DNA from: Nocardioides sp. zg-1308
GTDB lineage: Bacteria > Actinomycetota > Actinomycetes > Propionibacteriales > Nocardioidaceae
NCBI RefSeq assembly: GCF_013155375.1
Contig: NZ_JABJQY010000002.1
Location: 620,001 to 684,000, forward strand
DNA length: 64,000 nt
Direction: 5' to 3'
In this document: positions 1 through 64,000 of the stretch, piece by piece
Position numbering within the stretch: position 1 is the first letter of the stretch
Layout of the letters: every line of letters begins with the position of its first letter
Notes under the pieces: generated by a model
Database searches by the model: none
What the model saw: the letters and a program-made list of their open reading frames with translations, nothing else
What the model was told of the DNA's origin: nothing
Program-made: the position numbers and the translations under genes

Positions 1-841
1 GTCCGTTGACGTAGTCGGAGGTGCGCTGGTCGCGCGGGCTGGAGAACATCGCCTCGGTGTCGCCGTGCTCGACGATGACCCCCGGCGTGCCCTGCGAGGC
101 CAGGAAGAAGGCGCAGGTGTCCGAGACGCGGGCCGCCTGCTGCATGTTGTGCGTGACGATGACGACCGTGACCTGTCGCGCCAGGTCCTTCATCGTCTCC
201 TCGATGACCCGTGTGGACGTCGGGTCGAGGGCCGAGCACGGCTCGTCCATGAGCAGCACGCGGGGCTTGATGGCCAGCGAGCGCGCGATGCAGAGGCGTT
301 GCTGCTGGCCGCCGGAGAGGCCGCCGCCGGGGCTGTCGAGACGGTCCTTCACCTCGTTCCACAGACCCCCGCGGACCAGGCACTCCTCGACGAGCTCCTC
401 CTTGGCCGACCTCCCCAGCCTCGTCCCGGTCAGCCGCAGCCCGGCCACCACGTTCTCCCGGATGGACATCGCCGGGAACGGGTTCGGCTTCTGGAAGACC
501 ATGCCGATGGCACGGCGCGCGTCGGTCAGCTTGCGCTGGGGGTCGTAGATGTCATCGCCGTCGAGCAGCACCTCACCGGCCAGCGCCGCAGACGGGACCA
601 GCTCGTGCATCCGGTTGAGGATGCGGAGGAAGGTGGACTTCCCGCAGCCCGACGGGCCGATGAGGGCGGTGATGCCCGAGGCGGGCATGGTGAGCGACAC
701 CCGGTCGAGGACCTGGTGGCTGCCGAACCACGCGGTGATGTCGCGGGCCTCGAGGGTCGCAGGGCCGGCCGGTGGAGCTCCGCCGCTCGGCGCGGCAGGG
801 GCGGCGGGGACGGCGGAGGCGGGCAGCGTGGACTGGGGCAT
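1..841 (-). CDS. pstB: Phosphate ABC transporter ATP-binding protein PstB (partial, C-terminus off the edge)
   Basis: Cytoplasmic ATPase that powers phosphate import through the PstC-PstA channel. The 280 visible residues show Walker A GPSGCGKST at about 62-70, a Q-loop region (VFQKPNPFP), signature LSGGQQQR near 174 and Walker B VLLMDEP near 192-198. The visible part ends in SDYVNG, so by family comparison only two or three residues (RFG-like) are missing. It starts at ATG 841 and has an Ala/Pro-rich N-terminal extension of about 30 residues. It is separated from the other pst genes by three exported-protein genes and by a strong hairpin just upstream, so it may be expressed at a different level. 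Identification is secure. Confidence 0.96.
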   Translation of the reverse strand, partial: MPQSTLPASAVPAAPAAPSGGAPPAGPATLEARDITAWFGSHQVLDRVSLTMPASGITALIGPSGCGKSTFLRILNRMHELVPSAALAGEVLLDGDDIYDPQRKLTDARRAIGMVFQKPNPFPAMSIRENVVAGLRLTGTRLGRSAKEELVEECLVRGGLWNEVKDRLDSPGGGLSGGQQQRLCIARSLAIKPRVLLMDEPCSALDPTSTRVIEETMKDLARQVTVVIVTHNMQQAARVSDTCAFFLASQGTPGVIVEHGDTEAMFSSPRDQRTSDYVNG

Positions 842-913
842 GGCGGGATCTTCTTCGCGTCGGGGAGCTGGGGCGGGGCCCGGGCGGGGTCACCTCCGTG
901 ACCGGTCCGGGAT

Positions 914-948
914 GGAGGCGGGCGGCTGTCAGCGGACCGCCCGCCTCC
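914..948. terminator. Perfect 12-bp-arm hairpin upstream of pstB
   Basis: Arms GGAGGCGGGCGG (914-925) and CCGCCCGCCTCC (937-948) are perfect complements around an 11-nt loop. The hairpin lies between the stop of the Ig-domain PBP gene (968) and the pstB start (841). It has no U-tract. It could be a partial terminator or an mRNA-stability element that sets pstB level relative to the upstream genes. Confidence 0.55.
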
Positions 949-967
949 GACTCGGGAGGGTCGGGCG

Positions 968-2569
968 TCACTTGATGGTGATGACGAACCTGACCTTCGA
1001 CGCGGCGAACGACGCGTTGCCGGCGTACTCCGCAACGAGCTTGTTCTTGCCCTTCGCGAGCGCCTTCAGGGTGACCGTGGCGACGCCACCGGTGACCTTG
1101 CCCTTGCCGACGGTCTTCTTGCCGAGCTTGATGACGACCTTGCCGGCGGCCTTGCCGGCAGCGGACTCCTTGACCTTGACCTTGCCCTTGACGGCGGCGC
1201 CCTTGGCGTAGCTCTTCTTGAACGACACCGCCAGCTTGGTCGCGGCCTTGGTGGTGGGGGTGGTGACCGGGACCGGGGCGGCAGCCCTCACCGTGACGTC
1301 GACCGGGGCGGAGGTGGAGCCGTTGAAGGCCGCGCCGGTGGGCGTGAAGGTGGCGGTGACCTGGTGCACGCCGGGGGTGAGCCCGGTGGCGGTGTAGGTC
1401 GCGCGACCGCCGGTGACGACGCCCTGGCCCTTGACGGCGCCGTCGACGGAGAACGCCACGACGCCCTGGGGCTTGAGCTGCCCGCCGCCGCCGACGGTGG
1501 CGGTGAGGGTCGCCGCACCAGCGGCGTTGGAGGTGCCGGCGACGGTCGTGGTGGTGGTGACCTTGGCGGTCAGCAGGTCACTGGCCGCGGTGGCCGTCGT
1601 GGTGGCCACGCCGCACTTGCCGCCCTGGGCGGAGGAGAGCAGCTGCTCGAAGCCCGCGTCGAGGATCAGCGAGGCGGCGGCCGGCGAGCAGACGTAGCCG
1701 TTGGGGCCGAACAGGCCCTGCGCCCAGGCGCTGCCGGCGTCGGCCTGCCGGACCACGTTGTAGAGCGCGCGACCCACCTGCCAGCCCTGCTCGATGCGCA
1801 GGGTGCCGAGCAGGCCCGCACGGCCCACGGAGAACGGCGCGATCGCGTTGGGGTCGGACTTGATCGGGGCGTCGTCGTGCTCCTGCACGAAGGTGACGGC
1901 GGGCCCGTAGGTGACGGTCGAGCCCTTGATCTTGTCGAGCTCCTTCTTGAAGAAGTCACCCGTGCCGGAGCTCGTCTGCGGGGCGAGCGGCTTGATGACG
2001 CCCGCGGCGCCGCCGACCTGGCTCCAGTTGGTGACGGTGCCCTCGAAGATCTGCACGATCTGGGCCGGCGTCAGCGCGGCCGGCGCGTTGGACGACTGCG
2101 CGGTGGCGACCGCGAGGGTGTCCTTGGCGAACGGGAACGCCTGGAGGTTGGCGGCGGTCTCGTTGGCGTTGTTGCCCGAGGAGGACCGCGCGAAGCTCAC
2201 GTCCGGGTTGTTGCCCGCCCCGTAGAGCAGGCCCTTGCCGCCGCCCGAGCCGTTGGGACGGACGATCGGGGCGGCGCCGGCGCGCAGGGTGACGTTGGCC
2301 GAGTTGGTCTGGGCGCCGGCGGAGTCGAACGTACGGGCGTCGAAGGACACCAGTCGCTGCGCGGGCGCGCCGGCGTTGTAGCCGGCCACGCCGCTGTGGC
2401 CGTCGGCCAGGTAGCCCAGGGCGTACATCGTGGTGTCGGAGCCGACGCCGACGATGTCGTCGGCGTCCGGGACGAACGCCGGGTCGGCCTGGGCCGGAGC
2501 GGCGAGGGCGAGGGCCGCCGCCAGGACGGACGTGGTGGCCACGCCCGCGAGGAGCCTGCGAACAGACAT
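968..2569 (-). CDS. Secreted PstS-like substrate-binding protein with two C-terminal Ig-like domains
   Basis: 533 residues. A signal peptide ends at about AQA27. A periplasmic-binding-protein domain follows (about 30-330), with PstS hallmarks: GVGSDTT early, a hinge segment reading TPAQIVQIFEGTVTNW, and a second ligand loop SSGTGDFF. Two Ig-like (Big_3-type) beta domains follow: about 335-425, and a Lys-rich one at about 440-533 ending VITIK. There is no lipobox, transmembrane anchor or LPXTG motif, so it is probably secreted or loosely wall-bound. The start at ATG 2569 is preceded by GAAGGA. It lies 62 bp after the sortase-like gene. A role in phosphate or phosphorylated-ligand capture is inferred from fold and context. 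Confidence 0.85.
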   Translation of the reverse strand: MSVRRLLAGVATTSVLAAALALAAPAQADPAFVPDADDIVGVGSDTTMYALGYLADGHSGVAGYNAGAPAQRLVSFDARTFDSAGAQTNSANVTLRAGAAPIVRPNGSGGGKGLLYGAGNNPDVSFARSSSGNNANETAANLQAFPFAKDTLAVATAQSSNAPAALTPAQIVQIFEGTVTNWSQVGGAAGVIKPLAPQTSSGTGDFFKKELDKIKGSTVTYGPAVTFVQEHDDAPIKSDPNAIAPFSVGRAGLLGTLRIEQGWQVGRALYNVVRQADAGSAWAQGLFGPNGYVCSPAAASLILDAGFEQLLSSAQGGKCGVATTTATAASDLLTAKVTTTTTVAGTSNAAGAATLTATVGGGGQLKPQGVVAFSVDGAVKGQGVVTGGRATYTATGLTPGVHQVTATFTPTGAAFNGSTSAPVDVTVRAAAPVPVTTPTTKAATKLAVSFKKSYAKGAAVKGKVKVKESAAGKAAGKVVIKLGKKTVGKGKVTGGVATVTLKALAKGKNKLVAEYAGNASFAASKVRFVITIK

Positions 2570-2631
2570 GTGGGTCTTCCTTCTCTGGTGGTCGTGCACT
2601 GGGTGGAGCTGACGTCGATCACATGCGGGTG

Positions 2632-3567
2632 TCACATCAGGTTGGGCAGCAGGCGCATGACCACGTCGGTCGTGAGCCAGGCGACGGCGAGCACGACCGG
2701 GGTCGCGACCACCCACACCAGGGCGGCTCCGAACCGCTGCCGGGCGGCGATGACCCCGAAGGCCAGCGCCAGGAGCAGGGCCAGGCACAGCGTCAGGAGC
2801 GGCATGACCGCGCCCGACTCGGTGCCCATCGCCTGCTCCGGATCAGGGACCACGCGGGGCAGGCCCGCGGGGGTGTCGAAGGCCTCGTCGGCCTCGGCGT
2901 CGACGTAGACGACCTCGCCCGGCGACAGCGACGGGAGCCGGGAGCCGCTGGCCTCGCCGCTGACGAGGACCAGCCGGGCGGCGTCGTCCGGGCGCGGCTG
3001 CGGCAGCGGGTCGCCCGCACGACGTACGCCGATGACGCGGAAGCGGGTGGCGCCCTGGGCGGTCGTGACGTTGACCTGGTCGCCGGGCACGAGCTCGCCG
3101 ATGCGCGCGAAGGGCGCCCCGTAGGTGCTCGCCCGGCCGAGGACGGCCGACGTGCCGCGCTGGCCGGGCAGCACCGTGTTGCGGAGGTGTCCCGGGCCGA
3201 CCAGCAGGTCGCCGGAGGCCGTCCCCTCGACGACCACCTGCTCCACGCCGATGTGCGGGATGGAGAGGGTGGCGACGGGCTGCCCCACCTCCGTGACGGG
3301 ACCGATGGGGGCCGTGCCGGCGGCGAGCTCCGCGCGGAACTGCGAGTACAGCGTGTCCTGGGCGCGGTCCTGCGACAGCCCACCGAGGTAGACCATCTGC
3401 GCGACCATCCAGCCGGCGACCAGGCAGCACATCACCGAGGTCGTCGTGATGACCGACCAGACGTCGTCGCCGGCCGGCGCCGTCGGGCGCACGGGCGTCG
3501 TACGAGGCGCGGGGGGACGGACCGCCGGCTCGGCGCCGGCTCGGGGCCTGCTGCTCGTCATCGTCAC
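2632..3567 (-). CDS. Sortase-fold membrane protein lacking catalytic His and Cys (pseudo-sortase)
   Basis: 311 residues: a Pro-rich cytoplasmic N-terminus, a membrane segment at about 37-60, an extracellular sortase-like domain at about 95-215, and two C-terminal membrane helices (about 253-275 and 281-300). The domain keeps the class D/E landmarks IPHIGVEQVVVEGT, GPGH and STYGAPF. Where active enzymes read AGHR, it has LGRAS (143-147), and where they read TLTTC it has RLVLVSG (198-204). All cysteines lie in membrane segments. It should therefore not transpeptidate, and a binding or scaffold role is more likely. The GTG start at 3567 overlaps the previous stop as GTGA, implying coupled translation; ATG 3561 is an alternative. 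Confidence 0.75.
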   Translation of the reverse strand: MTMTSSRPRAGAEPAVRPPAPRTTPVRPTAPAGDDVWSVITTTSVMCCLVAGWMVAQMVYLGGLSQDRAQDTLYSQFRAELAAGTAPIGPVTEVGQPVATLSIPHIGVEQVVVEGTASGDLLVGPGHLRNTVLPGQRGTSAVLGRASTYGAPFARIGELVPGDQVNVTTAQGATRFRVIGVRRAGDPLPQPRPDDAARLVLVSGEASGSRLPSLSPGEVVYVDAEADEAFDTPAGLPRVVPDPEQAMGTESGAVMPLLTLCLALLLALAFGVIAARQRFGAALVWVVATPVVLAVAWLTTDVVMRLLPNLM

Positions 3568-6188
3568 GACCGCCTCCTGCGGAGGTGTCGCAGCCGCAGC
3601 AGGTTGGCGCCGAGGGCGCTCACCATCGTGACGAGGAGGAGCAGCGGCAGGGTGCGTGCGGCCACCGGGGAGGAGACCGCGGTGGTCGGCGGCATGACGA
3701 GGAGCTCCTCCTCGTCGTCCTTGTCCGCGTCCGCGTCCCTGCGATCCCCCTTGGTGCCCCGCTCCTTGTCGCGGCCCCCTCCGTTGCCGGCCCCGCCGTC
3801 GTCGTCGGTCGTCTCCTCGAGCGTGGTGACGCTGCCCGGGCCCGGGGTGACGCCGCCGCCTCCGGCGCCGACACCGCCGCCGTCCTCGCCGTCCGTGCCG
3901 TCCCCGTCCGCCTCGTCCGTGCCGTCCTCGTCGGTCTCCGTCGCACCCGCCTGCTCGCCGATCGCGGTGGCGACCGCCTGGGCCTGCTTCCAGAGCGGAC
4001 CGGTGACACCGGTCTTGCGCAGCGGGACGTAGCCCGGCGGCAGCTCGCCGTTGCCGAAGCCCTCCTGCTGGCCCTCCGTCGTGGCGACCTGGATGAACTG
4101 CGCGACCTTGTCCGCGTCCTCCTGCGGCAGGTTGGCCGTCCGGGCCGCGGTGTAGACGATCACCGTCCCGGGGTAGGCGTCCGCCTTGACGAGGTCGGCC
4201 ATGTCCATGCGGAACGGCTCCTGCCCGCTCGTGCTGGGCTCGGCCAGCCGGAGGGCACGGCCGATCCCCGTGGCGGTGGGGGCGACGAAGTCGTCGCGGG
4301 TGGCGAGGAGCGCCTCGTCGAGGCCGAGCCGCTGGGCGTCACCCATGCTCACCACGCCGAGCATGAACCGGGAGCCGACGCCCTGGCGGTCGACCCGGCC
4401 GATCTTCCACGGGTCGGTGACCGTGGCGCGCTCGCACTTGGTCTGCACGTTGGGCCAGGCGTCGAGGATGGCCTCGGCGATCTTGCGCATCGACGGGACC
4501 GGCGCGGCGAGCTGGGTGAAGTACGGGGTGGGGTTCTGCTGGCGGCACTCGTCGTTGGTCACCGGCACGAAGTCGTCGAGCAGCGGCCACTCGGCCGTCG
4601 GCAGCTCGATCTTCTCGTAGCTCGGGTTGACCCGCATGCCCCACTCGTCCGGCTTGCCGTCGACCCACCTCATCGCCGCCTCGTCCTGGGCGATGTAGGA
4701 CGTCAGCGCCTCGATCACGTCGCTGGACTCCGACAGCGACAGCAGGGTCGCGGCCGCCTCCCGGGTGACGGTGTCGAGGCCCGGGTTGAGTGCCTGGAAC
4801 TCCGGGTCGAGGTTGATGCCCACCGGGTTCTGGGCCATGCCCGGGTGGCCGCGGCCGAGCTCGCTGCCCAGGTAGGACTGCGTCATCAGCTTGGCGATGA
4901 GCCGCGGGTTGAGCTTGAGACCGGTGTACTCGCCGGCGTTGCCGGGCAGGTCGATGACGTAGCCGATCGAGAAGCCGGTGACGGCGGTCGGCGCGTACGC
5001 GATCGGGTCGGACCCCTTGGCCTCGTGCTTGCCGGACACGAACGCCGCCGCGCCGCCGCCGTTCTCGGCCAGGGCGAAGCCTGCGGCGTCCGCCATCCGG
5101 TTGTGCTGGAACTTGAAGCGCTCCTTGTCCAGGCAGAAGCTGGGCGACCACTGCAGGGATGCCTGCGCCATCAGCTCGGAGCCGTAGAAGCCCGTGGGCG
5201 CCCGCGAGTCGAGGACCGTGCAGGCGTCCGGGGGCAGCCCGAAGGTGATCGGCACCGAGAAGCGGTTGCGCCAGTTGGACGCCGACCACCACAGCATCGG
5301 CGACGCCGTCAGGTCGACACCTTGGTTGGAGTAGTTGCTGGCGCCGGCCTCGAACTGTCCGCCGCGGTTGCAGGCGGCGTGGTCGTCGAGGCAGCTGATG
5401 CCCTGGATCGGGATCACCACGATCGAGCAGGCGACGGTGTCGGAGCAGCCGAGCGACTCGTTCTCCACGGCCGAGCGCACCTCGAACTTGGCGTGGCCGT
5501 TGCCCTCGAGGTCGGTGAACGCCGCCTGCTCGGCGGGTGGGAACGCGGCGCCGATCGCGGCTTCGGGGGGCATCGTCTCCGAGGTGCAGCTGGCGTGGAC
5601 GGTGCCGTTGGCGGCCCGGAACGGGGTCACGTGGGTGGAGAAGGTGGAGACGTCGTTGCACTCGGGCGGGATCGGCGCGAGGCCGAACTTCTGCCCGCGC
5701 TGCTCCTCGGTGGCGTGTTTGTCGTGGCGCCAGGCCGCCTCGGACTCGTCCGCGACCTGCGTGCGCTGGGTCCGCGAGGACGTCCAGCAGGTCTCCGGGG
5801 AGAGCTGCTGCTCCGGCGGCAGCGACGGGTCGTCGAGGCCGCGGCACTGCAGGATCACGACGGGGTACTCCTGGAGCTGCCCCTGCTCGCCGAACGGGCT
5901 GGACGAGCGGCCTCCGGTGGGGTGCGCCCCGGTCCAGGAGATGTTCACCCGCTCCCGACCACGCAGCTCGGTCGTGCGGTCGACGGTGACGGTCACGTCC
6001 CGGGAGTCGATCTCGAGCTCCTGGCCCTGCACCGTGATCGTGCGGTCGAGGTGCTTCGTCTGGGTGAACGCCGGCTCGGTCGCGTCGGGCGCGGCCTGCG
6101 CCGCCTCCCCGGTCCCGGCGACCGCCGCCGGGAGCACGACGGCGACCGCGAGCAGCGCCGTGGCCACCAGGCGCAGGCGGCGGCTCAT
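3564..6188 (-). CDS. Large secreted, membrane-anchored PBP-like protein of the pst operon
   Basis: 874 residues, with a signal peptide to about residue 33. A long Cys-containing extracellular region follows, then an acidic Gly/Asp/Thr linker (about 745-840), one C-terminal membrane helix and a basic tail (RHLRRRRS). I recognise no single-family match across the whole chain. The region around 640-735 (YPGTVIVYTAARTANLP, then VAQFIQVATTEGQ and GYVPL) resembles the last part of PstS proteins, and an internal segment resembles the PstS hinge, so a distant PBP fold is inferred. Even spacing of cysteines suggests disulfides. ATG 6188 overlaps the pstS stop as ATGA and the 3' end overlaps the next gene as GTGA. 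Function unknown. Confidence 0.7.
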   Translation of the reverse strand: MSRRLRLVATALLAVAVVLPAAVAGTGEAAQAAPDATEPAFTQTKHLDRTITVQGQELEIDSRDVTVTVDRTTELRGRERVNISWTGAHPTGGRSSSPFGEQGQLQEYPVVILQCRGLDDPSLPPEQQLSPETCWTSSRTQRTQVADESEAAWRHDKHATEEQRGQKFGLAPIPPECNDVSTFSTHVTPFRAANGTVHASCTSETMPPEAAIGAAFPPAEQAAFTDLEGNGHAKFEVRSAVENESLGCSDTVACSIVVIPIQGISCLDDHAACNRGGQFEAGASNYSNQGVDLTASPMLWWSASNWRNRFSVPITFGLPPDACTVLDSRAPTGFYGSELMAQASLQWSPSFCLDKERFKFQHNRMADAAGFALAENGGGAAAFVSGKHEAKGSDPIAYAPTAVTGFSIGYVIDLPGNAGEYTGLKLNPRLIAKLMTQSYLGSELGRGHPGMAQNPVGINLDPEFQALNPGLDTVTREAAATLLSLSESSDVIEALTSYIAQDEAAMRWVDGKPDEWGMRVNPSYEKIELPTAEWPLLDDFVPVTNDECRQQNPTPYFTQLAAPVPSMRKIAEAILDAWPNVQTKCERATVTDPWKIGRVDRQGVGSRFMLGVVSMGDAQRLGLDEALLATRDDFVAPTATGIGRALRLAEPSTSGQEPFRMDMADLVKADAYPGTVIVYTAARTANLPQEDADKVAQFIQVATTEGQQEGFGNGELPPGYVPLRKTGVTGPLWKQAQAVATAIGEQAGATETDEDGTDEADGDGTDGEDGGGVGAGGGGVTPGPGSVTTLEETTDDDGGAGNGGGRDKERGTKGDRRDADADKDDEEELLVMPPTTAVSSPVAARTLPLLLLVTMVSALGANLLRLRHLRRRRS

Positions 6189-7921
6189 CGGCCCGCTCCC
6201 CGACGTCGTACGCCGCGGGCGAGCAGCAGGCCGGGGACGAGGATGAGGGCCAACAGCTCGAGGGCGGCCAGGGCACCGAAGGCCCGGCCGTCGTCGGGCC
6301 GGCTGGCGGAGAGCTCGGTCGGCGTGGCGTAGATCGGGTCGGTCGTGGTGGCCGTGCCCGCCGCGGCTGCGGCACTGCCCTCGGCCGCCACGGCCTCGCC
6401 GGTGATCGGGTCGACCTCGGTGGCGGGAGGCTCCTCGCCACCTCCCCCACCGGCGCCGCCGCCCGTCCCCTGGTTCGCGTCGCCGCCGCCCGGACCGCCC
6501 GCGCCGCCCTGCTTGTCCGTCGTGGGCGTCCCGGCCTCCTCCCCACTCTCGGCGGGCTCCTCCGGCTGCTCCTCGTCGGTCGACGGCTCACCGGTGCCCG
6601 TGGAGGTGCCGCACGGGCCCTCGCCCTGCTCGTCACAGGCAGCCGGCTGCGGCGCGATCTGGGCGAGCTTGTTCTGCTCGAGGTTGCCGGCCACGAACGT
6701 CGGGTTGTTGCAGCGCGTGGCGTCGCGGTTCTCGATGTCCACCGCCGGGTCGGCGGTCTTGAGCTTCGCGAGCTGGGTGAAGCCGGCCTGCACGAGGTTG
6801 AGCGGCAGCGGCGAGTAGCCGTAGGGACCGGCCTTGGCCTGGCCCTCGCACAGCGAGTAGTACATGAAGTCGCCGAGCGTCTGGCGCTTCGCCGTCGACA
6901 TGCGCTGGTCCTGCGCACCGGTCGGGACGATCATGTAGCTGTAGGACGACAGCGGGTAGGCGCGGGGGTCCGTGGCGTTGTAGACACCGTCCAGGATCTG
7001 GGTGAGGTAGAGCGGCGAGCTCGTGTCCTCGTTGATCCGCGCCTTCGTCAGCGCGACGGCGACGTTGTACTGCGTCGGCTCGACGTAGTAGCCGCCCTCG
7101 TTGAGGACCTTGACGACCGGGTAGTCCTTGTTGAGCGGGTAGGCGTACTCGACGTAGCCGATCGTGCCGTTGCCGGCGAACCCGGAGATCGTGTTCATCA
7201 CCTGGTCCGAGCCCGACTGGGCCAGCATCCGGCCCTTGCGCGGGTAGTAGGACGTGTAGCCGCTCTTGCCGAAGTAGGGCCGCCAGATGTCGGGGTGCTC
7301 CGCGTCCATCCAGGTGGTCAGCTGGGCCGTGGTGCCGGAGCCGTCGGAACGCACCACCGGGGTGATGGCGACCTTGGGGAACGCCCGTCCGTTGTTGTCG
7401 TCGGTGATCGCCGGATCCGACCAGTCGGTGATCTCGCCGGTGAAGATCTTCGTCAGCGTCTCGCCGGAGAGCCGCAGGTTGCGGACCAGCTCGTCGCCGA
7501 TCTTGAGCTGGTAGGTGAAGGCCGTGCCGCCGGCCACGATGGGCAGGTAGGCGAACTCGCGGCCGTTGCTGTTGTCGGCGTTGCCGAACTCGTCGACGCC
7601 CGGGTAGGGGATCTCCGAGATGCCGAAGTCGGTCACGTTCTGCGCGAAGTTCTTGCGCCCCTGCGACGAGCCGCCGCCGTTGTAGGTGACCTTCATGCCG
7701 AGCGCGTCGACGTCGGAGATCCACTGCTGGACGATCACCTCGGACCAGGTGGAGCCGGAGCCCTCGATCTGGGCGTACGCCGCGCGCGCCGAGGTGCTGC
7801 CGAGGCGACCGTCGTCGGGCTCGCCGGGCACGTCGGCCTGGGCGGCCGCGGAGAGCCCCGGCGCGGAGAGCAGCGCGACGGCCGCGAGCGCGGCCACGAG
7901 GCGGAGGGAACGGGTGGTCAT
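6185..7921 (-). CDS. pstS: Phosphate-binding protein PstS with C-terminal membrane anchor
   Basis: 578 residues. A signal peptide ends at about AQA29. The PBP core (about 50-400) has phosphate-site motifs GSGST (54-58), GGGSSQG (82-88) and RSDGSGTT (191-198), plus a C-lobe GTIGYVEYAY segment. Instead of the usual N-terminal lipobox, the protein continues into a Cys pair, a Gly/Glu/Pro-rich linker of about 120 residues and one C-terminal membrane helix with tail RGVRRRGAGR, so it is tethered at the C-terminus. The canonical ASDAP segment reads ISEIP, a change near the phosphate site. ATG 7921 overlaps the pstA stop (ATGA). PstS assignment is firm; phosphate specificity is inferred. Confidence 0.9.
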   Translation of the reverse strand: MTTRSLRLVAALAAVALLSAPGLSAAAQADVPGEPDDGRLGSTSARAAYAQIEGSGSTWSEVIVQQWISDVDALGMKVTYNGGGSSQGRKNFAQNVTDFGISEIPYPGVDEFGNADNSNGREFAYLPIVAGGTAFTYQLKIGDELVRNLRLSGETLTKIFTGEITDWSDPAITDDNNGRAFPKVAITPVVRSDGSGTTAQLTTWMDAEHPDIWRPYFGKSGYTSYYPRKGRMLAQSGSDQVMNTISGFAGNGTIGYVEYAYPLNKDYPVVKVLNEGGYYVEPTQYNVAVALTKARINEDTSSPLYLTQILDGVYNATDPRAYPLSSYSYMIVPTGAQDQRMSTAKRQTLGDFMYYSLCEGQAKAGPYGYSPLPLNLVQAGFTQLAKLKTADPAVDIENRDATRCNNPTFVAGNLEQNKLAQIAPQPAACDEQGEGPCGTSTGTGEPSTDEEQPEEPAESGEEAGTPTTDKQGGAGGPGGGDANQGTGGGAGGGGGEEPPATEVDPITGEAVAAEGSAAAAAGTATTTDPIYATPTELSASRPDDGRAFGALAALELLALILVPGLLLARGVRRRGAGR

Positions 7922-9111
7922 GAGGACTCCTCGGGGGCGACGCGCTGCGCGCGGGTCGTACGACGGGGGCGGGGACGGGCGCTCGCGCGCGCGGGGCGGG
8001 CGAGGAGCCGGGCGATGACGAACAGGACCAGCACCAGCACCAGCAGCGCGGTCGCGGCGGCGAAGGCCCGCTCGATGTCCATCGGCTCGGGGCTGCGGGC
8101 TCCCTTGAAGATGAAGAGCGGGAGCGAGTTCATGACGCCGTCGGTCGGGTCGGTGACGAGGAACGACGCGACGCCCGACGTCAGGAGGACCGGCGACGTC
8201 TCGCCGACACCCCGGGCGACCCCGAGGATCAGCGCGGTCGCGAGTCCTGGCCGAGCCGTGGGGAGCACGACGTGCCACACCGTGCGCCACCGACTGGCGC
8301 CCAGCGCCAGGCTCGCCTCGCGCAGGCCTCCGGGCACGACCCGCAGCACGACGTCGGCGGCGCGGGCGATGATCGGCAGCATCATCACCGACAGGGCCAT
8401 CGCCGCGGCGAAGCCGGACCGCGGGAAGCCCAGCGCGACGATGAGCACCGTGTAGACGAAGAGCCCGGCCACGATCGAGGGCAGCGCGGTCATCGCCTCG
8501 ACGATCGTGCGCACGACTGCCGCGAAGCGGCCGCCGACCTCGGTCATGAAGACCGCGGTGCCGATGCCCAGCGGCAGGGTCACTGCGACGGCGATGCCGA
8601 GCTGGATCGCGGAGCCGACGATGGCGTGCCCGATGCCGCCCTTGTCGAACGGGTCCCGAGGGCCGACACCGGCCATGTCGTCGGTGAAGAAGTTGAGGTG
8701 CAGCAGGGGCTCCCAGCCGCGGTAGACCACGAACACCACGGCACTGACCAGCGCAGCGCCGACGAGCAGCGCGCCCGAGGTCACGACACCGCTCACGACC
8801 CGGTCCACGACGTCGACGCGCCGGCCCGTCATCGAGGTGGTCACCGCGCTGACGACCAGACCGAGGGCGAACCAGGTGACCAGCAGCCACGCGGCGCCGC
8901 CGAGCGGCAGGAGTCGCTGGGTGATCAACCAGGCCAGGGCCAGCGCGCTGACCCAGGCGCCGACGACGGTGAACCGCTCCTCGGCCGTCGGCCTGCCCAG
9001 GCCGGGGCGGGCGACCGGAGGCGGCGCGTCCAGGTCGCGCTGCGGGAGGTGGGTGGTCGCCGTCGGCGCACCGCTCAGCGTCGTCGTCGCAGTCGTGGAC
9101 GGGGCGCTCAT
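7918..9111 (-). CDS. pstA: Phosphate ABC transporter permease PstA
   Basis: 397 residues of inner-membrane channel subunit. The permease EAA-type loop reads REASLALGASRWRTVWHVVLP in the C-terminal half, followed by VGETSPVLLTSG, which is typical of PstA. The protein is about 100 residues longer than common PstA because of a polar N-terminus (about 45 residues) and two extra hydrophobic segments before the transporter core. It also has a basic C-terminal tail. The start at ATG 9111 overlaps the pstC stop as ATGA and the 3' end overlaps pstS as ATGA, so pstC, pstA and pstS are translationally coupled. Confidence 0.95.
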   Translation of the reverse strand: MSAPSTTATTTLSGAPTATTHLPQRDLDAPPPVARPGLGRPTAEERFTVVGAWVSALALAWLITQRLLPLGGAAWLLVTWFALGLVVSAVTTSMTGRRVDVVDRVVSGVVTSGALLVGAALVSAVVFVVYRGWEPLLHLNFFTDDMAGVGPRDPFDKGGIGHAIVGSAIQLGIAVAVTLPLGIGTAVFMTEVGGRFAAVVRTIVEAMTALPSIVAGLFVYTVLIVALGFPRSGFAAAMALSVMMLPIIARAADVVLRVVPGGLREASLALGASRWRTVWHVVLPTARPGLATALILGVARGVGETSPVLLTSGVASFLVTDPTDGVMNSLPLFIFKGARSPEPMDIERAFAAATALLVLVLVLFVIARLLARPARASARPRPRRTTRAQRVAPEESS

Positions 9112-10124
9112 GCGTCGGTCCCCGCCCCGGAGCGGCTGCGGGCGACGATCATCGCGGCGAGCGTGTTGACGACGAGCGTGATGAGGAACAGCACGAAGCC
9201 GGCGGTCAGGAGCGCGGAGAGCTGGGCAGCGCTCGCGTCGCCGAAGCGGCCGGCGATCAGCGCGCTGACCGAGCTGGTGCCCACCTCGAGGACACGCGGC
9301 TTGATGACGAAGTCCGGCGAGATGATGAGGAGCACGGCGATGGTCTCGCCGAGGGCCCGGCCGAGGCCGAGCATCGTCCCGCCGATGATGCCGCCGCGAC
9401 CGAAGGGCAGCACGACGGCGCGGACCATGCCCCAGCGGGTCGCGCCGAGCGCGAGGGCCGCCTCCTTCTCGCCGGGCGGCGTCTGCGAGAACACCTGGCG
9501 CATCACCGCGCAGGACATCGGCAGCACCATCATCGCCACGGCGATGCCGGCGCAGAACGCGCTGCCGATGTAGCGCGACTGGTCCCAGACGGCCGCGTCG
9601 GGGTCCGCTCCCACCGCGAAGACCGGGATCCAGCCGAGGTGCTGGTGCAGCCAGAGGCTGAACGCCGCCGCGTGGGGCATGACGAGGAAGTAGCCCCACA
9701 TCCCGTAGATGATCGAGGGGACGGCGGCCATCAGGTCGACGAGCGAGACGAGGGTCGGCTTGACGCCGGCGGGGGCGTACTCGCTGATGTAGAGGGCCGT
9801 CAGCAGTGCCAGCGGGAAGGCGAGGACCATCGCCACGCCGGCGATCGACACCGTGCCGACCAGGACGGCGGCGATGCCGAGCACGTCGGACTCGGGCTGC
9901 CAGGCGCTCTCGGTGAAGAAGCTCCAGCCGTAGCGCTGCAGCGTCGGCACGGACTGCCAGGCGAGGAAGACGCCGATCCCGCCCGTGACGACGAGCACCG
10001 TCGCACCGACGGTGCGGGCGCCGACCTCGAAGACGCGATCGGCACCGGTGGCCTTGCGAGCCAGCCGGCGCGGGACCGGCGGCCCGGTGGGCACGATGCG
10101 GTCCTGGGCAGGGAGAGTTGTCAC
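9108..10124 (-). CDS. pstC: Phosphate ABC transporter permease PstC
   Basis: 338 residues, the usual PstC length. It has about six membrane segments, the EAA loop EKEAALALGATRWGMV, and the downstream GLGRALGETIAVLLI segment that is diagnostic for PstC. It forms the inner-membrane phosphate channel with PstA. I place the start at GTG 10124 (VTTLPAQDR...), preceded by GAAAG at a suitable distance. Reading further upstream gives arginine/proline-rich sequence unlike the family. It is the first gene of the operon; candidate PHO boxes lie at 10228-10257. Confidence 0.95.
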   Translation of the reverse strand: MTTLPAQDRIVPTGPPVPRRLARKATGADRVFEVGARTVGATVLVVTGGIGVFLAWQSVPTLQRYGWSFFTESAWQPESDVLGIAAVLVGTVSIAGVAMVLAFPLALLTALYISEYAPAGVKPTLVSLVDLMAAVPSIIYGMWGYFLVMPHAAAFSLWLHQHLGWIPVFAVGADPDAAVWDQSRYIGSAFCAGIAVAMMVLPMSCAVMRQVFSQTPPGEKEAALALGATRWGMVRAVVLPFGRGGIIGGTMLGLGRALGETIAVLLIISPDFVIKPRVLEVGTSSVSALIAGRFGDASAAQLSALLTAGFVLFLITLVVNTLAAMIVARSRSGAGTDA

Positions 10125-10227
10125 GTTGCACTTTCGACACGGGCCCGAGAGAACTTGCTGACGGTTGCCACGCGCCGACGGAGGTCGCCCTGCCGGCTGG
10201 TGAGCGAGAGCAAGTGTTGGGGAGCGC

Positions 10228-10257
10228 GGTCGAACGGCGCCGCCGTCCCAGGTGAAC
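10228..10257 (-). promoter_or_regulatory. Candidate PhoP (PHO box) direct repeats upstream of pstC
   Basis: Read on the minus strand, GTTCACC (10257-10251) and GTTCGACC (10235-10228) begin exactly 22 bp apart, two turns of the 11-bp period of actinobacterial PHO boxes. The unit between them is degenerate. The sites lie about 105-135 bp before the pstC start. The PHO-box consensus is known from Streptomyces; binding here is inferred. Confidence 0.4.
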
Positions 10258-10301
10258 GCCCGGACAACGGTTGCGTCCCACTGACGGAACACGCCCGGCC
10301 G

Positions 10302-10321
10302 CCTGGCCCGATCGGGCCAGG
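10302..10321. promoter_or_regulatory. 20-bp perfect palindrome between pstC and the propeller gene
   Basis: Half-site CCTGGCCCGA followed by its exact complement TCGGGCCAGG, with no spacer. It sits in the divergent region about 180 bp before pstC and about 100 bp before the plus-strand gene. It could be an operator or a hairpin in either leader. Confidence 0.4.
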
Positions 10322-10404
10322 AGGGGTGGTCACTGTGGGTGATTGGGGGCCGGTGGTCTGGTCCGGTGGTCGTTCTGATGGTCGGTGCGACGGCGGGTTC
10401 CGGC

Positions 10405-10578
10405 GGTCGGGGAGGATGACCCGGTGCTCCCCCGCTTCGAGGTCGTCCGCCGGTTGCGTCCGGTGGACCTCGTGGCTCCGGGCGCCGTGCAGGTCGGGGA
10501 GGATGACCCGGTGCTCCCCCGCTTCGAGGTCGTCCGCCGGTTGCGTCCGGTGGACCTCGTGGCTCCGGGCGCCGTGCA
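10405..10578 (+). repeat. Perfect tandem duplication of 87 bp covering a ribosome site and start codon
   Basis: Copies 10405-10491 and 10492-10578 are identical over all 87 bases. Each contains GGGGAGG followed by GTG at 8-nt spacing (GTG at 10424 and 10511), both in the frame of the downstream gene. Because 87 is a multiple of three, the duplication adds 29 codons without shifting frame and supplies two equivalent initiation sites. Confidence 0.95.
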
Positions 10579-11848
10579 GGTCGAGGTGGCGACTGCGGGC
10601 ACGGTGCCGATGCCGGTCGTGGGGCCGGACGTCGGCGCCACGACGTCCTCACCGGCCGGGCCTGCGCTCCACCTGGCCGGGCACCGCTTCGCGGCGTCCG
10701 TGCGGGACGGCTCGGTGGTCCTCGACGTCGCGGACGGACGGACGTCGCGCGAGCTGCGGAGCCGACGCTTCCACCGCACGGTCGGCCCGTCCGCGACGGG
10801 GCTGACCCTCACCGGGACGCACGTGACGGCGTGGGTCCGCGAGGGATCGAGCTGGGTGGCCCGCGCGCGCCACGACCTGCGCGAGGTCCTCGACACCCGC
10901 GACGAGGCGGCGCTGGCCGACCTCCGGGTCGAGCTGCCCAAGGGCGGCGGGGTCGCCGGCCGCTTCGGCCAGCTCGGGCTGCGCGACGTCCGCTTCGTCA
11001 CGACGGAGGACGGCCGCCCGCTGCGGGACGGCAGCGCGCTGTGGCTCACGGCCACGTCCGCCGGGCCCGGGTTCTTCGACACGGCGCACACCAGCGTGTG
11101 GCGGCTCGAGGGCCTCGAGGCGACCCACACCGCTGACCTCTTCTTCCGCAGGCCCGACCGGCCCGGGGTGTTCGGCGACCACGCGACCCACCTCGTCCGC
11201 AGCGGCGGGAGTTGGCTGGTGGCGACCAGCACGTGGGGCGACTTCGAGAAGCCGGCCTCGCGCGCGGGGCGTCGTACGCCGGCGGGGTTGCGGGTGACGC
11301 TCGCGGAGTCGGACGCCGACCTGCTGCACGGCGCGCACGTGCTTGACACGCGCGAGCTGCCCCTCCCCACCGACGGGCTGCGCTCCATCGCGACGTGGGA
11401 CCCCCACCTGGTGCGGCGCGACGGCGAGTGGCTGGTGGGGTTCGTCAGCGCGCGGCGGTTCTTCGACTTCCACCCGGCCCTCGCGTCGGGGCCGTCCCTC
11501 GACGACCTCCGGCTGCGGGGTGCGGCCACGGACCGCCGCTCGACCGAGGGCACGACCCTCGTCGAGGTCGACGGCCGGACGGTGGTCCTCGCGAGCGACG
11601 GGCGTGACTCGCGCCGGGCCCAGCGGGGACGCTTCCCCGTCCTCGACCTGGCGATGGCCGACGTCGACCTTCTCGACGCGCCGTACCCCACGAACCTGCC
11701 CTGGCCGTCCATCGCGCAGGTGGACGGCGGGTGGCTGATGGCGACCTTCGACGGCACGCCGAGGGGCGGCCGGATCCTCGGCTACGGCACCCACGGCGAC
11801 CTGGTGCTGATGCGTGCCAAGGGATCGGCCGGGTCTACGCTGAGGTGA
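10424..11848 (+). CDS. Hypothetical protein, probably propeller-like
   Basis: 474 residues from GTG 10424, or 445 from GTG 10511; each start has its own GGGGAGG. I do not recognise the family. No signal peptide or membrane segment is visible. The C-terminal two thirds has short recurring motifs, such as [31 protein letters not shown] and [13 protein letters not shown], each an aromatic/Gly turn followed by a hydrophobic strand. That pattern fits blades of a beta-propeller such as arabinanase or sialidase folds, but no catalytic set is evident. The N-terminal 29 residues are repeated if the first start is used. It is divergent from pst and 79 bp upstream of the dehydrogenase gene. Confidence 0.7.
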
Positions 11849-11927
11849 CGGCGGTCACCACCCCTCGACCGCGCTGACCAGGTCCGCACACCCCGCGGCC
11901 GCACCCACCAGAAAAGGACCCAAGAGC

Positions 11928-13019
11928 ATGTCTGGAGTACCCAGTTCCGGCGTCGACGTCTTCGAGCTCGGCAGCGAGCACGAGCAGGTCGTCTTCTGCA
12001 ACGACCGCGCGACGGGCCTGCGGGCCATCGTCGCGATCCACTCCACGGCACTCGGCCCGGCCCTCGGCGGGACGCGGTTCTACCCCTACGCCAGCACCGA
12101 CGACGCCATCGTCGACGTCCTCAACCTCGCCCGCGGGATGTCCTACAAGAACGCGCTCGCCGGCCTCGACCTCGGCGGCGGCAAGGCCGTCATCATCGGT
12201 GACCCGGCCGAGCTGAAGACCGAGGCGCTGCTCCGCGCCTACGGCCGGTTCGTGCAGTCGCTCGACGGGCGCTACTTCACCGCCTGCGACGTGGGCACCT
12301 TCAGCGAGGACATGGACCACATCGCCCGCGAGTGCGACTTCGTCACCGGCCGCACGGTGGCCCACGGCGGCGCCGGCGACAGCTCGGTGCTCACCGCCTT
12401 CGGCACCTTCCAGGGGATGCGGGCCGCCGCCGAGCAGGCCTGGGGCGAGCCCACCCTCGCCGGTCGCACCGTCGGCGTCGCCGGCGTCGGCAAGGTCGGG
12501 CGCCACCTCGTGCGCCACCTGATCGAGGACGGCGCCACCGTGGTCGTCACCGACGTGCACGCCCCGTCGGTCGAGGCGATCCGCGAGCAGTTCCCGCAGG
12601 TCCAGGCCGTCGCGACCACCGACGAGCTGGTCGCGAGCGAGCTCGACGTCTACGCCCCGTGCGCCATGGGCGGCGCGATCAGCGACGAGGTGCTCGAGGT
12701 CCTGCGCGCCAGGATCATCTGCGGCGCGGCCAACAACCAGCTCGCGCACCCGGGCATCGAGAAGCAGATCGAGGAGCGCGGCATCCTCTACGCCCCCGAC
12801 TACTGCGTGAACTCCGGCGGCGTCATCCAGGTCGCCGACGAGCTCGAGGGCTTCTCGTTCGAGCGCGCGCAGCAGCGTGCCGCCGGGATCCTCGACACCA
12901 CCCGCAAGGTCTTCGAGCTCGCCAAGGCCGACGGGGTCACCTCGGCCGAGGCCGCCGACCGCCTCGCCGAGCGCCGGATGCGCGAGGTCGGCCGCCTGCG
13001 CGGCGTCTACCTCCGCTGA
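11928..13019 (+). CDS. Leu/Val/Phe/Glu-family amino-acid dehydrogenase (valine dehydrogenase-like)
   Basis: 363 residues. NAD-dependent oxidative deamination of a branched-chain or aromatic amino acid to its 2-oxo acid, cytosolic. The substrate-site lysines of this family fall in SYKNA (K74) and LGGGKAV (K86), and the Rossmann motif GVAGVGKVG spans about 182-190. Length and the PYCVNSGG-like segment ([17 protein letters not shown]) fit Leu/Val dehydrogenases rather than the longer glutamate enzymes. ATG 11928 is preceded by AAAAGGA. Substrate choice cannot be settled from sequence; Vdh of Streptomyces is the closest functional idea. The stop codon is embedded in the first unit of the 31-bp repeat array. 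Confidence 0.92.
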
Positions 13020-13176
13020 CCGGGCACTTCCTGCCCGTCCCGCACGCCGACCGGGCACTTCCTGCCCGTCCTGGACACTGACCGGGCACTTCGTTGCGCA
13101 ACGACGTGCCCGGTCGGTGCGTCACACCGGCACGACGTGCCCGGTCGGTGCGTCAGACCGGCACGACGTGCCCGGT
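13018..13176. repeat. Mirror array of 31-bp-period repeats with a central hairpin
   Basis: Units beginning GACCGGGCAC start at 13018, 13049 and 13080. Inverted units carrying GTGCCCGGT start at 13101, 13132 and 13163 (last one partial). Spacing is exactly 31 bp on both sides. At the centre, 13081-13114 forms a near-perfect hairpin with 17-bp arms and one mismatch. The left units share 23 bases and the right units differ by one base over 31. The array overlaps the dehydrogenase stop codon. No coding potential is visible; it may act as terminator, REP-like element or protein-binding array. Confidence 0.85.
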
Positions 13177-13248
13177 GACCTCCGTCGGGGCGCGGTCGTA
13201 CGCCCGGTCACCGGCCCGAGGGCGGTGACGGTGGAGGTGATCAGTCAG

Positions 13249-13440
13249 TCAGTCTGCGCGACGACGGGGATCGGCATAGTCCGACCACTCGTCCTCGTCA
13301 GGTGGGACCTCACTCGTCGTGGAGTGATGGTCCTCGCCGTGCAGCTCCTTCGCCAGCGCGCCGAAGTCCGTCTCGTGAGTCCGGTACTTCAGGTCGCGGG
13401 CAACCTTGGTCTGCTTCGCCTTCGCTCGGCCGCGCCCCAT
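13249..13440 (-). CDS. DUF3073 family small protein
   Basis: 63 residues, start ATG 13440 preceded by AGGGGG. The N-terminal GRGRAKAKQTKVARDLKY is the conserved basic signature of DUF3073, a family found across actinobacteria with no assigned function. It is followed by an acidic tail (PPDEDEWSDY). A longer reading from an upstream GTG adds only residues absent from the family. It is downstream of purM on the same strand, a common neighbour arrangement in actinobacteria. The basic head and acidic tail suggest nucleic-acid or ribosome contact, but that is conjecture. Confidence 0.9.
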   Translation of the reverse strand: MGRGRAKAKQTKVARDLKYRTHETDFGALAKELHGEDHHSTTSEVPPDEDEWSDYADPRRRAD

Positions 13441-13567
13441 AGGGTCGACCCCCTCGCACACTTGGCCGGGGCTGCCGGGGGAATCCCCCGACGCGCCCGG
13501 TCTGATCGGTTACATATCGTGGGCACAACGCTACCTGAGCGGTGGCTGTTCCCGCACACCCTGTCCG

Positions 13568-13597
13568 GGAGATTCGTCCTCGAAGTGACGAATCTCC
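13568..13597 (-). terminator. purM terminator hairpin
   Basis: Perfect 11-bp arms GGAGATTCGTC (13568-13578) and GACGAATCTCC (13587-13597) with an 8-nt loop, directly abutting the purM stop codon (13598-13600). No U-run follows. It likely ends the purF-purM transcript before DUF3073. Confidence 0.7.
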
Positions 13598-14668
13598 TCA
13601 CCAGCCGGGGTGCTGGCCCTCGAGCAGCACGCGGCCGCCGTTGTCGGCGTCCGCCCGCGCCTCGCCCGCGACCCACGCGCGCACGCCGTGGCCGGCCAGC
13701 ACGGAGATCGCGGTGTCGACCGACTCGGGCGCGGTGAGGGACACCATGCCCACCCCGCAGTTGAGGGTCGCCTCGAGGTCGCGCTGCGACACCTCGCCCA
13801 TCCGGCGTACGACGTCGAAGACCGGCTGCGGAGTCCACGTCGAGCGGTCGATGCGCACCGACAGCTCCTCGGGGAGCACCCGCTCGAGGTTGGCGGCGAG
13901 CCCCCCGCCGGTCACGTGCGACATGGCGTGAGTCTCGGTGCGGTCGGCGAGGTCGAGGCAGGCCTTGGCGTAGATGCGGGTCGGCTCGAGGAGCTCCTCG
14001 CCGAGGGTGCGGCCGAAGTCGTCGACCTGGCGGTCCACCGTCCAGCCGGCCCTCTCCAGCAGGACGTGGCGGACGAGGGAGTAGCCGTTGGAGTGCAGGC
14101 CGCTGGCCTCCATGGCGATCACCACGTCGCCGGGGCGGACCCGGCCGGGGCCGAGGAGCTTGCTGGCCTCCACCACACCGGTGGTGGCGCCGGCGACGTC
14201 GTAGTCGTCCGGGTCGAGCAGGCCGGGGTGCTCGGCGGTCTCGCCACCGATGAGCGCGCAGCCGGCGACCACGCAGGCCTCGGCGATGCCCTTGACGATG
14301 GCGGCGATCCGCTCGGGGACGACGCGGCCGCAGGCGATGTAGTCGGTCATGAACAGCGGCTCCGCGCCGCACACCACCAGGTCGTCGACGACCATGCCCA
14401 CCAGGTCGAAGCCGATGGTGTCGTGGACGTCCATGAGCTGGGCGATGGCGACCTTGGTGCCGACGCCGTCGGTCGAGGTGGCCAGCAGCGGACGCTCGTA
14501 GCGGGTGAGCGCGGAGGCGTCGAAGAGCCCCGCGAAGCCACCCAGGCCGCCGATCATCTCCGGCCGGCGCGCCTTGTCGACCCAGCCCTTCATCAGGTCG
14601 ATCGCGCGGTCGGCGGCCTCGATGGAGACTCCGGCCGCGGCGTAGGCGTTGTCGGGCTGCTGGGTCAC
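13598..14668 (-). CDS. purM: Phosphoribosylformylglycinamidine cyclo-ligase PurM
   Basis: 356 residues, full length. Cytosolic ATP-dependent ring closure of FGAM to AIR in purine synthesis. The N-terminal DNAYAAAGVSIEAADRAI, the STDGVGTK motif near residue 65, DLVVCGAEPLFMTDY and the GLHSNGYSLVR segment are diagnostic AIR-synthetase motifs. The GTG start at 14668 has GAGGAG just upstream. It lies 34 bp after purF on the same strand and is presumably cotranscribed, followed by a strong hairpin at its stop codon. Confidence 0.97.
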   Translation of the reverse strand: MTQQPDNAYAAAGVSIEAADRAIDLMKGWVDKARRPEMIGGLGGFAGLFDASALTRYERPLLATSTDGVGTKVAIAQLMDVHDTIGFDLVGMVVDDLVVCGAEPLFMTDYIACGRVVPERIAAIVKGIAEACVVAGCALIGGETAEHPGLLDPDDYDVAGATTGVVEASKLLGPGRVRPGDVVIAMEASGLHSNGYSLVRHVLLERAGWTVDRQVDDFGRTLGEELLEPTRIYAKACLDLADRTETHAMSHVTGGGLAANLERVLPEELSVRIDRSTWTPQPVFDVVRRMGEVSQRDLEATLNCGVGMVSLTAPESVDTAISVLAGHGVRAWVAGEARADADNGGRVLLEGQHPGW

Positions 14669-14702
14669 GAGGCTCCTCGGGTGGCGGCAGGCGGGGCGCG
14701 GG

Positions 14703-16241
14703 TCAGGGGTTGTTGAGGACCGGCAGCGCGCGGCCCATCGTCGGCGACTGGAGCGTCGCCTCGAGCAGGTGCTTGCCGAGCAGGCTCTCGTCGGGCAGCT
14801 CGATCGGGTACTGACCCGTGAAGCAGGCCTGGCACAGCGAGTCGGCCGGCTGGTCGGTCGCCTCGATCATGCCCTCGAGGGAGATGTAGCCGAGGGTGTC
14901 GGCGCCGACGCTGGCCGCGATCTCCTCCGGCGTGAGGCCGTTGGCGATCAGCTCGGCGCGGGTGGCGAAGTCGATGCCGTAGAAGCACGGCCACTTCACC
15001 GGCGGGCTGGAGATCCGCACGTGGACCTCGAGCGCACCGGCCTCGCGCAGCATCCGGACCTGGGCGCGCTGGGTGTTGCCGCGCACGATCGAGTCGTCGA
15101 CGACGACGATGCGCTTGCCGCGGATCATGTGCTCGAGGGCGTTGAGCTTGAGCCGGATCCCGAGCTGGCGCAGGGTCTGGCTGGGCTGGATGAAGGTGCG
15201 GCCGACGTAGGCGTTCTTGACGAAGCCCTGGCCGAACGGGATCCCCGACTCGGCGGCGTAGCCGGACGCGGCGGGGGTGCCGGACTCCGGCACGGGCATG
15301 ACCAGGTCGGCATCGACGGGGAACTCCCGGGCGAGTCGGCGACCCATCTCGACGCGGGCCTCGTGGACGTTGCGGCCGCTGATCGTGGCGTCGGGGCGGG
15401 CGAGGTAGACGTACTCGAAGACGCAGCCCTTGCGCGCGGGCTCGGCGAACTTGTGCGAGCGGAGCCCGTTCTCGTCGATGACGATCATCTCGCCGGGCTC
15501 GACCTCGCGGACCACGCTGGCGCCGATCGTGGCGAGGGCGGCGTCCTCGCTGGCGACGACCCAGCCGCGGTCGAGGCGGCCGAGGACGAGCGGGCGGATG
15601 CCCTGCGGGTCGCGGGCGGCGTAGAGGGTGTGCTCGTTCATCCACACGAAGCAGTAGGCGCCGCGCAGCTGGGGCAGCACCTCGAGGGCCCGCTGCTCGA
15701 GCGAGGTGTCGGGGTGGTGGGCGAGCAGGGCGGTGACGAGGCTGGTGTCGTTGGTCGCGCCCTCGACGCCCCTGATCTCCAGCTCGCCCGCCGGGCCGGG
15801 CAGCGCCTGGACCATCTCGCGCAGCTCGTGGGTGTTGATCAGGTTGCCGTTGTGGCCGAGCGCGATCGAGCCGTCGGCGGTGGGCCGGAAGGTCGGCTGG
15901 GCGTTGTGCCACGTGGAGGCGCCGGTGGTGGAGTAGCGCGAGTGGCCGATCGCGAGGTGGCCCTTGAGCGAGTCGAGCGTCGACTCGTCGAAGACCTGCG
16001 AGACCAGGCCCATGTCCTTGTAGACGAGGATCTGGCGTCCGTTGCTGACCGCGATGCCCGCGGACTCCTGCCCGCGGTGCTGCAGGGCGTAGAGGCCGAA
16101 GTAGGTCAGCTTGGCGACGTCCTCGCCGGGGGCCCAGACACCGAAGACGCCGCAGGCGTCCTGCGGGCCCTGGTCGTGGGGGTCGATCGCCGTGGTGAGA
16201 CGGCCGTCGCCGCCCTTCCGCTTGCTCGTCGCATCGGGCAC
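14703..16241 (-). CDS. purF: Amidophosphoribosyltransferase PurF
   Basis: 512 residues. First committed step of purine synthesis: glutamine plus PRPP to phosphoribosylamine. The N-terminal amidohydrolase begins at Cys30 in QDACGVFGVW after a 29-residue propeptide, so self-processing is expected. The Type I PRPP loop reads IVVVDDSIVRGNT in the C-terminal half. Cysteines in the C-terminal region (CQACFTGQYPIELP) fit the Fe-S-containing Bacillus-type enzymes. Start GTG 16241. It is the first gene of the purF-purM pair. Confidence 0.97.
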   Translation of the reverse strand: MPDATSKRKGGDGRLTTAIDPHDQGPQDACGVFGVWAPGEDVAKLTYFGLYALQHRGQESAGIAVSNGRQILVYKDMGLVSQVFDESTLDSLKGHLAIGHSRYSTTGASTWHNAQPTFRPTADGSIALGHNGNLINTHELREMVQALPGPAGELEIRGVEGATNDTSLVTALLAHHPDTSLEQRALEVLPQLRGAYCFVWMNEHTLYAARDPQGIRPLVLGRLDRGWVVASEDAALATIGASVVREVEPGEMIVIDENGLRSHKFAEPARKGCVFEYVYLARPDATISGRNVHEARVEMGRRLAREFPVDADLVMPVPESGTPAASGYAAESGIPFGQGFVKNAYVGRTFIQPSQTLRQLGIRLKLNALEHMIRGKRIVVVDDSIVRGNTQRAQVRMLREAGALEVHVRISSPPVKWPCFYGIDFATRAELIANGLTPEEIAASVGADTLGYISLEGMIEATDQPADSLCQACFTGQYPIELPDESLLGKHLLEATLQSPTMGRALPVLNNP

Positions 16242-16296
16242 GACCCCAGTCTACGGGCGCGGCGCCCCAGCGCCGCACCGGCGACGCGTGGCCGTC

Positions 16297-17337
16297 TCAG
16301 GTGCCGGGCAGGACCGAGCGCAGGGTGTGCAGCGCCAGGCGGGCCACGGCCCGGCCCGAGGCCGGCAGGGGTACGAGGTCGAGCGCCGGCAGCGGGCGCG
16401 TCCAGCCCGGGTCGGAGGACAGCGCACCCTCCGGGCCGGCGTACATCGGCGTGAGCGCCCGGTCCACTGCCTCCTCCACGCCGAGGAGCGGACCGCCGCC
16501 GTCCGGCGTCCACGTCCGGCCGGGGCGGCAGACCATGTCGTGGCGCAGCGACTCGATCAGCGACGTCACCGTCCGGAACGGCGCGGTCGTCACGAGGGCC
16601 GTCGCCAGGCCGACCAGCGCCGACGGCGCGACGGGCGCCGGCACCCGGACCCTCGACAGGCCGGCGCCGCGCCCGCAGGCGCGCATCAGGTCGGGGTAGG
16701 ACAGGACGTCGGGGCCACCGAGGTCGACGGCGCCCCGCGGGCCGTCGTCGCCGAGGGCGGCGTCGAAGGCGCGGAGCACGTCGGACACCGCGACCGGCTG
16801 CACCGAGCTGTGCATCCACGTCGGGACCGGCTGCACGAGGAACAGCGTCGCGATCTGCCGGATGATCTCGAACGACGTCGACCCGGCACCGATGACCACG
16901 CCGGCGCGCAGGGCGACCGAGCCGTCGATGGCGCCCAGCAGGATCCGCTCGACCTCGAGCCGGGAGGCGATGTGGGCCGACAGGTCGGCCTCGGGCACCT
17001 GCGGCACCAGGCCGGAGAGGTAGACGAGCCGGCGTACGTCGCTGTCGGCGACGGCAGCCGCCACGATCTCGGCCGCCAGCCGGTCCCGCTCGGTGAAGTC
17101 GGCGCGGTCGAGGGAGTGGACGAGGTAGACCACGGCGTCGACGTCCGTGACGGCCCGCGCGACCGCGTCCGCGTCGGTGACGTCGCACCGGATCGCGTGG
17201 ACCCGGTCGTCCCAGCCGAAGCGGCCCGGGTTCGGCACGGAGGACGAGGCGGCGACCACCTCGTGGCCGCGCTCGACCAGGTGCGGGACCAGCCGGGAGC
17301 CGACGTAGCCGGTGGCGCCGAGGACGAGGACGCGCAT
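16297..17337 (-). CDS. NmrA/NAD(P)-binding Rossmann-fold protein
   Basis: 346 residues. The N-terminal VLVLGATGYVGSRLVPHL is the GxxGxxG nucleotide-binding motif of atypical short-chain dehydrogenases, followed by DVTDADAV and YLVHSL typical of the NmrA-like group. A hydrophobic stretch near 185-195 may contact a membrane or lipid. A C-terminal extension of about 90 residues lacks a known motif. The start ATG 17337 shares one base with the stop of the SRPBCC gene (TGATG), so the two are coupled. Substrate unknown; a sugar- or lipid-modifying reductase or a redox sensor are both possible. Confidence 0.82.
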   Translation of the reverse strand: MRVLVLGATGYVGSRLVPHLVERGHEVVAASSSVPNPGRFGWDDRVHAIRCDVTDADAVARAVTDVDAVVYLVHSLDRADFTERDRLAAEIVAAAVADSDVRRLVYLSGLVPQVPEADLSAHIASRLEVERILLGAIDGSVALRAGVVIGAGSTSFEIIRQIATLFLVQPVPTWMHSSVQPVAVSDVLRAFDAALGDDGPRGAVDLGGPDVLSYPDLMRACGRGAGLSRVRVPAPVAPSALVGLATALVTTAPFRTVTSLIESLRHDMVCRPGRTWTPDGGGPLLGVEEAVDRALTPMYAGPEGALSSDPGWTRPLPALDLVPLPASGRAVARLALHTLRSVLPGT

Positions 17338-17813
17338 CAGGCGGCCTCGGCTTCGCCGAGGTGCTCGAGGAGGTTGCGGGAGAACACCGTGCCCATGTGC
17401 TTGACGACCCCGGCCATCACCCGCTCGACCGCGGGACGGGCAAGCCCCGGCAGCGGGAGGGCGCACGAGATCTGCAGGTCGATGCTGACCTCGGTGCCGC
17501 CGCCGGGGTGGTCGGCCAGGTCGTAGGTTCCCATCACCGAGGTCATCTCCTCGGGCCGCTCGGGGTCGTGGGTGAACACGATCCGGTCCCGGGGGTGCAG
17601 CTCCATCACCTCGGTGAAGGTCGGCGCCACCGAGATCCCCAGCACCGGGATGGTGCCCATCCGCCACGTCCAGCGGTCACCGGCGACGTCGATGGCGGTG
17701 ACGAAGGGCGTGATGCGGGCGACCAGGTCGGCGTCGGTCAGCGCGGCCCAGACCTCGCCGCGCGAGGAGCGCAGCACGGCCGAGGAGCGGTTGCGGGCAC
17801 GGAAGGTCGCCAT
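17337..17813 (-). CDS. SRPBCC (START-like) family protein
   Basis: 158 residues. The START/Bet v 1-like fold is suggested by the N-terminal helix-strand segment (SSRGEVWAALTDADLVARITPFV), the WTWRMG strand and the long C-terminal helix (PAVERVMAGVVKHMGTVFSRNLLEHL). The family binds hydrophobic ligands in a cavity; the ligand is unknown here. It is coupled to the downstream Rossmann-fold protein by a one-base overlap, so the pair may act on the same lipid or polyketide-like molecule. Confidence 0.8.
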   Translation of the reverse strand: MATFRARNRSSAVLRSSRGEVWAALTDADLVARITPFVTAIDVAGDRWTWRMGTIPVLGISVAPTFTEVMELHPRDRIVFTHDPERPEEMTSVMGTYDLADHPGGGTEVSIDLQISCALPLPGLARPAVERVMAGVVKHMGTVFSRNLLEHLGEAEAA

Positions 17814-17848
17814 GCCGTCACGCTACCGACGGCCCCCACAGCGCGGGC

Positions 17849-19198
17849 TCACCCCTCCGTGAGAGCACCGAGGTTGCGCAGGAGCAGCGCCTCGGCCTTG
17901 ACGACCCGCTCGAACTCCGCGAGGTGCAGGCCCTCGTTGGCGCCGTGCGCGCGGGTGTCGGGGTCCTCGACCCCGGTGACGAGCACGCTGGCGCGCGGGA
18001 ACGCCTCGAGGAACTCGGCGATGAAGGGGATCGACCCGCCGACGCCCATGTCGACCGGCTCGGTGCCGTCCCATGCCTCCGCGAAGGCGGCGCGGGCGGC
18101 GTCGTACGCCGGACCGGTGGCGTCGATCTGCGTCGCCTCGCCGGTGTCGACCACCGTGGTGGTGAGCGTGGCTCCCCACGGCGTGTGCTTCTCGAGGTGT
18201 GCCTGGAGGCACTGGACGGCGTTGGCGGTGGTGTCGCCCGGGGCGATGCGCATGCTGATCCGGCAGCGGGCGGCCGGGATCAGGGTGTTGGAGGCGCCCT
18301 CCACCTTGGGGGCGTCGAAGCCGGTGATGCTGATCGACGGCTTGGTCCACAGCCGCTCGACGACCGAGCCGCTCCCGATCCACTCGATGCCCTCGGCCGC
18401 ACCGGACTCGGCGCGGAGACGTGCCTCGGGGTACTCCACGTCGGCGGCCGGGCCCGCGTGCAGGCCCTCGACGACCACGTCGCCGGCGTCGTCGTTGAGG
18501 CTGGCGATCAGCCGGCTGAGGGTCATGATCGAGTCGGGCACCAGGCCGCCCCACATGCCGCTGTGGACGGCGTGGGTGAGGGTGCGGACCTCCACGTCCA
18601 TCCGCACCAGGCCACGCAGGCTCGTGGTGAGCGCGGGCTCGCCGATGTCCCAGTTGCCGGAGTCGGCGATGACGATGACGTCGGCCTCGAGGCGGTCCTT
18701 GTGGGCCTCGAGCAGCTCGACGAGCGTGTCGGACCCGACCTCCTCCTCGCCCTCGATGAACATCACCAGGTTGACCGGCAGGTCGTCGCCGAAGATCCGT
18801 ACGGCGCCGAGGTGCGCGGCGATGCCGGCCTTGTCGTCGGCGGCGCCGCGGCCGTAGAGCCGGTCGCCGCGCTCGGTGGGCTCCCACGGCGGGGAGTCCC
18901 AGTCGGCATGGTCGTTCTCCGGCTGGACGTCGTGGTGGGCGTAGAGCAGGACGGTCGGTGCGCCCTCGGGTCCGGCCTTGCGCGCGATCACGGCCGGCGG
19001 GGCGCCGTCGTGCGCGCGGACGATCTCGGTCTCGAAGCCCTCGGCGGCGAACAGGTCGCGGGTGGCCTCGGCGCTGCGCTCGACCTCACCGGCGCGCGCC
19101 GGGTCGGCGGAGACGGACTGGATGCGGACCAGGTCCTCGAGGTCACGGCGGATGCCGGGCATGACCTCGGCGAGGCGGGCGGCGATGTCGACAGTCAT
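17849..19198 (-). CDS. M20 family metallopeptidase (dipeptidase)
   Basis: 449 residues. Zinc-dependent cytosolic dipeptidase or amidase. Metal ligands and catalytic residues are visible in AHHDVQP (H88, D90), GRGAADDKAG (D121) and FIEGEEEVGS (E151-E152), with a late ligand His in RAHGANEGLH. A dimerisation lid domain lies at about 190-310. Length fits the M20A dipeptidase group. ATG 19198. It starts only 22 bp after the neighbouring acetyltransferase ends, so they may be cotranscribed. Confidence 0.93.
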   Translation of the reverse strand: MTVDIAARLAEVMPGIRRDLEDLVRIQSVSADPARAGEVERSAEATRDLFAAEGFETEIVRAHDGAPPAVIARKAGPEGAPTVLLYAHHDVQPENDHADWDSPPWEPTERGDRLYGRGAADDKAGIAAHLGAVRIFGDDLPVNLVMFIEGEEEVGSDTLVELLEAHKDRLEADVIVIADSGNWDIGEPALTTSLRGLVRMDVEVRTLTHAVHSGMWGGLVPDSIMTLSRLIASLNDDAGDVVVEGLHAGPAADVEYPEARLRAESGAAEGIEWIGSGSVVERLWTKPSISITGFDAPKVEGASNTLIPAARCRISMRIAPGDTTANAVQCLQAHLEKHTPWGATLTTTVVDTGEATQIDATGPAYDAARAAFAEAWDGTEPVDMGVGGSIPFIAEFLEAFPRASVLVTGVEDPDTRAHGANEGLHLAEFERVVKAEALLLRNLGALTEG

Positions 19199-19220
19199 GG
19201 CCGCAACACTAGGACCAGCC

Positions 19221-20030
19221 TCAGCGGTCCTCCATGTGGGCCCAGGCCCCGCTGCGCTTCTCCATCATGAGCTGCTGCTCGGTCTCGGCGAACCCCAGCG
19301 AGCGGTAGACCCGGATGGCGTCCCCGTCGGCGTCCGCGACGATCACCAGCGTGCGTGCGCCGAGCTGCTCGCGGGCGTGGGCGCCGGCGGCGTGCACCGT
19401 GGCGGCGGCCAGCCCTCGGCGCCGGTGGTCGGGGTGGGTCTCGACGCTCTGGAACCGGGCGACGCCCTCCTCCGTGCGGAACACGGCGGCGGTGGCGACG
19501 ACCACGCCGTCGACGAAGGCGCCGAACCTGGTCCCGCGGGCGGCGGCCACGAGGGCCTTCTCCTGGACGTTGCGACCCCGGGCGAACTCCATGAACGTGT
19601 CGTCGTCCATCCCGCCGTAGAGCGCGTGGCTGAGCCGGGCGCGCCCCTCCCAGTCCTCGTCGGAGACCAGCGGCCGGACCTCCGCCTCGACCTCGCGGGG
19701 AGGGGTGAGGTGCTCGGCGGTGAGCACCGACGCGACGTCCACGGTCATGCCGGCCGCCTCGAAGGCCGCGCGGCACTCGGGTGCCAGGTCGGCCGAGTCG
19801 ATGCCGATGCTGACGTGGTCGGCCTGCGGGAACTCGGTGCGGAAGGCGGCGACGACCTCGCGCTCGCCGCCAGGGAACGGGGGCCGCGCGAGCAGGAGGA
19901 AGTTGCCCCAGAAGAACGACGGATTGGCCGGCGTGCGGACGACGAGGTGCGTGCCGCGGTCCTCGACGATGCTGCCGGAGGCGGTCAGCAGGGCCAGGTC
20001 GGTGCGGAAGCCGAGGGAGCTCACGTGCAT
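19221..20030 (-). CDS. GNAT family N-acetyltransferase
   Basis: 269 residues. The acetyl-CoA pyrophosphate loop is in the C-terminal half (VETHPDHRRRGLAAATVHAAG), followed by a strand and ADADGDAIRVYRSLGF typical of GNAT motif B. The N-terminal 100 residues are an unassigned alpha/beta domain that may be a degenerate second GNAT repeat. Start ATG 20030. Nine bases separate it from the upstream SCP-like gene. The acceptor substrate is unknown. Confidence 0.88.
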   Translation of the reverse strand: MHVSSLGFRTDLALLTASGSIVEDRGTHLVVRTPANPSFFWGNFLLLARPPFPGGEREVVAAFRTEFPQADHVSIGIDSADLAPECRAAFEAAGMTVDVASVLTAEHLTPPREVEAEVRPLVSDEDWEGRARLSHALYGGMDDDTFMEFARGRNVQEKALVAAARGTRFGAFVDGVVVATAAVFRTEEGVARFQSVETHPDHRRRGLAAATVHAAGAHAREQLGARTLVIVADADGDAIRVYRSLGFAETEQQLMMEKRSGAWAHMEDR

Positions 20031-20039
20031 GGGCGGAGG

Positions 20040-20393
20040 CTAGCCGCTGGCGGCGCCGCCCGTGGCCTCGCCGTCCAGCGGCAGGTAGGGCGAGAGGTCG
20101 GTGCGCTCGCCGCTGGCCAGCACGGCACCCGACGCGAGCGCCTCGGCCCACGTCGTACGCCCGGTCGCGACGGCGAGCCACGTCTCGGCGTCGGTCTCCA
20201 CGACGGCCGGCGGCGTGCCGCGCGTGTGGCGCACGCCGGGCACCACCTGGACCGCCGCGTAGGGCGGCACCCGCACCTCGACCGAGCGGCCGGGTGCGCG
20301 CTCCTCGAGCACCGCGAGGTAGTGCTTGACCAGCGCCCGGGTGTCCGCCGTCGCGAGGGCTGCGGGGGCGAGCTTCCTGAGTCGGGCGGGCAC
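20040..20393 (-). CDS. Small sterol-carrier-like protein
   Basis: 117 residues, start GTG 20393. The central VEVRVPPYAAVQVV strand and the C-terminal TDAETWLAVATGRTTWAEAL match the SCP2-like fold as it appears in actinobacterial 'sterol carrier family' proteins. The family is thought to bind hydrophobic ligands; no enzyme site is visible. It lies between the acetyltransferase and the lipoprotein hydrolase, all on the minus strand with gaps of about 10 bp, suggesting one transcript. Confidence 0.65.
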   Translation of the reverse strand: MPARLRKLAPAALATADTRALVKHYLAVLEERAPGRSVEVRVPPYAAVQVVPGVRHTRGTPPAVVETDAETWLAVATGRTTWAEALASGAVLASGERTDLSPYLPLDGEATGGAASG

Positions 20394-20402
20394 CGTCCGA
20401 GC

Positions 20403-21278
20403 CTAGCTGCGGGCCCGTCGGTCGGACGCGACGGAGTCGAGGACCGCCACGCAGGCCGCCCACGCGTCGCTCGTCGGGTCGATGACGTCGAAGTGGCCGC
20501 CGGTCACCTCGACGAGGACCGCGTCGGCGCCGGCCGCGGTGGCGGCGTCGACGTAGGTCGTCGCCTGGTCGAAGGGCACGACGTCGTCGTCGCGGGCGTG
20601 CACCGCCCACACCGGGGCCTCGAGCGGCACCTGCGACAGCGGGTCCGCCTGCTCGTACGTCGTGGCATCGGCGTCACCGAGGAAGGCGAGCGCCGCGTCC
20701 TCGCCGAGGCCGAGCTCGACGGCCGCCCGCAGGTCGAGGACGCCGGCCTGGCTCACGACGTGGGTGACCGCCGGACCGCCGGCCCAGCGGTCGGAGCGTC
20801 CACACGCGCCGGCCCACGTGGCGAGGTGGCCGCCGGCCGAGTGGCCGAGGGTGACGAGCGGCCCGGTGGCAGCGGCGGCGCCGGCCGCACCGGCCGCTGC
20901 GCCGATGGCGGCGTGGACGTCGTCGAGGGTGGCCGGGAAGCCGCCGCCGTTGCCGACCCGGCGGTACTCCACGTTGGCCGCGGTCCACCCGCGAGCTGCG
21001 AGGTCCTCGGCCAGCGGGGCGCCGTAGTCGGCGCCGTACTGCGCCTTCCAGAACCCGCCGTGGATCACCACCACGAGGCCGAGACTGGGGCCCTCGGGGC
21101 GGTGCAGGTCGACCCACTGGCTGGGGTCGTCCCCGTAGGTGATCCGCTCGGTGCCGGCGCCTGGTCCGTTCTCCACCTCCCCCACCCTGCCGGACGGCTC
21201 GCCCGTGCAGGCGGCGAGGGCCGGCGCCACGCCGACGACGCCGGTCAGCACGAGGGCCGATCGTCGCGACAGGCTCAC
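20403..21278 (-). CDS. Exported alpha/beta-hydrolase lipoprotein
   Basis: 291 residues. The N-terminus SLSRRSALVLTG is a twin-arginine-like signal, followed by lipobox ALAAC, so it is probably a Tat-exported lipoprotein. The hydrolase core shows HGGFW (oxyanion region), nucleophile elbow GHSAGG, an acid in HARDDDVVPF and His in GGHFDVIDP, a full BD-FAE/esterase-type set. Substrate unknown; family members act on esters or kynurenine-type amides. The GTG start at 21278 overlaps the stop of the ArsR regulator as GTGA, so the regulator and hydrolase are coupled. Confidence 0.88.
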   Translation of the reverse strand: MSLSRRSALVLTGVVGVAPALAACTGEPSGRVGEVENGPGAGTERITYGDDPSQWVDLHRPEGPSLGLVVVIHGGFWKAQYGADYGAPLAEDLAARGWTAANVEYRRVGNGGGFPATLDDVHAAIGAAAGAAGAAAATGPLVTLGHSAGGHLATWAGACGRSDRWAGGPAVTHVVSQAGVLDLRAAVELGLGEDAALAFLGDADATTYEQADPLSQVPLEAPVWAVHARDDDVVPFDQATTYVDAATAAGADAVLVEVTGGHFDVIDPTSDAWAACVAVLDSVASDRRARS

Positions 21279-21850
21279 TCCGGTGCGCCGCCCTCGGGGT
21301 AGGGCTGGACGATGTGGACCAGGTGGTAGGTCCGTCGCCCGGGCGCGCGGCCGCGCGTGCGGTCGACCCACGACTGCACGACGTCGTCTAGGTCCTGGCG
21401 CAGCTGGTGGGCCTCCTCGTCGGTGAGCTTGATCGCGTGGTCGGAGGTGGAGAACACCCCGCTGCCCTCGGGGCGGTCGAGGACGAAGGTCCGCTCGACC
21501 AGCTCGTGGAGCTGGGCCAGCTTGCTGGCCCGGAAGACGTCCACCGCGGCCGCGCCGCCGGGCGCGTCGGTGAGCTGCTTGAGGTTGACGGTGAAGCCCT
21601 CGGCCGAGGTCGCCCGCCACACCCGGTCGCGCTTGTCGCGGGCCTCCTCGGGCGCCTCCTCGACCAGGCCGTACTTGGCCAGCTGGCGCAGGTGGAAGCT
21701 CGCCTGGTTGGCCGGGATGCCGAGCTCCCGGGCGACGTCCGCGGCCCGCACCGGCCCGGTGGCCGAGAGCTCCTCGAGGATCCGGGTGCGCACCGGGTGG
21801 GCGATGGCGCGCAGGACGCGAGGGTCGCTGAGGGGCTGCGGCTCTGGCAT
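21275..21850 (-). CDS. ArsR/helix-turn-helix transcriptional regulator
   Basis: 191 residues, start ATG 21850. The N-terminal winged helix reads LSDPRVLRAIAHPVRTRILEEL then ADVARELGIPANQASFHLRQL (recognition helix) and a wing. The C-terminal 100 residues are an effector or dimer domain of the kind seen in ArsR regulators of transporter genes. No metal-binding Cys cluster is visible, so it is not an obvious arsenic or metal sensor. It is divergent from the MFS gene across three GTTGCGCA-like sites and coupled to the hydrolase lipoprotein. Confidence 0.88.
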   Translation of the reverse strand: MPEPQPLSDPRVLRAIAHPVRTRILEELSATGPVRAADVARELGIPANQASFHLRQLAKYGLVEEAPEEARDKRDRVWRATSAEGFTVNLKQLTDAPGGAAAVDVFRASKLAQLHELVERTFVLDRPEGSGVFSTSDHAIKLTDEEAHQLRQDLDDVVQSWVDRTRGRAPGRRTYHLVHIVQPYPEGGAPE

Positions 21851-21867
21851 GCGGGAATGGTAGCCGA

Positions 21868-21903
21868 GTTGCGCACATACTGTTGCGCAACAACACGTGC
21901 GCA
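21868..21903. promoter_or_regulatory. Operator cluster between the ArsR regulator and the MFS gene
   Basis: GTTGCGCA occurs at 21868-21875 and 21882-21889, and GTGCGCA at 21897-21903, spaced about 14-15 bp. The middle copy sits in the 12-bp perfect palindrome TGTTGCGCAACA (21881-21892). The cluster fills most of the 68-bp divergent gap and would let one regulator control both directions. Confidence 0.6.
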
Positions 21904-21918
21904 TCATATGGTGCGGAT

Positions 21919-23178
21919 ATGCCCGGATACCGCCAGCTCGCCCGCAACCGGGACTTCACCGTCCTCTGGATCGGCGACACCGTCAGCGAGCTCGGCACCG
22001 CGCTGTCGACGTTCGTCTTCCCGCTCATCGCCTACGCGCTGAGCGGCTCGGCGCTGACCGCCGCGCTCGTGGAGGCGGCCTACCTCGGCGGACTGTGCGC
22101 GACCCTGCTGCCCGCGGGGGTGCTCGCCGACCGCGTCGACCGCAGGCGGATCATGCTCGTGTCCAGCGCGACCGGCTGCGTGGCGTACACCTCGCTCGCG
22201 GTCGCCGGCGCTGCCGGCCGCCTCACCCTCCCCCACCTCGTCGGGGTCGCGCTGGTCGCCGGCGTCGCGGCGGGCGCGTTCAACCCCGCGCAGACCTCCG
22301 CGATCCGGTCGGTCGTCACCACCGAGGACCTGCCGACCGCCCTGAGCCAGAACCAGGCCCGCCAGCACGTCGCCTCCCTGCTCGGCGGCCCGCTCGGCGG
22401 TGCGTTGTACGCGGTCACGCGGTGGCTGCCGTTCGCGGTCGACGCGGTCACGTTCGCCGTCGCGTGCGTGACCGTCAGCCGGGTGCGGACCGACCTGTCC
22501 GCGCCGCACCGCCGTCAGGAGCCGCTGCGCCGCCAGCTGTCGGAGGGGTTCACGTTCATGTGGTCGCGGCCGTTCTTCCGGGTGCTGCTGGCCTGGTCGT
22601 CGCTCACCAACCTGGTCACCAACGCGATCTTCTTCGTGGTCGTGCTCCGGATGGTGCAGGACGGGGTCCCGGCCGCGCAGGTCGGACTGGTCTCGACCGC
22701 CGCCGGCGTGGGCGGCATCATCGGGGCCGTCATCGCGCCGAGCATCATCCACCGCATGCCGACCGGTCGGCTGACCGTCCTCATCGGCTGGATGTGCTGC
22801 CTGCCGCTGGTGCCGCTGACGATGTCGGCCAGCGTGTGGACCGCCTGCCTCAGCGTGTTCCTCCTGCTCCTGCTCAACCCGGTCGGCAACGCCGGCATCG
22901 GCTCCTACCGGATGGCCGTCACGCCCGCCCGGCTCCAGGGCCGGGTCGGCTCGACGAGCCAGTTCGTGTCGATGTCGGTGATGCCGCTCGCGCCCCTGCT
23001 CGGCGGCTTCCTCCTCGAGCGGGAAGGTGGCGCGACCACCATCGGGGTGCTCGTCGCCGCCTCGGCCCTGCTGGCCGTGCTGCTCACCTCGAGCCGGTCG
23101 ATCCGGTCCGTCCCGCGGCCCTCGGAGTGGGTGGTGGACGCGGAGCCGGAGCCCGTCTCGACGAGTGGGGCGGCCTGA
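21919..23178 (+). CDS. MFS transporter (putative drug efflux)
   Basis: 419 residues with about 12 membrane segments. The N-terminal NRDFTVLWIGDTVSELGTALSTF and the loop LADRVDRRRIML are typical of MFS_3/macrolide-efflux-like exporters. Start ATG 21919; an in-frame upstream ATG at 21883 would place coding sequence over the operator palindrome and is less likely. Divergent from the ArsR regulator and presumably repressed by it. It ends three bases before the convergent WYL gene. The exported compound is unknown. Confidence 0.88.
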   Translation: MPGYRQLARNRDFTVLWIGDTVSELGTALSTFVFPLIAYALSGSALTAALVEAAYLGGLCATLLPAGVLADRVDRRRIMLVSSATGCVAYTSLAVAGAAGRLTLPHLVGVALVAGVAAGAFNPAQTSAIRSVVTTEDLPTALSQNQARQHVASLLGGPLGGALYAVTRWLPFAVDAVTFAVACVTVSRVRTDLSAPHRRQEPLRRQLSEGFTFMWSRPFFRVLLAWSSLTNLVTNAIFFVVVLRMVQDGVPAAQVGLVSTAAGVGGIIGAVIAPSIIHRMPTGRLTVLIGWMCCLPLVPLTMSASVWTACLSVFLLLLLNPVGNAGIGSYRMAVTPARLQGRVGSTSQFVSMSVMPLAPLLGGFLLEREGGATTIGVLVAASALLAVLLTSSRSIRSVPRPSEWVVDAEPEPVSTSGAA

Positions 23179-23181
23179 GGC

Positions 23182-24135
23182 TCACCCCGCGCGGGAGAAG
23201 CGCGCACCCACCTCGGCGACCTTGGCCACCAGCTCGGGAGGCGACTCCACGACGAAGGCGGCGCCGGATCCCGCCAGCACCATCACCGGCCAGTCGAGGT
23301 CGTCGACGTTCATCTCCAGCACGCAGCCCGCGCCGGTCCCGTCCGGCGTCACCGTCCCCCAGCGGCCGACCTGGGCGGCCAGGTCCTCGGCCGCCATCGA
23401 CACCCGCACGCGCACGGCCCAGCGCTGGGGCATCCGGCGGATGCCCTGCTGGACGAAGGCGAGCGCGTCCTCGGCCGGCAGCTCGCGCGCGCGGAAGCGC
23501 TGCCCGGTCGGCTCGGGGCCGGAGATCCGGTCGAGCCGGAAGCTGCGCCAGTCCATCCGGTCGCGGTCCCAGGCCACGAGGTACCACCGGCGGCCCAGCG
23601 ACACCAGCCGCAGCGGCTCGACCCGGCGGTGGGTCACCTCGGACCCGCGCGCGGCGTAGTCGAAGCGCAGCAGCTCGCTGTCGCGGCACGCCTGCGCGAG
23701 CGTGGTGAGGACCGCCGCGTCGAAGACGGGGGCGCCCTCCCACGGCCCGGGCGACTCCGTCTGCGAGGCGACCGCGTCCATCTGGCGGCGCAGCCGCGGG
23801 GGCATCAGGGACAGGACCTTGGAGAGCGCCTGCACCGACCAGTCGTCCATCCCGGCCACCGCGCCGGCCGCCGCCGTACGCAGCCCGACGGCGACCGCGA
23901 CGGCCTCCTCGTCCTCCAGGAGCAACGGCGGCAGGGAGCCACCGGCCCGCAGCTGGTAGCCGCCGGCCGCGCCCCGCACCGCGTCGACGGTGTAGCCCAG
24001 GTCGCGCAGCCGCTCGACGTCGCGCCGCAGCGTCCGGGGGCTCACCTCCAGCCGGTCGGAGAGCTCCGGGCCCGGCCAGTAGCGGTGGGTCTGGAGCAGG
24101 GACAGCAACCGCAGCATCCGCTCGCTCGTGCTCAT
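23182..24135 (-). CDS. WYL-domain transcriptional regulator (YafY/DeoR-like)
   Basis: 317 residues. N-terminal HTH (MLRLLSLLQTHRYWPGPELSDRLEVSPRTLRRDVERL), a central WYL domain (SLGRRWYLVAWDRDRMDWRSFRLDRI) and a C-terminal WCX region. WYL domains sense ligands, often nucleotides or small molecules. Start ATG 24135 is preceded by GGGAGG. It is divergent from the drrAB-type exporter, with a 23-bp palindrome between them, and most likely regulates that exporter and itself. Confidence 0.92.
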   Translation of the reverse strand: MSTSERMLRLLSLLQTHRYWPGPELSDRLEVSPRTLRRDVERLRDLGYTVDAVRGAAGGYQLRAGGSLPPLLLEDEEAVAVAVGLRTAAAGAVAGMDDWSVQALSKVLSLMPPRLRRQMDAVASQTESPGPWEGAPVFDAAVLTTLAQACRDSELLRFDYAARGSEVTHRRVEPLRLVSLGRRWYLVAWDRDRMDWRSFRLDRISGPEPTGQRFRARELPAEDALAFVQQGIRRMPQRWAVRVRVSMAAEDLAAQVGRWGTVTPDGTGAGCVLEMNVDDLDWPVMVLAGSGAAFVVESPPELVAKVAEVGARFSRAG

Positions 24136-24154
24136 GCCTCCCAGAATATTCGCA

Positions 24155-24177
24155 ATGCGGTCACAATGTGACCGCAT
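24155..24177. promoter_or_regulatory. Perfect 23-bp inverted repeat (candidate WYL operator)
   Basis: Arms ATGCGGTCAC (24155-24164) and GTGACCGCAT (24168-24177) are perfect complements around a 3-bp spacer. The element lies centrally in the 62-bp gap between the divergent regulator (start 24135) and exporter (start 24198) genes, where it could overlap both promoters. It is the natural binding site for the adjacent regulator. Confidence 0.7.
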
Positions 24178-24197
24178 GCGTTCCTAGCGTGGTGGTC

Positions 24198-25235
24198 ATG
24201 ACCCACCACCACCACACAGGACCGGCGATCGTGACGCGTGGCCTGACCCGCCACTTCACCTCGCGCAAGCAGACCGTCGAGGCCGTCCAGGGCCTCGACC
24301 TCGAGATCGAGCAGGGCGAGCTCGTCGCCTTCCTCGGCCCCAACGGGGCCGGGAAGTCGACCACCCTCCGCATGCTCACCACCCTCATCCCGCCCACCTC
24401 CGGCTCGGCGAGCGTCGCCGGGCACGACGTGGTGACCGGCCAGCGCGCCGTGCGCCAGGAGATCGGCTTCGTCGGCCAGGGCAACGGCGCCGGGCACCGC
24501 CAGCTCGGCCGCGACGAGCTGATCAGCCAGGGCCGTGCCCACGGCCTCTCGCGCGTCGACGCCCGCCGCCGGGCGGCCGAGCTCGTCGAGGACCTCGACC
24601 TCGGCGCGGTCGCCGACCGCAAGGTCTCCTCGCTGTCGGGGGGTCAGCGCCGCCGCCTCGACATCGCGATGGGGCTGGTGCACCTCCCGCGCGTGCTCTT
24701 CCTCGACGAGCCCTCGACGGGGCTCGACCCGCAGAACCGCGCGAACCTCCAGGAGCTCATCCGCCGCCTGCACGCCGAGAGCGGCAGCACGGTGGTGCTC
24801 ACCACCCACTACCTCGAGGAGGCCGACGCGCTGGCCGGTCGCGTCATCGTGGTCGACCACGGGCGGGTGATCGCCGACGACTCGGCCGTCAGCCTCAAGA
24901 GCGGGCTGGGCGACCTCGTCCGGCTCGGGTACGCCGACCCGGCGCAGGCGGCCCGTGCCGCGGCCCGCCTCGAACGGATCCCCGACTCCCGCGTCGAGGT
25001 GACCGACGACGCCGTCGACCTGAGGGTCAAGGACGGCTCGGCGATGGTCGGCGAGCTGCTCGCCGACCTGGCCGCGGACGGCGTACCCCCCGCCCGGGTG
25101 GAGGTCGCGCGCCCGACGCTGGACGACGTCTTCCTCGACCTCACCGGCCGCAGCCTGCGCGAGACGCAGCAGACCACCGACCCCTCCGACGAGCCCATCC
25201 ACTCCACCGAGATCGACAGCGAGGTTGCCGCATGA
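24198..25235 (+). CDS. DrrA-type ABC exporter ATP-binding protein
   Basis: 345 residues. Walker A GPNGAGKS (47-54), signature SLSGGQRRRLD, Walker B VLFLDEPSTGLDP and the H-loop LTTHYLEEAD, in the order and spacing of daunorubicin-resistance (DrrA) ATPases. The C-terminal DrrA1-like domain follows (PTLDDVFLDLTGRSLRE). The N-terminus MTHHHHTG is natural here. ATG 24198 is chosen because an upstream in-frame start at 24168 would run through the operator. It overlaps the permease gene as ATGA. The exported substrate is unknown. Confidence 0.94.
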   Translation: MTHHHHTGPAIVTRGLTRHFTSRKQTVEAVQGLDLEIEQGELVAFLGPNGAGKSTTLRMLTTLIPPTSGSASVAGHDVVTGQRAVRQEIGFVGQGNGAGHRQLGRDELISQGRAHGLSRVDARRRAAELVEDLDLGAVADRKVSSLSGGQRRRLDIAMGLVHLPRVLFLDEPSTGLDPQNRANLQELIRRLHAESGSTVVLTTHYLEEADALAGRVIVVDHGRVIADDSAVSLKSGLGDLVRLGYADPAQAARAAARLERIPDSRVEVTDDAVDLRVKDGSAMVGELLADLAADGVPPARVEVARPTLDDVFLDLTGRSLRETQQTTDPSDEPIHSTEIDSEVAA

Positions 25236-25978
25236 GCACGTTCGTGTCCGACACCGTCAACGTGATGAACCGCGAGCTCAAGCCCGTCTGGCGCGAGCCG
25301 ATGGCCGTCGTGTTCGCGATGATCCAGCCGCTGGTCTTCCTCGGCCTCTTCGCACCGCTGCTGCCGCAGGTGGCGGAGGGCTCGGCGCTGCAGTGGTTCG
25401 TGCCCGGCATCGTCGCGATGACCGCCCTGATGGGCGCGTCCTTCACCGGCTCCAACCTGATGGAGGAGATGCAGTCGGGCTCGCACGAGCGCCAGCTCGT
25501 CTCGCCGCTGGGCCGCCCGGCGCTGCTCGTCGGCCGCGCGCTCAAGGAGGTCGTCCCGATGCTGATGCAGGTCGCGATCATCGTCGCGGTCGTCACGCCG
25601 TTCAGCTTCGACCTGCACCTCGGCGGCGTCCTGGCCGCGGCTCTCATCCTGTCGCTGTTCAGCATCGGCGTGGGCGCGCTGTCGTTCGCGCTCGCGCTGG
25701 CCTCCAAGGGGCAGGACTGGATGTTCTGGACGGTCCAGCAGACCCTCCTCTTCCCGGCGCTGCTGACGGCCGGGGTGCTGCTGCCGATGGAGGGCGCGCC
25801 CCGCTGGCTCGAGGTGGTCTCGATGCTCAACCCGATGACGTACGTCGTCGACGCGACGCGCGCGCTCTTCGCCGGGACCTACCCCGCCGACGTGGTCGCG
25901 CAGGGGGTCGCCGGCGCCGCCGTCGTGGCGGCGCTGGGGCTGTGGGTCGGCGTACGGGCGATGCGGCGGTCGAGCTGA
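25232..25978 (+). CDS. DrrB-type ABC exporter permease
   Basis: 248 residues with six membrane segments, matching ABC-2 type permeases. The segment LMEEMQSGSHERQLVSPLGRPALLVGRALKEV and the late NPMTYVVDATRALF are hallmark ABC-2/DrrB motifs. It forms an exporter with the ATPase encoded by the overlapping upstream gene. It ends 38 bp before a 30-bp perfect palindrome that probably terminates the transcript. Confidence 0.94.
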   Translation: MSTFVSDTVNVMNRELKPVWREPMAVVFAMIQPLVFLGLFAPLLPQVAEGSALQWFVPGIVAMTALMGASFTGSNLMEEMQSGSHERQLVSPLGRPALLVGRALKEVVPMLMQVAIIVAVVTPFSFDLHLGGVLAAALILSLFSIGVGALSFALALASKGQDWMFWTVQQTLLFPALLTAGVLLPMEGAPRWLEVVSMLNPMTYVVDATRALFAGTYPADVVAQGVAGAAVVAALGLWVGVRAMRRSS

Positions 25979-26015
25979 GGGGTCGGCCTCACTCGTTCAG
26001 TGCCGTCTGACGTGG

Positions 26016-26045
26016 CGGGAGTCCCCGGATATCCGGGGACTCCCG
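26016..26045. terminator. 30-bp perfect palindrome after the exporter operon
   Basis: A spacer-less inverted repeat with 15-bp arms; the half-site ends GTCCCCGGAT at 26030 and the complement begins ATCCGGGGAC at 26031. It lies in the convergent gap between the exporter and purL and has no U-tract. A bidirectional terminator is the simplest role. A perfect palindrome without loop could instead be a protein site or extrude as a cruciform. Confidence 0.6.
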
Positions 26046-26052
26046 TACCTAC

Positions 26053-26070
26053 AGGTAGAGATCTCTACCT
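26053..26070. promoter_or_regulatory. 18-bp perfect palindrome next to the terminator
   Basis: AGGTAGAGA followed directly by TCTCTACCT. It begins 7 bp after the 30-bp palindrome and is markedly less GC-rich than its surroundings. An overlapping TACCT...AGGTA pair lies just to its left. No gene start is near, so an operator role is uncertain. Confidence 0.45.
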
Positions 26071-26100
26071 CGAAGCACGTAACTCGGGTGCTAAGTACGG

Positions 26101-26246
26101 CGCCGGCCCAAGGTGGCGGCAGACCGCACCCCCGAGGCCCCCTCAGCCGCAAGGTGCCGCCACCCACCACCGTCGCCGGCCCAAGGTGGCGGCAGACCGC
26201 ACCCCCGAGGCCCCGTCAGCCGCAAGGTGCCGCCACCCACCACCGG
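26101..26246. repeat. Tandem 73-bp repeat, each copy with a 10-bp-arm hairpin, downstream of purL
   Basis: Units 26101-26173 and 26174-26246 are nearly identical, with one clear substitution. Each holds perfect arms GGTGGCGGCA and TGCCGCCACC about 33 nt apart (26112-26121 with 26155-26164, and the same 73 bp on). The period is not a multiple of three, so it is non-coding. It lies 10 bp beyond the purL stop codon and could be a duplicated terminator or 3'-UTR element. Confidence 0.85.
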
Positions 26247-26256
26247 CGGACCGGCG

Positions 26257-28593
26257 TCAGGACCCCAGAGCGGCGGGCAGCGTCGCCCGCCAGGCCGCCT
26301 TGGCCTCGGCGACGGGGAGGTCGAGGACGCCCTCGACCGAGAGGGTGTCGCCGCCGGTGCGCCCGATCGGGGTGAGGGGTACGTCGTGCCGCTCGGCGAG
26401 CGCGACGAGCGCGTCGGCCTGCTCGTCGGTCACCGTGACGATCGCGCGGGCGGTCGACTCGGCGAAGAGGGCGAGGAAGGTGTCGCCGCCGGCCACCGAG
26501 GCGAGCGAGACGGAGACGCCGACGTCGGCGCGGAAGGTCGACTCGACCAGCGCCTGGGCGAGCCCGCCGTCGGACAGGTCGTGGGCGCTGGTGACGACGC
26601 CGTCGCCAGCGGCGTCCTGGAGCAGGGCGGCGAGCGCCTGCTCGGCCGCGAGGTCCAGGCGCGGCGGGAGGCCGCCGACGTGGCCGTGCACGACGTGGGC
26701 CCACTCGGAGCCGGACAGCTCCTCGCGGGTCTCGCCGAGCAGGAAGACCCGCTCGCCGGCGGCGCCGAAGCCGGTCGGCGTACGCCGGGTGACGTCGTCG
26801 ATGACGCCGAGCACGGCGACGACCGGGGTGGGCAGGATCGCGGTCTCGCCGGTCTGGTTGTAGAGGCTGACGTTGCCGCCGGTGACCGGGATGCCGAGCT
26901 CGAGGCAGGCGTCCTTGAGGCCGCGGCAGGCCTCGGCGAACTGCCACATCACGGCCGGGTCCTCCGGCGAGCCGAAGTTGAGGCAGTCGGAGACGGCGAG
27001 CGGGCGGGCGCCGCCGGTGGCGACGTTGCGGAACGACTCGGCCAGCGCGAGCTGTGCCCCGGTGTAGGGGTCGAGCAGCGCGAAGCGGCCGTTGCAGTCG
27101 GTCGAGACCGAGACGCCGAGGTTGGTCTCCGCGTCGACCCGCACCATGCCGGAGTCGGCGGGCTGGGACAGCACGGTGTTTCCCTGGACGTAGCGGTCGT
27201 ACTGGTCGGTGATCCACGACTTGTCGCACAAGTTGGGGCTGGCGACGAGGCGCAGCAGCGTCTCGCGCAGCTCGGCGCCGCTCGAGGGCCGCGCCAGCGC
27301 CTCGGCGCGGTCGGCCTGGAGGGCGTCCTGCCAGTCCGGGCGGGCGTAGGGCCGCTGGTAGGTCGGGCCGTCGTGCGCCACCGACCGGGGAGGTACGTCG
27401 ACCACGCGCTCGCCGTGCCAGTCGATGTGCAGGCGGCCGGTGTCGGTCACCTCGCCGATGACGACGGCCTCGACGTCCCACTTCTCGCAGATCGTCATGA
27501 ACGCCTCGACGTCGGCGGGCTCGACGACCGCCATCATCCGCTCCTGCGACTCGCTCATGAGGATCTCCTCCGGCGCGAGCGTGGAGTCGCGCAGCGGGAC
27601 CCGGTCGAGCTCGACGTGCATCCCGCCGTCACCGGCCGAGGCCAGCTCGGAGGTGGCGCACGACAGGCCCGCGCCGCCGAGGTCCTGGATGCCGGCGATG
27701 ACGCCCGCGGCGAAGAGCTCCAGCGTGCACTCGATGAGCAGCTTCTCCATGAACGGGTCGCCGACCTGGACGCTCGGCCGCTTGGCCGGGCCGCCCTCGT
27801 CGAAGGTCTCCGAGGCCAGGACGGACACGCCACCGATGCCGTCGCCGCCTGTGCGGGCGCCGTAGAGCACGACCTGGTTGCCCACGCCCGACGCCTTGGC
27901 GAGGTGGAGGTCCTCGTGGCGCAGGACGCCGACGCAGAGCGCGTTGACGAGGGGGTTGCCGGCGTAGGTCTCGTCGAAGACGGCCTCGCCGCCGATGTTG
28001 GGAAGCCCGAGGCAGTTGCCGTAGCCGCCGACGCCGGCCACGATCCCCGGCAGCACGCGCGCGGTGTCCGGGGCGTCGAGCGGGCCGAAGCGCAGCGGGT
28101 CCATCACGGCGACCGGGCGGGCACCCATGGCGAGGATGTCGCGGACGATGCCGCCAACGCCGGTGGCGGCGCCCTGGTAGGGCTCGACGAACGACGGGTG
28201 GTTGTGGCTCTCGACCTTGAAGGTGACCGCGTAGCCCTGGCCGATGTCGAGGACGCCGGCGTTCTCACCGATGCCGGCGAGCATCTCGCCGACGGGCGTC
28301 GTCTGCGGGATCTCGCCGAACTGCTTGAGGTGCACCTTGGTCGACTTGTAGGAGCAGTGCTCGCTCCACATGACCGAGTACATCGCCAGCTCCGAGCTGG
28401 TCGGTCGACGGCCGAGGATCTCGCGGATCCGGGCGTACTCGTCGACCTTGAGGCCGAGCTCGGCCCACGGCTGGTCGCGCTCGGCGTCGGTGGAGGCCAC
28501 GTCGACGGTGTCGAGGGTGCCGGTCGCACCGGACGTCGTCAGGCGGGAGCCCGTGAGGGCAGGGGACTGCGGGGCGGCGCTCGTGTCGGGCAC
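26257..28593 (-). CDS. purL: Phosphoribosylformylglycinamidine synthase subunit PurL
   Basis: 778 residues, the length of the small PurL that works with PurS and PurQ (both encoded at 33826-34775). ATP-dependent conversion of FGAR to FGAM. Diagnostic segments include [14 protein letters not shown] near residue 75, a Gly-rich KVESHNHPS and [18 protein letters not shown]. Start GTG 28593. It is a single gene here, apart from purQ/purS by about 5 kb and from purM by about 12 kb. Downstream lies the duplicated hairpin element. Confidence 0.97.
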
Positions 28594-28602
28594 GGCGCCA
28601 AT

Positions 28603-29853
28603 CTACCGGCGGCCCTCCGTGTCGGCCGCGTCGGTGTCGGCCGCGAGATCCTCGACCGACACCTCCACCACCCGGAGGTCGGCCGGTCCACCCCCCTCGG
28701 CGCTGGCCGGAGCCTGCGCGCCCTCGTCGACCGCGTCGTCCCGCCCGTCCTCGTGCTGGTCCTCGCGCTCGTCCTCGTGCTCGTCGACCGGCTCCTGCTC
28801 GCCGTCGCGCCGCTCGCGCTCGGACTCCCGCTCGGCCCGCCGCTCGGCCCGCCGGGCGGCCCGCTCCGCGCGCTTCTCCTCGAGCGCAGCGCGCTTGGCC
28901 TCCCGGACGGCCTCCTTCTCGCGGGCGGCGCGCGCGGCGGCGTCCTCGGCCGGCGTGCGCTCCAGCTGGGGCGTCGCGAGCCGGTGCGGACCCGAGCGAC
29001 CGCTGGCCATCCCGCGCGACATCGTGCCGGCCCGCGCGGCCATCGCTCCCGCGCCCATGGCACCGACGGGTGGCGTGCCGCTCGGCGCGCGGCTCGCCCC
29101 GCGCCGCCCCGCGACCGCTCCGGCTGCCGTCGCCGCGACGGTGCCGAGGGCGGCCGCGGAGAGGCCGGTGAGGTCGGGCACGGACACCGAGATGGGAGCG
29201 ACCGGGGGAAGGCCGGCCACGCCGGCCCCGCCCGCGACGCCACCCTGGGCTGTGCCGACCACCGACGTGGACGGCGGCGCCACCATCCCGACGCCGGACT
29301 CCTCCTGGCCGGGGCCCGGCATCCCGGGGAACGCGCTCCCGCCCAGCGTCTCGAGCACGATGCGTACGTCGACGAGCTCGGCACGGGCGGCGCGCAGCCG
29401 GGCGCTCTCTTGGTCGAGGGCCAGCGCCATCCGGCCGCGGATCTCCTCGGTCTCCTGCTGGCCCAGGGTGACCGTGCCGCGCTCGTCGTCCGCCGACGGG
29501 TGGAAGACGAGGTGCCGGGACTCCCCGACCACCTCGTGCGGCACCATCGCGACCTTCACCCAGGCCTGGTCGAGCTCCTTCTGGAAGGAGGTCAGGATGG
29601 TGCTGACCGCCCGGAGGGCACCGGACACCTGGTCGGCCAGCGCGGTGAACCGGTCGAGGTTGGCCAGCACCTGGCGCCGGTGCAGCTCGTAGCTCTCGGC
29701 GGCCGAGGCGTCCCACCCCTCGGTGGCGCGACGCGCAGCGTCGACGATCTCGTCGCCGCGCCGGGTCATCAGCGTGCTGAGCTCGTCCCACCGCGTCGCG
29801 GCCACCTCGAGCGGGCGGACGTCCGCCCGCAGCTCCCAGGGGTTGGCGGGCAT
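28603..29853 (-). CDS. WXG100-like protein with charged coiled C-terminus (type VII-type)
   Basis: 416 residues, start ATG 29853. The N-terminal 130 residues form a predicted helical hairpin with WDASAAESYELHR, resembling the WxG turn of ESX/type VII substrates. Then come a Gly/Ala/Pro-rich middle with a small-residue stretch (LSAAALGTVAATAAGAVAG) that could insert into or contact a membrane, and a long Arg/Glu/Ala-rich segment (about 315-375) likely to be a coiled coil. The C-terminus is acidic. No toxin domain is recognised. It begins one base after the stop of the adjacent small WXG-like gene, so the two are coupled. Confidence 0.65.
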   Translation of the reverse strand: MPANPWELRADVRPLEVAATRWDELSTLMTRRGDEIVDAARRATEGWDASAAESYELHRRQVLANLDRFTALADQVSGALRAVSTILTSFQKELDQAWVKVAMVPHEVVGESRHLVFHPSADDERGTVTLGQQETEEIRGRMALALDQESARLRAARAELVDVRIVLETLGGSAFPGMPGPGQEESGVGMVAPPSTSVVGTAQGGVAGGAGVAGLPPVAPISVSVPDLTGLSAAALGTVAATAAGAVAGRRGASRAPSGTPPVGAMGAGAMAARAGTMSRGMASGRSGPHRLATPQLERTPAEDAAARAAREKEAVREAKRAALEEKRAERAARRAERRAERESERERRDGEQEPVDEHEDEREDQHEDGRDDAVDEGAQAPASAEGGGPADLRVVEVSVEDLAADTDAADTEGRR

Positions 29854-29854
29854 G

Positions 29855-30232
29855 TCAGCGACCACCCGGCTGGGCCGTCGAACCGGGCTCGATCTCCACC
29901 AGGTGAGTGGTCCGGTCGAGCTCGGCGGCCACCGTGTCGTCGGCGCGCACGGCGTCGTGCGCCGCGTCGAGCAGCCCGGCGACGCCCATGCCGAGCGTCT
30001 GGGCGAGGGCCTTGACGACCTCGCCGGCATCGGTGAGCGAGTCGGCGTAGGACGACGTGACGTTGAGCGTCCCCTGGGCGTCGCCCAGGGCGGTGCAGGC
30101 CGCGGACAGGTCGCCGAGCGCGGCGTTCCAGTCCTCGACCATCGCGGCCAGGGTGCCCTCGGACTCTGCGGCGAGCTCGACCAGCCGGGTCGGCTCGACC
30201 TGCAACAGCGATCGCTTCGCGGTTCCGCTCAC
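29855..30232 (-). CDS. Small helical WXG100-like protein
   Basis: 125 residues from GTG 30232 (VSGTAKRSLLQVEP). An upstream in-frame GTG at 30268 would add 12 residues but has no ribosome site. The sequence is mostly alpha-helical, with EDWNAALGDLSAACTAL in the position of a WxG turn and a regular heptad of Ala/Leu. Length and composition fit EsxA/EspC-type small type VII substrates. It probably pairs with the protein encoded immediately downstream. Confidence 0.6.
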   Translation of the reverse strand: MSGTAKRSLLQVEPTRLVELAAESEGTLAAMVEDWNAALGDLSAACTALGDAQGTLNVTSSYADSLTDAGEVVKALAQTLGMGVAGLLDAAHDAVRADDTVAAELDRTTHLVEIEPGSTAQPGGR

Positions 30233-30381
30233 CTCTGCGGGATACCCGCGGATCGAGGACCCAAACACGGCGTCGCGAAACCTGTGGGCGAGGAAATTCG
30301 GGCGCGCGCTGGTTTCGAGTGGCGCCCCGCGGGGAAGTCACCACACCAGCCCGACTCCCCCCGGACGCTCCAGGAGCTGCG

Positions 30382-31485
30382 ATGAACGCCGTGATGACCG
30401 TCGACCTCTCCGAGCTCGACGCCTGGTCCGCCCAGGTGCAGCGCGCCAGCGACGACCTCAGCGGCATCGCCCGCAACGGCGGCCACGGCCTCGTCCAGAC
30501 CGACTTCGGCCCGATCCTCGAGACGATGATGGGCGCCTACCACGCCCTGCTCCCGTCGGTGACCCAATCGCTGGAGGACAACGGCACCGGGATGCGCGAC
30601 CACGCCGAGGCGCTGAGGGCGACCGCCCGCGACTTCACGCTGACCGAGGACGGAGTCGTGCGGCGCCACAACGCCCAGGGCGTCGACGGCCGCGACGGGT
30701 CGAGCAGCTTCTGGGACGTCGCCGACACCACCATCCGCCGCGCCGCCCCCACCGAGTCCAGCCTCCCGCAGATCAGCTTCGGGTTCCCCTACGACACCGT
30801 GTGCGACCTCGTCCGCATGCTCACCGGCTTCGACATCCGCGCCGAGCTCGCCGAGAAGATCGGCGGCGACGTCGTGACCGCCTCGACGCAGGGCTCGTGC
30901 TTCGGCAGCCTCGGCACGTCGATGAAGGGCGTCGCCGCCAACCTCGAGAGCGGCGGCCGGACGATCTCGCAGACCTGGCAGGGCGGCGCGTCCGACGCCG
31001 CCATCAAGCAGATCGGCACGTGGGTGGGCTCCCTCGACACCCAGGCCGGCCAGCTCGTGCAGATGGGGCAGAACGTCGTGCAGATCTGCCGCGACGCGTG
31101 GCAGACCGCGCTCGCCGTCGTGCAGTGCGTGAAGGCGGCCGTGCAGACCGTGTCGTCCGCGCTCGCGACGATGAGCATCCCCGGCGTCGGCTGGGCCCGC
31201 GTCGTCCAGGCCGTCTACCAGGCCTTCCAGGCCGTGATGAAGGCCTACAAGGCGATCATGAAGCTCATCAGCATCCTCAAGCAGGTCGCGTCCTTCATCG
31301 AGACGGTGAAGAACTTCTTCGACGGCGACAAGGCACCGGTGTCCACGCCCACCGCGCCGACCGCGAGCGGCGCACCCCGCAGCGTGACGCGCGACCCGGG
31401 CTCGGTGACCACGCCGACCATCGGCCAGCGGCCCGCTCCGGTCGCCCCGGCAGCCCCGGTCGCCCCCGTACGATCCGCCTCATGA
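30382..31485 (+). CDS. Double-WXG100-like protein (type VII-type)
   Basis: 367 residues, ATG 30382 with AGGAG 6 nt upstream. An N-terminal helical hairpin (about 1-110) is followed by a linker and a second hairpin with a clear turn TWQGGASDAAIKQ. Then comes a hydrophobic/aromatic helical region (VVQAVYQAFQAVMKAYK...) and a Pro/Ala-rich tail. This is the organisation of type VII substrates with paired WXG domains. It is divergent from the two WXG-like genes on the other strand and overlaps the next gene as ATGA. Confidence 0.65.
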   Translation: MNAVMTVDLSELDAWSAQVQRASDDLSGIARNGGHGLVQTDFGPILETMMGAYHALLPSVTQSLEDNGTGMRDHAEALRATARDFTLTEDGVVRRHNAQGVDGRDGSSSFWDVADTTIRRAAPTESSLPQISFGFPYDTVCDLVRMLTGFDIRAELAEKIGGDVVTASTQGSCFGSLGTSMKGVAANLESGGRTISQTWQGGASDAAIKQIGTWVGSLDTQAGQLVQMGQNVVQICRDAWQTALAVVQCVKAAVQTVSSALATMSIPGVGWARVVQAVYQAFQAVMKAYKAIMKLISILKQVASFIETVKNFFDGDKAPVSTPTAPTASGAPRSVTRDPGSVTTPTIGQRPAPVAPAAPVAPVRSAS

Positions 31486-31880
31486 ACGACCCCCGCAGCC
31501 AGGCCGAGATCCTGGCGGCCATCAGCGCGGCCCGCGAGGACCTGACCGCCGGCCTGGCCGACCTCCGGGCCACGGTCGACCAGCTCAACGCCCGGCCGCT
31601 GCTCACCGACGAGGAGAAGAAGGCCCTCGAGGAGCAGGCGGAGGCCGGCGACCTCGGCGAGGACATGAAGACCCTCGTCGAGAAGATCCGCGGCGGCGAG
31701 GACACCTGGGAGCGGGTCTTCTCCGGCGAGTCCCCGCACGGCGCCCTCCTGCAGGGTCACCTGACCCGGATGTTCGAGGAGCACAAGGAGGACATCGCGC
31801 TGGCGTTCGAGGAGCTCATCGAGGAGGAGGAGGCCAAGGGCAACTTCATCTTCGACGAGGTGCCGACCAGCGACGCCTGA
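31482..31880 (+). CDS. Small helical hypothetical protein of the WXG cluster
   Basis: 132 residues, overlapping the preceding WXG gene as ATGA. It is rich in Glu, Lys and Ala, with long predicted helices (ADLRATVDQLNA; FEELIEEEEAKG). No signal peptide, membrane segment or known motif. Strict translational coupling suggests it is a partner or chaperone of the double-WXG protein. I do not recognise its family. Confidence 0.6.
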   Translation: MNDPRSQAEILAAISAAREDLTAGLADLRATVDQLNARPLLTDEEKKALEEQAEAGDLGEDMKTLVEKIRGGEDTWERVFSGESPHGALLQGHLTRMFEEHKEDIALAFEELIEEEEAKGNFIFDEVPTSDA

Positions 31881-31892
31881 GGAGACGCGTCC

Positions 31893-31912
31893 GAACTACA
31901 GCCCAGTAGTTC
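31893..31912 (+). terminator. Hairpin after the WXG cluster
   Basis: GAACTAC (31893-31899) and GTAGTTC (31906-31912) are perfect 7-bp arms with a 6-nt loop, beginning 12 bp after the preceding stop codon. No U-run is present. A modest terminator is likely. Confidence 0.45.
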
Positions 31913-31914
31913 TG

Positions 31915-31951
31915 GCGAACCACTGTTACGGGTGTGACTGCTGTGGTTCGC
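31915..31951. promoter_or_regulatory. 9-bp inverted repeat upstream of the DUF1906 gene
   Basis: GCGAACCAC (31915-31923) and GTGGTTCGC (31943-31951) with a 19-bp spacer, ending 38 bp before the next start codon. The position fits an operator that overlaps the promoter; the spacer is long for a hairpin. Confidence 0.4.
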
Positions 31952-31989
31952 TGGCGTTCGCTCGCCACTTCCCCGCAGCTGGAGTCACC

Positions 31990-33360
31990 ATGCCCCGCCC
32001 CGCCCGCAGTCGTCCTCGCGCCCTCCTCGCCGCCCTCGCCCTGCTCCTGGCAGCACCCCTGGTCGGGCCGGCACCGGCGACGGCCGGGGACTCGTCGGCA
32101 CCGAGCCCGCGGCTCGCCAGCCAGCGGCAGATCGCCCAGGCGACGCCCGGCGACTTCACCGGCCACGGCTTCGACCAGTGCCTGGCCCCGACCCAGTCGG
32201 CGATGGACACCTGGTGGCGAAAGTCGCCCTTCTCGGCGGTGGGCATCTACATCTCCGGGGACTCGCGCGCCTGCCGCTCGCAGCCCAACCTCAGCCCGAC
32301 GTGGGTCGCGACGCAGGTCGCGCGTGGCTGGCGGCTGCTGCCGATCGCCCTCGGTCCCCAGGCCTCCTGCCAGCCGCGGTTCCCGCGCTACTCCGACGAC
32401 GTCACCATCAGCCCCCGGCCGACCGGCGGCTACTCCGCCGCGGCCGGCCAGGGCGCGGCGGAGGCCGAGAAGAACGCGGCGGACGCGACGGCGTACGGCA
32501 TCGGTCCGGGCAGCACGATCTGGTACGACCTCGAGGGGTTCGACCTCGGCGACACCCACTGCCGCGAGTCCGCGCTGGTGTTCACCAGCGCCTGGGTCAC
32601 GCGGATCAAGGAGCTCGGCTACGTCGCCGGCTTCTACTCCAGCGCCAGCTCCGGCATCAAGATGCTCGACGACGCGCGGCGGCTGCGCCCGGGCCAGTTC
32701 GCGCTGCCGGACCGCATCTGGATCGCCCGCTGGGACGGCGCCGCCAACACCTCGACGACCTACATCACCGAGGACGGGTGGCGCCCGGGTGGTCGCATGA
32801 AGCAGTACCGCGGCGGCCACAACGAGACGTGGGGCGGCGTCACCATCAACATCGACAGCAACTTCATCGACCTCGGCACCGGCTCCGTCGCCGTGCCCGA
32901 GGGCCGCTGCCCCGGCACCAGGCTCGGCTACTGGAAGTACCCGTCGCTCTCGCCGGGCTCCGCGAAGCCGACGCGGGTCAAGGTCCTCCAGTGCCTGCTC
33001 ACCGAGCAGGGCACCTACTCGGGCCCGCTCGACGGGTCGTACGACGCCGCCACCGTCGCCGCTGCTCGCGCCTGGCAGGCGTCGCGCAAGTTCACCGCGA
33101 CGGACACCTTCGAGAAGCGGCACTGGACCGCCCTGCTCGCCGCCGGAGCGCGTACGACGGTCAAGCGGGGCTCGACGGGCGAGGCGGTCCACCGCCTGCA
33201 GCGGGCCCTCAACGCCGCGGGGGCCGGCCGGTTCCGGGCGACGGGCGTCGTCGACGCGAAGACCGAGGCGGCGCTGCGTGCCTACCAGTCGCGTCTGCGG
33301 ATCCCGGTGTCGGGCGTGGCCACGCCGCAGACGTGGACCAAGCTGCAGCAGGGCAGGTAG
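31990..33360 (+). CDS. Secreted DUF1906 (glycoside-hydrolase-like) protein with two peptidoglycan-binding domains
   Basis: 456 residues. A signal peptide ends at about residue 32 (ATA-GDSS). DUF1906 spans about 55-290: GHGFDQCLAPTQSAMDTWW, GIYISGD, IWYDLEGFD (a candidate catalytic Asp/Glu pair) and AGFYSSAS. Two PGBD repeats follow (about 305-370 and 385-450; VKVLQCLLTEQGTYSGPLDG and VHRLQRALNAAGAG). DUF1906 resembles Rv2525c of Mycobacterium, a Tat-exported cell-wall protein. A role in wall binding or remodelling is inferred. GGAG precedes ATG 31990. It converges on the DUF3817 gene. Confidence 0.9.
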   Translation: MPRPARSRPRALLAALALLLAAPLVGPAPATAGDSSAPSPRLASQRQIAQATPGDFTGHGFDQCLAPTQSAMDTWWRKSPFSAVGIYISGDSRACRSQPNLSPTWVATQVARGWRLLPIALGPQASCQPRFPRYSDDVTISPRPTGGYSAAAGQGAAEAEKNAADATAYGIGPGSTIWYDLEGFDLGDTHCRESALVFTSAWVTRIKELGYVAGFYSSASSGIKMLDDARRLRPGQFALPDRIWIARWDGAANTSTTYITEDGWRPGGRMKQYRGGHNETWGGVTINIDSNFIDLGTGSVAVPEGRCPGTRLGYWKYPSLSPGSAKPTRVKVLQCLLTEQGTYSGPLDGSYDAATVAAARAWQASRKFTATDTFEKRHWTALLAAGARTTVKRGSTGEAVHRLQRALNAAGAGRFRATGVVDAKTEAALRAYQSRLRIPVSGVATPQTWTKLQQGR

Positions 33361-33373
33361 ATCGGGCGGACGG

Positions 33374-33829
33374 TCAGGCCGGCGGGCCCACGACCAGCGC
33401 GATGCCGGTCAGGCCCGCGACCGCCAGCACGCCGACGAGCGCACCCTGTGCGGGTCGCCGCAGCAGCCACGACGTCAGCCGCTCGACCGCACCGCGGGGT
33501 GCCTCGGAGCGCAGCCGCCAAGTGTCACCGAGCAGCCCCGCACGCTCGGCGTACCGCTCGAACGGCACGGTCGCGAAGGGCGGGATCGCCGCAGCCAGGC
33601 CGAGCACCAGCCGGCTGAGCGGCCACTTCTGGTCGACCCACAGCAGCACGGTGGTCAGGCAGTAGGCGATGAAGACGACGCCGTGCACCATCCCGAAGAC
33701 CTGGACGCCGAGCTCGGTGGTCTCGGTGACGTACTTGAGGAACATCCCGGTCAGCAGCAGCGCCCACGTGACCGCCTCGGCGACGGCGACGACCCGGTAG
33801 AGGCGTCGCGGGGTGCCCAGCGCGCTCAC
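33374..33829 (-). CDS. DUF3817 family membrane protein
   Basis: 151 residues with three to four hydrophobic segments. [24 protein letters not shown] and [21 protein letters not shown] are hallmarks of DUF3817 (YdzA-related) integral membrane proteins. A fourth hydrophobic segment closes the protein. The GTG start at 33829 overlaps the purQ stop as GTGA, so it is cotranslated with purS-purQ, although no link to purine synthesis is known. Confidence 0.88.
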
Positions 33830-34494
33830 GCGAAGGCCCGCTCCGCGAGCGAGGTGAAGAAGCCCAGCCCGTCGGTGCCGGGACCGGTGAGGTCCTCGAC
33901 CGCGTGCTCGGGGTGCGGCATGAGGCCCACGACGTTGCCCTGCTCGTTGGAGATGCCGGCGATGTCGCGCAACGAGCCGTTGGGGTTGCCGCCGAGGTAG
34001 CGGGCCACCACGAGGCCCTCCCCCTCGAGCCGGTCGAGGGTCGCCTCGTCGGCGACGAAGCCACCCTCGCCGTTCTTCAGCACGATCGTGACCTCGGCAC
34101 CCTCGGCGTACGCCGACGTCCAGGGCGTGTCGACACGCTCCATGCGCAGCCGCTGGTCGACGCAGTTGAACTTGCGGTGGTCGTTGCGGATGAGGGCACC
34201 CGGCAGGAGGTGCGCCTCGCAGAGGATCTGGAAGCCGTTGCAGATGCCCAGGACGGGCATGCCCCTGCCGGCCGCGTCGACGACCGCGGCCATGACCGGC
34301 GAGAAGCTCGAGATCGCGCCCGCGCGGAGGTAGTCGCCGTAGGAGAAGCCGCCCGGCAGCACGACCGCGTCGACGCCGCGCAGGTCCTCGTCGCCGTGCC
34401 AGAGCGCAACGGCCTCGTTGCCGCCGATGCGCACCGCGCGGCGCGCGTCGACGTCGTCGAGCGAGCCGGGGAAGGTGACGACGCCGACCTTCAT
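33826..34494 (-). CDS. purQ: Phosphoribosylformylglycinamidine synthase subunit PurQ
   Basis: 222 residues. Glutamine amidotransferase that feeds ammonia to PurL. The catalytic nucleophile Cys85 lies in [11 protein letters not shown] and the His/Glu pair is in [10 protein letters not shown]. The N-terminal [19 protein letters not shown] is typical. ATG 34494 overlaps the purS stop (ATGA), and its own stop overlaps the membrane gene as GTGA. Confidence 0.97.
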
Positions 34495-34775
34495 GCGCGT
34501 CCCGCCTCGTGGGCGACCTCGGAGACGGAGTGGTCCTCGACGTGGACCTCGTAGTCCTCGATCACCGGGTTGGACAGCAGCGTCTCGGCCACCCGGTCGA
34601 TGTCGGCGAGCACCTCGGCGGTGATCTCGCCGTCGACCTGGAGCTCGAACCGCTTGCCCTGCCGGACGTCGGTGACGAGGTCGAACCCGAGGCGGGGCAG
34701 TGCACCGAGCACCGCCTTGCCCTGCGGGTCGAGGATCTCGGGCTTGGGCATGACGTCGACGACGACTCGGGCCAC
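34491..34775 (-). CDS. purS: Phosphoribosylformylglycinamidine synthase subunit PurS
   Basis: 94 residues. Small dimeric subunit that bridges PurL and Pur[20 protein letters not shown] and the FELQVDGE strand match PurS. The GTG start at 34775 has AGGAG upstream. First gene of the purS-purQ-DUF3817 unit; divergent from the DUF72 gene. Confidence 0.96.
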
Positions 34776-34925
34776 GGAGTGCTCCTGGGGACGGGCGGAG
34801 GTGGGCGGCACCGATTCTAGTGAGCCTGGGCGCCATCTCGGGCATCGGGCATGCCCGCGGACGAGCCGGGTACCCGGTACGGCGAGCAGAGGACGCAGGA
34901 CGCAGGACGGGCGACGGGAGTCGGC

Positions 34926-35753
34926 ATGGCGCGGGTCGGCATCTCGGGGTGGCGCTACGCCGGCTGGCGCGGCCGCTTCTACCCGCCCGGGCTGCCGCAG
35001 CGCGCCGAGCTCTCCTACGTCGGCCAGCGCATGTCCACCGTCGAGGTGAACGGGTCGTTCTACTCCCTGCAGCGACCGTCGAGCTGGGCCTCCTGGGCCG
35101 AGCAGGTGCCCGACTACTTCGTGCTGTCCGTGAAGGGCCCCCGCTTCATCACGCACATGAAGAAGCTGGTCGACGTCGAGGCGCCGCTGGGGACGTTCCT
35201 CGCCTCCGGCGTCCTCTCCCTCGGACAGCGCCTCGGTCCGATGCTGTGGCAGCTGCCGCCCAACCTCGGCTTCCACCCGGACCGGCTCGCGGGCTTCTTC
35301 GACCTCCTCCCCCGCACCACCGGCGAGGCCGCCGCGTACGCCGCCGCGCACCACGACGCCACCAAGCTCAAGGAGCCGGCCGCCACGACCACCCCGGTCG
35401 ACCGGCCGCTCCGGCACGTCCTCGAGGTGCGGCACCGGTCGTTCCGCACGCCGGAGTTCTGCGAGCTGCTGCGCGCCCACGACATCGGCATGGTGGTCGC
35501 CGACTCCGCGGGCACGTGGCCGATGTTCGACGAGGTCACCAGCACGGTGGCGTACGTCCGGCTGCACGGCGACACCGAGCTCTACGCCAGCGGCTACTCG
35601 GAGGCCGCGCTCGACCAGTGGGCCGCCAAGGTCCGGGCGTGGGAGGCCGACGGGCTCGACGTCTACGTCTACTTCGACAACGACGCCAAGGTCCATGCGC
35701 CCTTCGACGCCATCGCGCTGCAGGAGCGGCTGGGGATCACCCCGTCCGGCTGA
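34926..35753 (+). CDS. DUF72 family protein
   Basis: 275 residues from ATG 34926, which has GGGAG 6 nt upstream; the in-frame ATG at 34851 would add 25 residues outside the family. [21 protein letters not shown] and the [25 protein letters not shown] and YVRLHGD segments are the DUF72 (YecE-like TIM-barrel) signature. The biochemical role of the family is not established. Divergent from purS; ends three bases before a convergent membrane gene. Confidence 0.92.
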
Positions 35754-35756
35754 GCC

Positions 35757-35942
35757 TCACCCGCGGCGACGCGCCGCGACGATGACCAGGCCGACACCGA
35801 GCCCGGCCAGCAGCGGGCCGAGGACCGCCCAGATGCTCTGGTCGGTCATCGGGCTGCCCTCGAGGTAGCCGAGGCCCTGGAACGTCCAGACGGCACCGAC
35901 CAGCACCATCGCGACGCCGAGCGCGACGAGCAGCGCGCGCAT
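35757..35942 (-). CDS. Small two-helix membrane protein
   Basis: 61 residues: hydrophobic helix about 3-23, a short polar loop with YLEGSPMTDQ, then a second helix to the basic tail AARRRG. The ATG at 35942 shares one base with the acyl-CoA ligase stop (TGATG), so translation is coupled. No family recognised; a membrane partner for the ligase is possible. Confidence 0.7.
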   Translation of the reverse strand: MRALLVALGVAMVLVGAVWTFQGLGYLEGSPMTDQSIWAVLGPLLAGLGVGLVIVAARRRG

Positions 35943-37525
35943 CAGCTCAGCTCGCGCTTGAGGATCTTGCCGGTCGCGGTCATCGGGAGGGCGTCGACGA
36001 ACTGGACGACGCGGGGGTACTTGTAGCCCGCCATCTGCTCCTTGCCCCACTCCACCAGCTCGTCCTCGGTCACCGTGGCGCCGTCGTTGCGGATGACGAC
36101 GGCCTTGATCTCCTCGCCGTGGCTCTCGTGGGGCACGCCGATGACGGCCGCGAGCGAGACGTCCGGGTGGGTCAGCAGGACCTCCTCGATCTCGCGCGGG
36201 TAGACGTTGTAGCCGCCGCGGATGATCATGTCCTTGGACCGGTCGACGATGTAGTACCAGCCGTCGGCGTCCTTGCGGGCGAGGTCGCCCGAGCGGAACC
36301 AGCCGTCGACGATCGCCTCGGCGGTGGCGTCGGGGCGGCCGTGGTAGCCCTTCATGATGTTGGGGCCCTTGATCGCGATCTCGCCGACGACCTTCTCGGG
36401 GTCCTCGCCGTCCTCCGCGTCCCGCAGGTCCTCGCGCACCCCGGGCTCGGGACTGATCAGCTTCATCTCCACGCCCGGGATCGGCTTGCCGATCGAGCCG
36501 ACGCGCGCGGGCTCGCCCCAGACCGAGAAGCTCGAGACGGGCGAGGTCTCGGACAGGCCGTAGCCCTCGAGGATGGTCACGCCGAAGCGGCGCTCGAACT
36601 CCTTGTGCACCTCCACGGGCAGCGCGGAGCCGCCGGCCGCCGCGACCCGCAGCGTGTCGGCGAGCTTCTTCACGTCGACGCCGGAGTCGTCGAGGGCGCC
36701 CAGCAGGCCCCAGTACATCGTCGGCACCCCCGCGAAGAAGGTGACGTCCTCCTTGTCCATGAGCGCCAGCGCCGGACCCGCTTCGAACCGCGGCAGCAGC
36801 ACGACCGTGCCGCCGAACGCGAAGCCGGCGTTCATGATCACGGTCTGGCCGAAGGAGTGGAACAGCGGCAGCACGCAGAGCAGCGTGTCGGGGTCGTCCG
36901 CGTCGGCGCCGAACAGCGCGTCGCTGACGAGGGCGTTGGAGATCATGTTGCGGTGCATGAGCTCGGCGCCCTTGGGCTGGCCGGTGGTGCCGGACGTGTA
37001 GAGGATGACGGCCGTGTCGTCGGCGCCGACCTCGCGCGTCTCGAAGACCGGCGACTGGCCCTTCAGGGCCTGGCCCAGCGTCTGCGCCCCCTCGATGGGC
37101 GACTCGGCGGCCGGGTCGGCGGTGATCACGAAGAAGTGCTCGCACCCGTCGGTCTGCTCGAAGCCGGCGTGACCCTCGGCCCCGATGGGGAGCTCGGGGG
37201 TGCCCTGGAAGCAGAAGTAGGCCTTCGCGTCGGAGTCGTCGAGGTGGTAGGCCACCTCGCGGCCCTTGAGCAGGACGTTGAGCGGCACGACGGTCGCCCC
37301 GGCCTTGAGGATGCCGTAGTAGACGATCGGGAAGTAGGGCAGGTTCGGGCAGCTCAGCGCCACCTTGTCGCCCGCCTCGATGCCGCGCGAGACCAGCAGG
37401 TTGGCCACCTGGTTGGCTGCGGCGTCCACCTGCGCGTAGGTGAGCCGGGTGTCGCCCAGCACCACCGCCGTACGGTCGGGGTGCGCCTGCGCGGAGCCTT
37501 CGAGGAGCGAGGAGAGGTTGGCCAT
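35942..37525 (-). CDS. Long-chain fatty-acid/AMP-dependent acyl-CoA ligase
   Basis: 527 residues. ATP-dependent activation of a fatty or aromatic acid to its CoA thioester. The P-loop motif YTSGTTGQPKG (about 176-186), EGYGLSETSPV, GWFRSGDLARKD and RGGYNVYPREIEE appear in order, with catalytic Lys520 in TATGKILKREL. Medium/long-chain FadD-like length. Chain-length preference cannot be read from sequence. It is coupled to the small membrane protein downstream. Confidence 0.94.
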   Translation of the reverse strand: MANLSSLLEGSAQAHPDRTAVVLGDTRLTYAQVDAAANQVANLLVSRGIEAGDKVALSCPNLPYFPIVYYGILKAGATVVPLNVLLKGREVAYHLDDSDAKAYFCFQGTPELPIGAEGHAGFEQTDGCEHFFVITADPAAESPIEGAQTLGQALKGQSPVFETREVGADDTAVILYTSGTTGQPKGAELMHRNMISNALVSDALFGADADDPDTLLCVLPLFHSFGQTVIMNAGFAFGGTVVLLPRFEAGPALALMDKEDVTFFAGVPTMYWGLLGALDDSGVDVKKLADTLRVAAAGGSALPVEVHKEFERRFGVTILEGYGLSETSPVSSFSVWGEPARVGSIGKPIPGVEMKLISPEPGVREDLRDAEDGEDPEKVVGEIAIKGPNIMKGYHGRPDATAEAIVDGWFRSGDLARKDADGWYYIVDRSKDMIIRGGYNVYPREIEEVLLTHPDVSLAAVIGVPHESHGEEIKAVVIRNDGATVTEDELVEWGKEQMAGYKYPRVVQFVDALPMTATGKILKRELS

Positions 37526-37557
37526 GGCGCCAACCTACTCAGGCCGCGTGACGCCCG

Positions 37558-37998
37558 TCACGCACCGCCGCGCGCCTCGAGGATCCGCCCCGCCTTGCGG
37601 AGGTCGGCGGCGATCGCGGCCGAGGCCATCAGTCCCGCCGCGCCGGCCGGCAGCGACCACAGGCCGCGGCCGGCGACCTCGCCGGTGGCGCGCACCCGGC
37701 AGCCGCCGGGCCGCTCGGTGAAGTGCAGCTCGAGGGTCGCGCTGACCCCGCGCCAGTGGCCGCGCTCGGCCCACACCCGGAAGGGCGTCAGCACGGTCGT
37801 CTCCATGTGGGGTCGTACGCCGACGGCCGTGCGCTCGCGCCACGTTTGGCCGAGGTGCGGCTCCTCGTCGGCCGGCACCTCGACGGACAGCAGGGAGGAC
37901 TGCCACTCCGGGCGGTTGCGCGGGTCGCAGAGGTAGCGGAACGCCTCCGCGGCGGGGACCGACATCTCGACCGTGGCCGAGATCGTGCGTGCGCTCAC
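37558..37998 (-). CDS. SRPBCC (START-like) family protein
   Basis: 146 residues. The segment [24 protein letters not shown] is the classic N-terminal START-like signature (polyketide cyclase/dehydrase type), followed by a beta-sheet region and a C-terminal helix. The GTG start at 37998 overlaps the purC stop as GTGA. Ligand unknown. It is related in fold, not closely in sequence, to the protein at 17337-17813. Confidence 0.85.
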
Positions 37999-38888
37999 CA
38001 GGTCTCCCCGGTCAGCAGCTCGTAGGCCTCGACGTAGCGCGAGCGCGTGCGCTCGACGACGGCGTCGGGGAGCGGCGGCGGCGCCTCGCCGGAGGACCGG
38101 TCCCACCCGGACTCGCCGGTCAGCCAGTCGCGCACCACCTGCTTGTCGTACGACGCCTGGGCGCGGCCCGGCTGCCACGCGTCCGCCGGCCAGAAGCGGC
38201 TCGAGTCGGGCGTGAGCACCTCGTCGGCGAGGATCGTCGTGCCGTCGGCCCGCCTGCCGAACTCCAGCTTGGTGTCGGCGAGGAGGATCCCGCGGTCCCT
38301 CGCGATGTCGTGGGCCCGGTCGTAGACCTCCATGGTCAGCATCCGCAGCTCGGCTGCGGCGTCGTCGCCGACCGCCTCCACGACGGCCTCGTAGTCGACG
38401 TTCTCGTCGTGGTCGCCGAGGTCGGCCTTCGTGGCGGGGGTGAAGATCGGCTCGGGCAGGCGGCTGCCGTCCTGGAGGCCGGCCGGCAGCGGGATGCCGC
38501 ACACCTCGCCGGATCGCTGGTAGTCGAGCAGCCCCGACCCGGTCAGGTAGCCGCGCGCCACGCACTCGACCGGGAACATCTCCAGCCGCTCGCAGACCAC
38601 GGCCCGTCCGGCCACGGCGGCGGGCACGTCGGTCGAGACGACGTGGTTGCCGACCAGCCCGTCGAGCTGCGCGAACCACCACAGCGACATGCGGGTGAGG
38701 ATCTCGCCCTTGTCGGGGATCGTCGTGTCGAGGACGAAGTCGTAGGCCGAGATCCGGTCGCTCGCGACCATGAGCAGGCGACCCTCGTGCTCGCCTGCGT
38801 CGATGCGGTAGAGGTCGCGCACCTTGCCCGAGTGGACGTGGGTGGCGCCCTCGATCACCGAGGCGGCGGGGATGTTGAGGTCGGCCAC
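37995..38888 (-). CDS. purC: Phosphoribosylaminoimidazole-succinocarboxamide synthase PurC
   Basis: 297 residues. ATP-dependent joining of CAIR and aspartate to [18 protein letters not shown] near the start, [24 protein letters not shown] and DTKLEFGRR are the SAICAR-synthetase motifs. Length fits the longer (non-B. subtilis) type. GTG start at 38888. It leads a two-gene coupled unit with the SRPBCC protein. Confidence 0.97.
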
Positions 38889-38904
38889 GCGAGGAGCCTA
38901 GCCC

Positions 38905-39456
38905 TCACGCGCGGTGCAGCCACCAGCTCATCCGGCGCGTCATCCACGGGAGGAAGACGTACGTCATGAGCGGGGTCATCACCGAGGTCACCAGCACCAC
39001 GCGCGGCACGAGCGGCCAGCCCGAGATGGTGCGCGAGGCGACGAAGTTGGCGAGCAGGCTCAGCGGCAGGAAGACCATGGAGATGACGACCATCTGCTTC
39101 CAGCGGGGCGGCGGCACGGGGGCGGCGCTGAGCGACTCGACCGACGCCGGCTCGTCGAACCAGCCCTCGATGCCCGTCCGCCGCTCGCGGCGCCTCTCCT
39201 CCACGCTCCCCTGCGCGGCCTCGAGCCACCACGCCCGCTGCGGGGAGGCCTCCCACGCGGCGAGCGAGTCGGTGTCGGCGAAGCGGTAGAGCATGTGCCA
39301 GTCGGCCGAGTCCTCGCTCGGCCGCACCCACCCCGAGCCGAGGAAGCCGTCGAACCGCTCCGCCAGCGACGTCCCGGCCTGCACCCACGCCAGCATCTCG
39401 CTGGAGCGCGACGGGTCGACGTGGCGGGTCACGGACACGGTGACGGGGGCGGTCAT
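38905..39456 (-). CDS. Antibiotic-biosynthesis-monooxygenase (ABM) domain fused to two membrane helices
   Basis: 183 residues. The N-terminal 100 are an ABM/dimeric alpha-beta barrel domain (SVTRHVDPSRSSEMLAWVQAG; WHMLYRFADTDSLAAWEAS; RTGIEGWFDEP). Two membrane segments follow (VVISMVFLPLSLLANFV and VVLVTSVMTPLMTYVFLPW). ABM folds are usually soluble haem- or quinone-handling enzymes, so membrane tethering suggests a redox or lipid substrate. Start ATG 39456. It lies 16 bp upstream of purC on the same strand. Confidence 0.82.
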   Translation of the reverse strand: MTAPVTVSVTRHVDPSRSSEMLAWVQAGTSLAERFDGFLGSGWVRPSEDSADWHMLYRFADTDSLAAWEASPQRAWWLEAAQGSVEERRRERRTGIEGWFDEPASVESLSAAPVPPPRWKQMVVISMVFLPLSLLANFVASRTISGWPLVPRVVLVTSVMTPLMTYVFLPWMTRRMSWWLHRA

Positions 39457-39549
39457 GCGCCCAGTGTCGGGCGATCGACGGCGCGCGGCGAAGCCGACGA
39501 CGACGAGATCCCGGCCACGTGGCCCGTGGCGCACGATTGTGCAGTGACC

Positions 39550-39561
39550 TAGTCTACAAAC
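39550..39561. promoter_or_regulatory. Shared 12-mer TAGTCTACAAAC (first copy)
   Basis: Lies 27 bp before the sulfotransferase start and 93 bp before the divergent ABM gene. It differs by one base from TAGTCGACAAAC at 41453-41464, which lies 11 bp before the propeller gene. The AT-rich core stands out in this GC-rich window. A common promoter or regulator site is possible. Confidence 0.35.
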
Positions 39562-39587
39562 ACACCCTTGCCACCCCCGGAGCCACC

Positions 39588-40580
39588 ATGACCCGAGCCC
39601 CGCGTCCCGACTTCCTCGTCATCGGCGCCCCCAAGGCCGGCACCACCGCGCTGCACGCGGCGCTCGCCCAGCACCCGGACGTCTTCGTCACCGACCCCAA
39701 GGAGCCGAAGTACTGGCTCTGCGACGGCGCACCTCCGCCGGCGTGGTGCGGGCCCGGCGACAAGCACTCGCAGCAGGAGTGGATCTGGCGCGCCGATCGC
39801 TACTTCCGGCTGTTCGAGCCCGCTGCCGACCACCAGGTGCGCGGCGAGAGCACGCCCTTCTACCTCTGGAGCCGCGGAGCCCACCGGCGCATCGCCGAGG
39901 ACCTCCCCGAGGTGAGGCTCGTCGCCGTGGTCCGCGATCCCATCGACCGCGCCTACAGCAACTGGATGCACCTCTGGTCCGACGGCCTCGAGCCCGTCTC
40001 GGACTTCGCCACCGCGCTCGAGCGCGAGGACGAGCGGGTCCGCGCGGGCTGGGCGCCGTTCTGGCGCTACCGCGAGCTCGGCCGCTATGGCGAGCAGCTC
40101 CAGCACCTCCACCGCTACGTCGACCCGCAGCGGATCCTGGTGGTCCGCTACCGCGACCTCGTCGACGAGCCGCGAGCGACGGTCGACCGGGTGAGCCGGT
40201 TCCTCGGCATCCGCGAGGGGCTCGTGGAGTCGATCCCGCGCGACAACTCGCGCGGGTTCGTCCCGCCGGGGTGGCGCCCCAAGGTCTTCGGGCCGGTCGT
40301 GCGGAGCGGCGCGCGCCTCGGCCAGTTCGCGCCGCCCCAGGTGTGGCGACGCCTCCACCCGCTGTCGATCGGCCTGCTGAGCGACCACGCCGAGGCCGCC
40401 CGGCCGAGGCTCGACGCCGTGCACCGCCAGCGGCTGGTGGACACGTACGCCGACGACATCGGCCTGCTGAGCGAGCTCACCGGTCAGGACTTCGAGGACT
40501 GGCTCTCACCCGAGAGCCGCGGCTCCTACGCGGAGCGGGCCGGCAGCGCGACGGTGACGTCGATCAGCGCACGCAGGTGA
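39588..40580 (+). CDS. Sulfotransferase
   Basis: 330 residues. Transfers sulfate from PAPS to a hydroxyl or amine. The 5'-phosphosulfate loop is GAPKAGTTAL (13-22) and the 3'-phosphate motif is RDPIDRAYSNW (116-126). It resembles heparan-/NodH-type bacterial sulfotransferases. Start ATG 39588, preceded by GGAG. No PAPS-synthesis genes are visible nearby. Its last 17 bases overlap the convergent propeller gene. The acceptor is unknown. Confidence 0.92.
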   Translation: MTRAPRPDFLVIGAPKAGTTALHAALAQHPDVFVTDPKEPKYWLCDGAPPPAWCGPGDKHSQQEWIWRADRYFRLFEPAADHQVRGESTPFYLWSRGAHRRIAEDLPEVRLVAVVRDPIDRAYSNWMHLWSDGLEPVSDFATALEREDERVRAGWAPFWRYRELGRYGEQLQHLHRYVDPQRILVVRYRDLVDEPRATVDRVSRFLGIREGLVESIPRDNSRGFVPPGWRPKVFGPVVRSGARLGQFAPPQVWRRLHPLSIGLLSDHAEAARPRLDAVHRQRLVDTYADDIGLLSELTGQDFEDWLSPESRGSYAERAGSATVTSISARR

Positions 40581-41442
40581 CGAGGTCGTGCGCGCCGTCG
40601 TCGCGCGCGGCCTCGACGTAGTAGCGGACCCGACCGTCCGGCAGCGGCACGGCGGTGGCGTAGCGGAAGGCCCCGTCGGAGTGCGGCGAGGCGATCGGCG
40701 GGTGGTCGAGGCGGGTCACGGTGGTCCCGTCCCAGGTCGCCACCCCGGTGGTCTCGAACCAGTTGGACTCCGCGTCCGGGCGACCGTCGTAGAGCACCGT
40801 CCCGTCGGGCAGGACCGCGCTGACCCGTGCCCCGCGCGCGTCCCACTCACCGTCGCGGCCGGCCAGCACCTCGCCGTGGTCCTCCCACGCGAGACCGTCG
40901 GGGCTGGTGAGCCGCCGGGTCGTCATGCGGTCCTCGTGGCCGGGCTCGTCGAGCGGGTGGCAGCACAGCCACATCTCGTAGCCGTCGTCGCCCACGGTGA
41001 TGACCGGGTCCTTCACGCCGGTGTGCGCGTCACCCTCGTGCACCCGTCGGCGTACGCCGTCGGCGAGCGCCTCCACGGTGTCGGCCGTGAGGCTGTCGAC
41101 CCACCAGTGCTTGGAGCCCGGCGTCGCGCACGAGAGGTAGAGCCTCCACCCGCCCTCGCGGAGCGGCACGAGCACGGGGCGCTCGAACGACTCGGCACCG
41201 AACGCCTCCCGCGCCACCTCGGCGACGGGCTCGAAGGCGACGCCGTCGGTCGAGCGGGCCACCACGACGGCGACGCCGCGGCCGTCGGTGAGCGGACGTC
41301 GCACGCGCCAGGTGAGCCAGAAGACTCCGTCGACCAGGACGGCGCTCGCCGCGCCAGCCCAGTTGCCGGCGCCGGGGCCCGGCGCGGGCACCACGACCTC
41401 GACGTCGTCGTAGGAGGGCAGGGTCGCGGTGGCCGTGGTCAT
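40564..41442 (-). CDS. Five-bladed propeller glycoside-hydrolase-like protein
   Basis: 292 residues, no signal peptide. KDPVITVGDDGYEMWLCCHP, RSTDGVAFEP, SPDGLAWEDHG and RVRYYVEAARDD are the recurrent DPxV, S-D-G and Y-x-E elements of GH43/GH32/GH130-like propellers. Whether the general acid and base are intact cannot be judged without structure. It overlaps the convergent sulfotransferase by 17 bp, and the two may act on the same glycan; this is inference from position. Confidence 0.75.
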   Translation of the reverse strand: MTTATATLPSYDDVEVVVPAPGPGAGNWAGAASAVLVDGVFWLTWRVRRPLTDGRGVAVVVARSTDGVAFEPVAEVAREAFGAESFERPVLVPLREGGWRLYLSCATPGSKHWWVDSLTADTVEALADGVRRRVHEGDAHTGVKDPVITVGDDGYEMWLCCHPLDEPGHEDRMTTRRLTSPDGLAWEDHGEVLAGRDGEWDARGARVSAVLPDGTVLYDGRPDAESNWFETTGVATWDGTTVTRLDHPPIASPHSDGAFRYATAVPLPDGRVRYYVEAARDDGAHDLVTCVR

Positions 41443-41452
41443 GTGGCCACGA

Positions 41453-41464
41453 TAGTCGACAAAC
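41453..41464. promoter_or_regulatory. Shared 12-mer TAGTCGACAAAC (second copy)
   Basis: Begins 11 bp upstream of the propeller gene start (41442). The CAAAC end also forms an inverted repeat with GTTTG at 41472-41476. It matches the 39550 element at 11 of 12 bases. Confidence 0.35.
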
Positions 41465-41493
41465 CCAGTCGAGTTTGGCGACCCGCGAGGAGA

Positions 41494-41763
41494 TCAACCG
41501 GTGACGTCGAACGAGGCAGCACCGGTGGGGGTGGCCGGGCGCACGGCGACGTCTGCGACCCGGGCGGTCGAGGGGCCCGTCGCGCACCAGGCCGCCAGCG
41601 CGTCCACGGCGTCGTCCTCGCCCTCCGCGTGCAGGAGCACCGAGCCGTCGGGCTCGTTGCGCACCCATCCGGTGACGCCGAGCGAGCGGGCCCGCTCCTG
41701 CGTGTACCACCGGAACGAGACGCCCTGGACCCGTCCGGTCACCCGCGCCTGTATCGCCTTCAT
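41494..41763 (-). CDS. acyP: Acylphosphatase
   Basis: 89 residues, the family's usual length. Hydrolyses acyl phosphates in the cytosol. The catalytic pair is visible: Arg18 in GRVQGVSFRWYTQ and Asn36 in GWVRNEPDG. ATG 41763. Stands alone, divergent from the DHA2 exporter. Confidence 0.93.
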   Translation of the reverse strand: MKAIQARVTGRVQGVSFRWYTQERARSLGVTGWVRNEPDGSVLLHAEGEDDAVDALAAWCATGPSTARVADVAVRPATPTGAASFDVTG

Positions 41764-41843
41764 GCCCCCATCATGCGACCTTCGACGAACGTTTCCCGGA
41801 CCAAAGTCCGAGCGCCGTGGGGCCCGGTGGCAGGCTGGCGACG

Positions 41844-43298
41844 ATGACCCAGCGCGAGCAGGCGGACGGCGCCGCCACCGACGAGCCGGCGTACGAGCCG
41901 GACCCACGCCGCTGGCGGGTGCTCGCGGTGTCCCTCGTGGTGGGCTTCATGTCGCTGCTCGACGTCACCATCGTCAACGTCGCGGTCCCCTCCATCCGCG
42001 CGAGCCTCGAGACGTCCGCGGCCACCATCCAGTGGGTCGTCTCCGGCTACGCCCTGGCGTTCGGCATGACCCTCGTCGCGGGCGGGCGGCTCGGTGACGC
42101 GCACGGGCGACGCCGGATGATGACGATCGGCCTGGTCGGCTTCATCGTCTCGAGCGCCGCCGTCGGGCTCGCGCCCAACGCGGCGGCCATCGTCGTGGCC
42201 CGGCTGGCGCAGGGCGCCAGCGCCGGCCTCCTGACGCCGCAGAACTCGGGCCTCATCCAGCAGCTGTTCCGCGGCGAGGAGCGCGGCCGCGCCTTCGGCA
42301 TGTTCGGCTTCACCGTGGCGGTCGCCTCGGCGACGGGTCCGTTGATCGGCGGGGCGCTGATCGGCCTGCTCGGCGAGGAGAACGGCTGGCGGTCGCTCTT
42401 CCTCATCAACGTCCCGATCGGTCTGGTGGCGCTGGTGCTGATCCGGCGGCTCGTGCCGGACAACGACGCCGGGACCGCGGGCGCCGACGCGACCGAGCGC
42501 GACACCCGTGTCGACCTTCCGGGCGCCCTGCTGCTCGGCCTCACCGTCCTGTCGGTGCTCTACCCGCTGATCAGCCTGGAGGCCGGGGCCGGCCTGCCGC
42601 TGCTGCTCTTGCTCGCCTTCCCGCCCCTGGCCTGGGCCTTCGTGCGCTGGGAGGTGCGCACCGTGCGCCTCGAACGGCCGCCGCTGCTCGACGTGTCGCT
42701 GCTGCGCGGCCTGCCCGGCTACGCCAACGGCCTGCTCGTCGGGACGCTCTACTTCACCGGGTTCACCGGCATCTTCCTCGTGCTCTCGGTGCACCTCCAG
42801 GACGGCGAGGGCTTCTCGCCGCTGCAGGCCGCGCTGCTGATGACGCCGTTCGCGGTCGGCGCGGCGACCACCTCGCCGCTCGCGGGCCGGCTCGTCGGGC
42901 GCATCGGGCGCCGGATCACGCTGCTGGCGCTGTCGGTGATGATGACCGGCACGGCCCTCGCGGCCTGGCTGGTCACGTCACCGTCCGACTCGCTGTGGTG
43001 GACCCTCGCCCCCGCGATGTTCCTCGCCGGCGTGGGCGGTGGCGGGGTGATCTCGCCCAACTTCACGCTCACCCTCGCCGAGGTGCCGCCCCGGATGGGC
43101 GGCGCCGCGGGCGGGGCGCTGCAGACCGGCCAGCGCATCGGGTCCGCGCTGGGGGCGGCCCTGCTGATGACCGTCTACCAGGCCGTCAGCTCGGTCGCGT
43201 CGGCGCCGGTCGCCGCGCGCTCGGCCCTGCTCGCCGCGCTCGCCGTGCTCGCGGTCGCCCTCGCTGCCGCCGTACGGTCCTGGCGGCTCGGGGACTGA
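41844..43298 (+). CDS. DHA2-family MFS exporter
   Basis: 484 residues with about 14 membrane segments. MSLLDVTIVNVAVPSI in the first helix and GGRLGDAHGRRR in loop 2-3 are typical of DHA2 (EmrB/QacA-type) drug:H+ antiporters. Start ATG 41844. No dedicated regulator is adjacent. It converges on purB with a 25-bp gap. Substrate unknown. Confidence 0.9.
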   Translation: MTQREQADGAATDEPAYEPDPRRWRVLAVSLVVGFMSLLDVTIVNVAVPSIRASLETSAATIQWVVSGYALAFGMTLVAGGRLGDAHGRRRMMTIGLVGFIVSSAAVGLAPNAAAIVVARLAQGASAGLLTPQNSGLIQQLFRGEERGRAFGMFGFTVAVASATGPLIGGALIGLLGEENGWRSLFLINVPIGLVALVLIRRLVPDNDAGTAGADATERDTRVDLPGALLLGLTVLSVLYPLISLEAGAGLPLLLLLAFPPLAWAFVRWEVRTVRLERPPLLDVSLLRGLPGYANGLLVGTLYFTGFTGIFLVLSVHLQDGEGFSPLQAALLMTPFAVGAATTSPLAGRLVGRIGRRITLLALSVMMTGTALAAWLVTSPSDSLWWTLAPAMFLAGVGGGGVISPNFTLTLAEVPPRMGGAAGGALQTGQRIGSALGAALLMTVYQAVSSVASAPVAARSALLAALAVLAVALAAAVRSWRLGD

Positions 43299-43323
43299 CC
43301 GCAGCCGGGCCGGAGAGCCTGGG

Positions 43324-44751
43324 TCAGAGGATCGCGCCCGGGACGTACGCCGCCGCGTCGGGGTGGCGGGCCGCGAGCGCCTCGACCCGGGCGACGACCG
43401 CACGGGTCTGGGCCACCGCGGCGCCGGTGAACTCGATCGGGTCGGCGACGAGCGCCTCGATCTGGTCGCGGGTCAGGCCCAGCCGCTCGTCGGCGGCGAG
43501 CTTGGCGAAGACGTCGTTGTCGGCCTGGCCGCCGCGCATCGCGAGTGCGGTGCCGACGGCCGCCTCCTTGATCGCCTCGTGGGCGGCCTCGCGGCCGACC
43601 CCGTTGCGGACCGCGGCCATCAGCACCTTGGTGGTGGTGAGGAAGGGCAGGTAGCGGTCGAGCTCGCGCTGGATGACGGCCGGGAAGGCGCCGAACTCGT
43701 CGAGCACGGTGAGGAAGGTCTGGAAGAGCCCATCGGTGGCGAAGAACGCGTCGGGCAGGGCGACCCGGCGCACGACGGAGTCGGAGACGTCGCCCTCGTT
43801 CCACTGGTCGCCGGCGAGCTCGCTGACCATGGAGAGGTGGCCGCGCAGGACGACCGCGAGGCCGTTGACCCGCTCGCACGAGCGGCTGTTCATCTTGTGC
43901 GGCATCGCCGAGGAGCCGACCTGGCCCTCCTTGAACCCCTCCGTCACCAGCTCGTTGCCGGCCATCAGCCGGACGGTGGTGGCGAGGTTGGAGGGGGCGC
44001 TGACCAGCTGGACCAGCGCGGACACGACGTCGAGGTCGAGGGAGCGGGGGTAGACCTGGCCGACGCTGGTGAGGACCTCGTCGAAGCCGAGGTGGGCGGC
44101 CACGCGCTGCTCGAGGTCGTCGAGCTTGTCGGCGTCGCCATCGAGCAGGTCGAGCATGTCCTGCGCGGTGCCCATCGGCCCCTTGATCCCGCGCAGCGGG
44201 TAGCGGGCGAGCAGCTCCTCGACCCGCTGCACCGCGATGAGCATCTCGTCGGCGACCGTGGCGAAGCGCTTGCCGAGGGTGGTCGCCTGGGCGGCGACGT
44301 TGTGCGAGCGACCGGCCATCACGGTGGTCTCGTGCTCGGCGGCGAGCCGGCCGAGGCGGACCAGCGCGGCGACCGCGCGGTCGCGGACCACCTCGAGCGA
44401 GCGGCGTACCTGCAGCTGCTCGACGTTCTCGGTGAGGTCGCGCGAGGTCATGCCCTTGTGGACGTGCTCGTGGCCGGCGAGCGCGGAGAACTCCTCGATC
44501 CGTGCCTTCACGTCGTGGCGGGTGACCCGCTCGCGCGCGGCGATGGAGTCGAGGTCGACCTGCTCGAGGACCGCCTCGTAGGCCTCGACGACCCCGTCGG
44601 GCACGTCGATGCCGAGGTCGCGCTGCGCCTTGAGCACCGCGACCCAGAGCTGCCGCTCGAGGACGATCTTGTGCTCGGGCGACCAGATCCGGGCGAGGTC
44701 GGCGCCGGCGTAGCGGGTGGCCAGCACGTTGGGGACGGTGGGGACGCTCAC
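43324..44751 (-). CDS. purB: Adenylosuccinate lyase PurB
   Basis: 475 residues. Acts twice in purine synthesis, on SAICAR and on adenylosuccinate. The fumarase-superfamily signature GSSAMPHKMNS spans 279-289, and the catalytic His is in TVMAGRSHN (H150). GTG 44751 overlaps the DUF402 stop as GTGA. Last gene of the purA-purD-DUF402-purB unit. Confidence 0.97.
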   Translation of the reverse strand: MSVPTVPNVLATRYAGADLARIWSPEHKIVLERQLWVAVLKAQRDLGIDVPDGVVEAYEAVLEQVDLDSIAARERVTRHDVKARIEEFSALAGHEHVHKGMTSRDLTENVEQLQVRRSLEVVRDRAVAALVRLGRLAAEHETTVMAGRSHNVAAQATTLGKRFATVADEMLIAVQRVEELLARYPLRGIKGPMGTAQDMLDLLDGDADKLDDLEQRVAAHLGFDEVLTSVGQVYPRSLDLDVVSALVQLVSAPSNLATTVRLMAGNELVTEGFKEGQVGSSAMPHKMNSRSCERVNGLAVVLRGHLSMVSELAGDQWNEGDVSDSVVRRVALPDAFFATDGLFQTFLTVLDEFGAFPAVIQRELDRYLPFLTTTKVLMAAVRNGVGREAAHEAIKEAAVGTALAMRGGQADNDVFAKLAADERLGLTRDQIEALVADPIEFTGAAVAQTRAVVARVEALAARHPDAAAYVPGAIL

Positions 44752-45314
44752 GGCGCGATCCTCCCATCCGCGGGGGACCAGTCGTCCCACGGCGCCCACC
44801 ACCGGTCGTCGCGGTCGAGCAGGTCGGCGACCTCGGCCGCCGCGGTGAGCACCGCGAGCAGCTCGTCGTGGGTGATCCGGCCGTTGGCGAGCGTGGGCGC
44901 GAGGTCCTGCACGTCCTTCCACCGCCACGCGCCCTCGCGCGGGACGACGATGTCGAGCTGGAGGTCGTTGACGTCGATCCCGTCGGCGCCCCGGACGTAG
45001 GGCGTCTCGAAGTTGACGTAGGCCGACCGGAAGCCGGTGTCGTCGAAGAACCGCCACACGGAGTACCAGTCACCGGCGCGGCGCAGCTTGAGCACCGTGG
45101 TGCCCTCCCAGGCGTCGAGGTGGCCCCACGGGTGCGGGAACGGGTGCTCGGGGAACGTCAGGGCCGTGCCGTCGCGCTGCAGGGTGGCCAGCACCCCGCC
45201 CTCGGCCGGGTCGTCGGAGACGGCCGTCTCGGACCACGACGCCCACTCCGCGCCGTGCAGCACCTCGCGCACGCGCACGTCGGCGCCCGGGTCGAACCGT
45301 GGCTGCTCAGCCAC
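44748..45314 (-). CDS. DUF402 protein in the purine operon (possible nucleoside phosphatase)
   Basis: 188 residues. The strand set VWRFFDDTGFRSAYVNFETPY, DGIDVNDLQLDIVV and WRWKDVQDLAP matches DUF402, whose characterised staphylococcal member (Ntdp) hydrolyses nucleoside tri- and diphosphates with metal bound by acidic residues. Those Asp positions are present here. It is 8 bp overlapped with purD upstream and GTGA-coupled to purB downstream, which supports a role in nucleotide balance. Not proven for this branch. Confidence 0.75.
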   Translation of the reverse strand: MAEQPRFDPGADVRVREVLHGAEWASWSETAVSDDPAEGGVLATLQRDGTALTFPEHPFPHPWGHLDAWEGTTVLKLRRAGDWYSVWRFFDDTGFRSAYVNFETPYVRGADGIDVNDLQLDIVVPREGAWRWKDVQDLAPTLANGRITHDELLAVLTAAAEVADLLDRDDRWWAPWDDWSPADGRIAP

Positions 45315-46571
45315 GGGACAGGGCGCCCTCGACGACGCCGAGCGGCTCGGCGGCGATGTCGCGCCGCCACTGGGCGCCGGGGAAGCTGATGGTCCTGATG
45401 CCCTCGTACGCCTTCGCGCGGGCGTCGGCGACGTCCGCCCCGGTCGCGCGGACGGCCAGCACCCGGCCGCCCGCGGTCACCAGCCCGGCGTCGGTGCGCG
45501 CGGTGCCGGCGTGGATCACGTCGACGTCGGTCTCGACCGTGAGGGTCTCGGTGCCGACGACGACGTCGCCGGTGCTGGTGCCCTCGGGATAGCCGGCGCT
45601 GGCCATCACCACGGAGACGGCGGCACCGGCCGCGAAGGTCGGCTGGGGGGCGGTCGACAGGTCTCCGTCGGCGGCCGCCCTGAGCAGCGCGCCGAGCGGC
45701 GAGGTGAGCAGCGCCAGGACCGGCTGCACGTCGGGGTCGCCGAAGCGGCAGTTGAACTCGATGACCTGGGGGCCGCTCGAGGTCAGCGCTAGCCCGACGT
45801 AGAGGCAGCCCACGAAGGGCGAGCCGAGGCGGCGCATCTCGGCGAGGGTCGGCGCGACCACGTCGGCCATGACCGTCTCGACGGTGCCCGCGGGGAGCCA
45901 CGGGAGCGGCGAGTAGGAGCCCATCCCGCCCGTGTTGGGGCCCCGGCCACCGTCGAAGACGCGCTTGAAGTCCTGGGCCGGGAGCAGCGGGCGCCCCTGC
46001 GTGCCGTCGCAGACCACGAACAGCGAGAACTCGGGCCCGTCGAGGAACTCCTCGACGACGACCCGCGCGCAGCCCGCGGCGTGGGCCAGCGCCTCGTCGC
46101 GGTCGCTCGTCACGACCACGCCCTTGCCGGCCGCGAGGGCGTCGTCCTTGACGACGTACGGCGCGCCGAAGGCGTCGAGCGCCGCGGCCACCTCCTCCGG
46201 CGACGTGCAGGTGCGTGAGCCGGCCGTGGGCACGCCCGCGGCGGCCATCACCCGCTTGGAGAAGTCCTTCGAGCCCTCGAGGCGGGCGGCGTCGCCCGAC
46301 GGGCCGAAGACCGCGATCCCGGCGGCGCGTACGGCGTCCGCGACGCCGGCGACGAGCGGAGCCTCGGGCCCGACGACCACGAGGTCCGCGCCGATCGAGG
46401 TGGCCAGCGCCGCGACGGCCGGCCCGTCCATCGGGTCCACCGCGTGGAGGGTGGCGACCTCACTGATCCCCGGGTTGCCGGGGGCGGCGTGCACCTCGGT
46501 CACCGCCGGGTCGCGCGACAACGCGAGGGCGAGGGCGTGCTCGCGTCCGCCGGTGCCGACGACGAGCGTCC

Positions 46572-46575
<4 letters not shown>
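45307..46575 (-). CDS. purD: Phosphoribosylamine-glycine ligase PurD
   Basis: 422 residues. ATP-grasp enzyme making [19 protein letters not shown] at the start, [13 protein letters not shown], and [12 protein letters not shown] (metal-binding part of the ATP-grasp site) are diagnostic. The GTG at 46575 overlaps the purA stop as GTGA. Second gene of the unit. Confidence 0.97.
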
Positions 46576-47855
<1,280 letters not shown>

Positions 47856-47927
47856 CTCAGCCCTCCTCAAGTCACGTCAGCAGTTTGGTGAGCAGTCGGT
47901 CAGCATGGTGCGGGTGTGAAATGGCAA

Positions 47928-47940
47928 GTGCCCCGGGCAC
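47928..47940. promoter_or_regulatory. GTGCC-N3-GGCAC element upstream of purA and the lipid kinase
   Basis: GTGCCCCGGGCAC, a 13-bp inverted repeat in the divergent purA/lipid-kinase gap. The same GTGCC-N3-GGCAC architecture recurs at 49968-49980, just upstream of the regulator gene. The two flank the kinase and regulator genes. Confidence 0.35.
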
Positions 47941-48037
47941 AAGGCGCCGGGGCTCTTGCGACGCCACGCTACCGCACCTCGGGGACCGCGCCGTGCGGGT
48001 GGACTGCGGCCCGCCGACGGTGGGCTAGTGTCCGGCC

Positions 48038-48949
48038 GTGCGTTCGCTTCTCGTGATCACCAATGCCGAGGCCGGTACCTCCGACGAGGAGCGCCTGGCC
48101 TCGGCCCTCGACGTGCTCCGCGAGAAGGCGTCGGTGGAGGTCGCGAGGACGACCAACCCGGGTGAGCTCGACGGCGTGCTGCACCGGGCCGGCGGACGTA
48201 CGGTCGTGGTGGCGGGCGGCGACGGCAGCATGCACGCCGTCGTGACCGCCCTGCACCGGCGCCACGAGCTCGCCGAGGCGACGCTCGCGCTGCTGCCGAT
48301 GGGCACCGGCAACGACTTCGCCCGCGGCAACGACATCCCGCTCGACATCGAGGAGGCCGCCCGGCTGGTGCTGTCCGGTCGCCCGCGACCGGTCGACCTC
48401 ATCATCGACGAGACCGGCAGCGTGGTGGTCAACAACGTCCACGTGGGCGTCGGGGCGCAGGCCAGCCGCAAGGGCGCCAAGTGGAAGGGCCGGCTCGGCG
48501 CGGTCGGCGTCGGCAAGGTCAACCTCGGCAAGCTCGGCTACCCCATCGGCACGCTCCTGTCGGCCTTCCACCCGCCGAGCTGGCGGCTGCGCGTCGAGCT
48601 CGACGGCACGGTCGTCAACGACGTCGACCGCCCGGTGCTGATGGTCGCGATCGGCAACGGGAGCAACGTCGGCGGCGGCACGGAGCTCAACCCGGACGCC
48701 GACACCGAGGACGGCCTGCTCGACGTGATGATCAGCCGCTCCGTCGAGCCGCTCGCCAAGCTCGGCTACGTCGCCCGGCTGCGCAAGGGCGAGCACGACG
48801 AGCGCGACGACGTCGTCACGCTGCGCGGGAGGTCGGTCAAGGTCAGCGGCGACGAGTTCTGGCTGTCCGCGGACGGCGAGATCTCCGGACCGGAGCGCAG
48901 CCGGAGCTGGCGCCTGGAGTCGGCGGCGTACTCCATGATCCTGCCCTGA
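48038..48949 (+). CDS. Diacylglycerol/lipid kinase family protein
   Basis: 303 residues, start GTG 48038. The nucleotide motif GGDGS (60-64) and the PMGTGNDFARG segment (88-97) are the DAGK catalytic-domain signature. The C-terminal half has a metal-binding segment (DEFWLSADGEIS). In actinobacteria such kinases phosphorylate diacylglycerol or related lipids for phospholipid and envelope recycling. Ends 16 bp before the convergent regulator gene. Confidence 0.9.
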   Translation: MRSLLVITNAEAGTSDEERLASALDVLREKASVEVARTTNPGELDGVLHRAGGRTVVVAGGDGSMHAVVTALHRRHELAEATLALLPMGTGNDFARGNDIPLDIEEAARLVLSGRPRPVDLIIDETGSVVVNNVHVGVGAQASRKGAKWKGRLGAVGVGKVNLGKLGYPIGTLLSAFHPPSWRLRVELDGTVVNDVDRPVLMVAIGNGSNVGGGTELNPDADTEDGLLDVMISRSVEPLAKLGYVARLRKGEHDERDDVVTLRGRSVKVSGDEFWLSADGEISGPERSRSWRLESAAYSMILP

Positions 48950-48965
48950 CGCGCTCCGCGAGCCG

Positions 48966-49955
48966 TCAGAGCCAGCCGCGGCGCACGGCCTCCACACCGG
49001 CCTGGAAGCGGGTCTCGACGCCGAGCTCGGTCATCAGCCCGGCGACCCGGCGACGGACCGTGCGCAGTCCGATGCCGAGCTTGCGCGCGATGACCTCGTC
49101 GGTGGCACCGGCCATGAGCTGCTCGAGGAGGAACTGCCGCTCGTCGGGACGGCCCCGGCCCGCCTCGAGCTCCGGCACGGGGGCGGCTCGCGACCAGAGC
49201 AGCTCGAACCACAGGGTGAGCGCGGCGACGATCGAGCGCTGCCGCACGTGCACGCGCGGCTCGTCGGAGAAGCCCAGCGGCTCGGGCAGCACCGCGTGGG
49301 CGTCGCCGAAGATGAACATGCGCGTCGAGACCTCCGACATCACCCGCACCTGCTCGCCGAGGCGAGCGCGCGTGCGCAGCGCCTCGGGCGCCTCGTCGAG
49401 GGCGCGGACGGGGTAGATCGCCCGGGACCGCCGCCCGGTCGCCATCGCCTCGGCCAGCACCTCGCTGACCCGCGACTCCCGCGGCATGGCCCACGCGTCG
49501 GGGCGCAGCCACAGCATGTCGCCGCGGCTCGTCCGGATCATCAGCTGCAGCAGCTCGAGCGGGTTGCCGCCCGAGCTGAGCTCGCCGTCGAGCGGGTGCA
49601 CGTCGGTGAGGTCGCCCTCGTCGGGGCGGGTGGCCGCCGCGACCAGGTGCGGCATCGCCGCAGCGAGCTCGCCGAGACGGGCGGCCGACAGCGCGGCCTG
49701 CCGCGACTCCTGCTGCACCAGCGCGGAGAGGGCCTCGGCGAGGGGCGGCACCACGATGCGGTCGCCGGTGAAGGTGACCAGCCCGAGCTGCTGCAGCGGT
49801 GCCAGGGCGCGCAGCAGCTGGGCGGGCGGCTGCTGCACCAGGCGGGCGGCGCCGGCGACGGTGTGGCCCGACACGGGGACCAGGCGGAAGTAGAGCTGCT
49901 CGGCCCGCCGGTCGAGGCCGAGGGCCGCCAGCACCGAGGACGGGTCGCGAGCCAT
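48966..49955 (-). CDS. TrmB/LuxR-type transcriptional regulator
   Basis: 329 residues. An N-terminal winged helix (about 5-75; LRALAPLQQLGLVTFTGDR) of TrmB type, a middle region resembling the phospholipase-D-like effector domain of TrmB proteins, and a C-terminal LuxR-type HTH (about 283-329; DEVIARKLGIGLRTVRRRVAGL). The combination of two DNA-binding ends is seen in some actinobacterial helix-turn-helix proteins. An inverted repeat lies 12 bp upstream of its start. Ligand and targets unknown. Confidence 0.85.
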   Translation of the reverse strand: MARDPSSVLAALGLDRRAEQLYFRLVPVSGHTVAGAARLVQQPPAQLLRALAPLQQLGLVTFTGDRIVVPPLAEALSALVQQESRQAALSAARLGELAAAMPHLVAAATRPDEGDLTDVHPLDGELSSGGNPLELLQLMIRTSRGDMLWLRPDAWAMPRESRVSEVLAEAMATGRRSRAIYPVRALDEAPEALRTRARLGEQVRVMSEVSTRMFIFGDAHAVLPEPLGFSDEPRVHVRQRSIVAALTLWFELLWSRAAPVPELEAGRGRPDERQFLLEQLMAGATDEVIARKLGIGLRTVRRRVAGLMTELGVETRFQAGVEAVRRGWL

Positions 49956-49966
49956 GCTGGCAGTTT

Positions 49967-49981
49967 AGTGCCGTCGGCACT
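49967..49981. promoter_or_regulatory. 15-bp inverted repeat upstream of the TrmB/LuxR-type gene
   Basis: AGTGCCGTCGGCACT: perfect 6-bp arms with a 3-bp spacer, 12 bp upstream of the regulator start codon. Same GTGCC-N3-GGCAC design as 47928-47940. Likely autoregulatory operator. Confidence 0.4.
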
Positions 49982-50142
49982 CGCGACCTAGGTGGCAGGG
50001 ACCGGCCACTCCATACTGGGGCCGCCGAGTCGCGTACGGGGGTGTGCGGCAAGGCCTGCTCCGACGGAGCACAGCGTCGGAGTCGCCACGGGGGACGACT
50101 CCGGCGCTCCCCTGTCGGCGTCCCACCGATAGCCTTGCGGCC

Positions 50143-51849
50143 ATGGCGCGAGGCAGGCAGCAGGGCGATCCGGTCGACTGGGTGACGCGGGCGGCGGACG
50201 ACGCCGTACGCCACGCCGGCGAGGGCAAGCCCGTGACCGTCTCGTCCGGCGCCTCGCCGTCCGGACCGGTGCACCTGGGCAACCTGCGCGAGTTCCTCAC
50301 CACCCACTTCGTCGCCGACGAGCTGCGCCGCAGGGGCATCGAGGTGCGCCACCTCCACGTGTGGGACGACTACGACCGGTTCCGCAAGGTGCCCGCCGGC
50401 GTGCCGGCCGAGTGGTCCGAGCACATTGGACGACCGCTGACCGCCGTGCCGGACCCGTGGGACTGCCACGACTCGTGGGCCACCCACTTCAAGGCACCGC
50501 TGCAGCAGGCGCTGTCCGACCTCGGGGTGGAGATGGAGGAGATCTCCCAGACCGAGCTCTACGGCACCGGCACCTACCGCGACGACGTCCTCCGCGCCGT
50601 GCGCGCACGCCACGAGATCGACGCCGTGCTCGCCCGCTACCGCACCAAGAAGCCCGCCGCGGCCACCGACGCCGAGCCGGGCAGCGAGCTGGAGTCGCAG
50701 GAGGCCGCGGCCCTGGCGGACTCGGTGGCCGCCGACGAGGAGACTGGCACGACCGAGCTGGCCCGCTTCCCCTTCAAGCCCTACTGCCGCGACTGCGGCC
50801 GCGACACCGTCACCATCACCTCCTACGACGACGAGACGGCCGACCTCGCCTACACGTGCGAGTGCGGCGGCTCCTTCGTCACCAACCTCGCGACGCAGGA
50901 CGAGGGCAAGCTCGTGTGGAAGGTCGACTGGCCGATGCGCTGGGCGCACTACCACGTCGACTTCGAGGCCGCCGGCGCCGACCACGCGACCCCCGGCTCC
51001 TCGTTCACGGTCGGGCACGAGCTCGTCGAGCGCTTCTTCGACATGCCGCGGCCCGCGTGGTTCGGCTACGGCTTCGTCGGCTTCGCCGGCGTGCAGAAGA
51101 TGTCGTCGTCGGCGGGCGGTGTCCCGACCGCGATCGACGCGCTGGAGGTGCTGGAGGCGCCGATCCTGCGCTGGCTCTACGTCCGGCGCGCGCCCAAGCA
51201 GACCTTCACCGTCGACTTCGGTCCCGAGGTGGTCCGGCTCTACGACGAGTGGGACGCACTGGCCCGCAAGGCCGCCGACCCGGCGAAGCGCGACGGCGCC
51301 GTGCTCGCCCGGGAGCGGGCCGCGCGCGTGGCGTCAGGACCGCTGCCGACCTCGAAGGTCGCCGTGCCGTTCCGCACGCTGTCGTCGGTCGCCGACGTGA
51401 CCGCCGGCTCGAGCGAGCTGATCAGCCGGGTCATCGACGACCTCGGGTTCGAGCACGACAGCGTCGAGGACCTCCAGCCGCGCCTGGGGCGTGCGATGTC
51501 GTGGACCGCGTCGCTGCCGGAGGACCAGCGCACCACGGTCCGCGAGAGCCCGGACACGGAGCGCCTCGCCTCGCTCGGCGAGGACGAGGAGCTGTGGCTG
51601 CGGATCTTCCTCGACCGCCTGCCGGAGGAGGCCGACCTCGACGCGGTCACGAGCGTCGTCTACGGCGTGCCCAAGGTCGCCCGCGGCCTCGGCTTCGAGG
51701 ACGCCCCCACCGACCAGGTGAAGGCCGACCAGAAGGACTTCTTCCGGCTGCTCTACAACCTGCTCGTCTCCGCCGACCGCGGCCCGCGGCTGCCCACGCT
51801 GATCGTGGCGCTCGGGCCGGCGAAGGTGCGAAGGCTGCTCGGCGCCTGA
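50143..51849 (+). CDS. lysS: Class I lysyl-tRNA synthetase
   Basis: 568 residues. Charges tRNA-Lys. The class I motifs are HLGN (44-47, HIGH equivalent) and KMSSS (319-323, KMSKS equivalent), with a zinc knuckle CRDC (215-218) and CEC (239-241). This is the archaeal/spirochaete-type LysRS rather than the usual bacterial class II enzyme. An acidic insert of about 30 residues (173-203) lies before the zinc site. Start ATG 50143. Whether a class II enzyme also exists cannot be seen here. Confidence 0.95.
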   Translation: MARGRQQGDPVDWVTRAADDAVRHAGEGKPVTVSSGASPSGPVHLGNLREFLTTHFVADELRRRGIEVRHLHVWDDYDRFRKVPAGVPAEWSEHIGRPLTAVPDPWDCHDSWATHFKAPLQQALSDLGVEMEEISQTELYGTGTYRDDVLRAVRARHEIDAVLARYRTKKPAAATDAEPGSELESQEAAALADSVAADEETGTTELARFPFKPYCRDCGRDTVTITSYDDETADLAYTCECGGSFVTNLATQDEGKLVWKVDWPMRWAHYHVDFEAAGADHATPGSSFTVGHELVERFFDMPRPAWFGYGFVGFAGVQKMSSSAGGVPTAIDALEVLEAPILRWLYVRRAPKQTFTVDFGPEVVRLYDEWDALARKAADPAKRDGAVLARERAARVASGPLPTSKVAVPFRTLSSVADVTAGSSELISRVIDDLGFEHDSVEDLQPRLGRAMSWTASLPEDQRTTVRESPDTERLASLGEDEELWLRIFLDRLPEEADLDAVTSVVYGVPKVARGLGFEDAPTDQVKADQKDFFRLLYNLLVSADRGPRLPTLIVALGPAKVRRLLGA

Positions 51850-51874
51850 CGGCCCGGCCCGCACGGCCCTGCGC

Positions 51875-51982
51875 GTCAGCGCGGTCAGCGCGGTCAGCGC
51901 GGTCAGCGCGGTCAGCGCGGTCAGCGCGGTCAGCGCGGTCAGCGCGGTCAGCGCGGTCAGCGCGGTCAGCGCGGTCAGCGGC
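51875..51982. repeat. 9-bp tandem repeat, 12 units, between lysS and a thioesterase gene
   Basis: The unit GTCAGCGCG is repeated 11 times without change from 51875, followed by a variant twelfth copy. The array begins 26 bp after the lysS stop. The last units include the stop codon of the convergent thioesterase gene (51975-51977). Every unit carries TCA, so every phase-matched unit offers a stop to minus-strand reading. Slippage-prone VNTR; copy number may vary between strains. Confidence 0.95.
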
Positions 51983-52439
51983 GGAACGTCGGCGGCTCGC
52001 CGAGGTAGCGCTCGAGGTCGGCGCGCACGGCGTCGCTGATGGGCCACGCGGCCTGTGCCGCGTGGTCCCAGAGGACGTTCACGCACTCCCAGACCGCGGC
52101 CGGCGCGCCGCCCGACTCGACGCGCAGCTCTGCGGCGACGGTGAAGGAGGACCGGCCGACCCGCGTCACCCAGAGCGAGGCCAGGAACGGCTGGTAGGGC
52201 ACGAAGCGCATCTCGCCGTGGTACTCGATCGACTGGGACGCCACCAGCTCGGACACCCCCGGGCCGGCGGCGTGCAGCAGGCCGGTCGCCTCCGGCGGGA
52301 GGCCGGGCAGGCGGGCGAAGCGCAGGAACTCGTAGCGCGCCTCGTCGAGCACCCGCACCGCCTCGACGTTGTCGACGTGGCCGGCGAGGTTGATGTCGCG
52401 GTAGCGCGCCTGGATCTCGGTCGTGAACGTCTCGCCCAT
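51975..52439 (-). CDS. 4-hydroxybenzoyl-CoA thioesterase-like (hotdog) protein
   Basis: 154 residues from ATG 52439; longer upstream readings lack family similarity. TEIQARYRDINLAGHVDNVEAVRVLDEARYEFL is the hotdog/4HBT signature, with the Asp-x-x-x-x-H-x-N catalytic region in DINLAGHVDN. Hydrolyses acyl-CoA thioesters; substrate unknown. Its stop codon lies within the 9-bp tandem repeat. Confidence 0.9.
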   Translation of the reverse strand: MGETFTTEIQARYRDINLAGHVDNVEAVRVLDEARYEFLRFARLPGLPPEATGLLHAAGPGVSELVASQSIEYHGEMRFVPYQPFLASLWVTRVGRSSFTVAAELRVESGGAPAAVWECVNVLWDHAAQAAWPISDAVRADLERYLGEPPTFRR

Positions 52440-52482
52440 GGCGGAAGTCTGTCCGACCGGGTCCGGGCCTAGGCTGGCGGGC

Positions 52483-52908
52483 ATGACCTCCGGACCCTTC
52501 GGCGGCGACCTGATGGCCGGTCCCCCGCCCACCCACCTGCCCGCCGACCCCGCCGACGCCGAGCTCGCCGGAGGCGACGCCCCGGCCGCGGTCGTACGCC
52601 GTCACCCGGCGTCGCCGGCCGCCTGGGCCGCGCTGGCGCTGCAGGCCAAGGACGCCGGCGCCGACGACGTGACCGTCTACGCCTACGCGCGGGTCGGCTA
52701 CCACCGCTCCCTCGACATGCTGCGGCGCAACGGGTGGAAGGGCCACGGGCCGGTGCCGTGGGAGCACGAGGCCAACCGCGGCTTCCTGCGCTCGCTCGCG
52801 CTCCTCGCCCTGGCCGCCCGTGCCATCGGCGAGACCGAGGAGTGGGAGCGCTGCTCCAGCTTCCTGCGCGACTCCAGCGCCACGGCGGCGGACGAGCTGC
52901 TCGGCTGA
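52483..52908 (+). CDS. DUF3151 family protein
   Basis: 141 residues, ATG 52483. The segment SPAAWAALALQAKDAGADDVTVYAYARVGYHRSLDMLRRNGWKG... carries the DUF3151 signature (here VTVYAYARVGYHR and RNGWKGHGPVPW). This actinobacterial family has no assigned function. Divergent from the thioesterase gene across 43 bp. Confidence 0.9.
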   Translation: MTSGPFGGDLMAGPPPTHLPADPADAELAGGDAPAAVVRRHPASPAAWAALALQAKDAGADDVTVYAYARVGYHRSLDMLRRNGWKGHGPVPWEHEANRGFLRSLALLALAARAIGETEEWERCSSFLRDSSATAADELLG

Positions 52909-53001
52909 CCTGACCGTTCGTCGCGTCAGACGGACCGCTGGCCGCGACACGGCACCTGCGGGCGGAGTGACGACCGTCACCGCGGGCGTAGGGTCGCGCG
53001 C

Positions 53002-53286
53002 ATGAGTCTCGGCAACAACTCCCCTCAGTCGCGCCCGGATCCCGAGGTGCCGCCCACCGACATGCGCAAGATGGCGCTGGCCGGCGTCCTGCTCGCCATC
53101 CCGATCGTCGTGCTCCTGTGGGTGCCGCACTACGCGAAGGTGGAGCCGACGCTCTTCGGCTTCCCCTTCTTCTTCTGGTACCAGTTCCTCTGGGTCTTCC
53201 TGTGCTCCGCGATGACCTACGCGGCCTTCCGCCTGACGCTCTCGGCCCGCGGCAAGACCTCGCACAAGGCCGGTGAGGACCGATGA
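53002..53286 (+). CDS. DUF3311 small membrane protein, symporter partner
   Basis: 94 residues with two membrane helices (VLLAIPIVVLLWVPHY and FFFWYQFLWVFLCSAMTYAAF). Typical DUF3311, commonly encoded just before an SSS symporter and thought to be its small partner. Start ATG 53002. Its stop overlaps the symporter start as ATGA. Confidence 0.92.
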   Translation: MSLGNNSPQSRPDPEVPPTDMRKMALAGVLLAIPIVVLLWVPHYAKVEPTLFGFPFFFWYQFLWVFLCSAMTYAAFRLTLSARGKTSHKAGEDR

Positions 53287-55034
53287 CCCCCGAGCTCACC
53301 GTGCTGGCCGCCGACACCGACGGCGTCAACGGCGTCGCCCTGGCCGTGCTGGTCGTGCTGTTCCTGATCGTCACCGTGGCCGGGTTCATGGCCAGCCGGT
53401 TCAAGCGCGCCGACTCGATGGAGTCGCTCGACGAGTGGGGCCTGGGCGGGCGCTCGTTCGGCACGTGGATCACGTGGTTCCTGCTCGGCGGCGACCTCTA
53501 CACGGCCTACACCTTCGTCGCGGTGCCGGCGGCGATGTTCGCCACCGGGGCGGTGGCCGGCTTCTTCGCGGTCCCCTACACGATCATCCTCTACCCGATC
53601 ATCTTCATCTTCATGGCGCGGCTGTGGTCGGTGAGCCACCGCCACGGCTACGTCACGCCGGCCGACTTCGTCCGCGGCAGGTACGACGACCGCGGGCTGT
53701 CGCTCGCCGTCGCGGTCACCGGCTTCGTGGCGACCATGCCCTACATCGCGCTGCAGCTCGTCGGCATCCAGGCGGTGCTCGAGGTCGTCGGGCTCGGTGG
53801 CGGCGACAACATCATCGCCAAGGACGCGCCGCTCTTCATCGCCTTCGCGGTGCTGGCGGCCTACACCTACTCCAGCGGCCTGCGCGCGCCGGCGGTGATC
53901 GCGTTCGTCAAGGACATCCTCATCTACCTCGTCATCATCGTCGCGGTCATCTACCTGCCCGGGCAGGTCGGCGGCTGGGAGGCGATCTTCGGGGCGGCCG
54001 AGGACAAGATGGACGCCAACAACGCGGCGGCGGTCGAGGCCGGGCTGAACCCGACCTCCTCGTTCGTGCCCGGCTCCGGTGCCTTCTGGGCGTACGCCAC
54101 CCTGGCGCTCGGCTCGGCCATGGCGCTGTTCATGTACCCGCACTCGGTGACCGCGTCGCTGTCGTCGAACTCGCGGAACACGATCCGCCGCAACGCCTCG
54201 ATCCTGCCGGCGTACTCCTTCGTGCTCGGCCTGCTGGCCCTGCTCGGCTGGGTCGCCATCGCGGCCGGCACGCAGCCGATCGGGCTCGACGGCGAGCCCA
54301 ACGCCCAGCTGGTGATCCCGCAGCTGTTCGAGGACATGTTCCCGTCGTGGTTCGCGGGCGTGGCCTTCGCCGCCATCGCGATCGGCGCGCTCGTGCCGGC
54401 CGCGATCATGTCGATCGCCGCGGCCAACACGTTCAGCCGCAACATCTACAAGGAGTGGATCAACAAGGGCGCCACCCCGGCCCAGGAGGCGAAGGTCTCA
54501 AAGCTGATGTCGCTGCTGGTCAAGGCCTTCGCCCTCGTGTTCGTCCTGACGCTCGACAAGCAGAACGCGATCAACTTCCAGCTCCTCGGCGGCATCTGGA
54601 TCATGCAGACGTTCCCGGCCATCGTGTTCAGCCTCTTCACCCGGTGGTTCCACCGCTACGGCCTGCTGCTCGGCTGGGCGGTCGGCCTCGTCTACGGGAC
54701 CGTCGAGGCCTACCAGGTCGTCAACCCGGTCACCGGCAAGCACTTCGGCGGCTCGACGGCCCTCATCCCGGGCATCGGCGAGCTCGGCTACATCGCCGTG
54801 ACGGCGTTCGTGCTCAACGTGGTCGTCGCCGTCGTGGTGACCGCAGTCATGCGCGCGATGAAGGTCTCCAACGGCCACGACGAGACCATCCCGTTCGACT
54901 ACTTCGCCGACGCGGACGACCCGCGCGTGCAGAAGGACCTCGTCGAGCACGACGCGGACGTCGCCACCGACGCCCGGGCGCCGCACCACGAGGCCGACGG
55001 CGACGACGTACCGGGCAGCACACCGGCCCGCTGA
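53283..55034 (+). CDS. SSS-family sodium:solute symporter (monocarboxylate-type)
   Basis: 583 residues with about 13 membrane segments. Early EWGLGGRSFGTWITWFLLGGDLYTAY and VTPADFVRGRYDDR are typical of the sodium/monocarboxylate (MctP/MctC-like) branch that pairs with DUF3311. Sodium-coupled uptake of an organic acid is inferred; the substrate is not fixed by sequence. The C-terminal 45 residues are acidic and cytoplasmic. Followed by a strong 13-bp-arm hairpin. Confidence 0.92.
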   Translation: MTPELTVLAADTDGVNGVALAVLVVLFLIVTVAGFMASRFKRADSMESLDEWGLGGRSFGTWITWFLLGGDLYTAYTFVAVPAAMFATGAVAGFFAVPYTIILYPIIFIFMARLWSVSHRHGYVTPADFVRGRYDDRGLSLAVAVTGFVATMPYIALQLVGIQAVLEVVGLGGGDNIIAKDAPLFIAFAVLAAYTYSSGLRAPAVIAFVKDILIYLVIIVAVIYLPGQVGGWEAIFGAAEDKMDANNAAAVEAGLNPTSSFVPGSGAFWAYATLALGSAMALFMYPHSVTASLSSNSRNTIRRNASILPAYSFVLGLLALLGWVAIAAGTQPIGLDGEPNAQLVIPQLFEDMFPSWFAGVAFAAIAIGALVPAAIMSIAAANTFSRNIYKEWINKGATPAQEAKVSKLMSLLVKAFALVFVLTLDKQNAINFQLLGGIWIMQTFPAIVFSLFTRWFHRYGLLLGWAVGLVYGTVEAYQVVNPVTGKHFGGSTALIPGIGELGYIAVTAFVLNVVVAVVVTAVMRAMKVSNGHDETIPFDYFADADDPRVQKDLVEHDADVATDARAPHHEADGDDVPGSTPAR

Positions 55035-55060
55035 CGCCGTACGACTCCACCGGGCGGTGG

Positions 55061-55096
55061 GTGAGGCAGGTTCTCGACGCGGGGAACCTGCCTCAC
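55061..55096 (+). terminator. Terminator of the symporter operon
   Basis: GTGAGGCAGGTTC (55061-55073) and GAACCTGCCTCAC (55084-55096) are perfect 13-bp arms with a 10-nt loop, 27 bp after the symporter stop. A strong intrinsic-type hairpin without U-tract. Confidence 0.75.
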
Positions 55097-55104
55097 GCCC
55101 CGCG

Positions 55105-55170
55105 CCCCCCGACCCCCCCCCGGGGGGGGGGGGGGTGCCCGTTACCCCCCGGGGGACCCCGCCCCCCCCC
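55105..55170. other. Long C and G homopolymer tracts
   Basis: A run of nine C (55113-55121) is followed immediately by 14 G (55122-55135), with further C6G5 (55145-55155) and C9 (55162-55170) runs. C9 and the first nine G form a perfect hairpin. The stretch is intergenic, between the symporter terminator and the second DHA2 exporter. It may be a true slippage-prone tract or an assembly or base-calling artefact. Confidence 0.9.
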
Positions 55171-55229
55171 ACCGCTGCCTGTCGGACGCCGGCGGAATCG
55201 ATGTCCGCGGCCCGGTGTTCACTGGGACC

Positions 55230-56741
55230 GTGACTGCGACCGACGCCCGAGGGACGACCGACCGGACCGACCAGACCAGCCCGTGGCCCGCCCTGGTGGC
55301 GCTGTGCATCGGGTTCTTCATGATCCTGGTCGACACCACGATCGTGACGGTCGCGACGCCGGCGATCATCGAGGACCTCCAGGCCGGGGTCAACGAGGTC
55401 GTGTGGGTGACCAGCGCCTACCTGCTCGCCTACGCCGTGCCCGTGCTGATCACCGGCCGGCTGGGCGACCGCTACGGCCCCAAGAACCTCTACCTCGTCG
55501 GCCTCGTCGTCTTCACCGTCGCCTCGCTGGCGTGCGGGCTCACCTCGACCATCGAGGGCCTGATCGTCGCGCGCGTCGCGCAGGGGCTCGGCGCGTCGAT
55601 GATGACGCCGCAGACGATGTCGGTGATCACCCGCATCTTCCCGATCGAGCGCCGCGGCTCCGCCATGGCGCTGTGGGGGGCCACCGCCGGTGTCGCGACC
55701 CTGGTCGGCCCGATCGCGGGCGGCGTCCTGGTCGACACGCTGGGCTGGGAGTGGATCTTCTTCGTCAACGTGCCGGTCGGCGTGGTCGCGTTCGCGCTCG
55801 CCTGGCGGCTGGTCCCGCGGCTGGAGACCAGCGACCACCGCTTCGACTGGCTCGGGGTCGCGCTCAGCGGCGCCGGCATGTTCCTGCTGGTCTTCGGCAT
55901 CCAGGAGGGCGAGCAGTACGACTGGTCGACGATCGTCGGGCCCATCACGGTGTGGTCGCTGATCGTCGCGGGCCTCGTGGTGCTGGCGCTCTTCGTGCTG
56001 TGGCAGGCGCGCAACCGTGCCGAGCCGCTGGTGCCGCTGAGCCTGTTCGCCGACCGCAACTTCTCGGTGTCCAACCTCGCGATCACGACCGTGTCGTTCG
56101 CCTTCACCGCGATGGGGTTCCCGCTGATGCTGTGGGCCCAGCTGGTGCGCGGCTACTCCCCCACCCAGGCGGGCCTGCTGCTCGCGCCGATGGCGATCAC
56201 CTCCATCCTGGCCGCACCCGTGGCCGGGCGGCTCACCGACCGGGTGCACCCGCGGGTGCTGACGCTCGGCGGGTTCGCCGGCCTCGGGGTGGCGCTGCTG
56301 GTCCTGCAGGCCGTCCTCACGCCCGACACCCCGCTGTGGCAGCTGGTCGCGGCGTTCGCGCTGATGGGCGTGGGCAGCTCGTTCCTCTGGGGCCCGCTGG
56401 CCACCACGGCCAACCGCAACCTGCCCCCGCAGCGTGCCGGCGCCGGCTCCGGGGTCTACAACGCGACGCGCCAGGTCGGGGCCGTCCTCGGCTCCGCCGC
56501 GATCGCGGTGCTCATCGACGCCCGCCTCGCGGCCAACGGGCTGACGTTCTCGCCCTCCGAGGGCTCGGCCGGTGGCGGCACGCTGCCGGCGCAGGTCGCC
56601 GAGCCGTTCACCGAGGCGATGGCGCAGTCACTGCTGCTCCTGCCGGCGGTGCTGCTGCTGGGCCTGCTGGCAGTGGTCTTCTTCGAGCGGCCCCGCCACT
56701 TCGCCGCGCGTCCGGGCACCAAGGAGACCTCCGCGGCCTGA
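55230..56741 (+). CDS. DHA2-family MFS exporter
   Basis: 503 residues from GTG 55230 (VTATDARGTTDR), preceded by GGGA; an in-frame GTG at 55215 is possible. About 14 membrane segments; LVDTTIVTVATPAI and GRLGDRYGPKN are the DHA2 motifs. It is similar in type to the exporter at 41844-43298 but clearly divergent. No regulator adjacent. Ends before a long bidirectional hairpin. Confidence 0.9.
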   Translation: MTATDARGTTDRTDQTSPWPALVALCIGFFMILVDTTIVTVATPAIIEDLQAGVNEVVWVTSAYLLAYAVPVLITGRLGDRYGPKNLYLVGLVVFTVASLACGLTSTIEGLIVARVAQGLGASMMTPQTMSVITRIFPIERRGSAMALWGATAGVATLVGPIAGGVLVDTLGWEWIFFVNVPVGVVAFALAWRLVPRLETSDHRFDWLGVALSGAGMFLLVFGIQEGEQYDWSTIVGPITVWSLIVAGLVVLALFVLWQARNRAEPLVPLSLFADRNFSVSNLAITTVSFAFTAMGFPLMLWAQLVRGYSPTQAGLLLAPMAITSILAAPVAGRLTDRVHPRVLTLGGFAGLGVALLVLQAVLTPDTPLWQLVAAFALMGVGSSFLWGPLATTANRNLPPQRAGAGSGVYNATRQVGAVLGSAAIAVLIDARLAANGLTFSPSEGSAGGGTLPAQVAEPFTEAMAQSLLLLPAVLLLGLLAVVFFERPRHFAARPGTKETSAA

Positions 56742-56748
56742 ACGCGAT

Positions 56749-56804
56749 CGAGCGGTGGCCCAGCCACGTTCCGCGCGAGTGGAACGTGGCCCGGCCACCG
56801 CTCG
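56749..56804. terminator. Bidirectional terminator between the exporter and fba
   Basis: Left arm 56749-56772 and right arm 56781-56804 pair over 24 bases with only a 2-base internal mismatch and an 8-nt loop. Cores CGAGCGGTGGCC and GCCACGTTCC are perfect. It lies in the convergent gap, suiting both transcripts. Confidence 0.8.
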
Positions 56805-56824
56805 GTCCGGGGTCCGGGCGGGAC

Positions 56825-57859
56825 TCAGCCCGCGAGCGAGGTCCCGGCGGAGCGCAGGTGCTGGCACGCCTCGACGATGCGCTCGGCCATGCCGGCCTCG
56901 GCGGCCTTGCCCCAGGCGCGCGGGTCGTAGGCCTTCTTGTTGCCGACCTCGCCGTCGACCTTCAGCACGCCGTCGTAGTTGGCGAACATGTGGGCCGCGA
57001 CGGGGCGGGTGAAGGCGTACTGCGTGTCGGTGTCGACGTTCATCTTCACCACGCCGAAGTCGACGGCGTCGCTGATCTCCTGAGCGGTCGAGCCGGACCC
57101 GCCGTGGAAGACCAGGTCGAAGGGCCGGTCGTCGGCGCCGCGGCCGAGCTCGGAGGCGGCGGCCTCCTGGGCGATCTTGAGGATCTCGGGGCGCAGCTTG
57201 ACGTTGCCCGGCTTGTAGACCCCGTGCACGTTGCCGAAGGTGAGCGCGGTCAGGTAGCGGCCGTTCTCGCCGGCGCCGAGAGCCTTGATCGTGGCGACCG
57301 CGTCCTCGGGGGTGGTGTAGAGCTGGTCGTTGATCTCGTTGGCGACGCCGTCCTCCTCGCCACCGACCACGCCGACCTCGATCTCGAGGATGATCCGCGC
57401 GGCCGCGCACTTGGCCAGCAGCTCCTCGGCGATCTGGAGGTTCTCCTCCAGCGGCACCGCGGAGCCGTCCCACATGTGCGACTGGAAGAGCGGCGCCTCG
57501 CCGCGGGCGACCCGCTCGGCGGAGATGTCGAGCAGCGGGCGCACAAAGCCGTCGAGCTTGCCCTGCGGGCAGTGGTCGGTGTGCAGCGCGATGTTGACGG
57601 GGTAGTTCTTGGCGACCTCGGCGGCGTAGGCGGCGAAGGCGACCGAGCCGCTGACCATGTCCTTGACCGACGGCCCGGAGAGGTACTCCGCACCACCGGT
57701 GCTGACCTGGATGATCCCGTCGGAGTCGGCGTCGGCGAAGCCCTTCAGCGCGGCGTTGAGGGTCTGGGAGGACGACACGTTGATGGCCGGGTAGGCGAAG
57801 GACTTCGACTTCGCGGCGTCCAGCATCTGCGCGTACACCTCGGGGGTGGCGATGGGCAT
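56825..57859 (-). CDS. fba: Class II fructose-bisphosphate aldolase
   Basis: 344 residues. Zinc-dependent cleavage of fructose-1,6-bisphosphate in glycolysis and gluconeogenesis. ALHTDHCPQ holds catalytic Asp95 and zinc ligand His96; further ligands fall in FGNVHGVY and VFHGGSGS. Length fits the class IIA (FbaA) enzymes of actinobacteria. ATG 57859 with a GGAGAT-like ribosome site. Monocistronic. Confidence 0.96.
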   Translation of the reverse strand: MPIATPEVYAQMLDAAKSKSFAYPAINVSSSQTLNAALKGFADADSDGIIQVSTGGAEYLSGPSVKDMVSGSVAFAAYAAEVAKNYPVNIALHTDHCPQGKLDGFVRPLLDISAERVARGEAPLFQSHMWDGSAVPLEENLQIAEELLAKCAAARIILEIEVGVVGGEEDGVANEINDQLYTTPEDAVATIKALGAGENGRYLTALTFGNVHGVYKPGNVKLRPEILKIAQEAAASELGRGADDRPFDLVFHGGSGSTAQEISDAVDFGVVKMNVDTDTQYAFTRPVAAHMFANYDGVLKVDGEVGNKKAYDPRAWGKAAEAGMAERIVEACQHLRSAGTSLAG

Positions 57860-57981
57860 CGGGAGATCTCCTCGTGAGCGGCTCGTACGGTCCGGCAGGC
57901 GCTGACAACCCTAGTGGCTACCGGCCAGTCGCGATCCTCGCCCGACGGCGTCTCACCACGTGACGACCGGCCGGTCGCGGC

Positions 57982-58683
57982 CTACCCCCGCCAGGCGTCA
58001 TCGCCACCGAGGTCGGCGTGGGCGCGCACCCAGCCGTGCATCGCGATGGCCGCGGCCGCGCTGGCGTTGATCGAGCGGGTGGAGCCGAACTGCGCGATCG
58101 AGAAGGTGGCGTCGCAGACCTCCCGCGCGGTGGTGGAGAGCCCCGGCCCCTCCTGCCCGAACAGGAAGCACACCCGCCGCGGCAGCTCCATCGTCTCGAG
58201 GTGCAGCGACCCGGGCAGGTTGTCGATGCCGAGCAGCCGCATGGGCTCGCCGTCGGGCGTCGGCAGGTCGTGGAGGTACGCCGCCAGGCCGGCGGCGTCG
58301 GCGTGGTGGCGGACGTGCTGGTAGCGGTCGGTGACCATCGCCCCGCGCCGGTTCCACCGCCGGTTGCCGACGATGTGGACCTCGGCGGCGAGGAAGGCGT
58401 TGGCGGTGCGGACGATCGTGCCGATGTTGAAGTCGTGCTGCCAGTTCTCGATCGCGACGTGGAAGTCGTGCCGCCGGGTGTCGAGGTCGGCGACGATCGC
58501 CTCGAGCGTCCAGTAGCGGTAGCGGTCGACGACGTTGCGCCGGTCCCCGTCGCGCAGCAGCTCGGGGTCCCAGTGCGCGCCTTCCGGCCACGGGCCCTCC
58601 CACGGCCCCAGCCCGACCTCGGGCGGGCCGTGCGGCATCGGGTCGTACGGCGCCCGCTCCTCGTCGCCGGATCCTGGCTGCAT
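57982..58683 (-). CDS. SpoU/TrmH-family RNA methyltransferase
   Basis: 233 residues. 2'-O-ribose methylation of tRNA or rRNA using S-adenosylmethionine bound in a knotted fold. The three SpoU motifs are present: FNIGTIVRTANAF (N86, R92), FLFGQEGPGLS (173-183) and SIAQFGSTRSINASAAAAIA (with N206). An N-terminal 45-residue polar extension lacks similarity. Target nucleotide unknown. Start ATG 58683. Confidence 0.93.
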   Translation of the reverse strand: MQPGSGDEERAPYDPMPHGPPEVGLGPWEGPWPEGAHWDPELLRDGDRRNVVDRYRYWTLEAIVADLDTRRHDFHVAIENWQHDFNIGTIVRTANAFLAAEVHIVGNRRWNRRGAMVTDRYQHVRHHADAAGLAAYLHDLPTPDGEPMRLLGIDNLPGSLHLETMELPRRVCFLFGQEGPGLSTTAREVCDATFSIAQFGSTRSINASAAAAIAMHGWVRAHADLGGDDAWRG

Positions 58684-58735
58684 GGGAGCACCCTAGGCAG
58701 GCCCGGACGGGGCGCCGCTGGCTAGGGTGGCGCCC

Positions 58736-59482
58736 GTGAGCGCACTGGGGGACCTGCCTGCCGTCGTACTGCCGATGCTCCTCGGCATCGACTGGATGGA
58801 CCCCAACTGGCTCCTGGACCGCTTCGGCGCCGAGCTCTTCTGGATCAGCCTGGCCATCGTCTTCATCGAGTGCGGGCTGTTCTTCCCGGTCCTGCCCGGC
58901 GACACGCTCCTGTTCGCGCTCGGCCTCTTCATCGCGACCGAACAGCTCGACCTCGTCCCGGGACCGGCCTTCGCCGAGCTCCTGGTCGTGATGGCCGCGC
59001 TCGTCGCGGCCGGCTTCCTCGGCAACGTCGTCGGCTACGAGATCGGCCGCAAGCTCGGACCACCGCTCTACGAGCGCGACGGCAGGATCATCAAGCGCAA
59101 GTACTTCGACCAGACGACGGCGTTCTTCGACCGCCACGGCAACAAGGCGCTGGTCATCGGCCGCTTCGTCCCGTTCGTGCGCACCTACATCACCGTCGTG
59201 GCCGGGGTGACCCGGATGGACCGGCGCCGCTTCTTCCTGTGGAGCCTGGTCGGCGCGCTGCTGTGGGTGGCGTCCATCTGCCTGCTCGGCTTCTTCCTCG
59301 GCGACGCGTTCCCGGCCCTCGGCGAGAGCATCGACAAGCTGATCATCGCGATCCTGGCGTTCTCCGTCGTGCCGATCGCCATCGAGTGGGTACGCCACCG
59401 GCGCACCCACGCACCGGGCGCCGAGATCGGCCCCCACGACGGCGGGCCGGACCGCGACATCACGGGCCGCGACCTGGACTGA
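58736..59482 (+). CDS. DedA family membrane protein
   Basis: 248 residues from GTG 58736, with AGGGTGG upstream; an in-frame GTG lies at 58727. Hallmark DedA segments FIECGLFFPVLPGDTLLF, GFLGNVVGYEIGRKLG and ALVIGRFVPFVRTYITVVAG. DedA proteins act in lipid flipping and membrane homeostasis. C-terminal 30 residues are acidic and cytoplasmic. Converges on pyrE. Confidence 0.93.
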   Translation: MSALGDLPAVVLPMLLGIDWMDPNWLLDRFGAELFWISLAIVFIECGLFFPVLPGDTLLFALGLFIATEQLDLVPGPAFAELLVVMAALVAAGFLGNVVGYEIGRKLGPPLYERDGRIIKRKYFDQTTAFFDRHGNKALVIGRFVPFVRTYITVVAGVTRMDRRRFFLWSLVGALLWVASICLLGFFLGDAFPALGESIDKLIIAILAFSVVPIAIEWVRHRRTHAPGAEIGPHDGGPDRDITGRDLD

Positions 59483-59516
59483 CCGGCCAGCCCTGCCCGC
59501 GTGCGGGGCGGCCCCG

Positions 59517-60044
59517 TCAGCGGTGGACGGAGTCCAGGTCCGCGCGGGTGAGGACGGAGCGGACCTCCAGGCCGACGTCGGCCAGGGGGTCCTCGCCGGC
59601 CGGTGAGCGGTCGATGGCGCAGACGACCACCTCGACCGTCGCGCCGGCGTCGCGCAGCGCGCGGGTCGCGTCGCGCACGGCACCGCCCGTGGTGATGACG
59701 TCCTCGATGACGGTGATGCGGCGGCCCGCCACGTCCGGGCCCTCGGCGAGCTTGCAGGTGCCGTACTCCTTGGCCTGCTTGCGCACGAAGAGCGCCGGCA
59801 GCCCGGACTTGGCCGACACCATGGTGGCGATCGGGATGCCGCCCAGCTCGAGTCCGCCGAGCAGCTCGGTGTCCGGCGGCAGCAGGTCGAGCATCCGTGT
59901 GGCGACGCGGTCGAGCAGCGCCGGCTGGGCCTCGAAGAGGTACTTGTCGAAGTAGGTGTCGGCGACCTGTCCCGACCTGAGGGTGAACTCCCCGGTCAGG
60001 CGGCAGGCCGCGTCGATGTCGCGTGCGAGCGTCTCGTCAACCAC
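59517..60044 (-). CDS. pyrE: Orotate phosphoribosyltransferase PyrE
   Basis: 175 residues. Converts orotate and PRPP to OMP in pyrimidine synthesis. The PRPP-binding motif ITVIEDVITTGGAV spans 110-123, and SGQVADTYFDKYLFE near the start is typical. GTG start at 60044. Monocistronic or cotranscribed with the sortase gene 34 bp upstream. Confidence 0.95.
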   Translation of the reverse strand: MVDETLARDIDAACRLTGEFTLRSGQVADTYFDKYLFEAQPALLDRVATRMLDLLPPDTELLGGLELGGIPIATMVSAKSGLPALFVRKQAKEYGTCKLAEGPDVAGRRITVIEDVITTGGAVRDATRALRDAGATVEVVVCAIDRSPAGEDPLADVGLEVRSVLTRADLDSVHR

Positions 60045-60078
60045 GCCCGCAGCCTAGCGACGCGGCCCGTCGCCGGCG

Positions 60079-60768
60079 TCACCGTCCGGTCGGCTCCCGC
60101 GACGCCAGGTGGCCGAACGCCACCAGCCGGTCGTCGGTGTGGAACAGCTCCGAGCAGGTGGTGACGGTGATGAGCCGCTGGCCCGGACGCTGCTCGGGCT
60201 GCACACCGCCCTCGGGGTTCGCAGGGAGGTCGTCGAGCACCCAGCCCGCGGTGAACGGCACCGTCAGGTCGTCGCCGCCCGTGTCGAGGACGTAGCGGTA
60301 GGTCCACCGCGGGGTCTCGACCAGCACCTCGTCGCCGGGCTCGAGCTCGGGCATGTCGCGCAGCGGCTCGCCGTGCGTGACCCGATGGGCGGCGATCGCG
60401 AAGTTGCCGAGGCCCCCGGCGGCCGCCGCGTCCGTGAAGCGGCCGAAGCCCGCCGCGAGCACCTCGTCGTCCGTCCCCTCGAGCAGCGGCACGGCGTAGT
60501 CCTCGCCGAAGCGCGGGATCCGCACGATCGCCGTCATCGCGCCGTGCTCGGTGAAGGTGACCTCCTGCGCCGGTGCGGTCCCGTCGACCTCGGCGGCCCG
60601 GTCCCACTCACGCCGGGCACCCTCGACCAGGTCGCGGTGGGTGCGCTGCGCGACGACGTTGGTCCCCCACACCTGCCACGCCACCCAGCCCCCGAGCACC
60701 AGCCCGGCCACGACCAGCACCGCACCCAGCACCCCCGTCCAGCGGGCTCGGGCGGAGGCTGCGGACAT
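60079..60768 (-). CDS. srtE: Class E sortase (catalytically intact)
   Basis: 229 residues. One N-terminal membrane helix (about 12-35) and an extracellular sortase barrel with complete catalytic set: His128 in AAHRVTHG, Cys205 in TVTTCSE, Arg214 in TDDRLVAFG. Anchors wall proteins to peptidoglycan, probably at LAXTG-type signals. Start ATG 60768. No substrate gene is adjacent. It contrasts with the dead sortase-fold protein at 2632-3567. Confidence 0.93.
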   Translation of the reverse strand: MSAASARARWTGVLGAVLVVAGLVLGGWVAWQVWGTNVVAQRTHRDLVEGARREWDRAAEVDGTAPAQEVTFTEHGAMTAIVRIPRFGEDYAVPLLEGTDDEVLAAGFGRFTDAAAAGGLGNFAIAAHRVTHGEPLRDMPELEPGDEVLVETPRWTYRYVLDTGGDDLTVPFTAGWVLDDLPANPEGGVQPEQRPGQRLITVTTCSELFHTDDRLVAFGHLASREPTGR

Positions 60769-60820
60769 GCCCCGAGTCTGCCCCACGGGGACGGCACGGC
60801 GCCGGGCTAGCCTCGGGTGC

Positions 60821-61996
60821 ATGTCCGTCGTCGCCCGCCGCCTCGCCCACGTCCCGCCGACCGTCTTCAGCGAGATGTCCGCGCTCGCGGTGCGCACCGG
60901 CGCCCTCAACCTCGGCCAGGGCTTCCCCGACGTGGACGGTCCGGCGTCCGTGGTCGCCGCCGCCGAGGCGGCGCTGGAGGCGGGCGCCAACCAGTACGCA
61001 CCGGGCATCGGCATCCCGTCCCTGCGCGGCGCCATCGCGCGCCACCAGCAGCGCCACTACGGTCTCGACGTCGACCCCGACCGCGAGGTGGTCGTGACGA
61101 CGGGGTGCACCGAGGCCGTCGCGGCGGCGCTGCTCGGCCTCGTCGACCCCGGCGACGAGGTGGTCGTGCTCGAGCCCTACTACGACTCGTACGTCGCCAT
61201 GCTCGACGTGTGCGGCGCCGTCCGCCGCCCGGTCACGCTGCGCGCCCCGGACTTCCGACCGGACCTCGACGAGCTGCGGGCGGTGGTGGGCGACCGGACG
61301 AAGGCGATCCTCCTCAACACCCCGCACAACCCCACCGGCACCGTCCTCACCCGCGAGGAGCTGCAGGTCGTGGCCGACCTCGCGATCGAGCACGACGTCC
61401 TCGTGCTGACCGACGAGGTCTACGAGCACCTCGTCTTCGACGACGCCCGCTCCCCGGAGGGACACGTCCCGATCGCCACGCTGCCGGGGATGTGGCACCG
61501 CACGCTGACGCTGTCCAGCGCGGGCAAGTCGTACTCGTTCACCGGCTGGAAGGTCGGCTGGGCCACCGGACCCGCGCCCCTGGTGCAGGCGCTGCTCGCG
61601 GCCAAGCAGTGGCTCACCTTCACCTCCGGTGCGCCGCTGCAGCCCGCGGTCGCGCACGCCCTCGACCACGAGCCCGACTGGCCGCGGACGCTCGCCCGCG
61701 ACCTCCAGGCCCGGCGCGACCTGCTGTGCGACGGGCTCGCCGCTGCCGGGCTCACGCCGCGGGTGCCCGAGGGCACCTACTTCGCGACCACCGACATCTC
61801 CCACCTCGGGTGGGCCGACGGGCGCGAGTTCTGCCTGGCCCTGCCCGAGCGCGCCGGTGTCGTCGCGATCCCCACGCAGGGGTTCTACGACGACACCGAG
61901 GCCGGGCGCCAGCTGGTGCGCTGGGCGTTCTGCAAGGAGCCCGACGTGATCCGGGAGGGCGTACGCCGGCTGGGCGAGGCCGAGCTGGCCCGCTGA
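60821..61996 (+). CDS. Class I/II pyridoxal-phosphate aminotransferase
   Basis: 391 residues. PLP lysine K236 in SSAGKSYSFTGWK, with Asn170 (NTPHNPTG), Asp198 and Tyr201 (TDEVYEHLVF) binding the cofactor. Best fits the YbdL/kynurenine or succinyl-DAP (DapC) aminotransferase group (LGQGFPDVDGP near the start). Cytosolic amino transfer between an amino acid and a 2-oxo acid; the exact substrate is open. ATG 60821. Confidence 0.92.
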   Translation: MSVVARRLAHVPPTVFSEMSALAVRTGALNLGQGFPDVDGPASVVAAAEAALEAGANQYAPGIGIPSLRGAIARHQQRHYGLDVDPDREVVVTTGCTEAVAAALLGLVDPGDEVVVLEPYYDSYVAMLDVCGAVRRPVTLRAPDFRPDLDELRAVVGDRTKAILLNTPHNPTGTVLTREELQVVADLAIEHDVLVLTDEVYEHLVFDDARSPEGHVPIATLPGMWHRTLTLSSAGKSYSFTGWKVGWATGPAPLVQALLAAKQWLTFTSGAPLQPAVAHALDHEPDWPRTLARDLQARRDLLCDGLAAAGLTPRVPEGTYFATTDISHLGWADGREFCLALPERAGVVAIPTQGFYDDTEAGRQLVRWAFCKEPDVIREGVRRLGEAELAR

Positions 61997-62018
61997 GCGG
62001 ACCGGCGGACCGGGCGCG

Positions 62019-62804
62019 TCAGCGGCCCGGGTACTCCCTCGGCGGGTGGTCGGAGCCGCCCTCGGCCGGCGGCTGCTGGCCGTAGGGGTTGTCCCCGGAC
62101 GAGGGGTACTGCGGGCCGGCGTCCGGGCCGGGCTCGATGCCCGGCTGGGCACCCGTCTGGGACCCGGGCTGGCCGTAGCCGCCGCCGTACTGGTCGGGCT
62201 GGCCGGGCTGGCCGTAGGACCCACCGCCGTAGCCGCCCGCGTAGCCGCCGTACTGGCCGCCGGGGTAGTCGCCGCCGGAGGAGCCGGTGCGCTTGAACCA
62301 GTCACCGGCACCGCCCACGAAGAGCAGCACGATCACCGCGACCGCCGCGACCAGCGTGACGAGCGAGATGCCGCTGGAGACGGAGAGGAGGGAGAACAGC
62401 GCGGTCACGACGGCGGAGATGACGAGGAGGATGCGGGCCACGTTGGACCGCCGCAGCACCAGCACGGCCAGCACGATCGCGATGATCGCCCAGATGACGA
62501 GCCCACCGACGACGGCCACGACGGCACCGATGGCGGTGTCCGCGTCGATGTTGGCGTCCTGGAACTCCGGGACCCGCTCCATCTCGTCGATGACCTCGTC
62601 GCGCGCGACGAACAGCGCCAGGGCCGCGAAGCCGAACAGGGCCGCGGTGAGCGCGGAGAACACGATCGTGATCCAGGCCGCGGCGGTCACCGTGCCGGGA
62701 CGCTTGTCCGACACGGGCTGGCCGTAGGCCGGCTGCCCGTAGGAGGGCTGGCCGTAGGACGGCTGCTGGCCGTAGGGACTGTTCTGGCCGTAGGGGTCGC
62801 TCAT
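62019..62804 (-). CDS. Four-helix membrane protein with Tyr-Gly-Gln-rich ends
   Basis: 261 residues. N-terminal PYGQ/SYGQP repeats (1-30), four membrane segments between about 38 and 170, then a Gly/Tyr/Pro/Gln-rich cytoplasmic or surface tail. Resembles the DUF4064-like or 'DUF'-class actinobacterial membrane proteins with disordered ends. Low-complexity ends may drive self-association. Function unknown. ATG 62804. Confidence 0.8.
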   Translation of the reverse strand: MSDPYGQNSPYGQQPSYGQPSYGQPAYGQPVSDKRPGTVTAAAWITIVFSALTAALFGFAALALFVARDEVIDEMERVPEFQDANIDADTAIGAVVAVVGGLVIWAIIAIVLAVLVLRRSNVARILLVISAVVTALFSLLSVSSGISLVTLVAAVAVIVLLFVGGAGDWFKRTGSSGGDYPGGQYGGYAGGYGGGSYGQPGQPDQYGGGYGQPGSQTGAQPGIEPGPDAGPQYPSSGDNPYGQQPPAEGGSDHPPREYPGR

Positions 62805-62851
62805 GGTCCTATCTCACCATGTCCGCGGTCCTCCACGGCAGTGCCGCAGGC

Positions 62852-64000
62852 TCAGCGCGGGTCGGGCGAGAACCAGCGCCGGACCTCGACCCGCCGCAGG
62901 CATACGACCGTCGCGACGGCGGCCACCGCCGGCACCAGCACGAAGGGTGCGGTCAGCATTAGGGCGAAGCACGCGCCGGCGCTGAAGGCGGCGCTGACCA
63001 TCAGGCCACGCCGGGCCCAGTCGCGCCGCGCCATCGCGAAGCCGGCGAGGACGAGCGCCGCCGAGCCCCACACGAAGGCACCGCTGGCGAGGGCGAACAC
63101 CGTCGTGCGCACCTCCCCACGCGTCAGGCCGTCCTCCATCATCTGCGGCTGCTGCTCCTCGAGCACGCTCATCAAGAAGTCGGGCGAGAAGCCGGCGATC
63201 GCGAACCAGAGCAGGGACAGCGCGAGCAGCCCACCGGCCGTGACCACCGTGATGACGAACGCCGCGACCATCGCCCCGGGACGCGTGTCGAGGGGACGGT
63301 GCTGCTGCCACGGCGGCGGCACCTGCGGGAGCCGGTCCTGCGCCCAGGGCTGCGGCGGCCGGCTCGGGTCCTGCGTCGGGGCCTCGGCGTACGCCCCCGG
63401 CGGGACCGGCTGGCCGTAGGCGTTGTGCGGCACGGGCTGGTGCTGGCCGAACGGCCGGTCCGCCGGCGGCGGGCCCGGCGGCTGGGCCGCGCCCGCACCC
63501 GGCTGGTCCTGGGGCGCCTGCGGACCGGCACCCCAGGACCCGCGGTAGTCCTGCGTGGCGCCGGCCGCACCCCTGTCGGCCTTGCCGGAACGGCCCGGCT
63601 TCTCGACGTCGCGGGCGGGGGCGGGCGGCGTCCACCGGCCGGTGGCGAACCACTCGCGGGCCGGGTTCACCCAGAGCATCGCAGCTCCTGCGGCGACGAA
63701 GGAGCCCGCGAGCCCGCCGGCGGTGAGGCCGGTGACGAAGACCGGGACGGCCAGCAGGCTGAGGCCGAGGCGGGCCGAGCGGTCCGGCTTGCGGACGTAC
63801 CAGCCGAGGATCGCGGTGCCGCAGGCGGCGGCCGCGGCGACCATCCCGCTGATGCGGAGGAGACCGGTCGCGCCCTCGACGTCGAGGCCCAGGGAGGAGA
63901 AGGGCGGCTCCGCGAGGAGGTCGCGGATCGACTGTTGGGTCTCGAGCGACCCCAGCGAGGCGACGCGCTCCCAGGCGGTGAGCAGCACCATCACGGAGGC
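62852..64000 (-). CDS. Multi-span membrane protein with Pro/Gln-rich loop (5' end probably off the edge)
   Basis: At least 380 residues. The frame is open to the window edge; GTG 63994 and ATG 63991 are candidate starts but no ribosome site is visible, so it may be partial. Two N-terminal membrane segments, a long Pro/Gln/Gly-rich disordered loop (about 120-225), and three C-terminal membrane segments. Similar low-complexity style to the neighbouring protein at 62019, suggesting a related pair. I recognise no family. Confidence 0.75.
   Translation of the reverse strand, partial: ASVMVLLTAWERVASLGSLETQQSIRDLLAEPPFSSLGLDVEGATGLLRISGMVAAAAACGTAILGWYVRKPDRSARLGLSLLAVPVFVTGLTAGGLAGSFVAAGAAMLWVNPAREWFATGRWTPPAPARDVEKPGRSGKADRGAAGATQDYRGSWGAGPQAPQDQPGAGAAQPPGPPPADRPFGQHQPVPHNAYGQPVPPGAYAEAPTQDPSRPPQPWAQDRLPQVPPPWQQHRPLDTRPGAMVAAFVITVVTAGGLLALSLLWFAIAGFSPDFLMSVLEEQQPQMMEDGLTRGEVRTTVFALASGAFVWGSAALVLAGFAMARRDWARRGLMVSAAFSAGACFALMLTAPFVLVPAVAAVATVVCLRRVEVRRWFSPDPR

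Follow-up and report, generated by a model that had tools for sequence, protein, structure and literature searches.

Among described sortases, the class E enzymes come closest to the protein considered here, and in one of them, SrtE1 of Streptomyces coelicolor, Tyr229 in the beta3/beta4 loop helps to bind LAXTG (PMC5148588). The second known system that bears on it is the PstSCAB phosphate ABC transporter, which, like the operon described below, combines a PstS carrying the SDGSGT motif with PstC, PstA and PstB. In the window (the whole stretch of 64,000 nucleotides from Nocardioides sp. zg-1308 that was analyzed) the two come together, as a gene for a sortase-like protein that has lost its catalytic triad lies within a pst operon. 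Since the triad is gone and the gene has nevertheless long been kept beside a phosphate importer, this pseudo-sortase is most likely a docking part and not an enzyme. On balance, we lean towards the view that Actinomycetota possess a variant phosphate ABC transporter to which the sortase-derived pseudoenzyme belongs as a standing accessory subunit, and that it would dock TM-anchored binding proteins at PstCA.

The pseudo-sortase gene and its operon

A run of seven genes on the same strand encodes PstC, PstA, PstS, a large binding-protein-like protein, the pseudo-sortase, a PBP/Ig protein and PstB (Table 1), and with pstC, pstA, pstS and pstB all together the locus qualifies as a Pst operon. 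The 4-nt overlaps between neighboring genes, ATGA at pstA/pstS and at pstS/large protein and GTGA at large protein/pseudo-sortase, suggest one transcript with coupled translation. The PstS of the window has a long linker and fails the test for a standard lipoprotein, since it lacks a lipobox and carries a C-terminal TM helix followed by an RRR tail. The 874-aa protein at 3564-6188 belongs to a little-described family with relatives in 71 of the 76 pseudo-sortase contexts analyzed below; the window copy matches PstS weakly (TIGR00975, E 0.0015) and has no Pfam match. A search for PHO-box-like repeats yielded nothing above chance, and there was no plasmid match. Upstream of pstC, in an ORF on the opposite strand, lies an 87-bp tandem repeat (10405-10583; 2.1 copies, 100% identity) that represents either a recent duplication or an assembly effect.

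Table 1. Features of the pst operon, parts of the pseudo-sortase and the intact comparator (nucleotide positions in the window, or residues where indicated)
Feature	Position	Strand	Remarks
PstC permease	9108..10124	(-)	start inferred from translation
PstA permease	7918..9111	(-)	start inferred; ATGA overlap with pstS
PstS, 578 aa	6185..7921	(-)	PBP_like_2 155 bits; SDGSGT motif; ATGA overlap with both neighbors
Large substrate-binding-like protein, 874 aa	3564..6188	(-)	signal peptide; C-terminal TM and RRR tail
Pseudo-sortase gene	2632..3567	(-)	311 aa; GTG start
Pseudo-sortase, N-terminus			Pro/Arg-rich, cytoplasmic
Pseudo-sortase, TM1	residues 38-56
Pseudo-sortase, sortase domain	residues ~95-225		extracytoplasmic
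Pseudo-sortase, catalytic sites	R145, G204, V219		at the His, Cys and Arg sites, respectively
Pseudo-sortase, TM2 and TM3	residues 257-275 and 280-298		hairpin
Pseudo-sortase, C-terminal end			LLPNLM
Secreted PBP_like_2 protein, 533 aa	968..2569	(-)	C-terminal Big_3_5 Ig-like domain; without C-terminal TM
PstB ATPase	1..841	(-)	extends past the window end
Comparator, catalytically intact class E sortase	60079..60768	(-)	H128, C205, R214; outside the pst system

The pseudo-sortase is encoded by an intact ORF with a strong Shine-Dalgarno sequence (GCAGGAGG) and a GC3 of 0.96. Its 311-aa product scores above the cut-off of the Pfam sortase model (PF04203; 3.2e-14, 53 bits, cut-off 26.6) and matches sortases in the PDB, best 5uus at 2.6e-13, where AGHR is aligned with LGRA of our protein. 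The original prediction noted a good fit to class D/E sortases. Class E is the nearest class in NCBIfam; its model (NF033747) matched at 3.9e-20 over a partial alignment (model positions 10-154 of 211), but the score of 72.6 bits does not reach the cut-off of 160, and the NCBIfam class D model was weaker still. Judged by these profile matches the protein is a member of the sortase superfamily by fold, and structure models predicted from six sequences were too poor for use (pLDDT 47.5 for the full length and 34.9 for the domain). As all 50 family members tested match PF04203 at E<=0.001 and the pseudo-sortases pass the Pfam cut-off, they are liable to be annotated as 'sortase' despite having no residue of the sortase chemistry. 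The losses first read from the sequence, of His (AGHR to LGRAS, R145) and of Cys (in 'LVLVSG', G204), were both confirmed; however, the description of two lost residues was incomplete, since the third catalytic residue, Arg, is gone as well (V219), and the three TM segments were absent from it. The sortase proposed as an intact comparator does retain its triad (Table 1), and two more sortase loci in the same genome also retain His and Cys.

Shared losses and pst linkage across Actinomycetota

Searches at four taxonomic levels (family, 150 genomes; order, 98; class, 297; phylum, 296) recovered full-length relatives. In the class-level search, 41 of the 297 genomes had one, and these fell into 24 of the 114 genera covered. 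In an alignment of 99 distinct members from many families across Actinomycetota, His, Cys and Arg were absent from their sites in every member, which answers the proposal to examine relatives for the same losses. The His site is occupied by Arg in 96 members and Lys in three, the Cys site by Ala (66), Ser (18), Gly (11), Thr (3) or Val (1) and never by Cys, and the Arg site never by Arg, with one Lys. All three catalytic residues were found in 15 of 16 aligned comparators. The exception, a sortase-like protein at L125:904-2388, has replaced His by Tyr and Cys by Thr independently of the main clade and kept Arg. At the site of the LAXTG-contacting Tyr of SrtE1 the window protein has Leu, and Arg (53), Leu (21) and Gln (9) are found in the family; because this Tyr is replaced, the protein has either come to bind another ligand or ceased to use the groove. 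With the triad and the substrate Tyr gone and the score below the NCBIfam cut-off, plain class E membership was dropped as an assignment.

A tree was built without the three catalytic columns, with 64 inactive rows sampled, and one change suffices to account for all 64, of which 62 are joined at 100/99 while the most divergent two, L114 and L162, join weakly (85/19). This topology supports the pseudo-sortases as one clade with a single main origin. Comparison of the window gene with six close relatives (residues 38-311) gave a dN/dS of about 0.14-0.20, indicating purifying selection; for pairs further apart, saturation and GC bias influence the values.

For the count of genomic contexts we used the 76 distinct members whose readable surroundings exceed 9 kb, and pst genes adjoin the pseudo-sortase in 75 of these. 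The linkage to pst, which the original prediction proposed to check in the homologues, was found throughout except at L130, which is close to a contig end and adjoins a large binding-protein gene. The 76 contexts contained pstB in 72 cases, the Ig/PBP protein in 72 and the large binding protein in 71, and the two nearest cluster genes lay on the same rather than the opposite strand at a ratio of 147:2. We found 20 distinct same-strand gene orders, some of which are merely contig truncations whereas several complete ones truly differ, and the persistence of the linkage despite rearrangement argues for a shared function. Together, the same losses in all 99 members, the single clade, purifying selection and the pst linkage make the repurposing put forward in the original prediction well supported, while the more precise role, 'binding or scaffold', is one that we infer. 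Some clusters also include a WxLIP_PGBD (WxL-interacting protein) membrane protein (L070:6116-7243, L077:4822-6660), which hints that these lineages have a surface complex associated with the wall. At L150:5695-7521 a divergent pseudo-sortase is adjoined by a PBP_like_2 protein that begins with a domain of the neocarzinostatin family.

The best-matching intact proteins are sortases from other actinobacterial classes, several of them with the same three-TM build and with C-terminal tails (LLPPNL, LLPANY, LMPPNY) similar to LLPNL in the pseudo-sortase. In a profile-profile comparison, 14 intact sortases matched the pseudo-sortases with an E of 3e-43 along 269 columns, and the aligned region takes in both TM1 and the C-terminal hairpin. 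In the three intact relatives for which a wide context was read (L151, L152 and L153) none lies in a pst operon, and a 95-bit 'pstB' mark at L151 was taken as spurious since it overlaps the sortase gene on the opposite strand. The tree and the residue counts support the view that an active three-TM sortase lost its triad once, early, in or en route into a pst operon.

Anchored binding proteins and the possible role of the pseudo-sortase

All 67 PstS proteins from these operons have a TM helix at the C-terminus, followed by a basic tail, and of the large binding proteins 65 of 70 end in a TM helix, 63 of them with a basic tail too. In a genus sample of 40 genomes, a TM-ended PstS was found in 21, the same 21 contained a full-length pseudo-sortase, and the other 19 lacked both (uncorrected Fisher 8e-12, with the genomes counted regardless of relatedness); for genes within one operon, co-inheritance partly explains such a co-occurrence. 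A lipobox-like match was found in only one TM-ended PstS of this sample, whereas five standard PstS paralogues from genomes of the genus lacked the C-terminal TM helix and four of the five had a lipobox. No conserved pentapeptide was found in the juxtamembrane stretch across the family tails, and the LAXTG letters occurred in 2 of 67 PstS tails and in two further cluster proteins. Two proteins encoded near pseudo-sortase genes (L102:1-780, L137:11661-13418) end in an LAQTG signal followed by a TM helix and basic residues, and are likely to be true class E sortase substrates.

By sequence, PstS and the larger binding protein are held in the membrane by their C-terminal TM helix with its basic tail. 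The three TM helices of the pseudo-sortase may keep its sortase domain beside PstCA. We infer that the pseudo-sortase docks these proteins: its sortase domain would bind their juxtamembrane stretch or linker and not cleave it, would thereby concentrate and orient them at the permease, and perhaps would shield them from the active sortases of the cell. Since the SrtE1 Tyr is gone and the clients share no pentapeptide, any feature that is recognized must be a different one; the linker or the TM helix as such would be examples.

The alternative that survives best, although we regard it as unlikely, is that the invariant Arg together with R182 and R198 has turned the old active site into a pocket that accommodates phosphate, polyphosphate or a wall phosphodiester, with which the pseudo-sortase would sense phosphate or hand it to PstS. 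That the former His site without exception retains a positive charge keeps this reading in play, R182 and R198 are present in 95 and 92 of 99 members, respectively, and the operon serves phosphate, with the SDGSGT motif retained in PstS; however, R198 also occurs in some active relatives, and the Arg at the old His site could be merely structural. We assign a slightly smaller chance to a chaperone or stator that has no part in transport and helps the long binding proteins and the secreted Ig protein to fold and to be inserted into the membrane. Such a function would agree with the nearly constant presence of genes for the large binding protein or the Ig protein (71 and 72 of 76) and with the 4-nt overlap of the pseudo-sortase and binding-protein genes. 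Nothing specific speaks against it, though the binding proteins of other Pst systems are not known to require such a helper. An enzyme using a different catalytic set in the old groove appears very improbable and was rejected: while the domain is otherwise highly conserved and H127 is nearly invariant, this residue belongs to the GPGH motif, which active sortases have as well, no new invariant Cys, Ser or Lys nucleophile is found near the groove, and 66 of 99 members have Ala in place of the Cys. Finally, the possibility that a working sortase has recently decayed in the manner of a pseudogene, for which only the loss of the catalytic residues speaks, and which the original prediction had tied to relatives keeping His and Cys, is refuted with hardly any doubt left, given 99 members alike across many families of the phylum, a single clade and purifying selection between close relatives.

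Returning to docking as the preferred explanation, a more general and clearly more tentative proposal is that the clade forms a membrane receptor for uncut, sorting-signal-like C-termini of substrate-binding proteins, which would add a further tether to those provided by lipidation and permease fusion. Should the binding proteins indeed be docked in this manner, this would be a new way of assembling an ABC importer whose PstS is not lipidated. Because the pseudo-sortase and a TM-anchored PstS go together one to one, docking is directly testable in non-pathogenic Nocardioides. In the open-access papers searched we found no description of an inactive or pst-linked sortase family, an absence that in itself does not prove novelty.

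Comparison with known systems

In contrast to standard PstSCAB, the PstS of the window system is held by a C-terminal TM helix instead of a lipobox, and besides the pseudo-sortase the system has two additional binding proteins. PstS and the large binding protein share with sortase substrates the C-terminal TM helix and basic tail, but unlike LPXTG/LAXTG substrates they have no recognizable cutting motif. With class E sortases, such as SrtE1 (PMC5148588) and the intact sortase of the window, the pseudo-sortase has in common the sortase domain, an N-terminal TM helix and motifs of the IP.IG...VEGT and GPGH types, whereas it differs from them in that it has lost both the triad and the Tyr that contacts the substrate, carries two extra C-terminal TM helices and is encoded with pst. 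The active three-TM sortases (L115/L151, L118, L120, L124, L152 and L153), which the tree places with its closest intact relatives, resemble it further in their C-terminal TM hairpin, a (T)TYG.PF-type motif and, in most cases, an LLPxN-like C-terminal tail, but they keep His, Cys and Arg, and L151-L153 lie outside pst operons. As a working analogy in a different fold and in other organisms, and not as homology, the pseudo-sortase may be likened to iRhom and other pseudoproteases, which are reported to be inactive relatives of membrane enzymes that still recognize client proteins (PMC6451368, PMC7618786).
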